Assembly (NCBI GenBank): GCA_021325635.1
Contig: JAJPGV010000054.1
Coordinates: 1-53,902 of the forward strand
Source: Chloroflexota bacterium
GTDB lineage: Bacteria > Chloroflexota > JAJPGV01
DNA: 53,902 nt
Direction of reading: 5' to 3'
Shown: piece by piece, positions 1-53,902 of the stretch
Layout: the number at the start of each line of letters is the position of its first letter
Numbering within the stretch: position 1 is the first letter of the stretch
Notes under the pieces: model-generated
Seen by the model: only the letters and a program-made list of their open reading frames with translations
Told to the model about the DNA's origin: nothing
Database searches by the model: none
Made by a program: the position numbers and the translations under genes

Positions 1-69
1 ATCCTCGGGTTCGCACACGCCATTGGCTTCCGACCTGCTTCGCCCTCACCCGCCCACCTATTTTCATCC

Positions 70-100
70 CTGATGGTGCCCCGCCGGGGCATCGGTACTA
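70..100 (-). other. Small GC hairpin downstream of UbiD gene
   Basis: The arms TGCCCC and GGGGCA (77-82 and 86-91) are separated by 3 bases, just beyond the stop of the minus-strand UbiD gene. There is no T-run on the minus-strand side, so it lacks the second half of an intrinsic terminator. It may only stabilise the mRNA 3' end. Bases 1-69 hold no gene I can support. Confidence 0.2.
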
Positions 101-111
101 ATCCCGATTCC

Positions 112-1572
112 TCATGCGCCCTTCTGGTTGAAAAGGTGTGGCCACTTGCGCAGCGTGGCCTCCCGCAGCGCCGGGCTGTTCACCGCTACCGGCGGAAAAT
201 CGCTCAGCCAGCGGTACGGCCGGCAGGCGTTGATCACCAGGTTGTGCGCGGTGTAGCTCTGACGGCCCTCCGTGCCCGGCAGGGAGCGGTCCTCGGGCGG
301 GATGCGCGGGTCGAGCTGCCACACCGCGTTGCCCGGGATGACCGCCACGCCATGCTCGGGCGCGCAGCGGCTGGCGATGGCCCACATGACCTCGTGAACG
401 TTTTCGACGTCGACGTCGTCGTCCACCAGTACCCAGATGTGGTGGCCGCTGTACTGCGAGCCGCCCGGCGACAGCGCCTGAATCACCTCTGCGACGTGGC
501 CTTCGTGCTGCTGCCTCAGAGCCACGACCCGCATGTTCGGCCGGGCCAGGAAGTAGATGCGCTGGATGCCGCCGACGCCTGATCTCTCCAGCCGCTCCTG
601 CCACTCGATGTCATCGTTGCCCAGGTTGGGGTTGTAGTAGCCGCCGACGGGCCGAGTGGGTGGCTGGCCGAAGATGATCGGATTGTCGCGGTGGTAGACC
701 GCGGCTATCTCGACAACCAGCTCCGGCCGGCGTCCATGCGCGTAGTAGCCGGTCCACTCGCCGAATGGCCCTTCCGGGATGAGTCGCTCCGCCGGTGAGA
801 CGAGAAAGCCCTCCAGCGCGATCTCGCCGTTCGCCGGGATCGGCAGGCCCGTGACCTGCCCGCACACGACCGGGTATGGGCTGCCGTGGATGTAGCCGGC
901 TACTTCGAGCTCGGATACGCCCTCGGGCGCGTGGTAGATGCTCGACCCGGCCAGCGCGGTGAGCACCGGTTCCTGCCCCACGGAGATCACGATCGGGCAC
1001 TTCCGGCCTGCTTGCCAGTGCTTCTGCGCGATGCGGTAGCCATGTTTCCCGTGCTCGATGAACGCGGCGCAGGTGTGCGCATCGGCGATCGACACTCGGT
1101 ATGCCCCGGCGTTCACGAAGCCGGTGTCCGGGTCACGATTGATCACGCACACCCCCGTGCCTATGTACCGGCCGCCGTCGTTCTCGTGCCACTTCGGCAC
1201 CGGGAATTTCGCGACGTCCACGTCATTTCCGGTCTGCACGTTCTCGAGAACGGCCCCGCAAGCCATCTCCTGCCAGGGCACCGGTTTCATGTCGCGCATT
1301 CGCCGCCGCCACTCCTGGGCCATGTCCCGAGGCTCGCCCTCCAGCCCGAGCGCGATGGCCGTGCGCCGCGCGCTGGTGTAGAGGTTCGAGGCCACTCGGT
1401 AGCCGCTGGCATAGCCGGGCACGTCGTCGAACAGCAGGGCCGGCCCGCGCCGTTCGGTCATCAGTTCGGTAAGCGCGCCGATGTCCTCTTGCCAGGTGGC
1501 CCCGGCGACCTTACGCAGCTCTCCCCGCGCGTCGAGCCGGTCGAGGAACTCGCGCAAATCAGTCCACAACAT
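112..1572 (-). CDS. UbiD family (de)carboxylase, copy 1
   Basis: This 486-residue protein matches the UbiD/Fdc family in length and motifs. These cytoplasmic enzymes use prenylated FMN to decarboxylate aromatic or alpha,beta-unsaturated acids. The cofactor/metal segment NAGAYR gives Asn154 and Arg159. The motif PEGPFGEWTGYY supplies the two catalytic glutamates, Glu267 and Glu272, so the Arg-Glu-Glu triad of the family looks intact. The ATG start at 1572 gives the usual UbiD N-terminus (MLWTDLREFL). It lies 98 bases downstream of the minus-strand solute-binding protein and is probably co-transcribed with it. No UbiX prenyltransferase is in the window, so the cofactor must come from elsewhere. 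The substrate is unknown; the neighbours suggest an aromatic carboxylate. A second copy with the same SBP-UbiD order lies at 28439-29896. Confidence 0.93.
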   Translation of the reverse strand: MLWTDLREFLDRLDARGELRKVAGATWQEDIGALTELMTERRGPALLFDDVPGYASGYRVASNLYTSARRTAIALGLEGEPRDMAQEWRRRMRDMKPVPWQEMACGAVLENVQTGNDVDVAKFPVPKWHENDGGRYIGTGVCVINRDPDTGFVNAGAYRVSIADAHTCAAFIEHGKHGYRIAQKHWQAGRKCPIVISVGQEPVLTALAGSSIYHAPEGVSELEVAGYIHGSPYPVVCGQVTGLPIPANGEIALEGFLVSPAERLIPEGPFGEWTGYYAHGRRPELVVEIAAVYHRDNPIIFGQPPTRPVGGYYNPNLGNDDIEWQERLERSGVGGIQRIYFLARPNMRVVALRQQHEGHVAEVIQALSPGGSQYSGHHIWVLVDDDVDVENVHEVMWAIASRCAPEHGVAVIPGNAVWQLDPRIPPEDRSLPGTEGRQSYTAHNLVINACRPYRWLSDFPPVAVNSPALREATLRKWPHLFNQKGA

Positions 1573-1660
1573 GGCTGCTGCTCCCGTGCTGTCAGTCGTT
1601 GGCGCCCCGCGATGAACGCCACCGGCCGGGCGCGCGCCTCATTATGCCAGTCCCTAAAGC

Positions 1661-1683
1661 GCTGGTGCCGCTACTGCACCAGC
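1661..1683 (-). other. Hairpin at the SBP1 stop codon
   Basis: GCTGGTGC (1661-1668) and GCACCAGC (1676-1683) form a perfect 8-bp stem with a 7-base loop, overlapping the SBP1 stop. Only a short T-run (GCTTTAGG) follows on the minus strand. It could act as a partial terminator or mRNA stabiliser, letting the binding protein be made in excess over UbiD. That role is inferred. Confidence 0.35.
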
Positions 1684-2909
1684 TTCTGTGACAGCGACTG
1701 GGTCTCGCGCATGAACGGGTTGCCGGTCTCGGAGTTGAAGTCGATGTAGTCCTTCAGGCGGGCGGGGTTGGGCTTCGTCTCCGGGCTGCCGGCCGGCACG
1801 TCCAGCCGCCGGCTGTTGGTGTCGGCCGTCTTGGCCCAGTCGGCCTGCACGTCCTTGGACAGCAGCCAGTTGACGAACACCTTGGCCGCGTTCGGGTGTG
1901 GGGCGTGGTCGATGACCACCACGCCGCCGGAGCCCGGCGTGAGCACCTGGATCCTGGTCGGCAGGGTCTTCACGTCCTTGCCCAGGCCTTCGTCGAGGAA
2001 CGGGGCCAGGTACGGATCGACCACGCCGATGCCGATGGGATAGCGGGCGCGCACCACCCATTCGGTGAATTGACGCTTGTCGGTGCTGAGCACCGGCTGC
2101 TGATCCACCAGCAGCTTGGGCAGCGCATCCTCACCCAGCTCGCGCCGCAGAGCGGACATGGCCAGGGTACCCGCCCCGCCGGCTCGCGGGTCATAGATGA
2201 CGATCTTGCCCTTCCATTTGGGATCCAGCAGCTCCTGCGCGGTGTTGAGCTGGCTTTCCGGCACCGCGGTGCGGTTGACCTTGATCAGACTTGTGACGTA
2301 GGAGGTGATGGTGTAGACGTACTTCTTGCCCTTGTCGGCGAATCCGCCATCGAACCCGGCCAGCCAGTTGGCGTCGTTCAGGTTGTCCGGCAGCAGGACC
2401 TGTTCCTTGAAGGGCTGGAAGAAGCCTTTGGGAATGTAGGGGTACTGCGTGCTCACGCCGCCCACGAAGGCGTCCCAGGCGTACGTCCCGGCGGCTCGTT
2501 CGGCTTCCAGCCGCGGCATGAGCTGATCGGACGTCGTGCCGGTGTATTCGAGCTTGATGTCCGGGTAGGCCTGGCGGAATTTCATGATGACGCTGCGCTC
2601 TGCGTCCTGCGGCGGGCCGCCCAGCGTCAAGGTGCCCTCTTTCTTGGCGGCCGCGAGCACCTGGTCCCAGGTCGCGGCTGCCTCTCCGCTCGCAACCGCG
2701 ACGGGCTTCTGCGCAGTCTGCTCGGTGCTCTGACTCCTGGCGCTGGCTGGGCTCGACGGCGTGCCGGCGGCCGAGCCGCAGGCCGCGAGCGCCAGCCCCA
2801 GCGCGATTGCGCTGCCGATAACGGCGCTCCTGCCCACCGCGGACAGCTCCCTTCCGAGCTCTTGAATGCGTGGCGGGGTGTTCTTCTGGTCGAACATGCG
2901 GTGTATCAT
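1671..2909 (-). CDS. Extracellular solute-binding lipoprotein, ABC importer (SBP1)
   Basis: This 412-residue protein belongs to the FbpA/AfuA-like extracellular solute-binding family. A basic N-terminus and hydrophobic segment lead to the lipobox LAAC (Cys44), then an Ser/Ala/Thr-rich linker. The mature domain opens with WDQVLAAAKKEGTLTL, a family hallmark, and has the PKWKGKIVIYDPRAGG and HPNAAKVFVNWLLS segments seen in all six SBPs of this window. It should be a surface-anchored receptor delivering a solute to an ABC permease. No permease is adjacent; the only importer is at 18038-20850. The start is ambiguous: ATG at 2909 or ATG at 2897. A TATGAT element lies 7 bases before the 2897 ATG, so the message could be leaderless from there. 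Ligand unknown; aromatic acids are likely from context. Confidence 0.9.
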   Translation of the reverse strand: MIHRMFDQKNTPPRIQELGRELSAVGRSAVIGSAIALGLALAACGSAAGTPSSPASARSQSTEQTAQKPVAVASGEAAATWDQVLAAAKKEGTLTLGGPPQDAERSVIMKFRQAYPDIKLEYTGTTSDQLMPRLEAERAAGTYAWDAFVGGVSTQYPYIPKGFFQPFKEQVLLPDNLNDANWLAGFDGGFADKGKKYVYTITSYVTSLIKVNRTAVPESQLNTAQELLDPKWKGKIVIYDPRAGGAGTLAMSALRRELGEDALPKLLVDQQPVLSTDKRQFTEWVVRARYPIGIGVVDPYLAPFLDEGLGKDVKTLPTRIQVLTPGSGGVVVIDHAPHPNAAKVFVNWLLSKDVQADWAKTADTNSRRLDVPAGSPETKPNPARLKDYIDFNSETGNPFMRETQSLSQKLVQ

Positions 2910-2910
2910 A
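2905..2910 (-). promoter_or_regulatory. Candidate -10 element (TATGAT) for SBP1, possibly leaderless
   Basis: On the minus strand TATGAT is followed by seven bases and then ATG at 2897. That spacing is typical of leaderless transcripts. No Shine-Dalgarno sequence precedes either candidate start. The region 2910-2991 is the short divergent gap between SBP1 and the Rieske gene, and also contains the 10-bp palindrome CTCGATCGAG (2973-2982). Confidence 0.25.
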
Positions 2911-2991
2911 CTCGCGCCACGGGCACGTTCCACGGCTGCCTGGCAGTCTGCGGACAGCGCCCGCCGGGAAACCTCGATCGAGAGGACGAAC

Positions 2992-4296
2992 ATGCTGACC
3001 CGAGAAGAAAACGATCTCCTGACGCGCACCGATCGAGGCACGCCGGGCGGCGAGATGATGCGCCGTTACTGGCTGCCGGCCGCGCTTTCGGAAGAGCTCC
3101 CCGCGGGGGCCGACGCCCCGCTTCAGATTCGGCTGGTCGGCGAAGACCTGGTGCTGTTTCGCGATGATGACGGCCGGCCAGGGCTGCTTGGCCTGCATTG
3201 TCCGCACCGCGGCGCGGACCTGAGCTACGGCCGGGTGGAGGACGGCGGCCTGCGCTGTGTCTATCACGGCTGGCTGTTCGACGTCAGTGGGCAGTGCCGC
3301 GATCAACCCGGGGAGCCTGAGGGCAGCGACTTCTGCCGCAAGGTTCGGCAGCTGTCCTATCCGTGCCAGGAGCTTGGTGGCGTGATCTTCGCCTATCTCG
3401 GCCCCGGCGAGCCTCCGCTGCTGCCGCGCTACGAGTTCCTCACCGTGCCTGAGGAGCAGCGGTTCGTCTCCAAGAACTACCAGGACTGCAACTACCTGCA
3501 GGGCAGCGAGGGCAATATCGACCCGGTGCACAACAATTTGCTGCACCATCCCAACACCAATCTCGAGCACACCGGGGTGGACGGCTACCAGGGCTTTCGC
3601 GGCGGCCGTGGTCCGGTTCCCGGCCTGCAAAGGCTGGATTGCGAGGTGACCCGCTTCGGCCTGGAGCTGTGCGACACCACGCCTGCTTCACCAGGCCAGG
3701 ACAACCTGCGCACCTACAACTTCGTCATGCCCAGCCTGACCGTTTTCCCCGGGCCCATGGGCGGCAAGCGCGGCTACTCCGGCAACTGGCACGTCCCTAT
3801 CGACAACGTGAGCCACTTCAAGTACACCTTCATCTTCAACCGCTACGAGCCCATCGACCGCGACCTGGCTCGCCGGCGGCTGGGCCTTGGCCTGAATCCC
3901 GATTACCGTCTGGTGCAGAACAAATCGAACCGCTACATGCAGGACCGCGCCGCCATGAAGACCCACAGCTACAGCGGCATCCAAGGCTTCGCGGCGCAGG
4001 ATACCTGGGCCATTGAGGGTATGGGCCCGATCTACGACCGCACTCAGGAGCACCTGGGCTACAGCGACAAGATCATCGTCGCCGCGCGCAAGCAGCTGCT
4101 GAAAGCCGTCGAGGACGTGCGCCAGGGCAAGGATCCTCAGCACGTGACCCGCGATCCCGCCGGCAACAGCTTCCCGGACATGGTCGTGTGGGTGGAGACG
4201 GTTCCCGAGGGCACCGACTGGCGGCAGTTCCGCCGGCAGGTGCAGGCGCAAATGGAGCAGGCGGCGGCTCAGCCGGCCGCCGCGCCGGTGGCGTAA
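2992..4296 (+). CDS. Rieske oxygenase alpha subunit, phthalate 4,5-dioxygenase-like
   Basis: A 434-residue Rieske non-haem iron oxygenase that would hydroxylate an aromatic ring using electrons from a separate reductase. The opening TREENDLLTRTDRGTPGGEM and the RRYWLPAALSEELP segment are typical of the phthalate 4,5-dioxygenase branch. The [2Fe-2S] ligands are present as CPHRG (Cys-x-His) and CVYHGW (Cys-x2-His). The catalytic iron triad is DPVHNNLLH (Asp-x2-His-x4-His). The ATG at 2992 is preceded by AGAGGA. It is the first gene of the long plus-strand cluster ending at 12792, which also encodes a Pht4-like dehydrogenase. No beta subunit is adjacent, as expected for this homomeric type. Substrate assignment to phthalate is inference. 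Confidence 0.9.
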   Translation: MLTREENDLLTRTDRGTPGGEMMRRYWLPAALSEELPAGADAPLQIRLVGEDLVLFRDDDGRPGLLGLHCPHRGADLSYGRVEDGGLRCVYHGWLFDVSGQCRDQPGEPEGSDFCRKVRQLSYPCQELGGVIFAYLGPGEPPLLPRYEFLTVPEEQRFVSKNYQDCNYLQGSEGNIDPVHNNLLHHPNTNLEHTGVDGYQGFRGGRGPVPGLQRLDCEVTRFGLELCDTTPASPGQDNLRTYNFVMPSLTVFPGPMGGKRGYSGNWHVPIDNVSHFKYTFIFNRYEPIDRDLARRRLGLGLNPDYRLVQNKSNRYMQDRAAMKTHSYSGIQGFAAQDTWAIEGMGPIYDRTQEHLGYSDKIIVAARKQLLKAVEDVRQGKDPQHVTRDPAGNSFPDMVVWVETVPEGTDWRQFRRQVQAQMEQAAAQPAAAPVA

Positions 4297-4337
4297 GCTT
4301 CGCGCGCGAGTTAGGCAAGAGAAAAGGAAGTAACGAC

Positions 4338-5138
4338 TTGGCAACAGTGACAATCCCGCAGCTCAACCGCATGAAGAGCGAAGGGCACAAGATCGTGGTT
4401 ATGACGGCCTATGACTTCGAGATGGCGCGCATCGTCGATCGGGCCGGCGTCGAAATGATCCTGGTGGGCGACAGCGGCGGTCGCTACGCGCTTGGCTACG
4501 AGAGCTTCAATCCGGTCACCCTGGACGAGATGATCCTGCTGACGAGATCGGTCAGCCGCGGCGCCAAGAACGCGATGGTGGTTGGCGATCTGCCATTCAT
4601 GTCATACCAGGTGAGCGTCGAGGATGCCTTGCGCAGCGCCGGCCGCATGATGAAGGAGGCCAACGCCGACGCGGTCAAGCTGGAGGGCGGCGAGGATTTC
4701 GCGCCGGCGGTTCGGGCGCTGGTCAAGGCCGGGATCCCCGTCATGGCGCACATGGGCATTACACCCATGATGGCCATCGGCTCCGGCGGCTATCTGAACC
4801 AGGACGTGAAGCCCATCGAAGACCAGATCCGCCGCGATGCGCTGGCGCTGCAGGACGCCGGAGCCTTTTCGGTGGTCTTCACTCGCGTGCCCCCACCGTT
4901 GGCGACCGCGCTGACCAAGGAGCTGCGCATCCCCACGCTGGCTGGTGGCGGCGCGGGCGACGATTGTGACGGACAGGTGTGCGTCATGCATGGCGTGTTC
5001 GGCCTCACCGTCGACGAGCTGGAGACTCCGAAGGCCATCTACGGCCCCCTGGTGAAACCCATCCTGGAAACGGCCGAGGCCTTCGTTGCCGACGTGCGCG
5101 CCGGCCGCCCGGTGCGATCCCGCCGCGACAACGCCTGA
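4338..5138 (+). CDS. PanB-like (ketopantoate hydroxymethyltransferase family) protein lacking the catalytic Glu
   Basis: A 266-residue TIM-barrel protein of the PanB family. Genuine PanB transfers a hydroxymethyl group to 2-oxoisovalerate in pantothenate synthesis. The metal ligands are in place: Asp45 (VGDSGG), Asp84 (VVGDLPF) and Glu116 (VKLEGG). In authentic PanB the general-base glutamate sits in VLECVP; here the segment reads VFTRVP, with Thr182 at that position. The glycine loop is also altered (LAGGGAG instead of IGIGAG). The gene sits between a Rieske oxygenase and a LigB-like dioxygenase, so it more likely acts as an aldolase/lyase-type catabolic enzyme than in vitamin synthesis. The TTG start at 4338 is chosen because AAGGAAG lies 7 bases upstream and the family N-terminus begins there. 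Confidence 0.85.
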   Translation: MATVTIPQLNRMKSEGHKIVVMTAYDFEMARIVDRAGVEMILVGDSGGRYALGYESFNPVTLDEMILLTRSVSRGAKNAMVVGDLPFMSYQVSVEDALRSAGRMMKEANADAVKLEGGEDFAPAVRALVKAGIPVMAHMGITPMMAIGSGGYLNQDVKPIEDQIRRDALALQDAGAFSVVFTRVPPPLATALTKELRIPTLAGGGAGDDCDGQVCVMHGVFGLTVDELETPKAIYGPLVKPILETAEAFVADVRAGRPVRSRRDNA

Positions 5139-5154
5139 TTCGGGAGGAGAAGAG

Positions 5155-6120
5155 ATGGCGCAGATTATCGCCGGCATGGCTTCCTCCCATGCGCTGGCGC
5201 TGATGGATCCCGATTCGTGGGATGACCGCCGGCGCATGACCCGCGGCCGCTTTCAAAAGGTCTATGGCTACGAGCCGGCCGAGCAGCCCGAGGTGGCCGA
5301 GCAGAGCCCCGAGTTCAGCAAGACGCACTACGCCAACATCGAGCGCGGCCTTCAGGATCTCAAGGCTCGCCTGGCTGAGCTGAAGCCGGACGCGCTGATC
5401 CTCATTGGTGACGACCAGAATGAGAATTACCGCCAGGACAACCTGCCTCAGTTCGCCATCTTCACCGGCGAAAGGGTCACGACCGTCGACCACGAGTCCG
5501 GCCAGAAGCGCGAGTTCGTTTGCGCCGCTGACCTTGCGCGCGACGTCCTCGAGCGCAGCGTGGAGAGCGGCGTGGACATGGCCTCCTCGGCCACCTTTCC
5601 GGATGGCCGTCTTCGCTCGCACGCCCATGCCCAGGTGCTGAATTACATGGACGTGCAGGTGCCTGTGGTCTTGGTCTTCGTCAATGCCATCAACGTCCCG
5701 GCGGCAACCCCGGCTCGCTGCTACGAGGTTGGGCAGCGGCTGCGCCAGGCCGTCGAGCAATCCGGCGCAGCCGGACGCGTGGTCCTGTACGCCTCCGGCG
5801 GGCTTTCGCACTTCACCTCCGGCTATCCGTGGCCGCACTACAAGGGGCCGCACACGCTCGGCTCCATTTGCCGTGACTTCGATGGCCGGCTCGTGGGCCT
5901 CATGCGCGAAGGGCGCTCTTCGGAAGTCGCCAAGCTGTCGTCGCTGGACCTGATCGAGAACGGTGACATCGAGTTCCGGCAGTGGATCGTGCTGCTGGGC
6001 GCGCTGGGCAGCGAACGGCCCGCCTGGCTGGAGTACGAGCCGCTGTTCCGCGGTCTCATCGGCATGGCGGTTGGGTACTGGCCGCTGGAGAGCCAGAGGA
6101 CACTAGCGGGCGCTCGCTGA
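5155..6120 (+). CDS. Class III extradiol dioxygenase, LigB-like
   Basis: A 321-residue protein of the LigB superfamily, related to the beta subunit of protocatechuate 4,5-dioxygenase, which opens catechol-type rings next to the hydroxyls. His12 (MASSHALAL) matches the first iron ligand. His219 (GGLSHF) matches the catalytic histidine. Glu273 (GDIEF) matches the acidic ligand. The second iron ligand, normally His in an N-D-H motif, aligns with Gln88 in IGDDQNENY. I recall related uncharacterised LigB-like proteins with a GDDQ motif, so this may be a subfamily trait. ATG 5155 follows a strong GGGAGGAGAAG. It lies 16 bases after the PanB-like gene and upstream of two meta-cleavage-type hydrolases, which fits a ring-opening role. 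Confidence 0.85.
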   Translation: MAQIIAGMASSHALALMDPDSWDDRRRMTRGRFQKVYGYEPAEQPEVAEQSPEFSKTHYANIERGLQDLKARLAELKPDALILIGDDQNENYRQDNLPQFAIFTGERVTTVDHESGQKREFVCAADLARDVLERSVESGVDMASSATFPDGRLRSHAHAQVLNYMDVQVPVVLVFVNAINVPAATPARCYEVGQRLRQAVEQSGAAGRVVLYASGGLSHFTSGYPWPHYKGPHTLGSICRDFDGRLVGLMREGRSSEVAKLSSLDLIENGDIEFRQWIVLLGALGSERPAWLEYEPLFRGLIGMAVGYWPLESQRTLAGAR

Positions 6121-6202
6121 CCGCGCCGCAGCGCACGGGCTGGGGTGTACCATTGGGCGGCACATTCGCGATTCACCTTTCATAGGCACACAGGGGAGAG
6201 AC

Positions 6203-7057
6203 ATGGCTGATATGACTTTGCGCTCTCGGTTTGTTCTGGCCGGGCGCATCCGCACGCACTACACCGAGGCCGGCGGCAACGGTCCGGCAGTCGTGCTGTG
6301 CCACGGCGGCGGTCCCGGCTCGTCCGGCGAGGCAGGCTTCGCGCGCATCATGCCGCTGCTGGCCGACAAGTTCCAGGTCTACGCACCCGATGGCGTGGGC
6401 GGCTTCGGCGAGACCGATCCCTATTGGCCCGTCAACGAGGGCACGCAGAGCCGCACCGACCAACTCGAAGCGTTCATCGATGCGCTCTGTCTCGACCAGA
6501 TTTGCCTGGCCGGCAACTCGCAGGGCGCCTGGGTAGCCGCCAAATATGCATTGGAGCATCCCGATCGGGTTCGCAAGCTGTTCCTCATCAGCAGCCTCAC
6601 GATCGCTGGGGCTATGGGTGTCCCGACGCCGGTTACCGAGGGCATGAAGGCCCTGCGCAGCTACGATGGCACGAAGCAATCCATGCGCCAGGTGATGGAG
6701 GCGCTGGTGTATGACAAGTCCGTCGTCACCGATCAGCTGATCGAGATCCGCAACGAGGCAGCCAACCGGCCGGGCGCTCCCGCGGCCAGGGACGCCTTCG
6801 AGCAGGGCCAGGCTCGGCTGGCCAAGGACCCCAACCTGCGCCTCAAGTTCGAGGTGATCCATACCCTGCCCCGGCTGGCCATCCCGACCGTCTTCGCCTG
6901 GGGCGAGCAGGACACCTTCGCGCCGCCGGAGATTGGACGCGAGCTGCAGAAGCTGCTGCCCAACGTGCCCTTTCACTTCATACCGAAAGCGGGACACCAG
7001 GTGCAGACGGACCAGCCGCAAGCGCTGGCCGACCTCATGCTGGCGCACTTCAGCTGA
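6203..7057 (+). CDS. Alpha/beta hydrolase, meta-cleavage-product hydrolase type (copy 1)
   Basis: A 284-residue alpha/beta hydrolase of the MhpC/BphD type. These enzymes cut a C-C bond in the ring-opened product of extradiol cleavage. HGGGPGSSG forms the oxyanion loop. The nucleophile elbow is GNSQGAW with Ser106. The acid lies in WGEQDTF and the catalytic His in AGHQVQ. The start ATG has GGGGAGAG upstream. It lies 82 bases downstream of the LigB-like gene and 19 bases upstream of a paralogue, so the pair may handle two different ring-fission products. Esterase activity is the alternative. Confidence 0.88.
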   Translation: MADMTLRSRFVLAGRIRTHYTEAGGNGPAVVLCHGGGPGSSGEAGFARIMPLLADKFQVYAPDGVGGFGETDPYWPVNEGTQSRTDQLEAFIDALCLDQICLAGNSQGAWVAAKYALEHPDRVRKLFLISSLTIAGAMGVPTPVTEGMKALRSYDGTKQSMRQVMEALVYDKSVVTDQLIEIRNEAANRPGAPAARDAFEQGQARLAKDPNLRLKFEVIHTLPRLAIPTVFAWGEQDTFAPPEIGRELQKLLPNVPFHFIPKAGHQVQTDQPQALADLMLAHFS

Positions 7058-7076
7058 CCGGGGCTAGGGAGTAAGC

Positions 7077-7952
7077 GTGTCCACAGTCTTGGATTCCCAC
7101 TGGGTCGTCGTGCCCCAGGTCGCGGCCATGCGCGAGACGGTCTACGGCGTCAGGACCCATTACACCCACGCCGGACGGGGCGAGCCGGTGGTGCTCGTTC
7201 ACGGCGGCGGTCCGGGCTCGTCGGGCCTCAGCGGCTGGGCCAACATGATCCCCGAGCTGGCCCGGCGCTACGAGGTCTTTGCCATCGATCTCATCGGCGC
7301 CGGGTTCACCGACAAGCCGCGGGTGGAGTATTCGTTCCAGACGCAGGTGAACCACGTCGCCGGTTTCATCGACACCTTGAACCTTGGGTCCGTGCGGATG
7401 GTTGGCAACTCGCAGGGCGCTTACGTCGCCATCAAGTACGTGCTGGACCACCCGGGCCGGGTGAAGTCTGCCGCGCTGATCAGCACCGGTACGCTGGCCA
7501 AGGCGATGGGCTTGAGCGACGACGGAAAGGCTGCCCCGCTGCCTCGCTTCGACGGCACCAGGGAGTCGCTCGAGAGCTTCATGAGCCTGATCGTCAACGA
7601 CCCCAGCAAGCTGACGAAGGAGCTCATCGACTCTCGCTTCGAGGCCGCCAGCACTCCCGGCCATAGAGAGATGATGGAGTCCCTGGATACCTATCGGAAG
7701 GTCATGCAGTCCGATCCGAACCAGCGCCAGGTCTACGACGTGAAGGCTCGACTGCCCATGCTCACGCTGCCCTGGTGCATGATCTGGGGCGCGGCGGACC
7801 GTACGGCGCCGCTCGACCCGCTGGGCCACCGCATGCACGCCCTGTTCCCGAACATTCCCTTCCACGTGGTCGAAGGCTCGGGGCACCAGGTGCAGAATGA
7901 CAAGCCCGAGGAATGCAACCGGCTGGTGATGTCCTTCTTTGAGGCAAACTAG
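7077..7952 (+). CDS. Alpha/beta hydrolase, meta-cleavage-product hydrolase type (copy 2)
   Basis: A 291-residue paralogue of the preceding gene. It has HGGGPGSSG, the nucleophile motif GNSQGAY (Ser112), an acid in WGAADRTAP and a His in GSGHQVQ. The GTG start at 7077 is preceded by TAGGGAG. The order hydrolase 1-hydrolase 2 with a 19-base gap indicates one transcript. Both copies retain the full catalytic triad, so neither looks like a decaying duplicate. Confidence 0.88.
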   Translation: MSTVLDSHWVVVPQVAAMRETVYGVRTHYTHAGRGEPVVLVHGGGPGSSGLSGWANMIPELARRYEVFAIDLIGAGFTDKPRVEYSFQTQVNHVAGFIDTLNLGSVRMVGNSQGAYVAIKYVLDHPGRVKSAALISTGTLAKAMGLSDDGKAAPLPRFDGTRESLESFMSLIVNDPSKLTKELIDSRFEAASTPGHREMMESLDTYRKVMQSDPNQRQVYDVKARLPMLTLPWCMIWGAADRTAPLDPLGHRMHALFPNIPFHVVEGSGHQVQNDKPEECNRLVMSFFEAN

Positions 7953-7961
7953 CTCGCCTCG

Positions 7962-7976
7962 CGCCGCCAGGCGGCG
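7962..7976 (+). other. GC hairpin between hydrolase 2 and yceI-like gene
   Basis: CGCCGCC and GGCGGCG (7962-7968, 7970-7976) are perfect complements around a single A, followed by AATTA rather than a T-run. The inner pairs must open to make a loop. It may modulate read-through within the cluster; this is weak evidence. Confidence 0.2.
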
Positions 7977-8019
7977 AATTACCCAGGCCGCGAAGGCCGG
8001 CCGGAAGGGATAGCGTCCC

Positions 8020-8601
8020 ATGCCCTGGGAATACGACACCAACCTGTCCAAGGTGGTTTGGGCTATCACCTATCTGGGCGTGGCTACGGTCAAGGGCGTC
8101 TTCAAGGACGTTCGCGCCGAGCTCGAGATCGACGCCCCGGATCCGCGTCAGTGGCGAGTGGACGTGACCATTGGCGCCGCCAGCTTGCAGAGTGGTTACG
8201 ACCGCATGGACGAGCACGCCAGGAGCGCCGACTTCCTGGACGTCGAACGCTACCCGACCATTCGCTTCGTCAGCCGCCAGGTCCAGGTGCTGGAGGAGAC
8301 GGCGCTGCCGCTTGAGGGTCAGCCCGCCGGCGTCACCGCCTGGCAGCCACGTGCCGATCGCTTCTACCTTGGCGGCGAGGTCACCCTGCATGGCGTCACC
8401 CGGCCCGTCGAGCTGGAGGTGTGGTTCCGCGGCGAAGCCTCGGACATCCGCGGCCGTACACGGCGGGCCTTCACCGCCACCACGTCGGTGAACCGCGGCG
8501 AGTTCAATGTGAACGTGCCGCCGCAGGTGGATCCTGCCAAAACGGTCGTCGGCGAGCAGATCCGCATCTCGCTCGAAGTCATCGCCAACAAGCTTGGCTG
8601 A
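8020..8601 (+). CDS. YceI family protein
   Basis: A 193-residue YceI/polyisoprenoid-binding-like lipocalin-fold protein. It opens with the family signature WEYDTNLSKVVWAITYLGVA, followed by VKGVFKDVRAELEID and a repeated strand pattern ending in the duplicated region with GGEVTLHGVTRPVELEVWF. There is no signal peptide, so it is probably cytoplasmic, unlike periplasmic E. coli YceI. YceI proteins bind hydrophobic or amphiphilic ligands, and a role in handling a hydrophobic intermediate is only a guess. It lies in the middle of the catabolic cluster, 67 bases after hydrolase 2 and 29 bases before the dehydrogenase. Confidence 0.85.
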   Translation: MPWEYDTNLSKVVWAITYLGVATVKGVFKDVRAELEIDAPDPRQWRVDVTIGAASLQSGYDRMDEHARSADFLDVERYPTIRFVSRQVQVLEETALPLEGQPAGVTAWQPRADRFYLGGEVTLHGVTRPVELEVWFRGEASDIRGRTRRAFTATTSVNRGEFNVNVPPQVDPAKTVVGEQIRISLEVIANKLG

Positions 8602-8630
8602 GCGGCAGCAAAGCGCCTGAAGGTCGAGCT

Positions 8631-9863
8631 GTGACCGATACGCTGAGGCTGGGCATCGCCGGGCTGGGCATGGGCGCGGGTCGAGTCATTCCCGAGATCG
8701 CCGAGCTGCCCTTCATCACCCTGACCGCCGGCGCCGACGTGCGGGAGCACGCTCGGCTGCAGTTCCGCGACGAGTTCAAGGCCGAGGTCTATGCCAGCGT
8801 CGAAGAGATGTGCGGCAGCCCCAACGTGGATGCGGTGTACGTCGCGACACCGCACGAGCTCCACGCCCAGCACGCCATCGCCGCGCTGAGCTGCAAGAAG
8901 CACGTCATTGTCGAGAAGCCCATGGCGCTGTCCATCGACGAGTGCGAGGCCATGAACGCGGCGGCCGAGGCCAACGGCATGGTGCTGCTGTGCGGCCATA
9001 CGCACAGCTTCGATCCGCCCGTTCGCAGGATGGCGGAGATCGTGCGCAGTGGCGAGCTCGGCGGGCCACTCATGATCAACAGCTCCTTTTACAAGAACTT
9101 CATCTATCGCCCGTTCTCCGATCACGACGTGGCCATGAGCCGCGGCGTCGTGCTCAACCAGGGGCCACACCAGGTCGATGTCGTGCGGCTCCTTGGCGGA
9201 GGCATGGTACGCAGCGTGCGGGCTTCGGCCGTGGCCGGAGATCCCAGCCGCGGCGAGCCCCCCGACAGGCCGGCCGAGGGCAACTACGTCTGCTACCTGC
9301 AGTTCGAGGACGGCCTGGCCGCCTCATTGGTGTTCGGCGGCTATGCCTATTTCGATACCGCCGAGCTGGTGTGGGGCATTGGCGAGGGCGGCCTGATCGT
9401 CGATCCTCAGGCCTTCGTGCGGTCGCACTGCTTCTTCGAAGAGATCGGCCGCGGGCCCGACCGCCGCCAGCGCATGGAGCGGCTGCTCGAATCCTGGCGC
9501 TACGGCGGCGAGCACGTGGGCGAATGGTTCCAGGCAGGCGCAACGATCGAGTCTGGCGGCAAGCGTCACCAACCCTTCTTCGGGCTCACGATCGTTACCT
9601 GCGAGCGGGGCGAGCTGCGTCAGTCGCCCGACGGCGTGTACGTCTACACCGCGGAAGGGCGGCGAGAGGTGCCTATCGCCGCGGGAGCGCACGGGCGCGA
9701 GGCGGAGATGCGCGAGCTGTACGAGGCCGTGGTGAACCAGCGTAAGGCCTTCCATGACGGCCGTTGGGGCGAGGCTACGCTTGAGGTCTGCCTGGCGATG
9801 CTCGAATCAACCGCTCAGCGCCGCGAGATCTACATGTCACACCAGGTGCCCGCGGCTGCCTGA
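8631..9863 (+). CDS. Gfo/Idh/MocA family dehydrogenase, phthalate dihydrodiol dehydrogenase-like
   Basis: A 410-residue NAD(P)-dependent oxidoreductase. The Rossmann motif GIAGLGMGAG starts at residue 8. The catalytic-lysine motif is EKPMALSIDE, followed by GHTHSFDPP. The N-terminus (VTDTLRLGIAGLG) and the VYVATPHELHAQHA segment resemble 4,5-dihydroxy-4,5-dihydrophthalate dehydrogenase (Pht4), which re-aromatises the cis-dihydrodiol made by phthalate dioxygenase. A phthalate-dioxygenase-like gene heads the same cluster, which strengthens this. The GTG start at 8631 follows GAAGG and gives the expected family N-terminus. The longer upstream frame is translated yceI sequence. Sugar or inositol dehydrogenase activity cannot be excluded. 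Confidence 0.85.
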   Translation: MTDTLRLGIAGLGMGAGRVIPEIAELPFITLTAGADVREHARLQFRDEFKAEVYASVEEMCGSPNVDAVYVATPHELHAQHAIAALSCKKHVIVEKPMALSIDECEAMNAAAEANGMVLLCGHTHSFDPPVRRMAEIVRSGELGGPLMINSSFYKNFIYRPFSDHDVAMSRGVVLNQGPHQVDVVRLLGGGMVRSVRASAVAGDPSRGEPPDRPAEGNYVCYLQFEDGLAASLVFGGYAYFDTAELVWGIGEGGLIVDPQAFVRSHCFFEEIGRGPDRRQRMERLLESWRYGGEHVGEWFQAGATIESGGKRHQPFFGLTIVTCERGELRQSPDGVYVYTAEGRREVPIAAGAHGREAEMRELYEAVVNQRKAFHDGRWGEATLEVCLAMLESTAQRREIYMSHQVPAAA

Positions 9864-9904
9864 GCCGGCCCTGTCTCGGGCCCACTTCACGAGGAGTCGA
9901 TTGC

Positions 9905-11566
9905 TTGGCTGAACCGTCCCAACCGCCCACCGGATCATCGACGGACGTCTCGGACGCCGTCCGCCACTTCCATGCGGGCAACGCCGGCTGGCACCTGCAC
10001 GGCGACGGTTACGAGGACCACTTCCACGATCACGGCGATCCGCTCACGCCGGAGCAGATGGCCGCTCTCCAGGACGCGCTCTACAGGCTGGAGAACGTCG
10101 AGCTGACCACGGTGGGCGTTGACATCGGCTCCTCCACCTCGCATCTGATGTTCGCCAAAGTGCACCTCAAACGGTTGGGGGATTCGCTGTCCAGTCGCTT
10201 CGTCGTGGTCAATCGTGAGGTGCTGTGGCGCTCGCCTATCCTGCTCACGCCCTACCTGCCCGATAACCGCATCGACGCCGAAGCACTGGGCCGCTTTATC
10301 CATCAGGGCTACGCTGCTGCCGGACTGGACCGATCGAGCGTCGATAGCGGGGCCATCATCCTCACCGGCGAGGCGCTGCGACGCAGCAATGCCCGAGCCA
10401 TCGCCGACCTGTTTGCCGACCAGGCAGGCAGGTTCGTGTGCGCCTCGGCCGGGCACAACATGGAGGCGCTGATGGCCGCTCACGGCTCGGGAGCGGTCGA
10501 TTTGTCCCGACGGCTCGGGCAGACCGTCCTGAACGTCGATATCGGCGGAGGGACGACCAAGTTCAGCCTGATCCACAACGGTGAGGTGCTCCAGACGGCG
10601 GCGGTGGCCGTAGGTGGCCGGCTGGTGGCGCACTCGGACGGGCGCGTGAACCGGGTCGAACCGCCGGCCCGGCAGGTGGCGCAAGCGCTGGGCATCGATC
10701 TCCAGCTCGGCGCCGAGCTGGCCGCCGGCGACGGCCAGCGCCTGGTCGGGCAGTTCGCTGAGGTGCTCATGCAGTACATGCTCGACCTTCCGCGCTCGGA
10801 GCTTGCGACCGAGCTGCTGATTACCGACCCGCTGCGCTTCGAGGTGAAGCCGCAGGCGCTGACCTTCTCCGGCGGGGTATCCGAGTACGTGTATGGTCGC
10901 GAGGAAACCGAATTCGGCGATCTGGGCCGTCCGCTCGCTCAGGAGCTGATGGCGGCGGTTGCCGCCGGCCGTCTGCCGCTGCCGATCCTCGATCCGGGGC
11001 AGGGCATTCGGGCGACCGTTATCGGCGCCTCGCAGTTCGCCGTGCAGGTCAGCGGCAATACCATTACCGTGACCGACCCCGACGTGCTGCCGCTGCACAA
11101 CCTGCCTGTGGTCTTCCCTCGGCTCGACCTGGAAGAGGAGATTCTGCCCGACGCTGTGGCTTCGGCCCTCGATCAGGCGCTCGCGCAGTTCGACCTGCAC
11201 CCCGGGCACGATCCCATGGCCGTTGGCATCCGCTGGCGAGGCGAGCCCATCTATCCGCGCCTACGCGCGCTGGCCGAAGGCGTGGTGCAAGCGCTGGATC
11301 ACAGCATCGAGCACGGCATGCCGCTGGTGCTGCTGGTGGATGGCGACGTGGGCAACACCCTTGGGCGCATCCTCAGGAATGAGCTGGACGTGGACAGCCC
11401 GGTGCTGTCCATCGACGGGCTGGATCTGAACGAGTTCGACTATGTGGACCTGGGCGAGATCATCTCCCCTGCCAACGTGATGCCTATCGTCATCAAGTCG
11501 CTGTTGTTCAGCAGCGGTACGCAGCTGGCCGGCGATCACCACAAGGAGCCAGCGGCGGCCGGATGA
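9905..11566 (+). CDS. EutA-like ATPase (ethanolamine ammonia-lyase reactivating factor family)
   Basis: A 553-residue ASKHA-fold protein related to EutA, the ATP-dependent chaperone that reactivates adenosylcobalamin-dependent ethanolamine ammonia-lyase. TTVGVDIGSSTSHLMF is the phosphate-binding loop. SGAVDLSRR and LNVDIGGGTTKFSLI are the second loop, and VAVGGRLVAHSDG follows as in EutA. The first 65 or so residues are an extension with a cluster of seven His (HFHAGNAGWHLHGDGYEDHF and on). The TTG at 9905 is supported by GAGGAG eight bases upstream. No eutB, eutC or other B12 lyase is in the window, so its client is unknown. It could instead power a HyuB-type enzyme; that is speculation. Confidence 0.8.
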   Translation: MAEPSQPPTGSSTDVSDAVRHFHAGNAGWHLHGDGYEDHFHDHGDPLTPEQMAALQDALYRLENVELTTVGVDIGSSTSHLMFAKVHLKRLGDSLSSRFVVVNREVLWRSPILLTPYLPDNRIDAEALGRFIHQGYAAAGLDRSSVDSGAIILTGEALRRSNARAIADLFADQAGRFVCASAGHNMEALMAAHGSGAVDLSRRLGQTVLNVDIGGGTTKFSLIHNGEVLQTAAVAVGGRLVAHSDGRVNRVEPPARQVAQALGIDLQLGAELAAGDGQRLVGQFAEVLMQYMLDLPRSELATELLITDPLRFEVKPQALTFSGGVSEYVYGREETEFGDLGRPLAQELMAAVAAGRLPLPILDPGQGIRATVIGASQFAVQVSGNTITVTDPDVLPLHNLPVVFPRLDLEEEILPDAVASALDQALAQFDLHPGHDPMAVGIRWRGEPIYPRLRALAEGVVQALDHSIEHGMPLVLLVDGDVGNTLGRILRNELDVDSPVLSIDGLDLNEFDYVDLGEIISPANVMPIVIKSLLFSSGTQLAGDHHKEPAAAG

Positions 11567-11579
11567 CCTGGCAGGCGCC

Positions 11580-11585
11580 TACAAT
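11580..11585 (+). promoter_or_regulatory. Possible -10 element (TACAAT) upstream of bicupin 1
   Basis: TACAAT matches the -10 consensus at five of six positions and lies in the 74-base gap before the bicupin gene. I see no convincing -35 at the proper distance, so this may be only an internal weak promoter. Confidence 0.2.
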
Positions 11586-11640
11586 TGCGCTCGGACTTTC
11601 GCCGGCCGTCTACCAACAGGGCTGGCACTAGGAGACAAAG

Positions 11641-12792
11641 ATGGCTGCACCCGCTCAGGTCGCCGGCGATGATTCGGGGACGCTGGAGACCTTCGAATCG
11701 CTGGACCACTACCGCGATTGGCAGGAGCGCGAGGGCGTGCCGGTGGTGCGTGGCTTCTACATCGAAGACCTGAATACCCTGGAGCTGGGGTCATGGGAGC
11801 GCAAGGGCGGCCGTGGCGCCTTCGTGAACCTGGAAGGCACCGGAAACGTCAATGACGCGCATGTCGTGGAAATCAGAGCAGGCGGCGAGTCCGTGCCGGA
11901 GCATCATCTCTACGAGTCGCTGGTCTACGTCCTCTCGGGTCGCGGGTCCACCAGCGTGTGGTATGACCCGGCCCACAAGCAGACCTTTGAGTGGGGCAAG
12001 GGCAGCCTGTTCGCCATCCCCCTGAACGCCTGGTATCAGCATTTCAACGGCAGCGGATCCGAGCCGGCCCGCTACGTAACGGTGACCAGCGCGCCGACCA
12101 TCCTGCGGCTGTTCCATACCGAGGACTTCGTCTTCAACAACCCGTACGTGTTCAGCGATCGCTTCGCCGGGCAGTCCGATTATTTCTCCCGTGAGGGCAA
12201 GCTCTACGGCCGCCGCCGCCAGCGTGTGCTGCAGACCAACTTCGTGCCCGACGTCCATACCATCCAGCTCTACAGCTGGAAGCAGCGCGGCGGCGGCGGA
12301 AGCAACATCCTGCTGGAGCTGGCCGACAACAGCATGGGCGCCCACATCTCGCAGTTCGCCGCCGGCATGTACAAGAAGGCACATAAGCACGGTCCCGGCG
12401 CCCACGTCATCATCCTCGACGGCGTCGGCTATTCGCTGCTGTGGCGGCCGCAGGGCGGCGAGCCTATGCGCTGCGATTGGAAGCCCGGCACGGTCATCGT
12501 CCCGCCCGACGGCTGGTTTCACGAGCACTTCAATACTGGTTCCCAGCCGGCGCGTTACCTCGCGTTGAGATACGGCGGGGTGCGCCACCGGCAGCCGATG
12601 GCCATCTCGATCGGCGAAGGCTCGGACGTGAACGTCAAAGAAGGCGGCTGGCAGATCGAGTACGAAGACGAGGATCCGTCAGTTCACCGCATCTTCGAGT
12701 CGGAGCTGGCCAAGCACAACGCCGTCTGCCGCATGAAAGGTCTGGTGCCAAGCTGCACCGGCCTTCCACCCGAAGACGCGGGCGAGGATTAG
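11641..12792 (+). CDS. Bicupin protein, copy 1 (possible metal-dependent dioxygenase)
   Basis: A 383-residue protein with two cupin domains. The N-terminal cupin (about residues 75-150) is degenerate: it has PEHHLYESLVYVLSG instead of His-x-His. The C-terminal cupin (about 235-305) carries HKHGPGAH (His-x-His-x4-His) and PPDGWFHEHFN with the motif-2 His, so it can bind a metal as in three-histidine cupin dioxygenases such as gentisate dioxygenase. Ring cleavage is plausible but unproven. ATG 11641 follows AGGAGA. It is the last gene of the cluster begun at 2992 and overlaps the convergent HyuB gene by four bases. Paralogues are at 44153-45298 and 48001-49044. Confidence 0.82.
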   Translation: MAAPAQVAGDDSGTLETFESLDHYRDWQEREGVPVVRGFYIEDLNTLELGSWERKGGRGAFVNLEGTGNVNDAHVVEIRAGGESVPEHHLYESLVYVLSGRGSTSVWYDPAHKQTFEWGKGSLFAIPLNAWYQHFNGSGSEPARYVTVTSAPTILRLFHTEDFVFNNPYVFSDRFAGQSDYFSREGKLYGRRRQRVLQTNFVPDVHTIQLYSWKQRGGGGSNILLELADNSMGAHISQFAAGMYKKAHKHGPGAHVIILDGVGYSLLWRPQGGEPMRCDWKPGTVIVPPDGWFHEHFNTGSQPARYLALRYGGVRHRQPMAISIGEGSDVNVKEGGWQIEYEDEDPSVHRIFESELAKHNAVCRMKGLVPSCTGLPPEDAGED

Positions 12793-14816
12793 GTCCCGGC
12801 TAGCACCTTTCGCCGCTCGCGCACGTCGAGCATCTGCCCGCAACGCGGGCAGATGCTCTCTTCGAGCTCGAAATTCGGGCTGTCCCCATTCCAGCGGACG
12901 GCCAGCTGCGGGCCGGCGGCGGCCAGGGGCACGGTCCGGCGGATCGGTCCCGGGACCCCGTGATCGCAGCTGGGCACGTCGCTGACCTCGCGCCCCACGC
13001 GCTCGTCGCGCATCCTGCGCCGCAGGCTGGCCGTGGCCTGTCCGTCCACTTCGCAGCCGTCGGCTCCGAGCACGACTCCATAGCGCTCGCGGGCGGAGGC
13101 GGCGGAGACCGTCCCCGCTAGGACGTCCGCGCCCACCAGGGCCGGTTCGCGCAGCAGCGGGTCGCCGAAGCCACCTCCGCCGGGCGCGTGGAAGATCAGC
13201 ACGTCGTCCGGTCCCAGCATGGCGTCCGCCTTCGAGGGCAGGTGCTTGACCGCGCCACCCATCTGCTGGGGATCGCTCACCGCCTCGCCCGCGGCAAGGC
13301 GCTCCCACACCTCGCTGTCTGTCACCAGCGTCACCTGTGAGCCGCCGCCGGGATAGCCGCCGCGGATACCGCCGGCGTTCGATTCGTCGGTTCCGGCGGT
13401 GTTGGTGGATTTGAGGATGAGCCGGGTGTGGTTCGGGATCATGGCCGAGACAGAGGTCAGTCCGCCGCGATGCGCCCCAGGTCCGCCCGAATCGATCAGC
13501 TGGCGGCGGTACAGGTACAGCAGCGGCAGCTTCCATTCGACGCTCTCCACGTTGGCCAGGCTGCTGTACAGCGAGGTCACCTGCCCGGCATGGCTCACGC
13601 CGTCGGCAAACGCCCGCGCGCCCGCGCCGCCTCCGCGGTGGTCCGACAGCAGCGCTCCGACCCGCTGGCCCTTGCTGTTAGTGCCGAACACGTTGTTGCA
13701 GTTGCTGGAGACGTTCCACGACGGACAGGCCCGCTCCAGGTGCTGCTGGGAGGCGGCGAACATGTCGGCCACCACCTTGTTGGCCGCGGCCGTTACCAGC
13801 CAGCGGAAGCCGACCGTGGAGATGCTGCATGGCGCTGGAAAGCGGGCGTTGACCACCGAGCCCTCCGGCGCGCTCACGTGCAGGCACGGGCGCAAGCCCT
13901 CGTTCCAGTCGATGTCGCCGCCGCACAGGAAGGTGTAGATGGGCACGGCCGTTCCCGCGTAGCAGGCGTCGTAGGTGCAGTTGACCGCGGCGTCTACCTG
14001 CGCGTCGCTGCCCTCGTAATCGAAGAACAGATCCTCGCCGCGCTTATCGAGCCTCACCGCTACCCGTAGGATCCGATCCGAGCCCACGCGGTCCCCGTCC
14101 ATGAACACCTCGGCCGACCACGAGCCATCGGGCAGCTCGCGCAGGCGTTGGCGGATCTGCAGCTCGCCTAGCTCCAGCGAGTGCTCCATGGTCTCGACCA
14201 CCGCTGCCTTGCCGCGCTCCTCGATGAGCTCACGCATGCGCCGCTGGGCCACGTTGATGGCGCCAATCTGCGCCCTGAGGTCGAGCGCCGCCGTCTGCGG
14301 CAGGCGTGAGTTGGTCACGAACGTGTGCTCGACTTCCTGGCTCAGCTGTCCGGCGTTGACCAGCTTCAGGAAATAGCGTGGCGGTTCCTGGTAGAGCGTC
14401 CGCGCGTTGATGCAGAAGCTGCCTTCGTCGATGCCGCCCACGTCGGCGTGGTGCAGGACGTTGGCCACCCACAGCAGAGGCTCGCCGTCGTGGAAGAACG
14501 GGCTCGCCAGGATCACGTCGTTCTGGTGCAGCGCTCCCAGATAGGGGTCGTTGACCAGGAAGATGTCGCCCTCGCACAGGCGACCGGCTTTGGTGATGAC
14601 GTTGCGTATGGTGCTGCCCATCGTGGTTACATGGACCAGCGAGCCGAAGCCGGAGACCGCCAGCTTGCCGTCGCGAGTGAATATGCCCACGTTGAAGTCG
14701 TTGCCTTCGACCACGATTGGCGAAGCGGAGATCATCCTGATGGTCACAGCCTGCTCGTCGTTGATCTGCCACAGGCGGTGTTTCAAGATCTCGTAGGTGA
14801 TAGGGTCGAGCTTCAT
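12789..14816 (-). CDS. Hydantoinase B/oxoprolinase family protein (HyuB-like), orphan copy
   Basis: A 675-residue protein of the HyuB/oxoprolinase-beta family, the catalytic partner of an ATP-dependent HyuA subunit in N-methylhydantoinases, 5-oxoprolinases and acetophenone-type carboxylases. The family N-terminus MKLDPITYEILKHRLWQIND, the EGDIFLVNDPYLGALHQND segment and PGGGGFGDPL near the end are clear. The ATG at 14816 has GGAG upstream and is preferred over an in-frame TTG at 14858. Only one Cys pair (CPRCG) of the C-terminal zinc ribbon remains, whereas the paralogue at 34619-36790 has two. No hyuA lies beside it; the nearest is at 32509. Its stop overlaps that of the convergent bicupin gene. 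Confidence 0.88.
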   Translation of the reverse strand: MKLDPITYEILKHRLWQINDEQAVTIRMISASPIVVEGNDFNVGIFTRDGKLAVSGFGSLVHVTTMGSTIRNVITKAGRLCEGDIFLVNDPYLGALHQNDVILASPFFHDGEPLLWVANVLHHADVGGIDEGSFCINARTLYQEPPRYFLKLVNAGQLSQEVEHTFVTNSRLPQTAALDLRAQIGAINVAQRRMRELIEERGKAAVVETMEHSLELGELQIRQRLRELPDGSWSAEVFMDGDRVGSDRILRVAVRLDKRGEDLFFDYEGSDAQVDAAVNCTYDACYAGTAVPIYTFLCGGDIDWNEGLRPCLHVSAPEGSVVNARFPAPCSISTVGFRWLVTAAANKVVADMFAASQQHLERACPSWNVSSNCNNVFGTNSKGQRVGALLSDHRGGGAGARAFADGVSHAGQVTSLYSSLANVESVEWKLPLLYLYRRQLIDSGGPGAHRGGLTSVSAMIPNHTRLILKSTNTAGTDESNAGGIRGGYPGGGSQVTLVTDSEVWERLAAGEAVSDPQQMGGAVKHLPSKADAMLGPDDVLIFHAPGGGGFGDPLLREPALVGADVLAGTVSAASARERYGVVLGADGCEVDGQATASLRRRMRDERVGREVSDVPSCDHGVPGPIRRTVPLAAAGPQLAVRWNGDSPNFELEESICPRCGQMLDVRERRKVLAGT
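12828..12858. repeat. Perfect 14-bp inverted repeat inside the HyuB 3' end
   Basis: GAGCATCTGCCCGC (12828-12841) and GCGGGCAGATGCTC (12845-12858) are perfect complements with a 3-base loop. The hairpin is formed by the codons of the zinc-knuckle SICPRCGQML. It also lies 36 bases beyond the stop of the convergent bicupin 1 gene, so it could help end transcripts from either side. No T-run follows. Confidence 0.6.
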
Positions 14817-14950
14817 CCCTGTCTCCGGCTGTGCTTCCTGCCCGAGTTTCGTGTGCAATACTCCGTTACTGTTTGCCCGGTCTCAGGGTCTGGATCGTAA
14901 CAGTTGGCACCCCTGGGGAGCTGGGTGGATAGGTAAAGGAAAGGCAAGCA
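14817..14950. promoter_or_regulatory. Divergent promoter region between HyuB and M29-like cassette
   Basis: This 134-base gap separates two divergent transcription units and must hold both promoters. On the minus strand TACGAT (14899-14894) is a possible -10 for the HyuB gene. On the plus strand the only clear element is the AAAGGAAAGG ribosome-binding site at 14935-14944. I see no strong -35 boxes. Confidence 0.3.
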
Positions 14951-16207
14951 ATGGCGAACAACGTGGCAGCTGAGCAGCGGCCGAAGCCGGGCCAGGTGGT
15001 GGAGGCCTACGCAGCGTCGGCGCGAGGGCGAGCCCTGATCCGGCGCGACCTCGTCGAGGGCGCCAAGGTCAAGGCCGGCGAGAAAGCGCTCATTCTGTGC
15101 GAGGCCAATGCCGGCGGCATCGACGCCGTTATCGACGTGGCCCGGGAGATCCTTGGCGATCTCCGCGCTGAGGTAAACGTCCTGCGGGTGCAGGAGCTCA
15201 TCCCGCTCAAGGCGGGCGTCGCCCAGGGCGCCTGGGCCGACATGGACAAGTGGCATCCGCCGGCCGAAGTGCTCGACGCCATCCTTGCCGCCGACGTCAT
15301 CCTCGACTACACCACGAACAGCCGCGGGGCCCAGAAGTACAACGAAGCCTTTCACACGATCAGCTCCTTTTGCGGCAAGCGGCTGTTTGCCTATCGCGCC
15401 GTCGAGGCGCCCGAAATCCTGTCAGGCGATCCTGAGCGGCCAATTGCCTGCCCGGACGCGGTCGAATACCCCAGCGAGCTGCTGGCCTTCATTGCCGACC
15501 GGATCAACGATGTCCTCATCTCGGCCGCGGAGGCCGGCGCGGAGATGCGCCTGACCAATCCCTGGGGAACCGACATACGCTTCAGGGCGCTGCCCGGGGA
15601 CGTTTGCATCCCGCGTGGAGGCATTCGCAGCTTTCCCGACCAGCCCCCATTCGGCTACGTGGGCGACGACGGCAACCGGCTGTACGTGGCGTTGGTCGGC
15701 TGCACCGTGACCGAAGACTGCCATGGGACCTGGGTCACCCGGCACTGCAGCCTCGTGGGCGGCGTGCTGTCCGAGCCGATGTCGGTCACCATCAGCAATG
15801 GCCAGGCCGTCGGCGCCGGCGGTGGACCCGAAGCGGCTCGGCTCATGGAGATGATCGCGGGCGAGGAGTGCCGCGTCCACGCTATTCTGGCTGGCCTCAA
15901 TCCCAAGGCGGCGCCGTTTCGCGACGGCCGTTACCTGCTGGAGAACAAGGGCGCTGCCGCGGGTGTATCGCACATCGCTTTCGGTGGCCCCGGCTTGTTC
16001 TACCGCAATGGTGGTTGGGGCGGCATTGGCAACAAGCACTTTCAGCTCGGCGATATCCCCAAAATCTCGCTCTGGGCCGGCCAGCACGCGCTCATCGATG
16101 AGGGTCACGTCACGATGCTCGAAGATGCGGGAGTACGCCAGGAGGCGGCCAAGTACGGCGATCCGGCAGTGCTGCTGAAGCAGTTCGATTGGCCGGCGGA
16201 GGTTTGA
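14951..16207 (+). CDS. M29 aminopeptidase-fold / NicX-like protein, cassette copy 1
   Basis: A 418-residue protein resembling the M29 (AmpS) metallopeptidase fold. That fold also includes NicX, the iron-dependent 2,5-dihydroxypyridine 5,6-dioxygenase. Landmarks are KAGEKALILCEANAGG near the N-terminus, ADVILDYTTNSRGAQKYNEA, LTNPWGTDIRF, and a His-rich end with SHIAFGGPG and NKHFQLGD. Given the Rieske partner and catabolic setting, a ring-cleaving oxygenase seems at least as likely as a peptidase; I cannot decide from sequence. ATG 14951 has AAAGGAAAGG upstream. It begins a three-gene cassette with a 2-base gap to the next gene. The paralogue at 38637-39890 heads an identical cassette. Confidence 0.7.
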   Translation: MANNVAAEQRPKPGQVVEAYAASARGRALIRRDLVEGAKVKAGEKALILCEANAGGIDAVIDVAREILGDLRAEVNVLRVQELIPLKAGVAQGAWADMDKWHPPAEVLDAILAADVILDYTTNSRGAQKYNEAFHTISSFCGKRLFAYRAVEAPEILSGDPERPIACPDAVEYPSELLAFIADRINDVLISAAEAGAEMRLTNPWGTDIRFRALPGDVCIPRGGIRSFPDQPPFGYVGDDGNRLYVALVGCTVTEDCHGTWVTRHCSLVGGVLSEPMSVTISNGQAVGAGGGPEAARLMEMIAGEECRVHAILAGLNPKAAPFRDGRYLLENKGAAAGVSHIAFGGPGLFYRNGGWGGIGNKHFQLGDIPKISLWAGQHALIDEGHVTMLEDAGVRQEAAKYGDPAVLLKQFDWPAEV

Positions 16208-16209
16208 GC

Positions 16210-16620
16210 ATGAGCGCCGCTGAAACGCTGCAGCAGGCGATGGACCGCGCCCTGGCCCACCCCGAAGGGGCACACATCGCGGCCAGCTACGACCGCACCT
16301 TTCAGTTCGAGCTGGAAGAAGGGGATCGTTTCTACCTCGAGCTGTTTGGGGGCAAGGCCGCGGTGAAGCCCGGAGACTGCGGCCTGGACTGGAAACGGGC
16401 GGACTGGGAGCGGGTGACCTGCATTCGCACCTCCCGGCAAACGTTGGAAGACATCCTCACCGGCCGCCGCCTGGTGACTGAGGCGTACTTCGACCGCGAG
16501 TTCGGCTTCGCTCCGCATCGCGCGGCCACGAGGCATGTGGCTGCCTCCGCCGTGATGGGCTGGCTGTACACTCTAATCCGGTTGGCTGGCGAACAGGCCA
16601 AACGCGGGGGTGCAGCATAG
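16210..16620 (+). CDS. Small SCP2-like protein, cassette copy 1
   Basis: A 136-residue protein with no transmembrane segment. Its middle (WERVTCIRTSRQTLEDILTG, then RLVTEAYFDREF) resembles the SCP2 sterol-carrier fold, where a phrase of this type follows a short beta sheet. The match is by pattern only. Such proteins bind hydrophobic ligands, so it might present the substrate or act as a small accessory subunit. The gene is wedged between the M29/NicX-like gene (2-base gap) and the Rieske gene (8-base gap). The same arrangement recurs at 38186-38632, which argues for a fixed functional link. Confidence 0.6.
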   Translation: MSAAETLQQAMDRALAHPEGAHIAASYDRTFQFELEEGDRFYLELFGGKAAVKPGDCGLDWKRADWERVTCIRTSRQTLEDILTGRRLVTEAYFDREFGFAPHRAATRHVAASAVMGWLYTLIRLAGEQAKRGGAA

Positions 16621-16628
16621 CGTCATCA

Positions 16629-17792
16629 GTGGCTGAGACAGAGGTAAACATCGATTACGGCGATTACAGCCACACCGGCCCCGGGACGCTGGCCGGGCGC
16701 TACCTTCGCAGCTTCTGGCAGCCCCTTTACCGTTCTCACGACCTGAAGTCCGGCAAGGCGGTCACCGTGCGCGCGCTGGGGGAAGACTTCACCCTGTATC
16801 GCGGGGCCTCGAACCAGGTGTACGCTGTTGCGCCGCGCTGCGCTCATCGCGGCACGCAGCTGTCGACAGGCTGGGTCGAAGGGGAGTGCATTCGCTGCTT
16901 CTATCACGGCTGGGTGTACGACGGCTCAGGCCAGTGCCTCGAGCAGCCGGCTGAAGACGCTTCGTTCGCCAAGAAAATCAAGATCGCCAGCTATCCCGTG
17001 CGCGAGTACCTGGGCCTGGTGTTCGTCTATCTGGGCGAGGGTAAGGCGCCTGAGTTGCCGCGCTTTCCCTTCATTGAAGACGTGGCCGACGATGAATGCG
17101 TTCGCCTGGTGCACGTCGACAAGAAGCCCTATCCGTTCAACTACCGCAATGGGCTTGAGAACAGCGTCGACCCCGTGCACGTCGCGTTCGTGCACCGAAA
17201 CTCGGAGTATCGCGGGCTCGTCGGCTGTCCCGAAGTCGGGGCCGAGGAAACAGACTACGGCCTCATCCTGTACGCCCGGCGGCAAGACGGCGAGGCTCGG
17301 GTAACACAGTTCCAGATGCCGAACATCCTGTTCATCAAGCAGGGTCCGCGCTATCCCGGCGAAACGGATTGGCGCGACTTCCTGCTGTGGAGGGTGCCGG
17401 TCGACGACGAGAGCTTCCGCGGCTTCAGGATCATCCTGGCGCACATCAAGGGAGAGGCAGCCGAGCGCTTTCGCGAGCAGGAAGAGGGCTTCATGGCCCA
17501 GGATCCGGCTCCGAGCATCGCCGAAGACGTGCTGGCTTCGAAGATGCACGTCGACGAGATCACTGATTTGCGACTGGCGGTAACCGTTCAGGACTACGTC
17601 GCCCAGAAGGGCCAGGGCGTCATCTACGACCGCACCTCCGAGCGCTTGGGTAGGTCGGATGCGGGCGTCATCCTGCTGCGGAAGATCTATGCGAGAGAGC
17701 TTCGAGCGCTGGCCGAAGGCAAGCCGCCGACAAAATGGGCGGTCCTGCGGCCGGCTGCGACCATCGGAGGTCTGTCCAGCCTGGCGCAGTAG
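16629..17792 (+). CDS. Rieske oxygenase alpha subunit, cassette copy 1
   Basis: A 387-residue Rieske oxygenase. The cluster ligands are CAHRGTQLSTGW (Cys-x-His) and CFYHGW (Cys-x2-His). The mononuclear iron triad is DPVHVAFVH. It belongs to a closely knit subfamily in this window with the genes at 27244 and 36986, sharing TGPGTLAGRYLRSFWQP and the ending ILLRKIYARELRALAEGKPP. The GTG start at 16629 places the family N-terminus correctly. It is the third gene of the M29/SCP2/Rieske cassette. The reductase that must supply electrons is not encoded nearby. Substrate unknown. Confidence 0.9.
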   Translation: MAETEVNIDYGDYSHTGPGTLAGRYLRSFWQPLYRSHDLKSGKAVTVRALGEDFTLYRGASNQVYAVAPRCAHRGTQLSTGWVEGECIRCFYHGWVYDGSGQCLEQPAEDASFAKKIKIASYPVREYLGLVFVYLGEGKAPELPRFPFIEDVADDECVRLVHVDKKPYPFNYRNGLENSVDPVHVAFVHRNSEYRGLVGCPEVGAEETDYGLILYARRQDGEARVTQFQMPNILFIKQGPRYPGETDWRDFLLWRVPVDDESFRGFRIILAHIKGEAAERFREQEEGFMAQDPAPSIAEDVLASKMHVDEITDLRLAVTVQDYVAQKGQGVIYDRTSERLGRSDAGVILLRKIYARELRALAEGKPPTKWAVLRPAATIGGLSSLAQ

Positions 17793-17961
17793 GGCGACGT
17801 CCGGACCGATCCGGTCATTCGGCGAGCAGGTGACGAGGCCAAAATCCTCCGCCAGCCGTATGTGACGCCATGGGCGTCCTTGAGAAGTCAGCGGCGAGCC
17901 CCGGCATGGTCGAGAAAGCGACGCTGCCGGGGCTGATCAATGGTATGAACGAACACGATGT
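17793..17961. other. Intergenic region with a long hairpin
   Basis: AGCCCCGGCA (17897-17906) and TGCCGGGGCT (17925-17934) are perfect 10-bp complements. Inside their 18-base loop, GTCG (17909-17912) and CGAC (17919-17922) also pair, giving a stacked hairpin. It lies between the Rieske stop and the ABC promoter. It may terminate or protect the Rieske message, but there is no T-run. I find no gene in this stretch. Confidence 0.4.
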
Positions 17962-17991
17962 TTGACATGGTTGAGAGGCAGATGCTAGATT
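17962..17991 (+). promoter_or_regulatory. Sigma-70-type promoter for the ABC transporter operon
   Basis: TTGACA (17962-17967) is a perfect -35. An 18-base spacer leads to TAGATT (17986-17991), which has the extended -10 dinucleotide TG at 17983-17984. Transcription would start near 17998, about 20 bases before the leader peptide. This is the best promoter match in the window. Confidence 0.6.
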
Positions 17992-18017
17992 CAGCTCACT
18001 TCGGAGCCGGGAGCACA

Positions 18018-18041
18018 ATGCAACTAGACACACTCCTATGA
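18018..18041 (+). CDS. Seven-codon leader peptide coupled to the ABC ATPase gene
   Basis: ATG at 18018 opens the peptide MQLDTLL, whose TGA stop (18039-18041) overlaps the ATPase start codon as ATGA. GGGAG (18009-18013) and GGAG (18003-18006) can serve as ribosome-binding sites. The ATPase ATG itself has no Shine-Dalgarno sequence, so its translation probably depends on ribosomes that finish this leader and re-initiate. A chance ORF this short is possible, but the exact ATGA junction, upstream SD and promoter make it credible. No run of a single amino acid suggests a classical attenuator. Confidence 0.5.
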   Translation: MQLDTLL

Positions 18042-19144
18042 CGGGGGAGATAGCTCTCAGGCTCGAACACATCAGCAAGCACTTCGGGACCGTCAAGGCG
18101 GTCGACGATCTCAGCCTGGAGATCCGGGCTGGGGAAGTGTTGACGCTGCTGGGTCCCAGCGGCTGCGGTAAGACCACGACGCTGCGTGTGATCGCCGGAC
18201 TGGAAAGCCCGGATGCGGGCGAGCTGTGGTTCGGGGATCGGCTCATCGTCTCTGTTGGGCGCGGAGTGTACGTGCCTACGCACAAGCGCAACTTGGGCAT
18301 GGTCTTCCAGTCGTATGCCATCTGGCCGCACATGACCGTGTTCGAGAACGTGGCCTACCCCTTGAGCGTGCGCGGCGTGCGCGGCGACAAGGTTCGGTCG
18401 CAGGTCATGGAGGCGCTGCATCTGGTTGGCCTGGACGGTCTGCACGATCGGCAGGCCCCGCAGCTCAGTGGCGGTCAGCAGCAGCGTGTGGCGCTGGCTC
18501 GCGCCATCGTTCATGAGCCCAGCATCCTGCTGCTCGACGAGCCGTTCAGCAACCTGGACGCCAAGCTTCGCGAGCAGATGCGCGTGCAGCTCAAGGTGCT
18601 CTTGAACCGCCTGCGGATCACCTCCGTGTTCGTTACGCACGATCAAATCGAGGCGCTCAGCCTGTCCGATCGGATCGTGGTCATGAGCGGCGGGCACGTG
18701 GAGCAGATTGGCTCGCCCCAGCAGCTGTACGAAGCGCCTGCTACCCCATTCGTGCGCGACTTCCTCGGCAAGACGCTGATCTTGGAAGGCTTGCTCAGCG
18801 ATGCGGGTGAGCTGCTGCACGTCGAGCTCGACAAGGTCCCCGGTCAGATATTGAAGGCGCACCGTGCCGCGGCTCAAGGCACCATCGTTGGCGGCAAGGT
18901 GTCCGTCGCCATCAGGCCCGAAGACATCGACGTGCGCAAGTCCAACGGCGCGGGGTCCGCCGTCAACTGTCTGCCGGCAACCGTCGAGGCAGCGCTGTTC
19001 GTTGGCGACCACTACGAGTGCCGGGTCCGGGTGGGCGACGAAGATGGCCTGCTGGTATCGACACCTCGATCGGTCCCGATGAAAGAGGGCGACTCGGTCT
19101 GGCTCAACGTGAATGAAGACGCGCTGATGATATGGCCGAGATAG
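18038..19144 (+). CDS. ABC transporter ATP-binding protein (PotA/FbpC-like)
   Basis: A 368-residue ATPase of the iron/spermidine/putrescine importer class. Walker A is GPSGCGKTT and the signature is LSGGQQQRVALARA. Walker B is ILLLDEPFSNLDAKLR and the switch His lies in VFVTHDQIEAL. The last 120 residues form the TOBE-type regulatory domain (KVSVAIRPEDIDV). It is the only ABC ATPase in the window and so could energise uptake for all six solute-binding proteins. It overlaps the permease gene by 13 bases. Its ATG lacks a Shine-Dalgarno sequence and overlaps the stop of a leader peptide. Confidence 0.94.
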   Translation: MTGEIALRLEHISKHFGTVKAVDDLSLEIRAGEVLTLLGPSGCGKTTTLRVIAGLESPDAGELWFGDRLIVSVGRGVYVPTHKRNLGMVFQSYAIWPHMTVFENVAYPLSVRGVRGDKVRSQVMEALHLVGLDGLHDRQAPQLSGGQQQRVALARAIVHEPSILLLDEPFSNLDAKLREQMRVQLKVLLNRLRITSVFVTHDQIEALSLSDRIVVMSGGHVEQIGSPQQLYEAPATPFVRDFLGKTLILEGLLSDAGELLHVELDKVPGQILKAHRAAAQGTIVGGKVSVAIRPEDIDVRKSNGAGSAVNCLPATVEAALFVGDHYECRVRVGDEDGLLVSTPRSVPMKEGDSVWLNVNEDALMIWPR

Positions 19145-20850
19145 CGCTCCCCTACCCGGCGCGCCGGCGCAGCTGGCTGCCCGCCGATCTCGGCTACTGG
19201 ATCGTGCTGGGCGTCGTGCTGTTGGTCGTGCTCTTGCCCGTGACCCTCATCATCGTCAACAGCTTCGAAACCGCTCAGCCGGGACAGCCGGTGAGCTACA
19301 GCCTGCAGGGCTGGACGACGGCCCTGACTGATTCGGCGCTGCTGAAGGCGATCTTCAACACGCTCAAGCTCGTGCTCGCCCGACAGCTCGTAGCCTTCCC
19401 GGTGGCGGTCGTACTCGCCTGGATCCTGGCGCGGACGGACATCCCGGGCAGCCAGTGGCTGGAATTCCTGTTCTGGGTAGCCTTCTTCCTGCCGGCGCTG
19501 CCAGTCACGCTCGGCTGGATCATGCTGCTGGATCCGCAGTACGGTCTGATCAATCAGGCGTTGAAGCTGCTGCCATTCATCCACGCTTCGCCCTTCAACA
19601 TCTACTCCTTCTGGGGCATCGTGTGGGCGCATTTCGCCGGCGGAACGCTGGCCATCAAGGTCATGCTGCTGACCCCCGCGTTTCGCAACCTGGATAGCTC
19701 GCTCGAAGAGGCGTCCAACGTCCTGGGCGCCAGCCCCTTCCGCACCTTCATCAAGGTGGTCGTGCCGGTGATGACCCCGGTCCTCACCGTGGTGCTGCTG
19801 CTGTCGACGATCTTCTCGCTGCAGTCTTTCGAGGTCGAGGCGGTGCTGGGCTTCCCCATCCGCTTCTTTGTGTTCAGTACGCAGATCTACTTCCTGCTGC
19901 AGCAGCAACCGCCCCTGTTCGCCTCGGCCATGGCGCTCAGCACCGTCGTGCTGGCGGCCATGGTGCCGTTGATCTTCGTCCAGCGTTGGGCCAGTGGACG
20001 GCGGCGGTTTACAACCATCACCAGCCATTTCAAGGGCCACAAGATGCGCCTGCGCCGCTGGCGCTGGCCCGTCTTCGGGCTGGTGCTCGGCGTGGCGGTC
20101 ATGATTACCCTGGTGCCCTTCACCTTCCTCGTCCTGGGCACCTTCATGCGCCTGTTCGGCTTCTTCAACCTCGCCAATCCGTGGACCACCGCCCACTGGA
20201 CGCAGGTGCTGCACGACCCGCTGTTCACCCGCTCCGTGACCAATACCCTCCTCCTCGGCGGGGGCACGGTGGTGTGCGCCCTCACCCTGTGCACGCTGGT
20301 GGCCTACATCGTGATGCGCACGAAGTTCGCCGCGCGCACGGTGTTGGATTTCGCTTCCTGGCTGCCGGCGACCTTCCCTGGCATCATCCTCGGACTGGGG
20401 CTGCTGTGGCTGTTCCTGGGCACACCAATACTGCGCCCGCTGTACGGGACCATCGCCCTGCTCATCATCGCCACGGTCGTGGCCAGCATGACCACCACCG
20501 TGCAGATGTTGAAGGGCAACTTCAGTCAGCTCGGCTTTGAGCTGGAAGAGGCTGCCCGGGTTGAAGGAGGGTCGTGGCTGCAGGCCTTCAGGAAAGTGCT
20601 GCTGCCGATCTTGATGCCGACGCTGCTGATGGTCGGTGCGCTGAGCTTCATCTCGGCGGCACGCAACGTCAGCACGGTTGCGCTGCTGGCTACGAGCGGT
20701 ACGCGTCCGTTGTCGCTGCTGCAGCTCGACATGATGGTCCAGGGCAGCTATGAGGGTGCGGCCGTTGTCGGCGTCATCGTGGTGCTCATGACTACCGGTG
20801 TGGCCTTGGTGGCGCGCTTGATAGGGCTGCGGACGGCCATCGCGCACTAG
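19132..20850 (+). CDS. ABC transporter permease, fused double-domain (FbpB-like)
   Basis: A 572-residue inner-membrane protein with two permease halves in one chain, about 12 hydrophobic segments, as in FbpB-type iron importers. The first helix is around residues 20-45 (YWIVLGVVLLVVLLPVTLI). Each half carries a coupling-helix EAA-type motif: EEASNVLGASPFRTFIKVV in the first and EEAARVEGGSWLQAFRKVLL in the second. These contact the ATPase. The ATG lies within the ATPase 3' end (13-base overlap), so translation is coupled. SBP2 follows after 75 bases and is its natural partner. Confidence 0.94.
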   Translation: MAEIALPYPARRRSWLPADLGYWIVLGVVLLVVLLPVTLIIVNSFETAQPGQPVSYSLQGWTTALTDSALLKAIFNTLKLVLARQLVAFPVAVVLAWILARTDIPGSQWLEFLFWVAFFLPALPVTLGWIMLLDPQYGLINQALKLLPFIHASPFNIYSFWGIVWAHFAGGTLAIKVMLLTPAFRNLDSSLEEASNVLGASPFRTFIKVVVPVMTPVLTVVLLLSTIFSLQSFEVEAVLGFPIRFFVFSTQIYFLLQQQPPLFASAMALSTVVLAAMVPLIFVQRWASGRRRFTTITSHFKGHKMRLRRWRWPVFGLVLGVAVMITLVPFTFLVLGTFMRLFGFFNLANPWTTAHWTQVLHDPLFTRSVTNTLLLGGGTVVCALTLCTLVAYIVMRTKFAARTVLDFASWLPATFPGIILGLGLLWLFLGTPILRPLYGTIALLIIATVVASMTTTVQMLKGNFSQLGFELEEAARVEGGSWLQAFRKVLLPILMPTLLMVGALSFISAARNVSTVALLATSGTRPLSLLQLDMMVQGSYEGAAVVGVIVVLMTTGVALVARLIGLRTAIAH

Positions 20851-20925
20851 AGAAGCCGGAACGATTACGGCCGGGTGGGACTCGGCCTTGCATACGTGGG
20901 GAAATACATGGAGGAGAAACGTCGA

Positions 20926-22212
20926 TTGTCTACACCATCGCATAAGGCGTCGCGAAGCACCGCTGCGAGCGCATTGCTCGTGGGATTGGGGATGCTCCTG
21001 GCGGCGTGCGGAGGTGGCTCTGCCGCCAGCTCCGGACCCGCATCGGTGGCACCCGCGGCCAGCGCTAAGCCCGCCACTTCAGCCCCGGTATCGACGAAGC
21101 CGGCGGCGTCGGCTCCTGCCTCCGCCGCGGCGGCGAGCTCGGCTCAGGCTAAGCCTTCAGCCCAGTCCGGCGCCGCGGTCGCTCCGCCGGCCGACTGGCA
21201 GGCGCAGATGGACAAGGTGATCGCCGGCGCCAAGCAGGAAGGCACGCTGGTCCTCAACGGGCCTCCCGGCCAGGGGTACCGTGACTGGGTGGCCGAATTC
21301 ACCAAGAAATACCCGTTCGTGAAAGTGGAGCAAAGTGCTCTCACCGGCGCCGCGTTCGTGGCGCGGGTGCTGCCCGAGCAGCAGGCTGGACAGTACCTGT
21401 GGGATATCCACATGGGCGGCCCTGACAGCGGCTATCGCCAGCTGGTCCCGGCCAACGCCGTCGATCCTCTGACGCCCGCGTTGCTGCTGCCCGAGATCCT
21501 GGACGACAGCAAATGGTACGAAGGCTTCAACGGCGGGTTTGCCGATGCGCAGGGCAAGTACATCTACGCCATGCAGGGTGAGGTCGAGCACGAGGTCATC
21601 GTCAATCGCGACGTCGTGCCGCAATCGCAGCTCAACAGCGTCGAGGCCCTCAACGACCCCAAGTGGAAGGGCAAGATCTCCATCCTCGACCCACGAGCCA
21701 ACGGAGCCGGAGCAGCCACCGGCGCACACTTTGTCCTGGTCAAGGGCGCCGATTGGTGGCGGCAGATGCTGCAGAATACGCAGCCGGCGCTCACCCAGGA
21801 TCGCCGCCAGCAGTTCGAGTGGGTGGTGCGCGGCCAATACCCGATTACCATCGCCCCCAGCGGTGATACCGTGCAGCAGTTCCGCAAAGACGGCCTGGCG
21901 AACTCCACTGAGTGGCTGGCACCGGATAGCGCCATGGGCTCCCGCCTGCTGGAGTCGTTCTCTGTGGCGCTCGTCACCCGCGCTCCGCATCCCAACGCGG
22001 CCCGGCTGTTCCTGAACTGGGTCCTCTCCCGCGAAGGACAGGATGGCCTCCAGCGCCTGGGCAACAACGCTAGCCGCCGCTTGGACCTGGGTGACGTTGC
22101 CGGGTTGGATCGCATCGATCCCAAGGCCAAGTACGCGGACTCGGTGAACAAAGAGGTGAACAGCCACTACCAGACGGACGCCATCAACATTGCCAAAGAA
22201 GTGCTCAAGTAG
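20926..22212 (+). CDS. Extracellular solute-binding lipoprotein (SBP2), ABC operon partner
   Basis: A 428-residue lipoprotein receptor. I choose the TTG at 20926 because GGAGGAG (20910-20916) sits nine bases upstream; an ATG at 20908 and a GTG at 20875 are in frame but have weaker sites. The signal sequence ends in LLAAC with the lipid-carrying Cys, followed by about 50 residues of Ala/Ser/Pro linker. The receptor domain starts near WQAQMDKVIAGAKQEGTLVL and has the shared PKWKGKISILDPRANGAGAA and HPNAARLFLNWVLS segments. It is the only SBP directly linked to a permease here. The family includes ferric-iron binders, but the Tyr pair typical of them is not evident, so an organic acid ligand is preferred. 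Confidence 0.92.
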   Translation: MSTPSHKASRSTAASALLVGLGMLLAACGGGSAASSGPASVAPAASAKPATSAPVSTKPAASAPASAAAASSAQAKPSAQSGAAVAPPADWQAQMDKVIAGAKQEGTLVLNGPPGQGYRDWVAEFTKKYPFVKVEQSALTGAAFVARVLPEQQAGQYLWDIHMGGPDSGYRQLVPANAVDPLTPALLLPEILDDSKWYEGFNGGFADAQGKYIYAMQGEVEHEVIVNRDVVPQSQLNSVEALNDPKWKGKISILDPRANGAGAATGAHFVLVKGADWWRQMLQNTQPALTQDRRQQFEWVVRGQYPITIAPSGDTVQQFRKDGLANSTEWLAPDSAMGSRLLESFSVALVTRAPHPNAARLFLNWVLSREGQDGLQRLGNNASRRLDLGDVAGLDRIDPKAKYADSVNKEVNSHYQTDAINIAKEVLK

Positions 22213-22240
22213 GCGCGTAGCGGGGTAGACAGGAGGGGGC

Positions 22241-23275
22241 ATGGCCGAACTGAAGCGGATAGATTGCCACGTTCACTATCTGCCTTCGGACTTTGGAGCG
22301 GGCTCAAACGCCGCGGTCTCGCAGCGGGCGGCCGAGCAGGGGGCCTTCATGTCGGCCGTGCTCAAGCGCCCGGCCTGGCGCGATCTCGCCGTCCTCTCCC
22401 GCGTGCTCGATTCCACCGGAGTGGACCTGGGTTTCATCATTCCGAACCACGTCTCGCTGGCCGACTATCGAGGCCGGCCGGCCCACGTGGCGAATGAGGC
22501 CTATAACCGCTCCATGTCGGCCGACCTGGAGCAGTCCGGAAACAGCCGGTTCGTAGCCATGGCGGTCGTCGACCCGTTCGGCGGGCCCGAGGACGTGGCC
22601 CAGCTCGATCGCTCGCTGCAGCTGCCGCATATCGGCGGCATCGGTCTCGTCACCAACTACGGCGACGTCACCCTTGACGACCCTCGCTTCGAGCCTATCT
22701 TCGCGGTAGCGCGGGACCACGACGTACCCATCACTGTCCATCCCGGCGGCGCATGGCCGAGCTGGGAAGGTCCACTGAGGCTCCGGGAGTCCTCATTCCT
22801 GCTCAGCAATCTCGGCTTCTTCCTCACCGACGCCATGTGCATCTTCCTCATGGCCCATGGCGGGGTATTCGATCGCTTTCCCACGGTTCGGTTCATGTTC
22901 TGTCAGCTGGGCGGGCTCGCGCCGATCTGCTGCGGGCGCTGGGCCGCCGCCATCAAGCATGCCCGGATTGGACTTGGTGAGGGAGCTGAGCTGCCGGCAT
23001 GGGCATCCCACTCCCTCAACGACGTCCTCTCCCGCCTTTGGCTGGACAGTCACTCCCAGAATCGCCACGCGCTGAGCATGGCCCTGGCTGAGGCTGGATC
23101 GCACACCGTCGTGCTTGGCGGCGATTACCCGGTGACGCTGCCTGAGCTGGGCGTAGACTACGCCATGGCAGAATTGAACGCCCTCGGGCTTCCGGCCGAA
23201 ACGCTGCGGCGGATCGAGCGGGATAATGCCCTGGCTCTGCTGGGCAAGCAGGCGGAACGTTTGCTCACGAGCTGA
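22241..23275 (+). CDS. Amidohydrolase family protein (ACMSD-like decarboxylase/hydrolase)
   Basis: A 344-residue TIM-barrel metal enzyme of the amidohydrolase-2/ACMSD group, which includes decarboxylases of aromatic acids such as gamma-resorcylate. Metal ligands are visible: DCHVHY near the N-terminus (His-x-His), VHPGG, MAHGGVFDRFP and LGGDYPV with the Asp. ATG 22241 follows AGGAGGGGG. It is embedded between two solute-binding protein genes with gaps of 28 and 42 bases, so it probably acts on the imported compound. Hydrolase and decarboxylase roles cannot be separated from sequence. Confidence 0.88.
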   Translation: MAELKRIDCHVHYLPSDFGAGSNAAVSQRAAEQGAFMSAVLKRPAWRDLAVLSRVLDSTGVDLGFIIPNHVSLADYRGRPAHVANEAYNRSMSADLEQSGNSRFVAMAVVDPFGGPEDVAQLDRSLQLPHIGGIGLVTNYGDVTLDDPRFEPIFAVARDHDVPITVHPGGAWPSWEGPLRLRESSFLLSNLGFFLTDAMCIFLMAHGGVFDRFPTVRFMFCQLGGLAPICCGRWAAAIKHARIGLGEGAELPAWASHSLNDVLSRLWLDSHSQNRHALSMALAEAGSHTVVLGGDYPVTLPELGVDYAMAELNALGLPAETLRRIERDNALALLGKQAERLLTS

Positions 23276-23317
23276 AGGCGTCGAGGGGGGAACACATAAG
23301 CACGGGGAGGGACTGAG

Positions 23318-24565
23318 ATGCGCATCTTTCGGAATCTGCGACTGTCCGGCGCAGCATTGCTGCTGGCCACCATCGCGACTGCCTGTGGCAGCGCGCCGGC
23401 CGCGGCGCCGCCAAGCGCCAAGCCGGCGTCGAGTGCGCCCGCGGCTGCCCAGTCGGCGCCACCGGCCGCCGCCAGCTCCGGCGCTCCGGCAGCCAGCAAG
23501 CCCGCGGCAGGGTCGGCCTCGGCCAGCGCTGCCGCCAAGCCGGATGCTCAGGCCGGTTGGGACCAAGTCCTGGCGGCGGCCAAGCAGGAAGGCAAGGTTA
23601 TGGTGGTGACTGCGCCCGGCGACAGCTACCGGCAGGTGTTCGACGCGTTCAAGCAGAAGTACGGCATCAACGTCGAAACAATGGTGGGCGGTGGCTCGGC
23701 CGACCTGGTGCCCAAGGTCAACGCGGAGCGGCAAGCAGGTCAGTACCTGCAGGACGTCATCGTGCACAGCCCTATCAACATGCACAGCGGCTTCAAGCAG
23801 ATCAACTCGCTCCAGCCGCTGCGCCCGGCGCTGCTGCTGCCCGAGGTCCTCGACGACAGCAAGTGGATCGGGGGCTTCGACGCCGGCTGGGCCGACAAGG
23901 ACAAGTCGCTGGTCTACACCTTCGTTGGCACGCTCAGCCCCACCGTGTTCGTCAACCGCGACACCATTCCCGAATCCCAGCTCAACAGCATCGATCAGCT
24001 GTGGGACCCTAAATGGAAGGGCCAAATTGCCATGGACGATCCGCGCCTGCCCTCGGTTGGCGCGCTCGTGGCGGCTACCCTTAGCATCGTCAAGGGCGAG
24101 GACAAGCTCAGGACGTTCTATCGCCAGCAGCAGCCCGCGCTCACTCAAGACCGGCGCCAGCTGGCGGAATGGGTGATCCGTTCGCGCTATCCCATCGCTC
24201 TTGGCGTTCAGCTCCCCAACCTTCAGGACTTCGTGAACCAGGGACTGAAGATCGACCAGGTCAAACCGCTGACGGGCGATGACCAGGCGTTGCTGGCCTT
24301 GAGCGCGGGCACCGGTGCCATCTCGTGGTTCGACAAGTCCCCGCATCCCAACGCGGCTAAGGTGCTCATCAACTGGCTGCTGAGCCAGGAGGGTCAGGCG
24401 CTGTGGTCCAAGGAGACGGCCTACAACGTGCGCCGCACCGACGTGCAGCCGGTGAATGCCGCGTACGTGCTCGATCCCAAGAAGACCTATCCCAACACCC
24501 AGACCGAAGAGGGCTTCCCGGTATACGGGAAGACGATCGGCGTTTCCAAGGAAGAAATGAAGTAA
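23318..24565 (+). CDS. Extracellular solute-binding lipoprotein (SBP3)
   Basis: A 415-residue lipoprotein. The signal peptide MRIFRNLRLSGAALLLATI ends in ATAC, giving the lipidated Cys. A long Ala/Ser/Pro linker precedes the domain that begins at GWDQVLAAAKQEGKVMVVTA. PKWKGQIAMDDPRLPS replaces the usual IYDPRAGG, and HPNAAKVLINWLLSQEG is typical. It is the second SBP in the ABC operon and differs from SBP2 in most of its ligand-binding segments, suggesting another ligand for the same permease. A GC hairpin follows the stop at once. Confidence 0.9.
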   Translation: MRIFRNLRLSGAALLLATIATACGSAPAAAPPSAKPASSAPAAAQSAPPAAASSGAPAASKPAAGSASASAAAKPDAQAGWDQVLAAAKQEGKVMVVTAPGDSYRQVFDAFKQKYGINVETMVGGGSADLVPKVNAERQAGQYLQDVIVHSPINMHSGFKQINSLQPLRPALLLPEVLDDSKWIGGFDAGWADKDKSLVYTFVGTLSPTVFVNRDTIPESQLNSIDQLWDPKWKGQIAMDDPRLPSVGALVAATLSIVKGEDKLRTFYRQQQPALTQDRRQLAEWVIRSRYPIALGVQLPNLQDFVNQGLKIDQVKPLTGDDQALLALSAGTGAISWFDKSPHPNAAKVLINWLLSQEGQALWSKETAYNVRRTDVQPVNAAYVLDPKKTYPNTQTEEGFPVYGKTIGVSKEEMK

Positions 24566-24588
24566 CCACCCCAATCGGGCAGGGGTGG
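24566..24588 (+). promoter_or_regulatory. Hairpin between SBP3 and MFS gene
   Basis: CCACCCC (24566-24572) and GGGGTGG (24582-24588) form a perfect 7-bp stem with a 9-base loop, starting right after the SBP3 stop. The 3' arm covers the GTG at 24585 and part of the GGAGGAG motif. It could hide an initiation site or lower downstream expression. No T-run follows. Confidence 0.35.
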
Positions 24589-24650
24589 AGGAGCCATGGC
24601 CGGCGGCGTCACATCCCCCGGCACACGGCGAAGCCGGCACACGGCGGCCG

Positions 24651-25886
24651 ATGGCTCAGGGTCAGACGCTGAGCCCGGCGGCACCCGCCCGGGTCTGGAC
24701 GCCAAGCTTCGTCATCCTGTGCGGGGCAGTGGCGCTGGCCTATGCCCACGAGGGTTTGCTCAATCCCACCATCCCGCTCTACGTGCAGGCGCTGACCGGG
24801 TCGACCGCTGTCGTCGGCCTGGTGCTGGGACTGTTCAGCCTGGTCAGCTTTGCTATTCGTCCGCTGATTGGCCACCTGGCCGACGTCGCTAACCCGCGGC
24901 TGGTGCTCGGTCTTGGCGTCGCCGGGTTGGCCCTGTGCGACGTGGGGCTCCTGCTGCCGATCTTCGCGGCCGTCTGTCTGCTGTCGGCCTTTCGCGGGCT
25001 GAGCTGGGCGGCCACGAACACCGGCAGCAACACCATCCTGGCCCACCTGGCTCCGCCTCAACGGCGGGCGGAGAGTGCCAGCTATTACAGCCTCTTCCAG
25101 AGCACCGCCATCGCCCTGGTTCCGAGCGCGGCCCTGCTGATCCTGCGCGGCAGCGGCAATGACGGTTACGGCCGGGTCTTTTGGGTGGCGGCTGCATGCG
25201 CCGCGGCCGCAGCGCTGTTGGTGCGCGCCATCCCGGTAGGGAACAGGACGGCGCCAGCCGCGTCCGGCGCTGCCAGCCTGCCTCGGCGGCGCCTCCAATG
25301 GTCGCAGCTGTTCGATCGCGCCGTGCTGCTGCCCGCTTCGCTGCTGGCCATTGTCAACCTGACCTACCCGGCCGGCAGCGCGTTCATGCCGCTGTACATC
25401 CAGTCCAGCGGCATCGACCTGGGCATCCTGTTCTGGTATTACGCCGCGCGCGCCAGCGGCGTGGTGGTGGCGCAAGCTGGCCTCGGACGGCTGTTCGATG
25501 GCATGGGTCGGGGCCCGGCCAGTGTGCTGGGGATGGCGACGAGCGTTGTCGGCTTTGCCTTCTTGCTGGTGCCGGGGAACGTGGTGACGTTGATCCTGGG
25601 CGGCATCGCTACCGCGGTTGGCCAGTCGATTACCGTGGCCAATACCACTGCCTTGGCCATCGATCGCAGCAATCCCCAGCGCATCGGCTCAGCCATGGCC
25701 AGCTTTACGCTCGCCTTCCAGATCGGCCAGGGCAGCGGCGCCGCGGCTTCCGGTTTCATCGTCGATCTGGCCGGTTACCGGGCCATGTATCTGACCATGA
25801 TTGGTGCGCTCGTGGCAGCTATGACGCTGCTGCTGGTGCGCTGGAAGAGCTTGTCATTCGACCTCAATGGAGGATCTCAGCCATGA
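24651..25886 (+). CDS. Major facilitator superfamily transporter
   Basis: About 411 residues with 11-12 hydrophobic helices. The first is WTPSFVILCGAVALAYAHEG. The MFS loop after helix 2 reads RPLIGHLADVANPRLVLGLG. The fold suggests a sugar/organic-acid or drug-efflux-type carrier; substrate unknown. The start is uncertain: ATG 24651 has no ribosome-binding site, GTG 24585 in the same frame lies inside a hairpin, and the good GGAGGAG is best spaced for ATG 24596 in a different frame. The stop overlaps the next start as ATGA. It sits in the ABC operon after SBP3. Confidence 0.88.
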   Translation: MAQGQTLSPAAPARVWTPSFVILCGAVALAYAHEGLLNPTIPLYVQALTGSTAVVGLVLGLFSLVSFAIRPLIGHLADVANPRLVLGLGVAGLALCDVGLLLPIFAAVCLLSAFRGLSWAATNTGSNTILAHLAPPQRRAESASYYSLFQSTAIALVPSAALLILRGSGNDGYGRVFWVAAACAAAAALLVRAIPVGNRTAPAASGAASLPRRRLQWSQLFDRAVLLPASLLAIVNLTYPAGSAFMPLYIQSSGIDLGILFWYYAARASGVVVAQAGLGRLFDGMGRGPASVLGMATSVVGFAFLLVPGNVVTLILGGIATAVGQSITVANTTALAIDRSNPQRIGSAMASFTLAFQIGQGSGAAASGFIVDLAGYRAMYLTMIGALVAAMTLLLVRWKSLSFDLNGGSQP

Positions 25887-27094
25887 TGCTTCCACTCGAC
25901 ATCCCCGCCGCTGCCCTGCTGCTGGTAGACGTGCAGCGGGATCTCGCCGATCCTGGCGGTGCCTGGGTTCGCAGCGGCCGGGATACACCGGGACCGGGGC
26001 AGCCCCCGATCGGCGCCTGGCAGCGTCTCTGTGAGGTCATGCGCGCTGCCGGCCGGCCGGTCATTTTCGCGCTGACCCAACTGCGCGCGGACCGCGCTGA
26101 TTGGGCGCTGCCGGACAGCTACCGCGACCTGCCCATGGATTTCCTTGTAGAGGGTCGGCCCGGAGCAGCTCTGGTGGATGGACTCGTGCGCCACCCGAGC
26201 GATTTCGCCGTCGTCAAAAAAGGTCTTTCAGCCTTCCAGCACACCCACCTCGATCGCCTTCTCGGCAATCTCGGGATCCGGCACTGCGTCGTCGCCGGGG
26301 GCACCGCCACCGGTGGCCTGGCGGACACCGTCCGCAGCGGGGCACCGCTTGGCTACGAGCTGTTTATCGTGCAGGACGCGGTCTTCCCCTCCGGTTCGCC
26401 CTTTCTGCGGCGCCTCGAGGTGCGCGCGGACTTCACTACCGTTGATGAGATTGCGCGTCTTGCCGCGCAAACCCCGCCTGCACATGCCGCCTCTTCAGCC
26501 GTGACGGCGCTCATCGTGGTCGACATGCAGAACGACTTCCTGCATCGCGACGGCGCCATGCGTCGCTGTGGCTATTCGCCGCTTACCGACGAAACCGCGG
26601 CAGAAGCCATCGAGAATAATCGGCTGCTGGCCAACGCTGTTCGCAGCCGCGGCTGGCCGGTCGTATGGGCCAAGGTGGGGCAGCGGCCCGACGGACTCGA
26701 TCGAGCGACAGACGACGTCGTGACCAAACGGCTCAGGCCGCTGCTCACGCAAACCGAGTTCATGCATCGCGGCGTGTGGGGCTCGGAGCTCGTGGACGAG
26801 CTCAACGCGCAGCCCCAGGACATCGTGCTGGAGAAGCAGGGCCACAGCGCCTTCGGCTTCACCTCGCTGCACCGCACTCTACGCAACCTGGGGGTAACCC
26901 ACTGTCTGGTCACCGGTGGCGCTACCACCGGCTGCGTCAGCGATACGGTCCGCGAGGGCATCGGCCTCGGCTACGGGGTGACCGTGATCTCGGACGCCAC
27001 CTATCCGCCTGGGTCTCCGTACCTGGACGCGCTGTCGACCATCGCCGAGGTGGTGTCTACTCAGGAGGCGCTCACGACCCTCTTAGACAGGTGA
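25883..27094 (+). CDS. Tandem isochorismatase-like cysteine hydrolase, first domain inactive
   Basis: A 403-residue protein made of two isochorismatase-fold domains. Such hydrolases act on N-carbamoyl or amide substrates with an Asp-Lys-Cys triad. Domain 2 (about 207-403) has all three: Asp214 (VVDMQNDF), Lys318 (LEKQGHSAFG) and Cys351 (TTGCVSDT). Domain 1 (about 8-195) keeps Asp16 (LLVDVQ) and Lys113 (VVKKGLSAF), but the Cys position is Gly145 (TATGGLADT), so it should be catalytically dead. The ATG at 25883 follows GGAGG and overlaps the MFS stop; the upstream part of the open frame is MFS sequence. It ends the ABC operon. Most relatives are single-domain proteins of about 200 residues. Confidence 0.88.
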   Translation: MMLPLDIPAAALLLVDVQRDLADPGGAWVRSGRDTPGPGQPPIGAWQRLCEVMRAAGRPVIFALTQLRADRADWALPDSYRDLPMDFLVEGRPGAALVDGLVRHPSDFAVVKKGLSAFQHTHLDRLLGNLGIRHCVVAGGTATGGLADTVRSGAPLGYELFIVQDAVFPSGSPFLRRLEVRADFTTVDEIARLAAQTPPAHAASSAVTALIVVDMQNDFLHRDGAMRRCGYSPLTDETAAEAIENNRLLANAVRSRGWPVVWAKVGQRPDGLDRATDDVVTKRLRPLLTQTEFMHRGVWGSELVDELNAQPQDIVLEKQGHSAFGFTSLHRTLRNLGVTHCLVTGGATTGCVSDTVREGIGLGYGVTVISDATYPPGSPYLDALSTIAEVVSTQEALTTLLDR

Positions 27095-27195
27095 CGGTCG
27101 GTGTAGGAGGGTCCGCCCGGCGGTGTGGGGCTCATCGGAGCAGAGGGACTCTCGGTGAGATAGGCGGGGCGCGAGGCCCCGCCTACACGGTCGGT
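27094..27195. mobile_element. MITE-like palindromic element with 9-bp flanking direct repeats
   Basis: ACGGTCGGT occurs at 27094-27102 and again at 27187-27195. Between them lies 84 bases that start GTAGGAGGGTC and end with the complement of GTAGGCGGGGC, so the ends are imperfect terminal inverted repeats matching at nine of eleven positions. The right end includes a perfect 10-bp stem, TAGGCGGGGC (27161-27170) and GCCCCGCCTA (27176-27185), with a 5-base loop. It encodes nothing. It fills the gap between two convergent genes, where it may also act as a terminator. Confidence 0.45.
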
Positions 27196-27243
27196 TCTCC
27201 AGCTAGGAGGCGCGTCGCCGGTGCTGGATGACCGGTCTGATGC

Positions 27244-28398
27244 TTACAGGCCGGTCGTTGCTTCTGGCTCGAACGTCTTCCACGACGTCAGCGGGCGGCC
27301 TTCGGCTAGCGCGGTGAGCTCGCGGGCGTAGAGCTTGCGCAGCAGGATGACACCTACGTCCGAACGGCCGAGACGCTCGCCGCTGCGGTCGTAGAAGGTG
27401 CCCTGGCCGTATTGCGCCACGTAGTCCTGCACGTTGACCGCCAGCTGCAGGTCGGTGATGTCGTCCGTGTGGATCTCGTTGCGCAGCGCTTTCATGCCCA
27501 GCTCGGGCGCTGGGTCGTTGGCCATCATCGCCTCATTGCTGTGCAGGAAGCGCTGGCGTTCACCCTCCGGCATGTACACCAGCGAGGCCGATAGCTCCAC
27601 GAAGCTCTCGTCGTCCACGGGTTTGCGCCACAGCAGGAAGTCGCGCCACGCGGTCTCGGCAGGGTCGCGAGGGCCCTGTTTGATGTACAGGATCGTTGGC
27701 ATCTGCCATTGGGTGATGCGGATCGAGCCGTGCGGGCGAATGGAGCGCAGCTTGAGGCCGTAGTCCGTCTCTTCGGCCTCGACGCTCGGGCAGCCGGGCA
27801 GGCCGCGGTATTCGGAGTTGCGATGGACGAAGGCCACGTGGACCGGGTCCACGCTGTTCTCCATGCCGTGCCGGTAGTTATAGCCCTTGGTGAACTTCTC
27901 GGTAATGCGGAAGGCCTTGCTCTCGTCGAACTCTTCCATGAACCGGAAGTGCGGCATGGGCGGTGGCGTGCCTTCGCCCACGTAGGCAAAGATCAGGCCC
28001 AGGTATTCATGGACCGGATGTCCGTCTACGGACACCTTTCGGGCGAAGCCCTCATCCTCGGCGGGCTGCTCCACGCAGCGTCCGTCCCCGTCGTACTTCC
28101 AGCCATGGTAGAAGCAGCGGATGCAATCCTCTTCGACCCAGCCTGTGGACAGCTGCGTCCCCCGATGCGCGCAGCGGCCACCGACCATGTGCACCGTGCC
28201 GCTCTGGCCCCTGTACAGCGTGAACTCTTCGCCCAGGAGCCGCGTGGTGATTGCCTGCCCGGCTCGCAGGTCTTGCGACCGGTGCACCGGATGCCAGAAG
28301 TGCCGCAGGTAGCGGCCGGACAGCGTGTCCGGCCCGACGTGGCTGAAGTCGGTGAGGTCCTCTTTGCGGTCCTGTACCTTGTTCGGGCTCACTGCCAC
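27244..28398 (-). CDS. Rieske oxygenase alpha subunit, UbiD-linked
   Basis: A 384-residue Rieske oxygenase of the same subfamily as the genes at 16629 and 36986. Cluster ligands are CAHRGTQLSTGW and CFYHGW. The iron triad is DPVHVAFVH. The end VILLRKLYARELTALAEGRP is conserved among the three. Here the partner is not the M29/SCP2 pair but a UbiD decarboxylase 40 bases upstream, preceded by SBP4. This suggests import, decarboxylation and hydroxylation of one aromatic acid, which is inference. The ATG start at 28398 gives the expected N-terminus. No reductase is nearby. Confidence 0.9.
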   Translation of the reverse strand: MAVSPNKVQDRKEDLTDFSHVGPDTLSGRYLRHFWHPVHRSQDLRAGQAITTRLLGEEFTLYRGQSGTVHMVGGRCAHRGTQLSTGWVEEDCIRCFYHGWKYDGDGRCVEQPAEDEGFARKVSVDGHPVHEYLGLIFAYVGEGTPPPMPHFRFMEEFDESKAFRITEKFTKGYNYRHGMENSVDPVHVAFVHRNSEYRGLPGCPSVEAEETDYGLKLRSIRPHGSIRITQWQMPTILYIKQGPRDPAETAWRDFLLWRKPVDDESFVELSASLVYMPEGERQRFLHSNEAMMANDPAPELGMKALRNEIHTDDITDLQLAVNVQDYVAQYGQGTFYDRSGERLGRSDVGVILLRKLYARELTALAEGRPLTSWKTFEPEATTGL

Positions 28399-28438
28399 TG
28401 CAAGACTCCTGTGCTGTGTTCTGTGTGCGCGCCGATCG

Positions 28439-29896
28439 TCACCACGCTTCCAGGAGATCCTTGAAACGGGTCTCCACTCGCGCTTCGAGCTCCGGTGACA
28501 TCCGGATCACTGGCGGGAAGGTTTTCAGTCGCTCAAACGGCCGGCAAGCGTCGATGATCATGCGCGAGTTCTGAGAATTCTCCCTCGTGAATGGCAGGAC
28601 CGTGTCCAGTGGGCTCGATACGCAGCGGCGGATGAGATCGACCTGCGTCTCAGGATCGCAGCGCGTGGACATGGCCCAGATCACCTGCTCCGAGTCCGTC
28701 ACGTCGATGTCGTCGTCCACGACCACCACGAAGCGGTTCATATGCACCCCGGCCGGGAGCTGCGAGACCAGAAGCCCCACCTGCTTGGCGTGTCCCGGGT
28801 ACCGCTGATGGATGGCCACGGCGATGAAGAACAGGCTGATGCCGCCATGCCCCCACACGCCCTTGACGTCGGGGATGCCGGCTGCTTCGAGCGCATTCCA
28901 GATCAGCGCCGGTCGCGTGTACAGGTTGACGAAGGTGTTGTCGCTGGGTGGCCGGAGTGGCGGGACGCCGACGACGATGGGATTGTTGCGATGGTAGACG
29001 GCCTTGACCTTGATGATCGGATTCAGCTGCTGGCCGCTGGCGTAGTAACCATGGAACTCACCGAAGGGGCCCTCGGGGCGGGTTTCCGGAAGAATCTCGC
29101 CCTCGATGGCGATCTCGGTGTTGGCCGGAATGGGCAGTCCGGTGAGCGGACCCTCGACGATCTCGACCGGCGCGTTCAGGAATCCGCCGGCATAGTCCAG
29201 CTCGGACACGCCGCGCGGAACGTTGCTGCAGGACACGGAGAACAGCAGCGGGTCGGGACCGGGGCAGACTACCACCGGGCAGGGCTGCCCGCGCTCGAAG
29301 TACTTCTGCATCTGGACGCTGCCATGCCCATTGGGGTTGATGTAGATGCCGGCCGTGTCCTTGTCGTGAATCATCACCCGGTAGGTGCCTGAGTTGGCCC
29401 AGCCTTCGTCGGGGTCGCGGGTGATGACCAGGTCTCCGGTCCCGAGATAGCGGCCACCGTCTTGCTCGTGCCAGAAGGGCGCCGGGAACTGCCACAGGTT
29501 GATGTCGTCGCCCTTCTGGACGTTCTCGAAGACTGCGCCGGTGGAGACCTTTTGGGCGGGGATCGGCTTGAGCGTTCGCAGCCGCTCTCGCAAGTGGTCC
29601 ACGAACTGGAGGTCGGTCAAGCCAAGCGGTAGGTTGAGCGTAAGGGCCAGCCTGTCGCGGCTGCCGACCGGGTTCAGCAGCAGGCGTGCCCCCGCCGGGT
29701 AGTCCTTGATATTGTCGAGCAGCAGCGCCGGCCGCTTGCGGGTCTTGCGAAAGACCAGCTCAGAGAGCGCGCATGCTTCCAGGTTCAAGTCGACGTCATC
29801 GACCCGAGCCAGCTGGCCAAGGCCATCGACCTTATCGAGCCACTGCCGCAGATCCTTCCACTGGGCGGTGGTGGGGGTTGGCGCTTCGGCGATCAT
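28439..29896 (-). CDS. UbiD family (de)carboxylase, copy 2
   Basis: A 485-residue prenyl-FMN-dependent decarboxylase. ANSGTYR contains Asn168 and Arg173, and His191 lies in GHGSVQMQKY. The catalytic glutamates Glu275 and Glu280 sit in RPEGPFGEFHGYY. All residues expected for an active UbiD/Fdc enzyme are therefore present. It is clearly diverged from copy 1 (112-1572) but shares the same operon position downstream of a solute-binding protein gene. The gap to SBP4 is 52 bases and holds a hairpin; the gap to the Rieske gene is 40 bases. The source of prenyl-FMN (UbiX) is not in the window. Confidence 0.93.
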   Translation of the reverse strand: MIAEAPTPTTAQWKDLRQWLDKVDGLGQLARVDDVDLNLEACALSELVFRKTRKRPALLLDNIKDYPAGARLLLNPVGSRDRLALTLNLPLGLTDLQFVDHLRERLRTLKPIPAQKVSTGAVFENVQKGDDINLWQFPAPFWHEQDGGRYLGTGDLVITRDPDEGWANSGTYRVMIHDKDTAGIYINPNGHGSVQMQKYFERGQPCPVVVCPGPDPLLFSVSCSNVPRGVSELDYAGGFLNAPVEIVEGPLTGLPIPANTEIAIEGEILPETRPEGPFGEFHGYYASGQQLNPIIKVKAVYHRNNPIVVGVPPLRPPSDNTFVNLYTRPALIWNALEAAGIPDVKGVWGHGGISLFFIAVAIHQRYPGHAKQVGLLVSQLPAGVHMNRFVVVVDDDIDVTDSEQVIWAMSTRCDPETQVDLIRRCVSSPLDTVLPFTRENSQNSRMIIDACRPFERLKTFPPVIRMSPELEARVETRFKDLLEAW

Positions 29897-29924
29897 GGAT
29901 GTGCTCCTGTCCCTTGCTCTGGAT

Positions 29925-29946
29925 GCTCGTCTCTATGAAGACGGGC
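29925..29946 (-). other. Hairpin between SBP4 and UbiD
   Basis: GCTCGTCT (29925-29932) pairs with AGACGGGC (29939-29946), including one G-T pair, around a 6-base loop. It directly follows the SBP4 stop on the minus strand, as in the SBP1-UbiD pair. It may limit read-through or protect the SBP mRNA. Confidence 0.35.
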
Positions 29947-29948
29947 TG

Positions 29949-31241
29949 TTACTTGATGATCTCTTTCGCGATCTGGCTGGCGTCGTTGACGAAATGCGAG
30001 TTGGCCTCGGCGTTCACCGATGGCAGGTACTTCACGTGGGGTTGAGGCGGCGTTTCGGCCGGCCCCTTGGGGACGTCCAGCCGGCGGCTGCTCTCCTGCA
30101 GCGCATTGACGTAGGAGGCCTGACCGTCCTTGGAGAGGGCCCAGTTTACGAATACGGCAGCCGCGTTGGGATGAGGCCGCTTGTTGATGAGCGCGATGTT
30201 GACGGACTGGTTCAGGCGGCGGCCCATGTCGGTGTCGAAGCCCAGCGGCTTGACGTTCTTGCCGACGCCCTGGTTCTGAAACTCCGGCAGCACGGTATTC
30301 GATCCGGCCAGCGCGATGGGATATTGCCCGCGGATGACCCATTCGATCTGCTGTCTGCGGTCCAGCGTGACCGCCGGCTGCTGGTTCAGCAGCTCGCGCC
30401 ACCAGTCCGCGCCCTTGGCCATAATCCAGTGGCCGCCGGTGGCCGCGCCGTTGCCCGCGCCCCGTGGATCGAAAATCGACATCTTGCCGCGCCATTTTGG
30501 ATCGGTGAGGTCTTCGATCCGGCTCAGCTGTGATTCGGGAATGACGTCGCGGTTGATGTAGACAGTTGGAATGACGTCACCTTCCACGTCGTAGACGTAC
30601 TGCCCTTCCTTATCGGTGAAGCCCGCCGCAAAGCCGCCTACCCACTTGCTGTCGTCCAGGATCTCTGGCAGCAGCAGGGCCGGCTGCAGCGGGTCGAGCG
30701 CTCCGGCCGGCTTGAGTCCGCCGGTGCCGCTCTCGCTTCCGCCGATGTACGCGTCCCAGGCAAACTTGCCCGCCTGTCTCTCCGGCAGGATCCGAGCGAC
30801 GAAGTCGCGGCCGATGAGCTGAGGCGCTTCGAGCTTGATCTCCGGGTAGGCCTTCTGAAAATCCCTCATCCATACCTGGTACAGGTCCCCGGGATTCAGG
30901 TCGATGGTCAGCGCGCCCTCCTGCTTGGCGGCGGCCACGGTCTTGTCCCATTGTGCCTGCCAGTCCGCCGCCGGCGCCACCTTCTGCGCAGCCTGGGTCG
31001 AGGCGCTCGCGGCAGGCTTGGCTGCGGCCGTCGACGCGGGGGCGCTGGCGCCAGCCGCGGCGGTCGATCTCGCCGCGCTGGGACTGGCGCCGGTGGCGGT
31101 GGCTGCTGCGCTCGAAGCGGGAGCGGCGGCTCCGCCGCCACAAGCTGTGAGCAGCAGACTTAGCGCTGCCGCCAGTCCGCCGCCCAGCGCGGCTGCGCGC
31201 GATCCGCGTCGATGGTCGTTAGATGCCGATGTCGTCGCCAA
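29949..31241 (-). CDS. Extracellular solute-binding lipoprotein (SBP4)
   Basis: A 430-residue lipoprotein receptor. The chosen TTG at 31241 has GGGGGAGG about ten bases upstream and gives a normal signal sequence ending in LLLTAC. The frame stays open further upstream, but that part is rich in Arg and Pro and overlaps the divergent LLM gene, so it is rejected. An Ala/Ser-rich linker of about 60 residues leads to WQAQWDKTVAAAKQEGALTI. PKWRGKMSIFDPRGAGNGAA and HPNAAAVFVNWALSKDG are shared with SBP5, its closest relative here. It heads the SBP4-UbiD-Rieske unit but has no permease beside it. Confidence 0.9.
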   Translation of the reverse strand: MATTSASNDHRRGSRAAALGGGLAAALSLLLTACGGGAAAPASSAAATATGASPSAARSTAAAGASAPASTAAAKPAASASTQAAQKVAPAADWQAQWDKTVAAAKQEGALTIDLNPGDLYQVWMRDFQKAYPEIKLEAPQLIGRDFVARILPERQAGKFAWDAYIGGSESGTGGLKPAGALDPLQPALLLPEILDDSKWVGGFAAGFTDKEGQYVYDVEGDVIPTVYINRDVIPESQLSRIEDLTDPKWRGKMSIFDPRGAGNGAATGGHWIMAKGADWWRELLNQQPAVTLDRRQQIEWVIRGQYPIALAGSNTVLPEFQNQGVGKNVKPLGFDTDMGRRLNQSVNIALINKRPHPNAAAVFVNWALSKDGQASYVNALQESSRRLDVPKGPAETPPQPHVKYLPSVNAEANSHFVNDASQIAKEIIK

Positions 31242-31481
31242 AAAAGGTGGGCCTCCCCCGCGATATTTCGGCAGCCGGCTGCCGAGGTTGGGCGTGATGA
31301 GGAATGTTACCCTAGGGGCGCGGCTGAAAGCCGCCTGTGAATCCGATTCGGTGGCGCTTGGGGTCCGTCTCCCGCGGCTTTCGGGAAGCCCTTCGGCCAA
31401 CGCTCGGATCGAGAGCCATGTGGCCTGCTGGCGAGGCACGTGGGGACATCCGGCGCCAGCCGCATCTCTGAGGAAACAACC
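31242..31481. promoter_or_regulatory. Divergent regulatory region with an 18-bp perfect palindrome
   Basis: The 240-base gap separates SBP4 (minus) from the LLM operon (plus). TCGGCAGCCGGCTGCCGA (31268-31285) is a perfect palindrome 27 bases upstream of the SBP4 start, the size and place of a dimeric repressor operator. Nearby, GCGGCT and AGCCGC (31320-31325, 31329-31334) form a small hairpin, as do GGCTT and AAGCC near 31375-31390. I find no gene and no clear -10/-35 pair. Confidence 0.4.
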
Positions 31482-32486
31482 GTGAAGTTTGGCCTGATTC
31501 ATCAGACTGCTCTCCCGCCCGGGAAGTCTGAAGCGGCGGCAATCGCCGGAGCCGTCGAGCAGATCTGCTGCGCAGAGGAGCTCGGCTACGATGGTTCGTG
31601 GCTGACCGAGCACCACTTCTCCCCTTACGGCATGGGCGCGGTCGACTCCATCTTGAGCTTCGCCGCGGCCAGGACGAAGCGGATACGGCTAGGAGCGTCG
31701 GTCTGGGTAACGCCGGTGCATCACCCCATCCGTCTGGCCGAGAATGTGGCCACGCTGGACGTGCTGTCCGGCGGCCGAGTCAACTTCGGCGTCGGCAGAG
31801 GCTACGGCCCGACCGAGCTGCGCGGCTTTGGCTCTTCACCTCAGGAAGCCAAGGCCATGCATGATGAAGCCGTGGACATCGTGCTCAAGGCGTGGACCCA
31901 GGATGAAGTGTCATACGAGGGCCGTTTCTGGAAGTTCCCGCCGGTGCGTGTCTCTCCGAAGCCTGTGCAGCGCCCGCATCCGCCAGTGTTCCAGCCGCTC
32001 ATCAGCCCCGGAAGCGTGGAAGAAGCCATTGCCAACAACCGAAACGCCATCTTCGGCTTGCGGTTTATGCCGCTCGATCTGGCGCCGGGGATGCTGGGGG
32101 CGTGGCGCACGGCCCAGGCCAAGGCCGGGAAGCAGCTGCAGGAGGTTGTGAACATCAGCGTCTACGTGGCTGAAAGCGAAGCTGAGGCCAAGCGACACAT
32201 CGCCGAGCCGATGATGTGGCTCAAGCGCCAGTTCGCCGAGCTCCTGCCCGACGATCAGCGCGGCTCGGATCTACGCCGGCGTCTGCTCGACATGGGCGTC
32301 GATGAGACCTACAAGACCTGTGTGGCGGGTACGGCCGAGCAGGTAACCGAGAGCGTTCGCTGGCTCCGGCGAGAGGCCGGCGTCGAGTATCTGCTGTGCT
32401 CGATGCATTTCGGCGCGCTGGAGCAGGAGCATATCTTGAGAAGCATGGAGCTATTTGCACGCAACGTTATGCCCAACTTCCGATGA
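31482..32486 (+). CDS. LLM class flavin-dependent oxidoreductase
   Basis: A 334-residue bacterial-luciferase-like TIM-barrel protein. GWLTEHHF-type sequence (YDGSWLTEHHFSPYGMG) and RLGASVWVTPVHHPIRLAEN mark the flavin site, and SGGRVNFGVGRGYGPTE is the family signature. Members use FMN or F420 to oxidise organic substrates; which cofactor is used cannot be told. The GTG at 31482 is preceded by GAGGAAA and gives the standard N-terminus VKFGLIHQ. It is the first gene of an operon with HyuA and HyuB, suggesting oxidation before ATP-dependent hydrolysis or carboxylation. It is the only such flavin oxygenase in the window. Confidence 0.9.
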   Translation: MKFGLIHQTALPPGKSEAAAIAGAVEQICCAEELGYDGSWLTEHHFSPYGMGAVDSILSFAAARTKRIRLGASVWVTPVHHPIRLAENVATLDVLSGGRVNFGVGRGYGPTELRGFGSSPQEAKAMHDEAVDIVLKAWTQDEVSYEGRFWKFPPVRVSPKPVQRPHPPVFQPLISPGSVEEAIANNRNAIFGLRFMPLDLAPGMLGAWRTAQAKAGKQLQEVVNISVYVAESEAEAKRHIAEPMMWLKRQFAELLPDDQRGSDLRRRLLDMGVDETYKTCVAGTAEQVTESVRWLRREAGVEYLLCSMHFGALEQEHILRSMELFARNVMPNFR

Positions 32487-32508
32487 CTTTCACACAGGCA
32501 GTCCGCTG

Positions 32509-34608
32509 ATGGCCCACTACATCGGCGTCGATACCGGCGGCACGTTTACCGACCTGGTCATCATCGACGACTCCGGCCAGGTTCATTTCGACAAGGCCTT
32601 CTCAACTCCGCGCGATCCGGCCGAAGGTGTGCTCGCTGCCCTCGATGCCTGCTCCGGTCTGCTGGGGCAGAGCGCTCGCCAGATCCTGGCATCGACCAGC
32701 CGCTTCTCGCATGGCACCACCGTCGGGACAAATGCGCTCATCCAGCGCCGCGGCGCGAAGGTTGGCCTGATCATGACCCGGGGCTTTGAAGACACCACCA
32801 TCATCACCCGTGGACCGGTGGGCAAGAACCTGGGCATTCCGCCGTCCCAGGCCATGGACTTCATCCACAATGAACGCCCGGAGCCCATCGTGCCCAAGAC
32901 GCGCATTCGGGGTGTCACGGAGCGCATTGCCGTGGATGGCGCCATCGTCGCTCCCCTCAATGAGCGCGAGGTGGAGCAGGCGCTGCGCGAGCTGGGCCAG
33001 CAGGGCGTCGAGAGCATCGCGGTGTGCCTGCTGTGGTCGTTCCGCAACCCCATTCACGAGCGGCGCATCGCTGAGATTGCACGAGACGTGGTGCCCAACC
33101 TGCCGCTGAGCCTGTCCTCCGAGGTTTCCCCGCTGCTGGGCGAGTTCGAGCGCGCTACGACCACCATCATCAACGCCTACATCGGCCCGGTCATCGTGCG
33201 CTACATCAATAACCTCCAGAGCGGGCTGGAGAAGCTGGGGCTCTCCCGACCGCTGCAGCTTATGCAGTGCTCCGGTGGCCTGACGCTGCCGCAGCACGTC
33301 CGCAAAGAAGCTGTGTCGTTGGTCAATTCCGGCCCCGTCGGTGGTCTGGTGGCGTCCAAGCAGCTGGGCGCTTCGCTCGGCTATGACAACGTCATCACCA
33401 CCGACATGGGCGGCACGAGCTTCGACGTCGGTGTCATTCACCGCGGTGAGTTCGAGTACGAGCAGGCGCCGTTCGTGGACAAGGGCCTGCCGGTGCAGGT
33501 GCCGGCAGTCAAGGTCGTGACTGTCGGCGCCGGGGGTGGCAGCATCGCCTGGAGCGACGGGCGCCGCTTGATGGTTGGCCCGCAGAGCGCCGGCTCTGAT
33601 CCTGGTCCCGCGTGCTACGGCTTAGGTGGTACCGAGCCCACCGTGACCGACGCGCTGGTCGTCTTGGGTCTGCTCGATCCGAACTACTTCTTCGGCGGGC
33701 GTAAGGTGCTGGATCGCTCCCGATCCGAGGAGGCTATCGCCGAGAAGGTGGCTAAGCCCCTCGGCCTGGAGACCCGTGCCGCGGCCGCGGGCATCTACGA
33801 GATCGTGACCGCCAAGATGAGCGACCTCATCCGCAAGGTAACGGTGGAGAGCGGCTACGACCCGCGCGAGTTCGCCCTGCTGGCGTACGGTGGAGCGGGG
33901 CCGGCCCACGCCGCGCTCTATGCCGGTTCGCTCGGTGCCAAAGAGGTTATCGTGCCGCACACCGCGTCGGTCTTTTCGGCGCTCGGCTGTGCGCTGTCGG
34001 ACATCACCTACACCTACGCTCGGTCGCAGCCGACGCTGCTGGAGCCGGACGAGGCGGTGCTGGCGACCTTCAATGAGGTGTTCCGAGAGCTCGAGACCCT
34101 GGCCCTCGAGGACATGCAGTCGTCCGGTTTCAAGACGGACGAGGTCATGCTGCTGCGCCACCTCGACCTGCGCTACGAAGGACAGATGAACGAGCTCACC
34201 GTCCCGTGGGAGCGGCAAGAGCTGACGGCCGATGGCATCCAGCTCATTCGCCGGCTGTTCGAAAACCTGTACGAGACCAAGTTCGGACAGGGAACCAGCC
34301 GCTCGGAATCGCCTATGGAGCTGATCACGTTCAGGCTGCATGCGTTGAAGGTAACGGACAAGCCCAATCTCAAGGCGGAAGCGGAGAGCGGCCCCGATCC
34401 GTCCCAGGCGCGCAAAGGCTCACGGGAGATCTTCCTGCCGGAGATGGGCGCCATGCAGGCCGCCATCTTCGAAGGCGAAGCATTGCTGCCTGGCAACGTC
34501 GTCGTCGGGCCGGCCATCATCGAGCGCCGCGACACGACCATCGTCGTCCCGGGTGGCTTCCAGGCCCGAATGGATGGCTACCGCAACATTCGAATAAGCA
34601 AGGACTGA
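32509..34608 (+). CDS. hyuA: Hydantoinase A/oxoprolinase family protein (HyuA-like)
   Basis: A 699-residue ATP-binding subunit of the hydantoinase/oxoprolinase family. The ASKHA phosphate loop IGVDTGGTFTDLVIID opens the protein at residue 4. The segments PLQLMQCSGGL, ITTDMGGTSFDVGVI and VTVGAGGGSIAW are all family hallmarks. It would form a complex with HyuB to cleave a cyclic amide, or to carboxylate a ketone as in acetone/acetophenone carboxylases. ATG 32509 has only a weak ribosome-binding site, but the residues before it in the frame do not fit the family. HyuB follows after 10 bases. This is the only hyuA for two hyuB genes in the window. Confidence 0.93.
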   Translation: MAHYIGVDTGGTFTDLVIIDDSGQVHFDKAFSTPRDPAEGVLAALDACSGLLGQSARQILASTSRFSHGTTVGTNALIQRRGAKVGLIMTRGFEDTTIITRGPVGKNLGIPPSQAMDFIHNERPEPIVPKTRIRGVTERIAVDGAIVAPLNEREVEQALRELGQQGVESIAVCLLWSFRNPIHERRIAEIARDVVPNLPLSLSSEVSPLLGEFERATTTIINAYIGPVIVRYINNLQSGLEKLGLSRPLQLMQCSGGLTLPQHVRKEAVSLVNSGPVGGLVASKQLGASLGYDNVITTDMGGTSFDVGVIHRGEFEYEQAPFVDKGLPVQVPAVKVVTVGAGGGSIAWSDGRRLMVGPQSAGSDPGPACYGLGGTEPTVTDALVVLGLLDPNYFFGGRKVLDRSRSEEAIAEKVAKPLGLETRAAAAGIYEIVTAKMSDLIRKVTVESGYDPREFALLAYGGAGPAHAALYAGSLGAKEVIVPHTASVFSALGCALSDITYTYARSQPTLLEPDEAVLATFNEVFRELETLALEDMQSSGFKTDEVMLLRHLDLRYEGQMNELTVPWERQELTADGIQLIRRLFENLYETKFGQGTSRSESPMELITFRLHALKVTDKPNLKAEAESGPDPSQARKGSREIFLPEMGAMQAAIFEGEALLPGNVVVGPAIIERRDTTIVVPGGFQARMDGYRNIRISKD

Positions 34609-34618
34609 GTGCGCTATC

Positions 34619-36790
34619 GTGTCGTCCGTGGTTGGTGAAAGCGTTCAGCTCGATCCCGTGACTTTCGAGGTCATCAAGCATCGTCTGTGGCAGATCAACG
34701 ACGAGCAGGGGGTGACCATTCGCACCATCTCGACCTCGCCCATCGTGGTCGACGGTAACGACATGAACGTAGGCATCTTCACGCGGGATGGCGACCTGGT
34801 GGTGGCGGGGCCCTACGTGCTGACCCACGTCACCACCATGGACGCCGTGATCAAGAACGTCATCAAGCACGCCTCGGACATCGAGGACGGCGACATCTTC
34901 CTGGTGAACGATCCCTACCTGGGCGCGCTGCACCAGAACGACGTGGCTGTGGTGAGCCCTTTCTACCACCAGGGAGAGCTCATCCTGTGGCTGGGCAACG
35001 TGCTGCATCACGCCGACCTGGCGGGCATCGATGAAGGCAGCTTCTGCATCAACGCCCGCAGCGTTTTCCAGGAGGCGCCGCGCTATTTCCTCAAGCTCGC
35101 GCAGCGCGGCAAGGTGTCGGGTGAGGTGGAGCGCACCTTCGTCATGAACTCACGCCTGCCGGACATGGTAGCGCTGGACCTGCGCGCGCAGCTGGGGGCC
35201 ATCAACGTGGCCAAGCGGCGCATGGAGGCGCTCATCCAAGAGCGCGGCGCCCCCACCGTGCTGGCAGTCATGGATCAATCCCTCGATTTCGCCGAGCAGC
35301 AGCTGCGCGAGCGCCTGGCCGACATCCCCGACGGCAGCTGGAGCTCAGAGGTCTTCATGGATGGCGATCGGGTTGGCTCGGACCGCATCTACAAGGTTGC
35401 CATCCGTCTCGACAAGCGCGGCGAAGAGCTGCTCTTTGATTACAGCGGCACGGACCAGCAGGCCGAAGGAGCGGTGAACTGCACGGATAGCGCCTGTTAC
35501 GCGGGCACGGTCACGCCTATCTACACCTTCCTGTGCGGCGGCGAGATCGATTGGAACGCCAGCATGCGGCGCTGCGTTCGCGTCCACGCACCGGAGGGCA
35601 CGGTGATGAACGCGCGCTATCCGGCGCCGGTCAGCATCTGCTCCATCGGCTTCTCCTGGATGGCGGCCGTAGCGGCCATGCGCGTGCTGGCGCAGATGTT
35701 CTCCGGCTCTGACAAGTACCGGGATCGGGTCTGCCCTTCCTGGAGCGTGTCCTGCAACGCCAACAACATCTTTGGCCTCAACCACAAGGGGAAGAACGTG
35801 GGTGCGCTGCTTTCCGACCACCGCGCCACTGGCGCCGCCGCGCGCTCCTTCGCCGACGGCTTCGACCACACCGGCATGATCTTCTCTCACATGAGCTTCA
35901 TGTCCGACGTGGAGAGCCAGGAGTGGAAGCTGCCGCTGCTGTACGTGTTCCGCCGGCAGCTGGTGGACTCCGGCGGCCCGGGTAAGTATCGCGGTGGTCT
36001 CACGGCCATGTCCGCCCTCACGCCCTACCGTTCCGAGCGCCTGATCTGGAAGTCGCAGAACACGGCCGGAGCGGACGAGTCCAACGCGGCGGGCATTCAT
36101 GGCGGCTTCCCTGGCGCCGGCTCACAGGTGTCGGTCATTCGGCAGTCGAGGATCTGGGAGAAGCTGGGCCAGGCATCCGTGCCAGCCAGCTACGACGACT
36201 TTGCCGGAGCTGTAGAGCACCTGCCATCGAAGTCCGAAGGGACGCTGACGCGCGGTGACGTGTTGGTGTTCTATCCGCCCGGCGGCGGCGGCTACGGCGA
36301 TCCCCTCGACCGCGATCCCGAGCAGGTCCGCGCCGACGTGCTGGCGGGCGCCGTCTCAGCTCAGCTGGCGGAGCGAATGTACGGAGTAGTGTTGGGCGAC
36401 GGCCGGCAGGTCGACGCCGCCGCGACGCAGCGCCACCGAGAGGCCCTGCGCCGTGAGCGCGCCTCGGGCAGCGCTCGCCCAAGCGCCGATGTCTCATCCG
36501 AAGGCTCCGACAGCGCGCACATCCTGGGCGAATATCTCGAGGCTGTCGGCCGCAACGGCAGCACGGTCGTTCGCTGCCGGCGCTGCGGCTGCACTATCAG
36601 CGAGCATGGCGGTGAGGCCGACCGCTCCGGCGCCGCTACTCGCCTTAGTCCGCTGGCCGAAGCCGGCCCCTGGCTGGCGCTTCGCTGGCATGGCCACAGC
36701 CCGAATTTCGAGCTGTTCCAATCTGCCTGTCCCAACTGCGGCGTCCTGTTCGACGTTGAGGAACGGCGGAAGACAGCCGTCGGCGCCTAG
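34619..36790 (+). CDS. hyuB: Hydantoinase B/oxoprolinase family protein (HyuB-like)
   Basis: A 723-residue catalytic-type subunit paired with the preceding HyuA. The N-terminus LDPVTFEVIKHRLWQINDEQ, then DGDIFLVNDPYLGALHQND and PPGGGGYGDPLDRDPE near the end, match the family and the orphan copy at 12789-14816. The C-terminus carries two Cys pairs, CRRCG and CPNCG, which could form a zinc ribbon; the orphan retains only the second. The GTG at 34619 lies 10 bases after hyuA; a GTG three codons later is an equal choice. The long similarity between the two HyuB proteins points to duplication followed by loss or relocation of the partner hyuA. Confidence 0.92.
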   Translation: MSSVVGESVQLDPVTFEVIKHRLWQINDEQGVTIRTISTSPIVVDGNDMNVGIFTRDGDLVVAGPYVLTHVTTMDAVIKNVIKHASDIEDGDIFLVNDPYLGALHQNDVAVVSPFYHQGELILWLGNVLHHADLAGIDEGSFCINARSVFQEAPRYFLKLAQRGKVSGEVERTFVMNSRLPDMVALDLRAQLGAINVAKRRMEALIQERGAPTVLAVMDQSLDFAEQQLRERLADIPDGSWSSEVFMDGDRVGSDRIYKVAIRLDKRGEELLFDYSGTDQQAEGAVNCTDSACYAGTVTPIYTFLCGGEIDWNASMRRCVRVHAPEGTVMNARYPAPVSICSIGFSWMAAVAAMRVLAQMFSGSDKYRDRVCPSWSVSCNANNIFGLNHKGKNVGALLSDHRATGAAARSFADGFDHTGMIFSHMSFMSDVESQEWKLPLLYVFRRQLVDSGGPGKYRGGLTAMSALTPYRSERLIWKSQNTAGADESNAAGIHGGFPGAGSQVSVIRQSRIWEKLGQASVPASYDDFAGAVEHLPSKSEGTLTRGDVLVFYPPGGGGYGDPLDRDPEQVRADVLAGAVSAQLAERMYGVVLGDGRQVDAAATQRHREALRRERASGSARPSADVSSEGSDSAHILGEYLEAVGRNGSTVVRCRRCGCTISEHGGEADRSGAATRLSPLAEAGPWLALRWHGHSPNFELFQSACPNCGVLFDVEERRKTAVGA

Positions 36791-36796
36791 AGAGGA

Positions 36797-36912
36797 GTGC
36801 AGCCGGAAAGCGGCCTGCGCTCGCCTGGAGTGGCCCGGTGGGGCAGTTCGCTCGGCTAAGGCGCCGCCGATTTGGGGTGGTCAGTGGGCCGCAACGGGCT
36901 TTCCGGCTGCAC
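36797..36912. repeat. 116-base element bounded by a 15-bp perfect inverted repeat
   Basis: GTGCAGCCGGAAAGC (36797-36811) is exactly complementary to GCTTTCCGGCTGCAC (36898-36912). Just inside, GGCC on the left and GGCC on the right can extend the stem. The 86 bases between encode no supported gene. The element fills most of the gap between the convergent hyuB and Rieske genes. I see no direct repeats at its borders. It could be a MITE relic, a structured RNA or a large bidirectional terminator. Confidence 0.5.
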
Positions 36913-36975
36913 GCCAGAGGGCAAGCGTCGCTGCAAGCCGCTCCCGAGGCAAGAGGTCAGGGCCTCGGTGGTCGG

Positions 36976-36987
36976 GAGTCGCGACTC
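36976..36987. terminator. 12-bp palindrome at the Rieske stop
   Basis: GAGTCGCGACTC is a perfect palindrome overlapping the stop of the minus-strand Rieske gene. It may assist termination together with the larger inverted repeat next to it. There is no loop or T-run, so this call is weak. Confidence 0.2.
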
Positions 36988-38137
36988 ATACCCCGGCGGT
37001 GATCGTCGCTCGCTCGGGTACCTTCCACTGCTTGATCGGTTTGCCTTCGGCCAGCGCTCGCAGCTCCCGCGTCCAGATCTTGCGCAGCAGAATGATCGCT
37101 ACGTCGGATCGGCCCAGGCGCTCGTTCACCCGGTCGGCGATGACCCCTTGCCCTCGCTGGGCTACGTAGTCCTGCACGTTGATGACGTTAGTCGGATGCT
37201 CCTCGATCTCGTCGACGCTCAGCCTGCCGGATAAGATGGCTTCGCCAAGCTCGGCTCCGGAGGACGGCTGACCCAGCTCCGTCAGTCGCTGGCGGTAGCG
37301 ATCGGCCACGTCGCCGCCGGCGGCGGCGTGGAGCACGACGAAGGTGCAGTGGCTGAAGTCGTCGCGTGGGATCTGCCACAGCAGCTGGCTCCTCCAGCCT
37401 TCATCGGCCAACGGCGGGATTTTCAGGTGCAGCGAGGTGGGCATCTCGAAGTTCGTCTGCCGCACCGCGCCGCCGGTTCGCGTGGCGTACACCGCCAGTC
37501 CGAAATCGGTCTCTTCGGCCGAAACGGTCGGCACGCCTACGACCCCGCTCTCCGAGAACGTCGACGTGCGGTGCACGAAGCCGACGTGCACCGGATCGAT
37601 GGAGTTCTCGACGTGGTTGAAGTAGTTGTAGGGCAGGAGGACGGAGTAGGAGTGGACCACACCCTCATCCTCCATGTGCTCGTAGCGAGGGAACGCGGGT
37701 GGCTGGCCCTCCCCGAGGTAGGCAAAGACCAGTCCCAGGTACTCGCGAGTCGGGTAGCTGGGGATCCGTACCTTGCGGGCGAAGGAGGCGTCTTCCGCCG
37801 GCTGCTCCGTACATTGCCCTGAGCCGTCGTACTTCCAGCCGTGATAGAAGCAGCGGATGCAGTCCTCTTCCACCCAGCCGGTTGACAGCTGGGTGCCGCG
37901 ATGGGCGCAGCGGTCGGCGATGAGATGCACGGTCCCGCCGGATCCGCGATACAGCGTGTAGTCCTGGCCCATGATCCGCAGCGGGGTCGCTCGTCCCGCC
38001 TGGAGCTGGCGGCTGACGAACACCGGCTGCCAGAAGCTGCGCAGGAAACGCCCGGCCAGCGTGCCGGGGCCGGTGCTGCTGAAATCCGCGTAGCCCTTCT
38101 CGCCGTGCTCGCTCGGTGTCTGCTCTAGCGCCAGCAT
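36986..38137 (-). CDS. Rieske oxygenase alpha subunit, cassette copy 2
   Basis: A 383-residue Rieske oxygenase, third member of the subfamily with 16629-17792 and 27244-28398. Ligands are CAHRGTQLSTGW, CFYHGW and the triad DPVHVGFVH. The iron triad is preceded by ENSI. The ATG at 38137 has GGAGAAGG upstream and is preferred to a start 11 codons earlier. It ends the minus-strand cassette M29-like, SCP2-like, Rieske, in the same order as 14951-17792. Sequence divergence from copy 1 is considerable, so the duplication is not recent, and a different substrate is likely. Confidence 0.9.
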   Translation of the reverse strand: MLALEQTPSEHGEKGYADFSSTGPGTLAGRFLRSFWQPVFVSRQLQAGRATPLRIMGQDYTLYRGSGGTVHLIADRCAHRGTQLSTGWVEEDCIRCFYHGWKYDGSGQCTEQPAEDASFARKVRIPSYPTREYLGLVFAYLGEGQPPAFPRYEHMEDEGVVHSYSVLLPYNYFNHVENSIDPVHVGFVHRTSTFSESGVVGVPTVSAEETDFGLAVYATRTGGAVRQTNFEMPTSLHLKIPPLADEGWRSQLLWQIPRDDFSHCTFVVLHAAAGGDVADRYRQRLTELGQPSSGAELGEAILSGRLSVDEIEEHPTNVINVQDYVAQRGQGVIADRVNERLGRSDVAIILLRKIWTRELRALAEGKPIKQWKVPERATITAGV

Positions 38138-38185
38138 GCCTTCTCCGCCTATCTGTTGTTTCGCCCTCAAACCTAACGCATGTCG

Positions 38186-38632
38186 TTAGGCGCCTAGCTC
38201 CTTCACGTATGCCTGGTACGAGGTTCGCTGACCCTGCTCCAGCGCCAGCCTCACCAGGGCGTACAGCCAGGGCACGATCGAGCCCTCGACGGTGATGTCT
38301 GAGTTGCGGTCTGCCGCCCGGCTGGGGTAGAAGGCCAGCTCCTCGTCGAAGAAGGCGTCACTCATGATCCGCCGGCCGGCGATGACCTGGCGCAGCAGTT
38401 GGGCCGAGGCGTGGACGCAGGTCACCCTCGCCCAGTCCTTGTATTTCCAGTCGAGGCCCGAATCACCTGGATGGACCTCCATGTGCCCGTCCTGGATCTG
38501 CACGTAGAACGGCTCGTCGTCCGTCAACACGAACTGCAGGGTGCGGTTGAAGGTCCGGGCCACGGCTGGGCCCTGCGGGTGGTCCAGCGCCGTCAGGATG
38601 AAGTGGCGAAACACGTCTGCGATAGCGCTCAT
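38186..38632 (-). CDS. Small SCP2-like protein, cassette copy 2
   Basis: A 148-residue paralogue of the protein at 16210-16620. Shared landmarks are HPQGPAVARTFNRTLQF at the front, then PGDSGLDWKYKDWARVTC, and a hydrophobic end WLYALVRLALEQG. The resemblance to the SCP2 fold is by pattern only. The ATG at 38632 follows GGAGG. It starts 5 bases after the M29/NicX-like stop and is followed after 48 bases by the Rieske gene. Conservation of this small protein in both cassettes argues that it is a working component. Confidence 0.65.
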   Translation of the reverse strand: MSAIADVFRHFILTALDHPQGPAVARTFNRTLQFVLTDDEPFYVQIQDGHMEVHPGDSGLDWKYKDWARVTCVHASAQLLRQVIAGRRIMSDAFFDEELAFYPSRAADRNSDITVEGSIVPWLYALVRLALEQGQRTSYQAYVKELGA

Positions 38633-38636
38633 CGTC

Positions 38637-39890
38637 CTATACCTCCGCCGGCCAGCTGAACTGCCGCAGCAGCTCGTCGGGATTCCCGTACTGGCGGGCC
38701 TTTTCTCGAATAGCCGGGTCCTGGAGCGTCAGCAGCACGCCGTCGCGGCAGATGCATTCGTCCCCGGCCCACCAGGAGATCTTGGGGAGGTTGCCGACCT
38801 GGAAGTGGTTGGCGCCGACCCCGCCCAGCTTGCCGCTGCGGTAGAACATGCCGGCGCCGCCCATCCCGATGTGGGCCACGCCCGCGCCCGCGCCGTCGTT
38901 GCCCAGCATGTATTCGCCCGCTCGGAAGGGCGTGGCTTTGGGATTGATGCCCATCAAGATGGCGTGCACTCCGGCCGGCTCGTCCGCGATCAGGTCCAGC
39001 AGCCGCTTGGCGTCCGGCCCTCCCTCGGCGCCCGCGATGAACCCGTCCTTGTAGCGGATAGTGATGGGCTCGCTCAGACGCCCGCCCAGCAGCGAGCAGA
39101 AGCGCGTTACCCATACGCCTTCGCAGGTTTGCGTCACCTGCACGCCGGCGATTCCGCGGTAGAGCCTGTTGCTGTCGTCGCCATAGAACTGGTCGCTGCG
39201 AGGGTGGCGCCGAATGCCGGCGCTGGGAGCGCAAATGTCGCCCGGCAGCGTGGTGAAGCGCAGGTCTGTGCCCCAGGGGTTGGTGAGGCGGAATTCCTTC
39301 TGCGTCTCGGCCGTGGCGAACAGCTTCTCGTTGATGCGATCGCCGATGGCTCGCAGCAGGTCGCCCGGAAACAGCATGGCCTCGGCATTGGGCCGGTTCG
39401 GGTCGTCCTCGGACCACATCACTTCGGGCGCTTCGACGGCGCGGCGGCCGATGATGCGCTTGCCGTAGTAGCTGCTCAGCGTGTAGAAGTCGACGTTGTA
39501 CTTCTGCGCTCCGCGGCCGCTGGCGGTGTAGTCGAATACGACGTCGGCGGCCAGGATGGCCTGGAACCAGGCTTTGGGCAGCCGGTACTTTTCGACGCTG
39601 GCAAACGAGCCTGGCATGCCGCCGTGAGCCAGGGGCAGCAGGGCGTCGGTGTGCATGACCGTGACTCCGAGCCCCATCTGGCGCAGCATGCCGACGATCA
39701 CCTCGATGACCTGCTCGGTGCCGTCCGGCGCCTGATCGTCCAGCAGAATCAGAGCTTGCTCGCCCGCTTTGACCTGTCCGCACTCGACCAGCTCGCGTCG
39801 AATCGTCTCGCGTCCGGCTTCGGAGCCGACGAATCGACCGATCGATTCCGCGTTGATGAGGTGCGCGGGCTTCTTGGATTCAACCGCCAA
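38637..39890 (-). CDS. M29 aminopeptidase-fold / NicX-like protein, cassette copy 2
   Basis: A 417-residue paralogue of 14951-16207. Both share KAGE(K/Q)ALIL, SRGAQKYN, LTNPWGTD, the His segments HIGMGGAG and ANHFQVG, and the C-terminal phrase FSWPAEV. As with copy 1, it may be an M29-type metallopeptidase or a NicX-type ring-cleaving dioxygenase; the Rieske partner favours the latter. It is the first gene of a minus-strand cassette and diverges from the dehydrogenase at 40065. The conserved putative metal ligands suggest both copies are active. Confidence 0.7.
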   Translation of the reverse strand: MAVESKKPAHLINAESIGRFVGSEAGRETIRRELVECGQVKAGEQALILLDDQAPDGTEQVIEVIVGMLRQMGLGVTVMHTDALLPLAHGGMPGSFASVEKYRLPKAWFQAILAADVVFDYTASGRGAQKYNVDFYTLSSYYGKRIIGRRAVEAPEVMWSEDDPNRPNAEAMLFPGDLLRAIGDRINEKLFATAETQKEFRLTNPWGTDLRFTTLPGDICAPSAGIRRHPRSDQFYGDDSNRLYRGIAGVQVTQTCEGVWVTRFCSLLGGRLSEPITIRYKDGFIAGAEGGPDAKRLLDLIADEPAGVHAILMGINPKATPFRAGEYMLGNDGAGAGVAHIGMGGAGMFYRSGKLGGVGANHFQVGNLPKISWWAGDECICRDGVLLTLQDPAIREKARQYGNPDELLRQFSWPAEV

Positions 39891-40064
39891 TAGATTCCTC
39901 GCAGACGTTCATGATGATGCTGATTGCCAGCCGGCAATGATCCGCGCGTCGAGCGAAGGGCGGCGGCCGGCCGCTAGACCTCGGTCGACGTTGCGATGAC
40001 TGCCCAAGCGTGCTCCCGGTGCACGCGCTAACCGGCTGGGCCATTGTACTTGCTCTCGGCGGCC
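39891..40064. promoter_or_regulatory. Divergent regulatory region with two palindromes
   Basis: ATTGCC and GGCAAT (39923-39928, 39933-39938) flank four bases, and GCGGCCGGCCGC (39963-39974) is a perfect 12-bp palindrome. The first lies 33 bases upstream of the cassette 2 start and could be an operator. No gene is seen. TTGCTC (40050-40055) and TACGAT (40071-40076) are a poor promoter match for the plus-strand gene. Confidence 0.3.
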
Positions 40065-40970
40065 ATGGTGTACGATACAGCCCACTCCGGCCAGGGCTGC
40101 CCCTCTCTCCTCGCTGCAGGGCGGCCAGGACGGCCACTCAGGAGAAGAAGGCTGGCAATCGAGAAGGTCGGGTTCATCGGGCTGGGCGACCATGGCTGTC
40201 CCATGGCCGTCAACATCGTGCAGGCCGGCTACGACCTGGCGGTGTGGGACGTTCGGCCAGAGGCGCTGGAGACGCTGCGCGGGCTGGGCGCCAAGATCAT
40301 GGATTCCCCCGAGGAAGTGGGCCGCTTTGCCGATCTCACCGGCATCTGCGAGATCGCCGATCCGGAGTGGGACGAGCAGGGCGTGGAAGCGATCGCCGCG
40401 GGGGAGCGCGGCGTCCTCGCCGGGGCTCAGCCAGGGTCGGTCGTCGCCTTTCACGCGGCCGTCTACCCGAGCACGGTCCGTCGCATCGCCGAGCAGGCCG
40501 AGCGGGCCGGCGTGCACGTAGTGGATGCCCAGGTCAATGGTGGTGGCGTCCGGGCTCGCTCGCGAACGTTGAAGTACATGCTGGGCGGTGACCGGGAGCA
40601 GATGGAGCGCTGCCGTCCGGTGTTCGAGACGTCCGGCAGCAGCATGATGTACATGGGCGCGCTGGGTACCGGCGCCGCGGCCAAGGTGGCTCACTACATC
40701 CTGGTGTGCGCCAGTCTGGTCTCGGTTTCAGAAGTGATGCGCATGGCATCCGAAGCCGGAGTCGACCTGGCGGCGTTTCAGCAGCTGGTGCATGAAAGCG
40801 CCGGCCAGAGCTGGGCGTCCGACCACTGGCTGGAGGATTTCTCGCCGGTTCCGCCGGAGCGAGCAGAGCATCTGCACCGGCGCGTCGGCTACGCCTTGGG
40901 TCTGGCTGACGAGATGGGACTTTGCCTCCCGGCCGCCGGTCTCACCCATCAACTCATGCGCGCGCTGTAG
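40065..40970 (+). CDS. 3-hydroxyisobutyrate dehydrogenase-like NAD(P)-dependent oxidoreductase
   Basis: A beta-hydroxyacid dehydrogenase of the 6-phosphogluconate/3-hydroxyisobutyrate family, about 300 residues. IEKVGFIGLGDHGCPMA is the Rossmann motif. VDAQVNGGGVRARSRTL matches the substrate loop, and the catalytic Lys lies in AAAKVAHYILV. The start is uncertain. The nearest conventional codon, ATG 40065, would add 29 unlikely Arg/Pro-rich residues and has no ribosome-binding site. A CTG at 40152 follows AGGAGAAGAAGG and would give the exact family N-terminus MAIEKVGFIGLG. The Rieske gene follows after 11 bases. It probably oxidises a hydroxyacid made during breakdown. Confidence 0.88.
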   Translation: MVYDTAHSGQGCPSLLAAGRPGRPLRRRRLAIEKVGFIGLGDHGCPMAVNIVQAGYDLAVWDVRPEALETLRGLGAKIMDSPEEVGRFADLTGICEIADPEWDEQGVEAIAAGERGVLAGAQPGSVVAFHAAVYPSTVRRIAEQAERAGVHVVDAQVNGGGVRARSRTLKYMLGGDREQMERCRPVFETSGSSMMYMGALGTGAAAKVAHYILVCASLVSVSEVMRMASEAGVDLAAFQQLVHESAGQSWASDHWLEDFSPVPPERAEHLHRRVGYALGLADEMGLCLPAAGLTHQLMRAL

Positions 40971-40981
40971 GAGGTCCTTCG

Positions 40982-42262
40982 TTGGGGTCTGTCGTCCGTT
41001 TTGCCGAGGATGAGATCGAGAGGCAGCTCGTCGGGCAGAAGTCCAAGGGCGTCATCCGTCCGGAGGCTGAGCTCGATTGGGATGTGCCGGCCGACGGCGA
41101 CGTGCGCGGCGGCGTACCAGTCATGGGGCTGCGGGAATACTGGTATCCCGCGCTGCCGGTCAGCAAAGTCGGCCGTAAGCCACTGTACTGGACCATGTTG
41201 GGCGACGACATGGTGTTCTTCCGTAACCGCGAGGGTCAGGTCGTGGCCATGACCGACGTTTGCCCGCATCGTGGGGCGAGCCTCAGCGAGGGGAGCTGCT
41301 TCTATCGTGGCTTTGTGACCTGCCCCTATCACGGCGCCACGTTCGATGGTCGGGGCGAGTGCACCGCCTTCATCACCGAGGGGCCAGATTCACCCATGGT
41401 AGGACAGCTGCGCGCTAAGGTCTATCCCACCCAGGTGCATGCCGGCTGGGTATTCGTGTGGATGGGCGAAGGAGAGCCGGCGCCTATCGAGGAAGACCTT
41501 CCGCCGGAGCTGTTCGATCCCGAGTGCTTGCCGCTCAGCAGCTACACCTACTGGCACACCAATTGGGTCCTGGCCATTGAAAATCACAGCGATTCGCACA
41601 ATGCCCTGTTCGTGCATCGCGACTCCATCAAGCAGCTGCTCGGACTCACCAAGGGCCGCAACCGATCGCCGGTTGGCGCTCGCGGGAAGGTGGTCAACAA
41701 TCGCGCTCTGATCGCGCTGTACGAGGGACAGGATTACTACGCCAAAGACGGCAAGGTGCCGCATCAGATGTACTACCCCGGCGTGGACGGAGTGTGGCCG
41801 CTGCACCGCTGGCGGCTGCTGTGGCAATGGTTCTTCGAGCGCTTCGCCAAGCGCGCTCGCTACGACCGCGTGCCAGAGGAGTGGAAGCTGGGCCACCATC
41901 TGCCCTGCATGGTGCGCACCGGGGGCAACAACACCCGCTACGCCGTCGCCGTGAAGCACGACCTATCGCGAATCGTCTACTTCTACTTCGCCTGGCCGGG
42001 CAACGGCTGGCGGCGGCTGCTCAAACGGCTGCAGTTCAAATTCGTGCAGATGCCCCTGGAGTACAACTTCAGCAACCAGGACAACGGCGCCGCCTCACCC
42101 TGCCGCTATTGGACGCCTGAGTATCTTTCGGCCACCGACGGCCAGGTCGTCCGCCTGCGCAAGCTGATCGCGCACGAATCGCGCGACGCCCAGCGACGCA
42201 AGGAGCAAGCGCTGCAGGAGCCTGCCACGGTGATGCAGGCCGCCAGCCGCCCTCGGGCGTAG
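40982..42262 (+). CDS. Rieske oxygenase alpha subunit with unusual iron-site motif
   Basis: A 426-residue Rieske protein of a separate subfamily, related to 49137-50306. Cluster ligands are CPHRGASLSEG and CPYHGATFD. At the mononuclear iron site the sequence is ENHSDSHNALFVH. Aligned with the canonical Asp-x2-His-x4-His, the first His position is Asn and the preceding residue is His; the Asp and the second His are in place. The TTG start at 40982 follows GGAGG eight bases upstream. It is 11 bases downstream of the dehydrogenase. The C-terminal half has several Trp and Tyr-rich segments (RWRLLWQWFFERF). It may oxidise a non-standard substrate or use a shifted ligand. Confidence 0.85.
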   Translation: MGSVVRFAEDEIERQLVGQKSKGVIRPEAELDWDVPADGDVRGGVPVMGLREYWYPALPVSKVGRKPLYWTMLGDDMVFFRNREGQVVAMTDVCPHRGASLSEGSCFYRGFVTCPYHGATFDGRGECTAFITEGPDSPMVGQLRAKVYPTQVHAGWVFVWMGEGEPAPIEEDLPPELFDPECLPLSSYTYWHTNWVLAIENHSDSHNALFVHRDSIKQLLGLTKGRNRSPVGARGKVVNNRALIALYEGQDYYAKDGKVPHQMYYPGVDGVWPLHRWRLLWQWFFERFAKRARYDRVPEEWKLGHHLPCMVRTGGNNTRYAVAVKHDLSRIVYFYFAWPGNGWRRLLKRLQFKFVQMPLEYNFSNQDNGAASPCRYWTPEYLSATDGQVVRLRKLIAHESRDAQRRKEQALQEPATVMQAASRPRA

Positions 42263-42270
42263 AACCCTCG

Positions 42271-42287
42271 AGGCGGCCGGGCCGCCT
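42271..42287. terminator. Palindrome between convergent Rieske and dioxygenase beta genes
   Basis: AGGCGGCC and GGCCGCCT pair perfectly around one G in the 23-base gap between two convergent genes, overlapping the beta-subunit stop. A bidirectional terminator role fits the location. The CCGCCTACA end resembles the end of the MITE-like element at 27103-27186. Confidence 0.35.
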
Positions 42288-42801
42288 ACAGCAGAATGGC
42301 CAGGTGGCGGACCTCCATCACCGCCTGATCCAGTAGGATCAGTCGCTCGGCCAGGTGCCAGGCACCGGCCAGCTTGCGCAGCACGTCCCGGCGCTCTCCC
42401 GAGAAGATGTCGGGTGTGGTCCGCGGCGCCCGGCTGCGGAAGACCAGCACGTTGCTGATGACGTCCAGCTCGCCACTGCCGCTCCGTTCCGAAACTCGGA
42501 CGTTGGACACGTGGTGTCTGATGCGTGAGCGTGGCGACTCCGCCCAGGCGTACTCTGTCGTCAGCTTGTCCACGCGGATGCGCAGCGAGGCGATGTTCTC
42601 GGAGAAGATGCAGCTGTCCTCGGAATAGGACGGCTGGGCGTCGCCCTTGACGTTCAGCGGCAGTGGCGCCCGATAGATGACGTCTTCGGCGAGCAGATCG
42701 AGCCACTCCTTCTGGCGTCCGCTGTCCAGCAGCTCGGCCTCGTGGTACAGGAAGTCGAGGACCTCAGCGTAGCGGGGATCGCCTGGCCAGATGGCGCTCA
42801 T
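42286..42801 (-). CDS. Aromatic-ring-hydroxylating dioxygenase beta subunit
   Basis: A 171-residue small subunit of a ring-hydroxylating dioxygenase, with the SnoaL/NTF2-like fold. FLYHEAELLDSGRQKEWLDL near the N-terminus and the RIRHHVSNVRV segment are family marks. The ATG at 42801 overlaps the alpha-subunit stop as ATGA; the longer upstream frame is alpha-subunit sequence in another frame. It has a structural role in the alpha3beta3 enzyme. It is the only beta subunit in the window, although seven alpha-type Rieske proteins are present. Confidence 0.92.
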   Translation of the reverse strand: MSAIWPGDPRYAEVLDFLYHEAELLDSGRQKEWLDLLAEDVIYRAPLPLNVKGDAQPSYSEDSCIFSENIASLRIRVDKLTTEYAWAESPRSRIRHHVSNVRVSERSGSGELDVISNVLVFRSRAPRTTPDIFSGERRDVLRKLAGAWHLAERLILLDQAVMEVRHLAILL

Positions 42802-44120
42802 CGGAGCACCTGCCCGTGCTCGGCGCCCAGCAGCCGCTGCCACTCCTGGTAGAACAGCCGCTCCAGAATGTCGAAGAAGGGCGGGCTGGCCGTGTAGCAG
42901 GCGCCTGGCCCGCGCCAATCGTCAGTCGGTTGCAGGTCGAGTCCCATGCGGTACTGCAGCCACAGCTCCCGGGCCCAATCGCCGCCAACCCCCTCGGTAA
43001 TCGAGGCCCAGTTCTCGAGGTCGTCCTGCTCGAACGTGCCGCCGACACCGAAGACGCGCTCATAACACTCACGTGAGGCCGCGCGCCACTCGGCGGGCGT
43101 GTTCTTGTCGATGAACAGCCAGCTCAAGGCTTCCATGCGGTCAGGGCCCTTGGGCTGCCACTGGCGCAGCGTGAGGAACGATACCGGCCAGGGCGGCCCG
43201 CCCCATTCCTCAGGCGTGTGCCCCGCGGTGTCCAGGAAGCTGAGGTTGGGGAACACGTTGCCGGCGGCGACGATGAGCGGTTCGAGGACGTGTCGCTGCT
43301 CCGCGTCCAGGTGGCGCTCCAGCTCGGGCCACAGCTCCTTGGGCAGACCGAAGAACGGCGCTTCGGTCGTGCCGCTGGGCGATGACACCAGCGATGCGCC
43401 GTGCCCGTGTGACAGAGCCAGCGAATGGCCGACGGGTGCGCCGGTGCTGCCGCGCGGCTTCAGGGCGTGCAGGCCGAGCTGGGTGGAGAAGCCATGCGTG
43501 GTGAAGATGTGATAGCCGTCGCCCACGAAGTTCGAGGCGCCCAGCTTCCAGTTGACGTCGGCGACCCAGCGGATGGGCGGGCCGCCCACCTCCACGCCGT
43601 CCGTCCGGCCGAACAGCAGATCCAGCACCCAGGCCATGGGCCCGAGGTAATCCCGCAGCGACTCGGTCGGCTTGCGGCAGGCAAAGATCAGCCCGTGGTA
43701 GGTGTCCGCTTGGGCCTCGTACAGGCCCAGCTGGGCACGGTCAATGGTGGTTCCGTAGGCGTTGATGAAGGGCACGCCGGTCAGCTGTCCGGCGCTGTCG
43801 TACGTCCAGCCGTGGTAGCCGCAGCGGAAATGTGTGGCGCAGCCGCTGTCCTCGTTGCAGATCTTCCGCCCTCGATGGCGGCACACGTTGAGCAGAACGT
43901 GAATCTTGCCCGCGGCGTCGCGCGACACGATCACGGGATCCTCTCCCATCTGCCTGGTCACGTAATCGCCGGGGTTCGGGATCTCCGTTTCGTGGGCAAC
44001 GAACAGCCAGCACTGGGGGAAGAGGTTCTCCAGCTCCCGGCGGTGAACGTCCGGGTCGTTGAAGATCCGCGCGCTGACGTACCCTTCGTCGAACCGCAGC
44101 AGCTGCCCATCTTCACTCAT
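42798..44120 (-). CDS. Aromatic-ring-hydroxylating dioxygenase alpha subunit
   Basis: A 440-residue classical ring-hydroxylating dioxygenase large subunit, of the biphenyl/naphthalene/benzoate type. Rieske ligands are CRHRGRKIC and CGYHGWTYD. The iron triad is DGYHIFTTH with correct Asp-x2-His-x4-His spacing. The ATG at 44120 has GAGAGGGG upstream and is preferred to an in-frame TTG at 44141. The stop overlaps the beta-subunit start, so the two are translated together. The bicupin gene lies 32 bases upstream on the same strand, suggesting cis-dihydroxylation followed by a cupin-catalysed step. Ferredoxin and reductase are missing here. Confidence 0.92.
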   Translation of the reverse strand: MSEDGQLLRFDEGYVSARIFNDPDVHRRELENLFPQCWLFVAHETEIPNPGDYVTRQMGEDPVIVSRDAAGKIHVLLNVCRHRGRKICNEDSGCATHFRCGYHGWTYDSAGQLTGVPFINAYGTTIDRAQLGLYEAQADTYHGLIFACRKPTESLRDYLGPMAWVLDLLFGRTDGVEVGGPPIRWVADVNWKLGASNFVGDGYHIFTTHGFSTQLGLHALKPRGSTGAPVGHSLALSHGHGASLVSSPSGTTEAPFFGLPKELWPELERHLDAEQRHVLEPLIVAAGNVFPNLSFLDTAGHTPEEWGGPPWPVSFLTLRQWQPKGPDRMEALSWLFIDKNTPAEWRAASRECYERVFGVGGTFEQDDLENWASITEGVGGDWARELWLQYRMGLDLQPTDDWRGPGACYTASPPFFDILERLFYQEWQRLLGAEHGQVLR

Positions 44121-44152
44121 AGTCGGCCCCTCTCGCTCCAAGCTCTCGATGC

Positions 44153-45298
44153 TCAGTCCCGGTACGTCACCGGAGGCATGGTGGATTCCAGTCCCTGTGC
44201 GCGAAGCGCAGCCTCGAAGTCGGCGCGAACCTGCGGGTCCTCGTCTTCGTAGTCGATCAGCGTGCCGCCTTCGCGAATGCTGCGATAGCCCTTCCAGCCC
44301 ACGCTCTCGTCCAGGTTATGCACTCCCAACGGCAGCTGATCGCCGTACACGGCGATGTGCTTGGCCGGCCCCGGCCCGCTGTTGAAGTGCTGATGGAAAT
44401 AGGCGTCGGGCGGACTGTAGATGCTGTTGCGGCCCCAGTTGACCTTCAGCACCTCATCGCCGTGTCCATCCCGGTATGGCCGGGCGCCCAGTGCTGCCGG
44501 CCAGGCCAGCACGTAGCCCTCACCGTCGAGACCGAGCAGGATGGCGCCTGGCCCGTGGTAGTGCGCCTTGTGGTAGCGGCCGCTCGGCCAGGCCGAGATG
44601 TGCCCATGAGGGAAGCGGCTGCCCATGCGGTAGCCGGTCAGCTGGCCGCCGGCGACCTTCTGCTCCTGGTCGTCCAGCAGCACGCGGCGGCTGTCCGGAA
44701 TGAAGTTGGTATGCAGGTAGCCCTGGTTGTACCAATCCTCAGTGGTTCGCACTTCGCGGATCAGAAAGTAGTTGTCGCCCTCGGCGTAGAGGTCGAGGAA
44801 CTTGGCGTCGCTGTTGAACACCACGTCCAGGTTGTCGATGGCGTTGATGACCCTGGGCGCTGTCGTCACCGCCATGAAGATGGCCGGCTCTCGGCCGCCG
44901 TTCAGCAGTCGGTGAGTGCTGTTCTGCGGAAATGCAAACACGCTGCCTGGCCCCCATTCGAAGGTCATCTTGTCGCCGGCACCCTGCCACACCTGCGCCA
45001 CCCCGTGGCCCTCCAGCACGAAGATCTGCTCCTGGAAGAGGTGCCGCTCCGGCTCCAAAGCGCCGCCTCCGGGGATTTCGCCCACATAGATGCCGCGCTC
45101 TGATTCGAACGTGCCCTGCAGTTGAATGAAGGTGCCCTTGCCGCCGGTGCGAGCCCAGGGCGCGCGCGGCAGAGCGGTAACGTCGTCGACCCCGATCGTG
45201 GCCTCATGGATGGGCAGCGCCTCGCCCTCCATGTAGAGCTCATAAGGAAACGCGTTTTGCTCGCGTTTCCTTATGAGCATCGAGCTATCTGCAGCCAT
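44153..45298 (-). CDS. Bicupin protein, copy 2
   Basis: A 381-residue two-domain cupin related to 11641-12792 and 48001-49044. The second cupin has KAHYHGPGAI: the His-x-His pair is kept but the third His of its paralogues is Ile. Motif 2 (PPDAYFHQHFN) retains its His. The N-terminal cupin has PERHLFQEQIFVLEG and is less decayed than in the others. The first 20 or so codons lie in a long perfect inverted repeat. The ATG at 45298 has a weak GGGGTAG site; an ATG at 45280 is possible. It is first in an operon with the dioxygenase alpha and beta genes. A ring-cleavage or isomerase role is possible. Confidence 0.8.
   Translation of the reverse strand: MAADSSMLIRKREQNAFPYELYMEGEALPIHEATIGVDDVTALPRAPWARTGGKGTFIQLQGTFESERGIYVGEIPGGGALEPERHLFQEQIFVLEGHGVAQVWQGAGDKMTFEWGPGSVFAFPQNSTHRLLNGGREPAIFMAVTTAPRVINAIDNLDVVFNSDAKFLDLYAEGDNYFLIREVRTTEDWYNQGYLHTNFIPDSRRVLLDDQEQKVAGGQLTGYRMGSRFPHGHISAWPSGRYHKAHYHGPGAILLGLDGEGYVLAWPAALGARPYRDGHGDEVLKVNWGRNSIYSPPDAYFHQHFNSGPGPAKHIAVYGDQLPLGVHNLDESVGWKGYRSIREGGTLIDYEDEDPQVRADFEAALRAQGLESTMPPVTYRD
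45238..45278. repeat. 17-bp perfect inverted repeat near the bicupin 2 start
   Basis: GCTCATAAGGAAACGCG (45238-45254) and CGCGTTTCCTTATGAGC (45262-45278) are exact complements with a 7-base loop (TTTTGCT). It lies 20 bases inside the bicupin coding region, encoding MLIRKREQNAFPYEL. It is more AT-rich than its surroundings. As RNA it would be a very stable hairpin that could slow early translation; as DNA it could be a binding site. Confidence 0.65.
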
Positions 45299-45493
45299 TG
45301 AGTTCTACCCCGTGTTTCGGGGAGCGCACCGAACGTTCCCCAGGATCTGCGCAGCCCGCCGGCAGCGATCTCGGGAAGCCGACGGGCTGGTCGGACCATC
45401 ATACAAGCTTCGGCCCCCGCAGTGGTAGACTCGGCCCAATTCGCCTGTACGTCTGAGCATGTCAACGCGCCGAGCGCATCGAAAGGAGCCCTG
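45299..45493. promoter_or_regulatory. Divergent region between bicupin 2 and M24 gene
   Basis: This 195-base gap must hold promoters for both directions. CCCCG (45308-45312) and CGGGG (45318-45322) form a small hairpin just before the bicupin start. GAACGTTC (45331-45338) is a palindrome. TAGACT (45426-45431) is a weak -10 for the plus-strand gene. No gene is seen. Confidence 0.25.
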
Positions 45494-46657
45494 ATGCCAC
45501 TGAAGATCGAGCCTACGTGGGACGTCGAGCGCATGCGCCGCGAGCGCCGGCTGCGCCTCCAAGCGCAGATGAAGGAGCGGGGTGTCGGAGCGTTGTACCT
45601 GACCGAAGGCGTGGACATCCACTACCTGCTCAACGTGCGCATCCCCGGCGCGGCGCTGTTCGTGCCGCCCGAGGGCGAGATCATCGCACTCGTGCGCTCC
45701 AGGGATTGGGGCTACGTCAAGCTGCACTATGACAACCTGCAGCCCCCCATCCACCACGTCTCCTCCGCCGCGCAGGATGAAACCGAGAGCGGGCACAAGC
45801 GGCTGCGGCAGGGCATCGCCGATCTCATGGCCCGGCACGGTGTGGCCGGCGAGCCGCTGGGCCTGGACGAGTCACGGACCAGCGTGCCGTTGACCTTCAT
45901 CGAGGCCGGCGTGCGCGTGGTGGACGCCATGCCCATCATCGAGCAGGCGCGGTCGGTGAAGTCGCAGGACGAGGTCGAGGTCTACCGCGCGCTGGGGCGC
46001 CAGTATGGCCGAACGGTATGCGCGTTCCGTGAGGCCATCCGGCCAGGTATCACCGAGGCCGAGCTCGAATCAATCGTCGGCGGCTGCTGGTTCGACTCGG
46101 GCGGAACCGAGGTCTTTCAGCTGAACGTATGCGCGGGGGAGAATATGAACCCCTGGCGGCGATGGGCAACCGACCGGCCGTTGAAAGCGGGTGAGTTCGT
46201 CGGCATCGATTTCCACGGCAGGGGCGCCGGAGCCCTGCTGGGCGATATTTCGCGGACGTTCCTGGTTGGCGACCGCTGGACGCCCGAGCAGCGCGACCTG
46301 TACCGCCAGACGTACGACTATATGAAGGGAACGATCGACGCTTTCCGTGCCGGGCGCACCTACAGCGAGGTCATCGACGCGGTCCCGGCGGTCCCGCCGC
46401 AGTTCAAAGTGATGCAGGGCAACTACCACATCGGACATTCCGTCGGACCCACGCCGCAAGGCTCGCCCAAGCTGGACGAGGAGCGCCGGTCCGACAGCAA
46501 GAGGCTGCAGCCCAACCAGGTCATGGCCATCGAGTGCTTTTTTGGCGAAGAGAACAGTGGCGTAGCGGTAAAGCTGGAAGAGCTCATCCTGGTGCAGGAC
46601 GGGCCGGCCGAAATCCTGGGGCCGCAGATTCCCTTCGAAGATCGGCTGCTGGTGTAG
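45494..46657 (+). CDS. M24 family metallopeptidase-fold protein (creatinase/Xaa-Pro type)
   Basis: A 387-residue pita-bread-fold protein of family M24, which includes Xaa-Pro peptidases and creatinase. The five metal ligands are all visible: Asp in GIDFHG, Asp in GDISRTF, His in HIGHSVG, Glu in AIECFFG and Glu in KLEELIL. The N-terminal half is the creatinase-type domain (ALYLTEGVDIHYLLN). ATG 45494 follows AAAGGAG. It starts the cluster with SBP5 and bicupin 3, so a hydrolase acting on an amidated or C-N bonded catabolic intermediate is as likely as a peptidase. Confidence 0.9.
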   Translation: MPLKIEPTWDVERMRRERRLRLQAQMKERGVGALYLTEGVDIHYLLNVRIPGAALFVPPEGEIIALVRSRDWGYVKLHYDNLQPPIHHVSSAAQDETESGHKRLRQGIADLMARHGVAGEPLGLDESRTSVPLTFIEAGVRVVDAMPIIEQARSVKSQDEVEVYRALGRQYGRTVCAFREAIRPGITEAELESIVGGCWFDSGGTEVFQLNVCAGENMNPWRRWATDRPLKAGEFVGIDFHGRGAGALLGDISRTFLVGDRWTPEQRDLYRQTYDYMKGTIDAFRAGRTYSEVIDAVPAVPPQFKVMQGNYHIGHSVGPTPQGSPKLDEERRSDSKRLQPNQVMAIECFFGEENSGVAVKLEELILVQDGPAEILGPQIPFEDRLLV

Positions 46658-46682
46658 CCGGGATCCGGACAGGAGACAAGCC

Positions 46683-47942
46683 ATGAACGCGCGTACAGAA
46701 ATCTCCATCCCAGGGAGCCGGCACCAGCCAGCTCGTGGGGCGCTCCTGGCGCTGGCGCTGGCCGCCGGCGCGCTGGCCAGCGCCTGCGGCGCCGCGGCCC
46801 CCGTGGCCAGCAGTCCTGCTCCAGCCTCGGCTTCAGCCGCGGCAGCGAGCGTGCCGGCCAGCGCGCCGGCGGGGCAGGCCTCAGCGGCCAGCAAACCCGC
46901 CGAGGCGTCGACGGCGGCGATCTCCGTCGCGGACCAGGCTTCGTGGGACAAGGTCGTGGCCGCGGCGCAGCAGGAGGGCACAGTTGCGCTCAGCTTGCAG
47001 CCGGGAGATCCGTTCCGTGCCTGGATGGCCGACTTCCAGAAGGCCTATCCCGGTATCAAGCTGGAGATCAGCCAGCAGAATGGCCGTGACTTCGTCAGCC
47101 GTATCACTCCCGAGCGCCAGGCCGGCAAGTATGCTTGGGATGCCTACATCGGCGGCAGCGAGACCGGCTACGGCAGCCTCGAGCCGCCCGGCTTCCTGGA
47201 TCCGCTCAAGCCTGTGGTGCGCCCCGAGATCGCCGACAACAGCAAGTGGCTGTCTGGCTTCGACGGGGGCTTCGTCGACAAGGCGGGCCAGTTCGTCTAC
47301 AACGTGGAGGGCGACGTGGTGCCGACGGTGCACATCAATCGCGACGTCATTCCCGAGAGCCAGCTGAACAGGGTCGAGGACATCAACGACGCTAAATGGA
47401 AGGGCAAGCTGTCCGTGTTCGACCCGCGGGCGTCCGGTAACGGGGCCGCAACCGGCGCGCACTGGGTCATGGTCAAGGGGGGCGATTGGTGGCGCCAGGT
47501 ATTGGAGCTCCAGCCGGCCATCTCGGCCGACTATCGCCAGCAGGAGGAATGGGTCGTTCGCGGGCAGTATCCCATCGCCATCGCCGGCAACAATCGCATC
47601 CTGCCGGACTTCCAGAAGCAGGGCCTGGGACTGAACGTGAAGCCGCTGGCCTTCGATTCGGAGATGGGCCACCGTTTGAATCAGTCGGTATCGCTGGCTC
47701 TCATCAACAAGCGGCCTCATCCCAATGCCGCCGCGGTGTTCATGAACTGGCTGCTGTCGCAGGACGGCCAGACCAGCTTCGTGAAGACGACCGAACAGGC
47801 CAGCAGGCGGCTGGATGCGCCCAAGGGCCCTCCGGGCTCGACGCCGGATCCGGCCGTGAAGTACCTGCCGTCGGTCAATGCGGAGTCCAGCGCAAACTAC
47901 GTGGCCGAGGCCACCAAGATCGCCAAAGAGGTGCTGAAGTAG
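46683..47942 (+). CDS. Extracellular solute-binding lipoprotein (SBP5)
   Basis: A 419-residue lipoprotein receptor. After a basic N-terminus and hydrophobic run the lipobox ASAC gives the anchor Cys. An Ala/Ser/Pro linker follows, then SWDKVVAAAQQEGTVAL. PPGFLDPLKPVVRPEIADNS, AKWKGKLSVFDPRASGNGAA and HPNAAAVFMNWLLSQDG make it most similar to SBP4 (29949-31241). ATG 46683 follows AGGAGA. It is 25 bases after the M24 gene and 58 bases before bicupin 3. There is no permease beside it. Confidence 0.92.
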   Translation: MNARTEISIPGSRHQPARGALLALALAAGALASACGAAAPVASSPAPASASAAAASVPASAPAGQASAASKPAEASTAAISVADQASWDKVVAAAQQEGTVALSLQPGDPFRAWMADFQKAYPGIKLEISQQNGRDFVSRITPERQAGKYAWDAYIGGSETGYGSLEPPGFLDPLKPVVRPEIADNSKWLSGFDGGFVDKAGQFVYNVEGDVVPTVHINRDVIPESQLNRVEDINDAKWKGKLSVFDPRASGNGAATGAHWVMVKGGDWWRQVLELQPAISADYRQQEEWVVRGQYPIAIAGNNRILPDFQKQGLGLNVKPLAFDSEMGHRLNQSVSLALINKRPHPNAAAVFMNWLLSQDGQTSFVKTTEQASRRLDAPKGPPGSTPDPAVKYLPSVNAESSANYVAEATKIAKEVLK

Positions 47943-48000
47943 CCGTGCTTTGCCCAGCCCGGACAGGCCGCATGAATTCGGACGTACGAGAGGTTGGCCA

Positions 48001-49044
48001 GTGGTCCTGAAATCGAGCTACGACCTGTGGCAGGAAGAGCAGGCCATACCAGCCTACCGGGGCTTCTACATCGAAGACCTCTACACGCTGGAGTTGGGAG
48101 ACTGGCCCTGGCTCGGCGGTCGCGGAGCGTTCATCAACCTGGCCGATCAGGTGACGGACGACGCCTGGGTCGTCGAAGTCCCCGCTGGACAGAGCCTATC
48201 CCCCGTGCAGCACCTGTTCGAGATACAGTTCTTCGTGCTGTCGGGCACCGGCTCGATGGAGGTTTGGCAGCCTGGTCGGGAAAGCCAGCGGCTGGCCTTT
48301 GAATGGGGTCGAGGCAGCCTGTTCTCGCCGCCCCTCAACAGCTGCTATCGGCTGCACAACGGCAGCGGCCAGAACCCGGCGCGGCTCTTCGCGGTGACCA
48401 GCGCGCCAACCATGATCAACCTGCTGCGGGATCGCGAGTTCATGTTCCACAATGAGCACGTCTTCGCGGATCGCTTCGCCGGCGAGGATCGCTACTTCAG
48501 CGATCCCGGCACGTCGATCGCCACGCGTACCTGGAAGACCAACTTCGTCCCCGACATCCGGGCCTTCGGCCTCGAGGACCATTCCGCCCGGGGCTATGCC
48601 TGTCTCAACATCCTGCTGTCGCTGTCCAACAACACCATGGGCGCGCACATCTCCGAATTTGAGGTTGGCACTTACAAGAAAGCGCACCGCCACGACGCGG
48701 GGGCGCACGTGGTCGTCGTGTCCGGTGAGGGTTACTCGTTGATGTGGCCTCCCGGCGCCGAACCACAGCGCTTCGATTGGCGTGATGGATCGGTGCTGTC
48801 GCCACCGGAAGGCTGGTTCCACCAGCACATGAACCTAGGCGGCGTTCCAGCCCGCTACTTCGCGCTGCGCTGGCACAGCCCCGAGTTCCCTATTCGCAGC
48901 TACTGGATGCCGGATTGGGGTGACAATGGCGGCTATGAGCAGATCGAGTACCAGGACGAGGATCCGGCCATCCGTGCCGAGTTCGAAGGCGAGCTAGCCA
49001 AGCGAGGTATTCCCAGCCGTCTACCTACGCTCACTCGGGCCTGA
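48001..49044 (+). CDS. Bicupin protein, copy 3
   Basis: A 347-residue double cupin. GTG 48001 is chosen because GAGAGG lies seven bases upstream; a TTG at 47950 is in frame. The second cupin has KAHRHDAGAH (His-x-His-x4-His) and PPEGWFHQHMN, so it should bind a metal. The first cupin lacks the His pair (SPVQHLFEIQFFVLSG). The segment RGFYIEDLYTLELGDWPW is nearly the same as in bicupin 1. Together with the Rieske gene 92 bases downstream, it repeats the bicupin-Rieske association seen in the other two clusters. Confidence 0.8.
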   Translation: MVLKSSYDLWQEEQAIPAYRGFYIEDLYTLELGDWPWLGGRGAFINLADQVTDDAWVVEVPAGQSLSPVQHLFEIQFFVLSGTGSMEVWQPGRESQRLAFEWGRGSLFSPPLNSCYRLHNGSGQNPARLFAVTSAPTMINLLRDREFMFHNEHVFADRFAGEDRYFSDPGTSIATRTWKTNFVPDIRAFGLEDHSARGYACLNILLSLSNNTMGAHISEFEVGTYKKAHRHDAGAHVVVVSGEGYSLMWPPGAEPQRFDWRDGSVLSPPEGWFHQHMNLGGVPARYFALRWHSPEFPIRSYWMPDWGDNGGYEQIEYQDEDPAIRAEFEGELAKRGIPSRLPTLTRA

Positions 49045-49097
49045 GCGCCGGCGGCCGCGCTCGCTCGGTTGAGTGGCTGGGACGGCCCCTGCTTGCG

Positions 49098-49103
49098 TAT
49101 ACT
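49098..49103 (+). promoter_or_regulatory. Possible -10 element (TATACT) upstream of Rieske gene
   Basis: TATACT matches five of six -10 positions and lies 39 bases before the Rieske ATG. I see no good -35 at 16-18 bases. A second promoter inside the cluster is possible. Confidence 0.25.
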
Positions 49104-49136
49104 CCAGGCGCTAGCACCCGGCGGGAGAAGGACATC

Positions 49137-50306
49137 ATGGCGGTAATCCAGGCTCCTGGCGAACGTGGTTCGAAGGTGCCTTCGGGCCGTGCAGACAGGA
49201 CGTTGCCCCGGACCGACATGCGGCAGCGGGACCTGCATACGTTTCCCCGCTACGAGGCCGCCGTGCTGGGCTTCCGCAACTACTGGTACCCCACTACCTG
49301 GTCGCGCAGCGTTGGCCGCAAGCCAGTGCGGGTCCGGCTGCTGGGCGACCCAATCATGCTCTACCGGGAGCGCGGCAGGGTCTATGCCTTCTACGATCAA
49401 TGTCCGCACCGCGGCATCCCGCTGTCGGTTGGCCGGCAGGAGTTTGCCGGCACCTGGAGCTGCCGCTATCACGGGTGGACGTTCGATCTCGAGAGCGGCA
49501 TCCTCACCGCTGCTCTCACCGATGGGCCGGATTCGCCTATCTGCGGCAAGGTGCGGGCCCGCACGTATCCGGCCGAGGATCGCGCGGGGCTGGTCTGGAT
49601 CTGGATGGGCGAAGGGGAGCCCTCAGTGCCGGTCGAGGCCGACATCCCGGAGGAGTTCCTGAAGCCCGACGCCGTCGTCTGTGGCCGAATCACGGAGCGC
49701 CCCGGCAACTGGCGCCTCGCCGCCGAGAACGGCTACGACGAAGCTCACGCGACCTATCTCCACCGCTACGGCGCCTTCGTGACGACGTTCCAGAAGCTCC
49801 CCGCCGCGCTGATCACCAAGCAGGGCGGCACGTTGGAGGGGCCCTGGCTGTGGCGGATACCCGACCAGGTCATCCCTGAAGGCGACTATCCTGGCCTCGG
49901 GAAATGGCCTCGGAGGCCGTTCTGGAAGCGCGGGCGCATGTGGGTCAAGATCGGTATCCGGCTGCCCTGCGCGATGGTCATCCAGCGCAAGGGCACGGCG
50001 AACTATGCCTGGTGGGAAGCCGTCGACGAGGACACCAACAGGTACGTGCAGCTGTGGCTGGACCACGGCTCCGGTCTCAAGGCAGCGCTCTTCCGGCTCA
50101 AGTACTGGCTGTATCGCAAGTGGGCCTGGCACATTCAGTTCAGTAACCAGGACGCCGAGATGATCCGGCTCATGCCCTGGACGGGACCGGAGCGTCTGTT
50201 CCGGCCCGACGCGTCCATCATCGCCTGGCGGCAGCTGTGCGAGCAGCCGCGCGGCGAGGAGCCGGCCGCCGCGAGCGCGCCTGAAGCGCCCGCCGAGCAG
50301 CCCTAG
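49137..50306 (+). CDS. Rieske oxygenase alpha subunit, Pht5-linked
   Basis: A 389-residue Rieske oxygenase of the subfamily that also includes 40982-42262; both open with an FRNYWYP or LREYWYP motif. Cluster ligands are CPHRGIPLSVG and CRYHGWTFD. The iron triad DEAHATYLH is canonical, in contrast to its paralogue. The C-terminus is an Ala/Glu-rich tail. ATG 49137 follows GGGAGAAGG. It is 58 bases upstream of the 4,5-dihydroxyphthalate-decarboxylase-like gene. Oxidation of an aromatic acid followed by decarboxylation would fit. Demethylase activity (as in VanA) is another option. Confidence 0.9.
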   Translation: MAVIQAPGERGSKVPSGRADRTLPRTDMRQRDLHTFPRYEAAVLGFRNYWYPTTWSRSVGRKPVRVRLLGDPIMLYRERGRVYAFYDQCPHRGIPLSVGRQEFAGTWSCRYHGWTFDLESGILTAALTDGPDSPICGKVRARTYPAEDRAGLVWIWMGEGEPSVPVEADIPEEFLKPDAVVCGRITERPGNWRLAAENGYDEAHATYLHRYGAFVTTFQKLPAALITKQGGTLEGPWLWRIPDQVIPEGDYPGLGKWPRRPFWKRGRMWVKIGIRLPCAMVIQRKGTANYAWWEAVDEDTNRYVQLWLDHGSGLKAALFRLKYWLYRKWAWHIQFSNQDAEMIRLMPWTGPERLFRPDASIIAWRQLCEQPRGEEPAAASAPEAPAEQP

Positions 50307-50364
50307 CGCTCCCTCGATGACCAGCCGCCACCCGCTCCTCAGCCAGCGGCTCTAGGCCCTAGCC

Positions 50365-51417
50365 GTGCCGCCGACGCGCCGCCTGCTGACCATGGCCATC
50401 CAGCGTTTCAGCCGGACGAATGCCTTGCACACCAGAAAGGTATCGCTCGACAACGTCCTGGTGCTGCATGCCCCGCCCCTGACGTGCGCGGCCGGCATTC
50501 TGAACCGTGTGTTCGACGTGGTCGAGATGCCGCTCGGTTACTACGTGTATCTGCGCAGCGTGGATGCGCCACTCACGGCGATCCCGGTATTCCCCGATCG
50601 CATCTTCGTCCAGCAGTACGCTTACACCCGGCCGGATACCGGCATCGACAGCTTCGCCGGCCTGCTGGGACGGAGGGTGGCGATTCCCAAGTACTTTCTG
50701 ACCGCCGGGCTGTGGTTCCGGGCGCTGCTCCGAGAAGAGGCCGGCATCATGCCCGCTGATGTCCACTGGTTCACCACGGGACCGGAGATCGACGCGCGGG
50801 TTCACCCACCGGCGGACGTTCGCGTTACCGTCAAGCCGCGTCCCTATCTGGGGCTCGATCTGCTGCTCGATGGCACTGTGGATTGTCTGCTGACCGAAGC
50901 CACGCCGGTCGTGCCCGAGGACAAGCGCGACAGTGTGGTCCGGGTGCATTCCGACCCGCACACGCTCCAGAAGGCGTATTTCGAGCGCACAGGCTTCCAT
51001 CCGATCGTGCACGTCGTCGCCGTTCGCCGGGAGGTGGCGGCTGAGTATCCCGGCCTGCTGCAGGAGCTGTGCGCGGCATTCGACCAGGCCAAGCTGTCCT
51101 CCTACCGGCAGCTGCAGAACGAGCGTGTAACCGATCTGCCGCTGATGCGCTCTTACCTAGACGAGACAACTCGGCTGTTTGGTCCCGATCCCTGGCCGTA
51201 CGGACTGCAGGGCCGCAACCGCCCGGAGCTGCAGGCGCTGCTGTCGCACGCGCACGAGCAGGGGCTCACCGAGCGAACCCTGGACGCAGATGAGCTGTTT
51301 GCCCCCGAAGTTCGCGACTACCGCTTCGAAGCCGTCATGGTGTCTGGAGCCGACCTGGGGAATTTGGGCTCGCTGCTGGGCGAGCCCGAGGGCACCATCC
51401 CATCGGCGGTGCGCTGA
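50365..51417 (+). CDS. 4,5-dihydroxyphthalate decarboxylase-like protein (Pht5 family)
   Basis: A 350-residue protein of the Pht5 family, whose fold is that of a periplasmic binding protein but which acts in the cytoplasm to decarboxylate 4,5-dihydroxyphthalate to protocatechuate. There is no signal peptide or lipobox, unlike the six SBPs. Family-like segments are IPVFPDRIFVQQYAYTR, GLLGRRVAIPKYFLTAGLWF, and GIMPADVHWFTTG. The GTG at 50365 is the best start. It lies between a Rieske gene and an SDR gene, whose GTG begins two bases after its stop. Family members of unknown substrate also exist, so phthalate use is inferred. Confidence 0.82.
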   Translation: MPPTRRLLTMAIQRFSRTNALHTRKVSLDNVLVLHAPPLTCAAGILNRVFDVVEMPLGYYVYLRSVDAPLTAIPVFPDRIFVQQYAYTRPDTGIDSFAGLLGRRVAIPKYFLTAGLWFRALLREEAGIMPADVHWFTTGPEIDARVHPPADVRVTVKPRPYLGLDLLLDGTVDCLLTEATPVVPEDKRDSVVRVHSDPHTLQKAYFERTGFHPIVHVVAVRREVAAEYPGLLQELCAAFDQAKLSSYRQLQNERVTDLPLMRSYLDETTRLFGPDPWPYGLQGRNRPELQALLSHAHEQGLTERTLDADELFAPEVRDYRFEAVMVSGADLGNLGSLLGEPEGTIPSAVR

Positions 51418-51418
51418 C

Positions 51419-52218
51419 GTGGATCTGGAGCTGGCCGGTAAAGGCGCCCTCGTGACGGGCGGGAGCCGCGGAATAGGCAAGGCCATCGCCGCGGTGCTCG
51501 CCCAGGAGGGCGCGAGCGTGGCGATCGTGGCCCGCGATCGTCCGTCGCTGGAGGAGACGGCTCGCCAGCTTTCGGTGGAGACCGGACGCCCGGTGCTCCC
51601 GCTCGTCGCCGACACCGGCGACGATGCGTCGGTCGATCTCATGGCTCGCCAGGCGGCCTTCGAGCTGGGCGGCATCGACATCCTGGTGAACTGCGCCGCC
51701 AGGCCGACCGGCATGGGCCCGCAGCCGGGTCTGTCGGAGGTCACGAACGAGCTGTTCTTCGATGAGATGAACGTCAAGGTGATGGGCTATCTGCGCTGCG
51801 CGCGAGCGGCCGCGCCGTTCATGAAGGAGCGCGGTGGGGACGCATCATCAACATGGGCGGAATGGCCGCCAGGCAGGCGCGGGCGGTCGTGGGCAGCATG
51901 CGCAACGTTTCCGTCGTGGCGCTCACCAAGTATCTGGCCGGGGAGCTGGGGCCCTACGGCATCAACGTCACGGTCGTGCATCCACTGCTGGTGCGGACGG
52001 AAAGCCAGCTCGACGCCATTGGCCGGCGGGCCGCGAATGAGAAGGTCCCTCCTGCCGCCGTCGAGGAGGGCCTGGCCCAGGCCAGCTCGGCGCGCCGGCT
52101 GATGGAGCCTCGCGAGATTGCCTACGTCGTCGCCTTCCTGGCCTCGCCAAAGGCCGCGGCCGTCAACGGTGACGTCATCGTCGCCGGCGGTGGCGTGGGC
52201 AACGCCATCTATTTGTGA
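51419..52218 (+). pseudogene. SDR family oxidoreductase interrupted by a frameshift
   Basis: The first frame runs from GTG 51419 with DLELAGKGALVTGGSRGIGK (the nucleotide-binding Gly motif) to MKERGG. After the GGGG run at 51836-51839 the homology continues in the other frame (RIINMGGMAARQ) and runs to ALTKYLAGELGPYGINVTVV and the stop at 52218. One missing G would explain it, either a real mutation or an assembly error in a homopolymer. The usual Tyr-x3-Lys motif is also absent: SMRNVSVVALTK occupies that region. I recall some SDR groups of this type, so the protein could have been functional before the shift. It follows Pht5-like by two bases. Confidence 0.8.
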
Positions 52219-52275
52219 AATGCGCGCTTGGCCCAGCGGTATTTCTACCGTACGTGTCCAAGCGCGGCCTGATTC

Positions 52276-52284
52276 TGGTATAAG
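52276..52284 (+). promoter_or_regulatory. Extended -10 promoter for SBP6
   Basis: TGGTATAAG contains TATAAG (52279-52284, five of six matches) with the extended TG one base before. Transcription would begin near 52291, 54 bases before the GTG start. The -35 is poor, as is common with extended -10 promoters. Confidence 0.4.
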
Positions 52285-52344
52285 CTAGGGTCGGCTCGGT
52301 TGCCGGCATCTCGTGGGGAGTCATCGACGAAGAGGAGTCATTAC

Positions 52345-53490
52345 GTGCGCAAGATCCAACTGCTGATCGTTACTTTTCTGACGCTCGTCGCGGCGTCTTG
52401 CGGCGGGGCCGCCGCCCAGCCTGCTCCGGCTACGTCCGCAGCCGCGAGCGGAGCAGCGGCGAGTGGCGCCGCGAGCTCCGATTGGAACCAGGTCGTGGCC
52501 GCGGCCAAGAAGGAGGGCAAGTTCGTCATCAGCGGCCCGCCCACCGATGAGGTGCAGCAGGCGCTGACGCAGGGCTTCCAGAAGGCCTACCCGGAGATCA
52601 AGATCGACTACGTCGCCGACCCGGGATCAGCGGTCGCGCCCAAGGTCCTGCCGCAGCGTCAGGCTGGTCAGTATCTGCTGGACATGGTGATGAACGGCAC
52701 CACCACGGAGCTCACCCTGATGGCTGCCAACGCGCTCGATCCTATCCCGCCCTATCTGGTGGGGCCCGAGAGCCAGAACCAGTCGAAATGGCGCGGCGGG
52801 CAGTTCGAGTATTCGGACAACGCCGGCAAATACAACTTCGTATTCGGTGGGGTGGTCAAGACGCCTCTTGCTTACAACCCCAGTCAGGTGTCCCCGAGCG
52901 ACCTCAAGTCGTACAACGACCTGCTGAACCCCAAGTGGAAGGGCAAGCTGGCCATGTACGATCCGCGTGGCGCGGGCGCATCGCTGGCGACGGTGACCTT
53001 CATGTACGCCACGCCAAGCCTGGGCAAGGACTTCGTACGCAAACTGTTCGAGCAGGACGTCAAGCTGTCGCGCGACGACCGCCAGGTGCTGGACTGGGTG
53101 GCGCGCGGCGATTCGGCCATCGCCATCGCGCCCAGCGAGAAGTTCGCCCAGGAGTTCCAGGACAAGGGCATCAAGCTGACTATCATGGGCGCCGAGGACA
53201 TCAAGGAGGGGAGCTACCTCACGGCCGGCATCGCCTCATTTGGTGTGCTGAACAAGGCTCCTCATCCCAATGCCACCAAGGTCTACATTGATTGGCTGCT
53301 GAGCAAGGACGCCCAGCTGGCGTTCAGCAAAGGAGCCGGCTACGCGAGCTTCCGCACCGACGTGCCTACCGACCATCTCCCCAAGTACCTCGTCCCCAAG
53401 CCTGGCGTAGAGTACCAGGAGAACCACAAGCAGCAGTTCGTGGAGATGAAGGACGAGATCATCGAGTTCCTCAAAGGCGTGATCAAGTAG
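52345..53490 (+). CDS. Extracellular solute-binding lipoprotein (SBP6)
   Basis: A 381-residue receptor, the shortest and most divergent of the six. GTG 52345 follows AGAGGAG seven bases upstream. The signal VRKIQLLIVTFLTLVA ends in AASC. The linker is only about 25 residues, then SDWNQVVAAAKKEGKFVI. LLNPKWKGKLAMYDPRGAGA and HPNATKVYIDWLLSKDA are the shared segments. It has its own promoter-like element, and lies 126 bases after the frameshifted SDR. No permease is adjacent. Confidence 0.92.
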   Translation: MRKIQLLIVTFLTLVAASCGGAAAQPAPATSAAASGAAASGAASSDWNQVVAAAKKEGKFVISGPPTDEVQQALTQGFQKAYPEIKIDYVADPGSAVAPKVLPQRQAGQYLLDMVMNGTTTELTLMAANALDPIPPYLVGPESQNQSKWRGGQFEYSDNAGKYNFVFGGVVKTPLAYNPSQVSPSDLKSYNDLLNPKWKGKLAMYDPRGAGASLATVTFMYATPSLGKDFVRKLFEQDVKLSRDDRQVLDWVARGDSAIAIAPSEKFAQEFQDKGIKLTIMGAEDIKEGSYLTAGIASFGVLNKAPHPNATKVYIDWLLSKDAQLAFSKGAGYASFRTDVPTDHLPKYLVPKPGVEYQENHKQQFVEMKDEIIEFLKGVIK

Positions 53491-53503
53491 CGGCTTAGCT
53501 CCG

Positions 53504-53530
53504 TATCCGGCCCCGGTGTGGGGCGCCCGG
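53504..53530. terminator. Hairpin between convergent SBP6 and cupin genes
   Basis: GCCCC (53510-53514) and GGGGC (53520-53524) pair around GGTGT, with flanking CCGG repeats that can extend the stem with a bulge. It fills the 40-base gap between two convergent genes, so a bidirectional terminator is likely. No long T-run is present. Confidence 0.35.
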
Positions 53531-53902
53531 CTAGCCTTTGGCGCGGTACTCGGGGCAGACTTCGAGCTGCTCGAAGCCGGCTCCGCGGTCCAGACCCACG
53601 GTGTGGGTCAGGTCCGGCTCGCAGGCTACCAGGATGACGTCCCGCTCCGGGTCGTCGTTGAAGTGCTGGTAGATGACCCCATCCGGCCGGTTAGGCAGCG
53701 TCATCAGGTCGCCGGTCTCCCAGCGATGGGTCACGCCATCCAGGACCGTGTGGCCCTTGCCCTCCATCACGTAGAACACCGCGTTGCCGCCGTGCCGCTG
53801 GCGCCCGCTGCGGCTCCCGCCGGGGATGCGCTGGGTGTAGAACAGCAGCGTATGCAGGCAGGCATAATCGATGGCTGGGTGCAGGTACCAGCGGATGAGC
53901 CC
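53531..53902 (-). CDS. Cupin domain protein, partial (cut by window edge)
   Basis: The minus-strand frame is open from the window edge to the stop at 53531, giving the last 123 residues of a protein. The start lies outside the window; the GTG at 53779 is internal, because the homology continues upstream of it (IRWYLHPAIDYACLHTLLF). VFYVMEGKGHTVLDG is the core of a cupin strand, and RPDGVIYQHFNDDPE matches motif 2 of the bicupins in this window, especially the YQHFN phrase of bicupin 1. It is probably another cupin of the same superfamily. Function unknown. Confidence 0.75.
   Translation of the reverse strand, partial: GLIRWYLHPAIDYACLHTLLFYTQRIPGGSRSGRQRHGGNAVFYVMEGKGHTVLDGVTHRWETGDLMTLPNRPDGVIYQHFNDDPERDVILVACEPDLTHTVGLDRGAGFEQLEVCPEYRAKG

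Follow-up and report, generated by a model that had tools for sequence, protein, structure and literature searches.

We examined a 53,902-nucleotide stretch of DNA (the window) and found in it a gene for a PanB-like protein that carries a threonine at the position of the catalytic glutamate of PanB. Its sequence and gene context indicate that this protein, rather than being PanB, is most likely a metal-dependent enzyme acting on 2-oxo acids in catabolism; it lies in a sister branch of PanB whose members lack the Glu and which probably has a new role. On balance, we lean slightly towards the broader proposal that PF02548 holds a second family, in which a Thr-for-Glu catabolic 2-oxo-acid enzyme regularly accompanies LigXa-type Rieske oxygenases, in two phyla or more, and serves an aromatic-breakdown step without an assigned enzyme.

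Searches of an open-access library gave no description of a catabolic PanB relative or a catabolic PF02548 branch. The accessible portion of a study of nicotine catabolism explains the involvement of PanB there by pantothenate supply (PMC3891541). In the portions available to us, a paper on enzyme expansions in SAR202 does not mention hydroxymethyltransferase, COG0413 or UbiD (PMC6946804), one on a folate side-activity of PanB does not mention Glu181 (PMC4814558), and one on riboflavin catabolism includes Rieske, extradiol and aldolase steps with no mention of PanB (PMC12746152).

Sequence and modelled fold of the PanB-like protein

Table 1. Genes of the window around the PanB-like gene, with the matches that support each name
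Feature	Position	Strand	Evidence
UbiD-family decarboxylase	112..1572	-	PF01977, 174.7 bits
Solute-binding protein, divergent	1671..2897	-	PF13416, 65.6 bits
LigXa-type Rieske oxygenase	2989..4296	+	PF00355 and PF19301 (LigXa_C); 41 bp upstream of the PanB-like gene
PanB-like protein without the catalytic Glu (Thr182)	4338..5138	+	PF02548, 279.5 bits; Glu to Thr in alignments; model mean pLDDT 92
LigB-family protein (class III extradiol dioxygenase-like)	5155..6120	+	PF02900, 88.4 bits (cut-off 26.3); 16 bp downstream of the PanB-like gene
Alpha/beta hydrolase, HsaD/BphD-like	6203..7057	+	PF00561; NF045632, 136.5 bits (below cut-off of 400)
Second alpha/beta hydrolase, HsaD/BphD-like	7077..7952	+	41% to the first hydrolase
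YceI-like protein	8020..8601	+	PF04264, 122.3 bits
Gfo/Idh/MocA oxidoreductase	8631..9863	+	PF01408; homologues in the G037 (76%) and G055 (53%) clusters

The open reading frame comprises 266 codons (266 aa) and begins with TTG, with AGAAAAGGAAG upstream; translation might instead begin at an internal GTG (4347). The PF02548 match spans the whole protein and lies far above the curated cut-off of 28.7. The protein also scored above the cut-offs of the NCBIfam model NF001452 (278.8 vs 272) and of the NCBIfam equivalog TIGR00222 (231.5 vs 207.55), the latter being a cut-off below which three other Glu-less members tested fell. Its match to PEP_mutase (PF13714) was below cut-off (19.2 vs 31.5 bits).

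Alignment to solved PanBs and 92 homologues showed that D45, D84, K114, E116 and H138 are all present, which agrees, residue numbers included, with the claim of the preliminary description that the metal ligands Asp45, Asp84 and Glu116 are kept. In PanB, the positions of Asp45, Asp84, Glu116 and Lys114 serve the metal site. Where canonical PanB has VLExVP or VMEMVP, the window protein has VFTRVP, and its Thr182 occupies what we take to be the position of the catalytic base of E. coli PanB, Glu181. Among 93 distinct sequences including that of the window, 81 have Glu at position 182, 11 have Thr and 1 has Ser; a later alignment showed Glu there in all 81 canonical rows, whereas 15 of the 16 Glu-less rows had Thr and the remaining one Ser. 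The threonine at the general-base position, first noted from the window sequence, was thus borne out, and it is more than a chance change, since orthologues from two other genomes (57 and 55% identity) carry it as well. The active-site glycine loop had also been described as changed, and indeed the GIGAG of canonical PanB corresponds to AGGGAGDD, one residue longer. The proposed comparison with characterised PanBs added a further difference, the loss of the lid loop VQG[KR], where the window protein reads NQD. Gln at position 155 was found in 78 of 81 canonical rows vs 1 of 16 Glu-less rows; D45, D84 and K114 were kept in all 16.

The structure model, built with an alignment of 33 sequences (pTM 0.89), best matched M. 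tuberculosis PanB among solved structures (1oy0; Z 33.6, rmsd 1.8 over 244), followed by members of the PEP mutase/isocitrate lyase superfamily (Foldseek E about 1e-9, VIA Z about 19); the structure comparison returned nothing more specific than PanB and this superfamily. The window protein resembles PanB (EC 2.1.2.11; PF02548; 1oy0, 1m3u) in fold, full-length alignment, metal site, K114 and H138. It differs in the Thr for Glu, the altered GIGAG and VQG[KR] loops, its place outside the canonical branch, and the setting of its gene, which lies in an aromatic operon and not among pan genes, with a canonical panB elsewhere in the genome. With the PEP mutase/isocitrate lyase superfamily, where metal-bound 2-oxo acid chemistry is common and which includes 2-methylisocitrate lyase, 2,3-dimethylmalate lyase, oxaloacetate decarboxylase and phosphonopyruvate hydrolase, it shares the barrel fold, which in itself shows no function, but has about 12–19% identity.

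A Glu-less branch within PF02548

At least 20 Glu-less PF02548 proteins (19 with Thr, 1 with Ser) were found; they come from 13 genomes, which belong either to the window's phylum or to Actinomycetota, the residue being called by alignment in 16 and by the motif in the translation in 4. Profile searches covering 400 genomes from the phylum of the window and five genomes of family f7 revealed three further Glu-less copies in the window's genome (on contigs C16, C49 and C31) and nine in other genomes (G037, G055, G006 and G184). At least four more were found among 296 genomes of Actinomycetota, the phylum of the genome (G400) that holds locus L010, and at least four among 394 genomes of the class of G478, besides G478 itself. 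These counts are lower bounds, because they come from those matches within an E-value limit that were read. A close-relative scan of genome contigs gave 32 loci, all canonical with Glu. Among the matches listed in plasmid searches with five Glu-less queries, all had less than 60% identity, and the five plasmid copies read (L067, L123, L124, L194 and L195) all kept Glu. Two genomes (G005 and G017) have a second PanB-type gene (L054 and L055) that keeps Glu and has an altered loop, GLGSGPHAHGQ or SLGSGPHAHGQ.

In an unrooted tree of 51 rows, a branch supported at 100/99 divided the 16 Glu-less rows from 35 of the 81 canonical rows, and the split persisted without the columns around window residues 114–118, 136–158, 178–187 and 199–216. 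Several unrelated losses of Glu are not supported, one branch separating the Glu-less rows; with the root unplaced, the tree does not decide between gain and loss of Glu. The window protein and those of G037 and G055 formed one clade (96/92), nearest the canonical side, and the other 13 a second clade. Gln in place of H138 and Asp in place of E116 each occurred in 12 of the 16 Glu-less rows, further differences of most of the 13-member clade, and position 180 was Asp or Asn in 13 of 16 but in none of the window clade, which thus has no substitute acid there. Given these differences at 116, 138 and 180, the chemistry of the two clades may not be the same. Placement of the long row L064 is unsure (AU p 0.362 for grouping with canonical rows). 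The gene of L064 (9011–10366, G000:C31), the most divergent Glu-less gene, is followed by a flavin-reductase-like gene, and a ring-cleavage gene is absent nearby. The Glu-less genes show no sign of decay: in six pairs dN/dS was 0.08–0.36, rough ratios as dS exceeded 1 throughout.

The genome of the window contains at least four PF02548 genes. A true panB, whose absence elsewhere in the genome had been named beforehand as evidence against a separate role, is among them: the C25 copy scores 381.9 bits, keeps Glu (VLEAVP) and adjoins a panC-like gene, the names panC and CoaX resting on recognised sequence motifs rather than on a family search. Eight other genomes with Glu-less copies each have one PF02548 gene of 364–395 bits besides lower-scoring ones, and a canonical panB accompanies the Glu-less copies in all nine genomes checked, out of the 13 that have such copies.

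Aromatic-catabolic neighbourhoods

In the window, the genes for the LigXa-type Rieske, PanB-like, LigB-family, two alpha/beta hydrolase, YceI and Gfo/Idh proteins follow one another on the forward strand, and those for the solute-binding protein and UbiD are divergent from this operon (Table 1). The preliminary description had placed the PanB-like gene between a Rieske oxygenase and an extradiol dioxygenase; the position holds, and the second name is less sure, because alignments to 8k04 and 1b4u place a Gln (GDDQNENY) at the second iron-ligand His of LigAB/MhpB. H12 is kept; the LigAB His residues aligned here are presumably the iron ligands. The LigB-family copy at C49 has the same Gln with a His one residue later, and that of G184 keeps the iron-ligand His. 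In a comparison that leaves out the short loci L160, L161, L163, L165 and L166, the GDDQxEN form was observed in the window, in L063 (9845–10741) and in L164 and L167–L171 of the same genome, with the normal DH in at least one gene (L159). Since several other LigB genes of the genome share the motif, GDDQ marks a common LigB subgroup and not a lesion of the window operon.

Two further observations concern the window as a whole. An EutA-like gene (9905–11566; PF06277, 401.7 bits) lies in the middle of the aromatic cluster; EutA is named for reactivating ethanolamine ammonia-lyase. BLAST of positions 1–53902 revealed repeated families, with seven Rieske, six solute-binding, three cupin-like, two UbiD and two hydantoinase-B-like members.

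We scored Rieske, LigB, UbiD, amidohydrolase and lower meta-cleavage genes within 6 kb of each PanB-type gene, and PanC separately. The control set comprised 38 canonical loci, of which 6 came from the window's phylum and 32 from genome contigs; most of the 38 belong to other phyla. An aromatic-catabolic neighbour was present at 12 of 16 Glu-less loci vs 0 of 38 canonical loci, and PanC at 0 of 16 vs 20 of 38. Because some of the reference proteins had been taken from Glu-less loci, the count was repeated on the nine that had supplied none, and gave 6/9 vs 0/38 (Fisher p = 7.8e-6; independence does not hold among the loci, the actinobacterial ones being close kin, and several contigs are short). 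At four of the 16 Glu-less loci (L064, L108, L112 and L114), no scored gene lay within 6 kb. The Gfo/Idh class was excluded from the count; the canonical locus L174 has a Gfo/Idh neighbour.

Three Glu-less genes are immediate neighbours of a LigB-family gene. One is that of the window; the second, at C49 in this genome, is 35% identical to it and lies between an amidohydrolase and a LigB-family gene; the third, in G184, comes directly after the LigB-family gene. In G037, the PanB-like gene stands beside a Rieske gene that is 79% identical to the window's and truncated to 104 residues where the contig ends, in a cluster that also holds an acylating acetaldehyde dehydrogenase, a 4-hydroxy-2-oxovalerate aldolase (DmpG-type; TIGR03217, 528.1 bits) and a hydratase-like protein.

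The order Rieske, small protein, PanB-like, alpha/beta hydrolase was found in seven of eight actinobacterial loci, one of which (L203) was read by tblastn; in the eighth (L155) the contig breaks off immediately before the PanB-like gene. LigXa_C was found in one of the actinobacterial Rieskes, and a LigK-like gene in 6 of the 8 stretches, that of L156 being LigK-type (TIGR02798). No LigB was recognised in the eight loci. The small protein in seven clusters (149–185 aa; L158 7755–8267, L156 8048–8605, L202 8210–8665 and homologues) has no Pfam match. Two related solute-binding-like proteins, which we take to resemble 4,5-dihydroxyphthalate decarboxylase, and an RpiB-like isomerase also accompany the cluster (L156 12547–15009, with homologues in other actinobacterial loci).

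In an all-against-all BLAST, the Rieske protein of the window operon was 35–51% identical to Rieskes near other PanB-like genes (219–385 bits), with 38–40% (253–272 bits) for the six actinobacterial ones compared, vs 30–36% and at most 172 bits for the six other Rieskes of the window. Because it is closer to its actinobacterial counterparts than to those of its own window, the Rieske and PanB-like genes appear to travel together, and in our view no other observation points as strongly to a shared pathway.

Possible functions and their implications

The protein keeps the PanB TIM barrel together with D45, D84, K114 and E116, which would form the site that chelates a divalent metal with a 2-oxo acid. 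With this site kept, it most likely binds a 2-oxo (or enol) acid from the Rieske/ring-opening pathway as a metal enolate. The C–C bond next to the enolate would then be broken, or in reverse made, in a retro-aldol or hydrolytic lyase step, both bond and substrate being guesses. The Glu that abstracts the C3 proton of ketoisovalerate in PanB would be dispensable for such cleavage, hence the Thr. As the metal site is kept and the base lost, our first choice, at a probability of about 0.4, is a catabolic PanB paralogue that cleaves a C–C bond of a ring-derived 2-oxo acid. A repurposed class II aldolase/lyase acting on a ring-fission product had been suggested at the outset. The repurposing is well supported by the separate branch, the canonical panB at C25 and the aromatic neighbourhoods in two phyla; the lyase activity is still conjectural and fits the kept metal site and the accessible part of a study in which E. 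coli PanB is a cofactor-independent class II (metal-dependent) aldolase acting on varied 2-oxo acids without folate (PMC7610986). It is weakened by the DmpG-type and LigK-type aldolases already present in the G037 and L156 clusters, by the failure to recognise a LigB in the actinobacterial loci, and by the missing iron-ligand His of the window's LigB-family neighbour; the first two disfavour a plain retro-aldol role on an extradiol product. The preferred reading is also weakened by the lack of a substitute acid at position 180 in the window clade, and by the four Glu-less loci at which no scored catabolic neighbour was seen. The DmpG/MhpE and LigK/ProA aldolases may perform an analogous retro-aldol step in these clusters, but they belong to different families (HMGL-like and RraA-like), and no sequence relation to the PanB-like proteins was seen.

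The same metal site and neighbourhoods are consistent with a metal-dependent keto-enol tautomerase, isomerase or decarboxylase of a ring-derived 2-oxo acid, a possible though less likely function. The aldolases already present in G037 and L156 would fit it, the next relatives of the fold include oxaloacetate decarboxylase and PEP mutase, and a reference title within the accessible part of PMC7610986 mentions that M. tuberculosis PanB catalyses enolisation independently of folate; the sequence, however, favours none of these activities over a lyase. An unlikely alternative starts from the steadiest partner of the PanB-like gene in two phyla, the LigXa_C Rieske. LigX is an O-demethylase, and such a Rieske could demethylate a methoxy group, the PanB-like protein adding the released formaldehyde to a 2-oxo acid. 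Hydroxymethylation needs C3 deprotonation, which we believe to be the task of the missing Glu; the lid loop is changed too, and O-demethylation by the window Rieske is only putative. In favour of this trap, hydroxymethylation is PanB's own chemistry, and wild-type E. coli PanB and its variants use free formaldehyde according to the available part of PMC7610986.

The lost base, the changed loops and the LigB neighbour that also lacks an iron ligand might instead point to a partner protein for the Rieske oxygenase or for the LigB-family protein, either inactive as an enzyme or with a regulatory role. We give this slightly less credence still, as D45, D84 and Lys114 are kept in 16/16 Glu-less rows and dN/dS is low. 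That the protein is a second functional pantothenate PanB tolerating Thr is very improbable: it clears both NCBIfam PanB cut-offs, but the same genome has a canonical panB next to a panC-like gene, the protein falls outside the canonical branch, all 81 canonical rows have Glu, and PanC is near none of the 16 Glu-less loci.

Cleavage of a ring-derived 2-oxo acid is thus the function we prefer, and the compact, conserved actinobacterial cluster may allow a bench test. Because the protein clears the NCBIfam equivalog cut-off, automatic annotation would probably label its gene panB, which would enter a false vitamin-biosynthesis gene into metabolic models and mask an aromatic-degradation enzyme. 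If the subfamily is real in function, it would represent a biosynthetic barrel turned catabolic by the swap of one acid, with the metal site kept, and would provide a defined and testable candidate for an aromatic step without an assigned enzyme.
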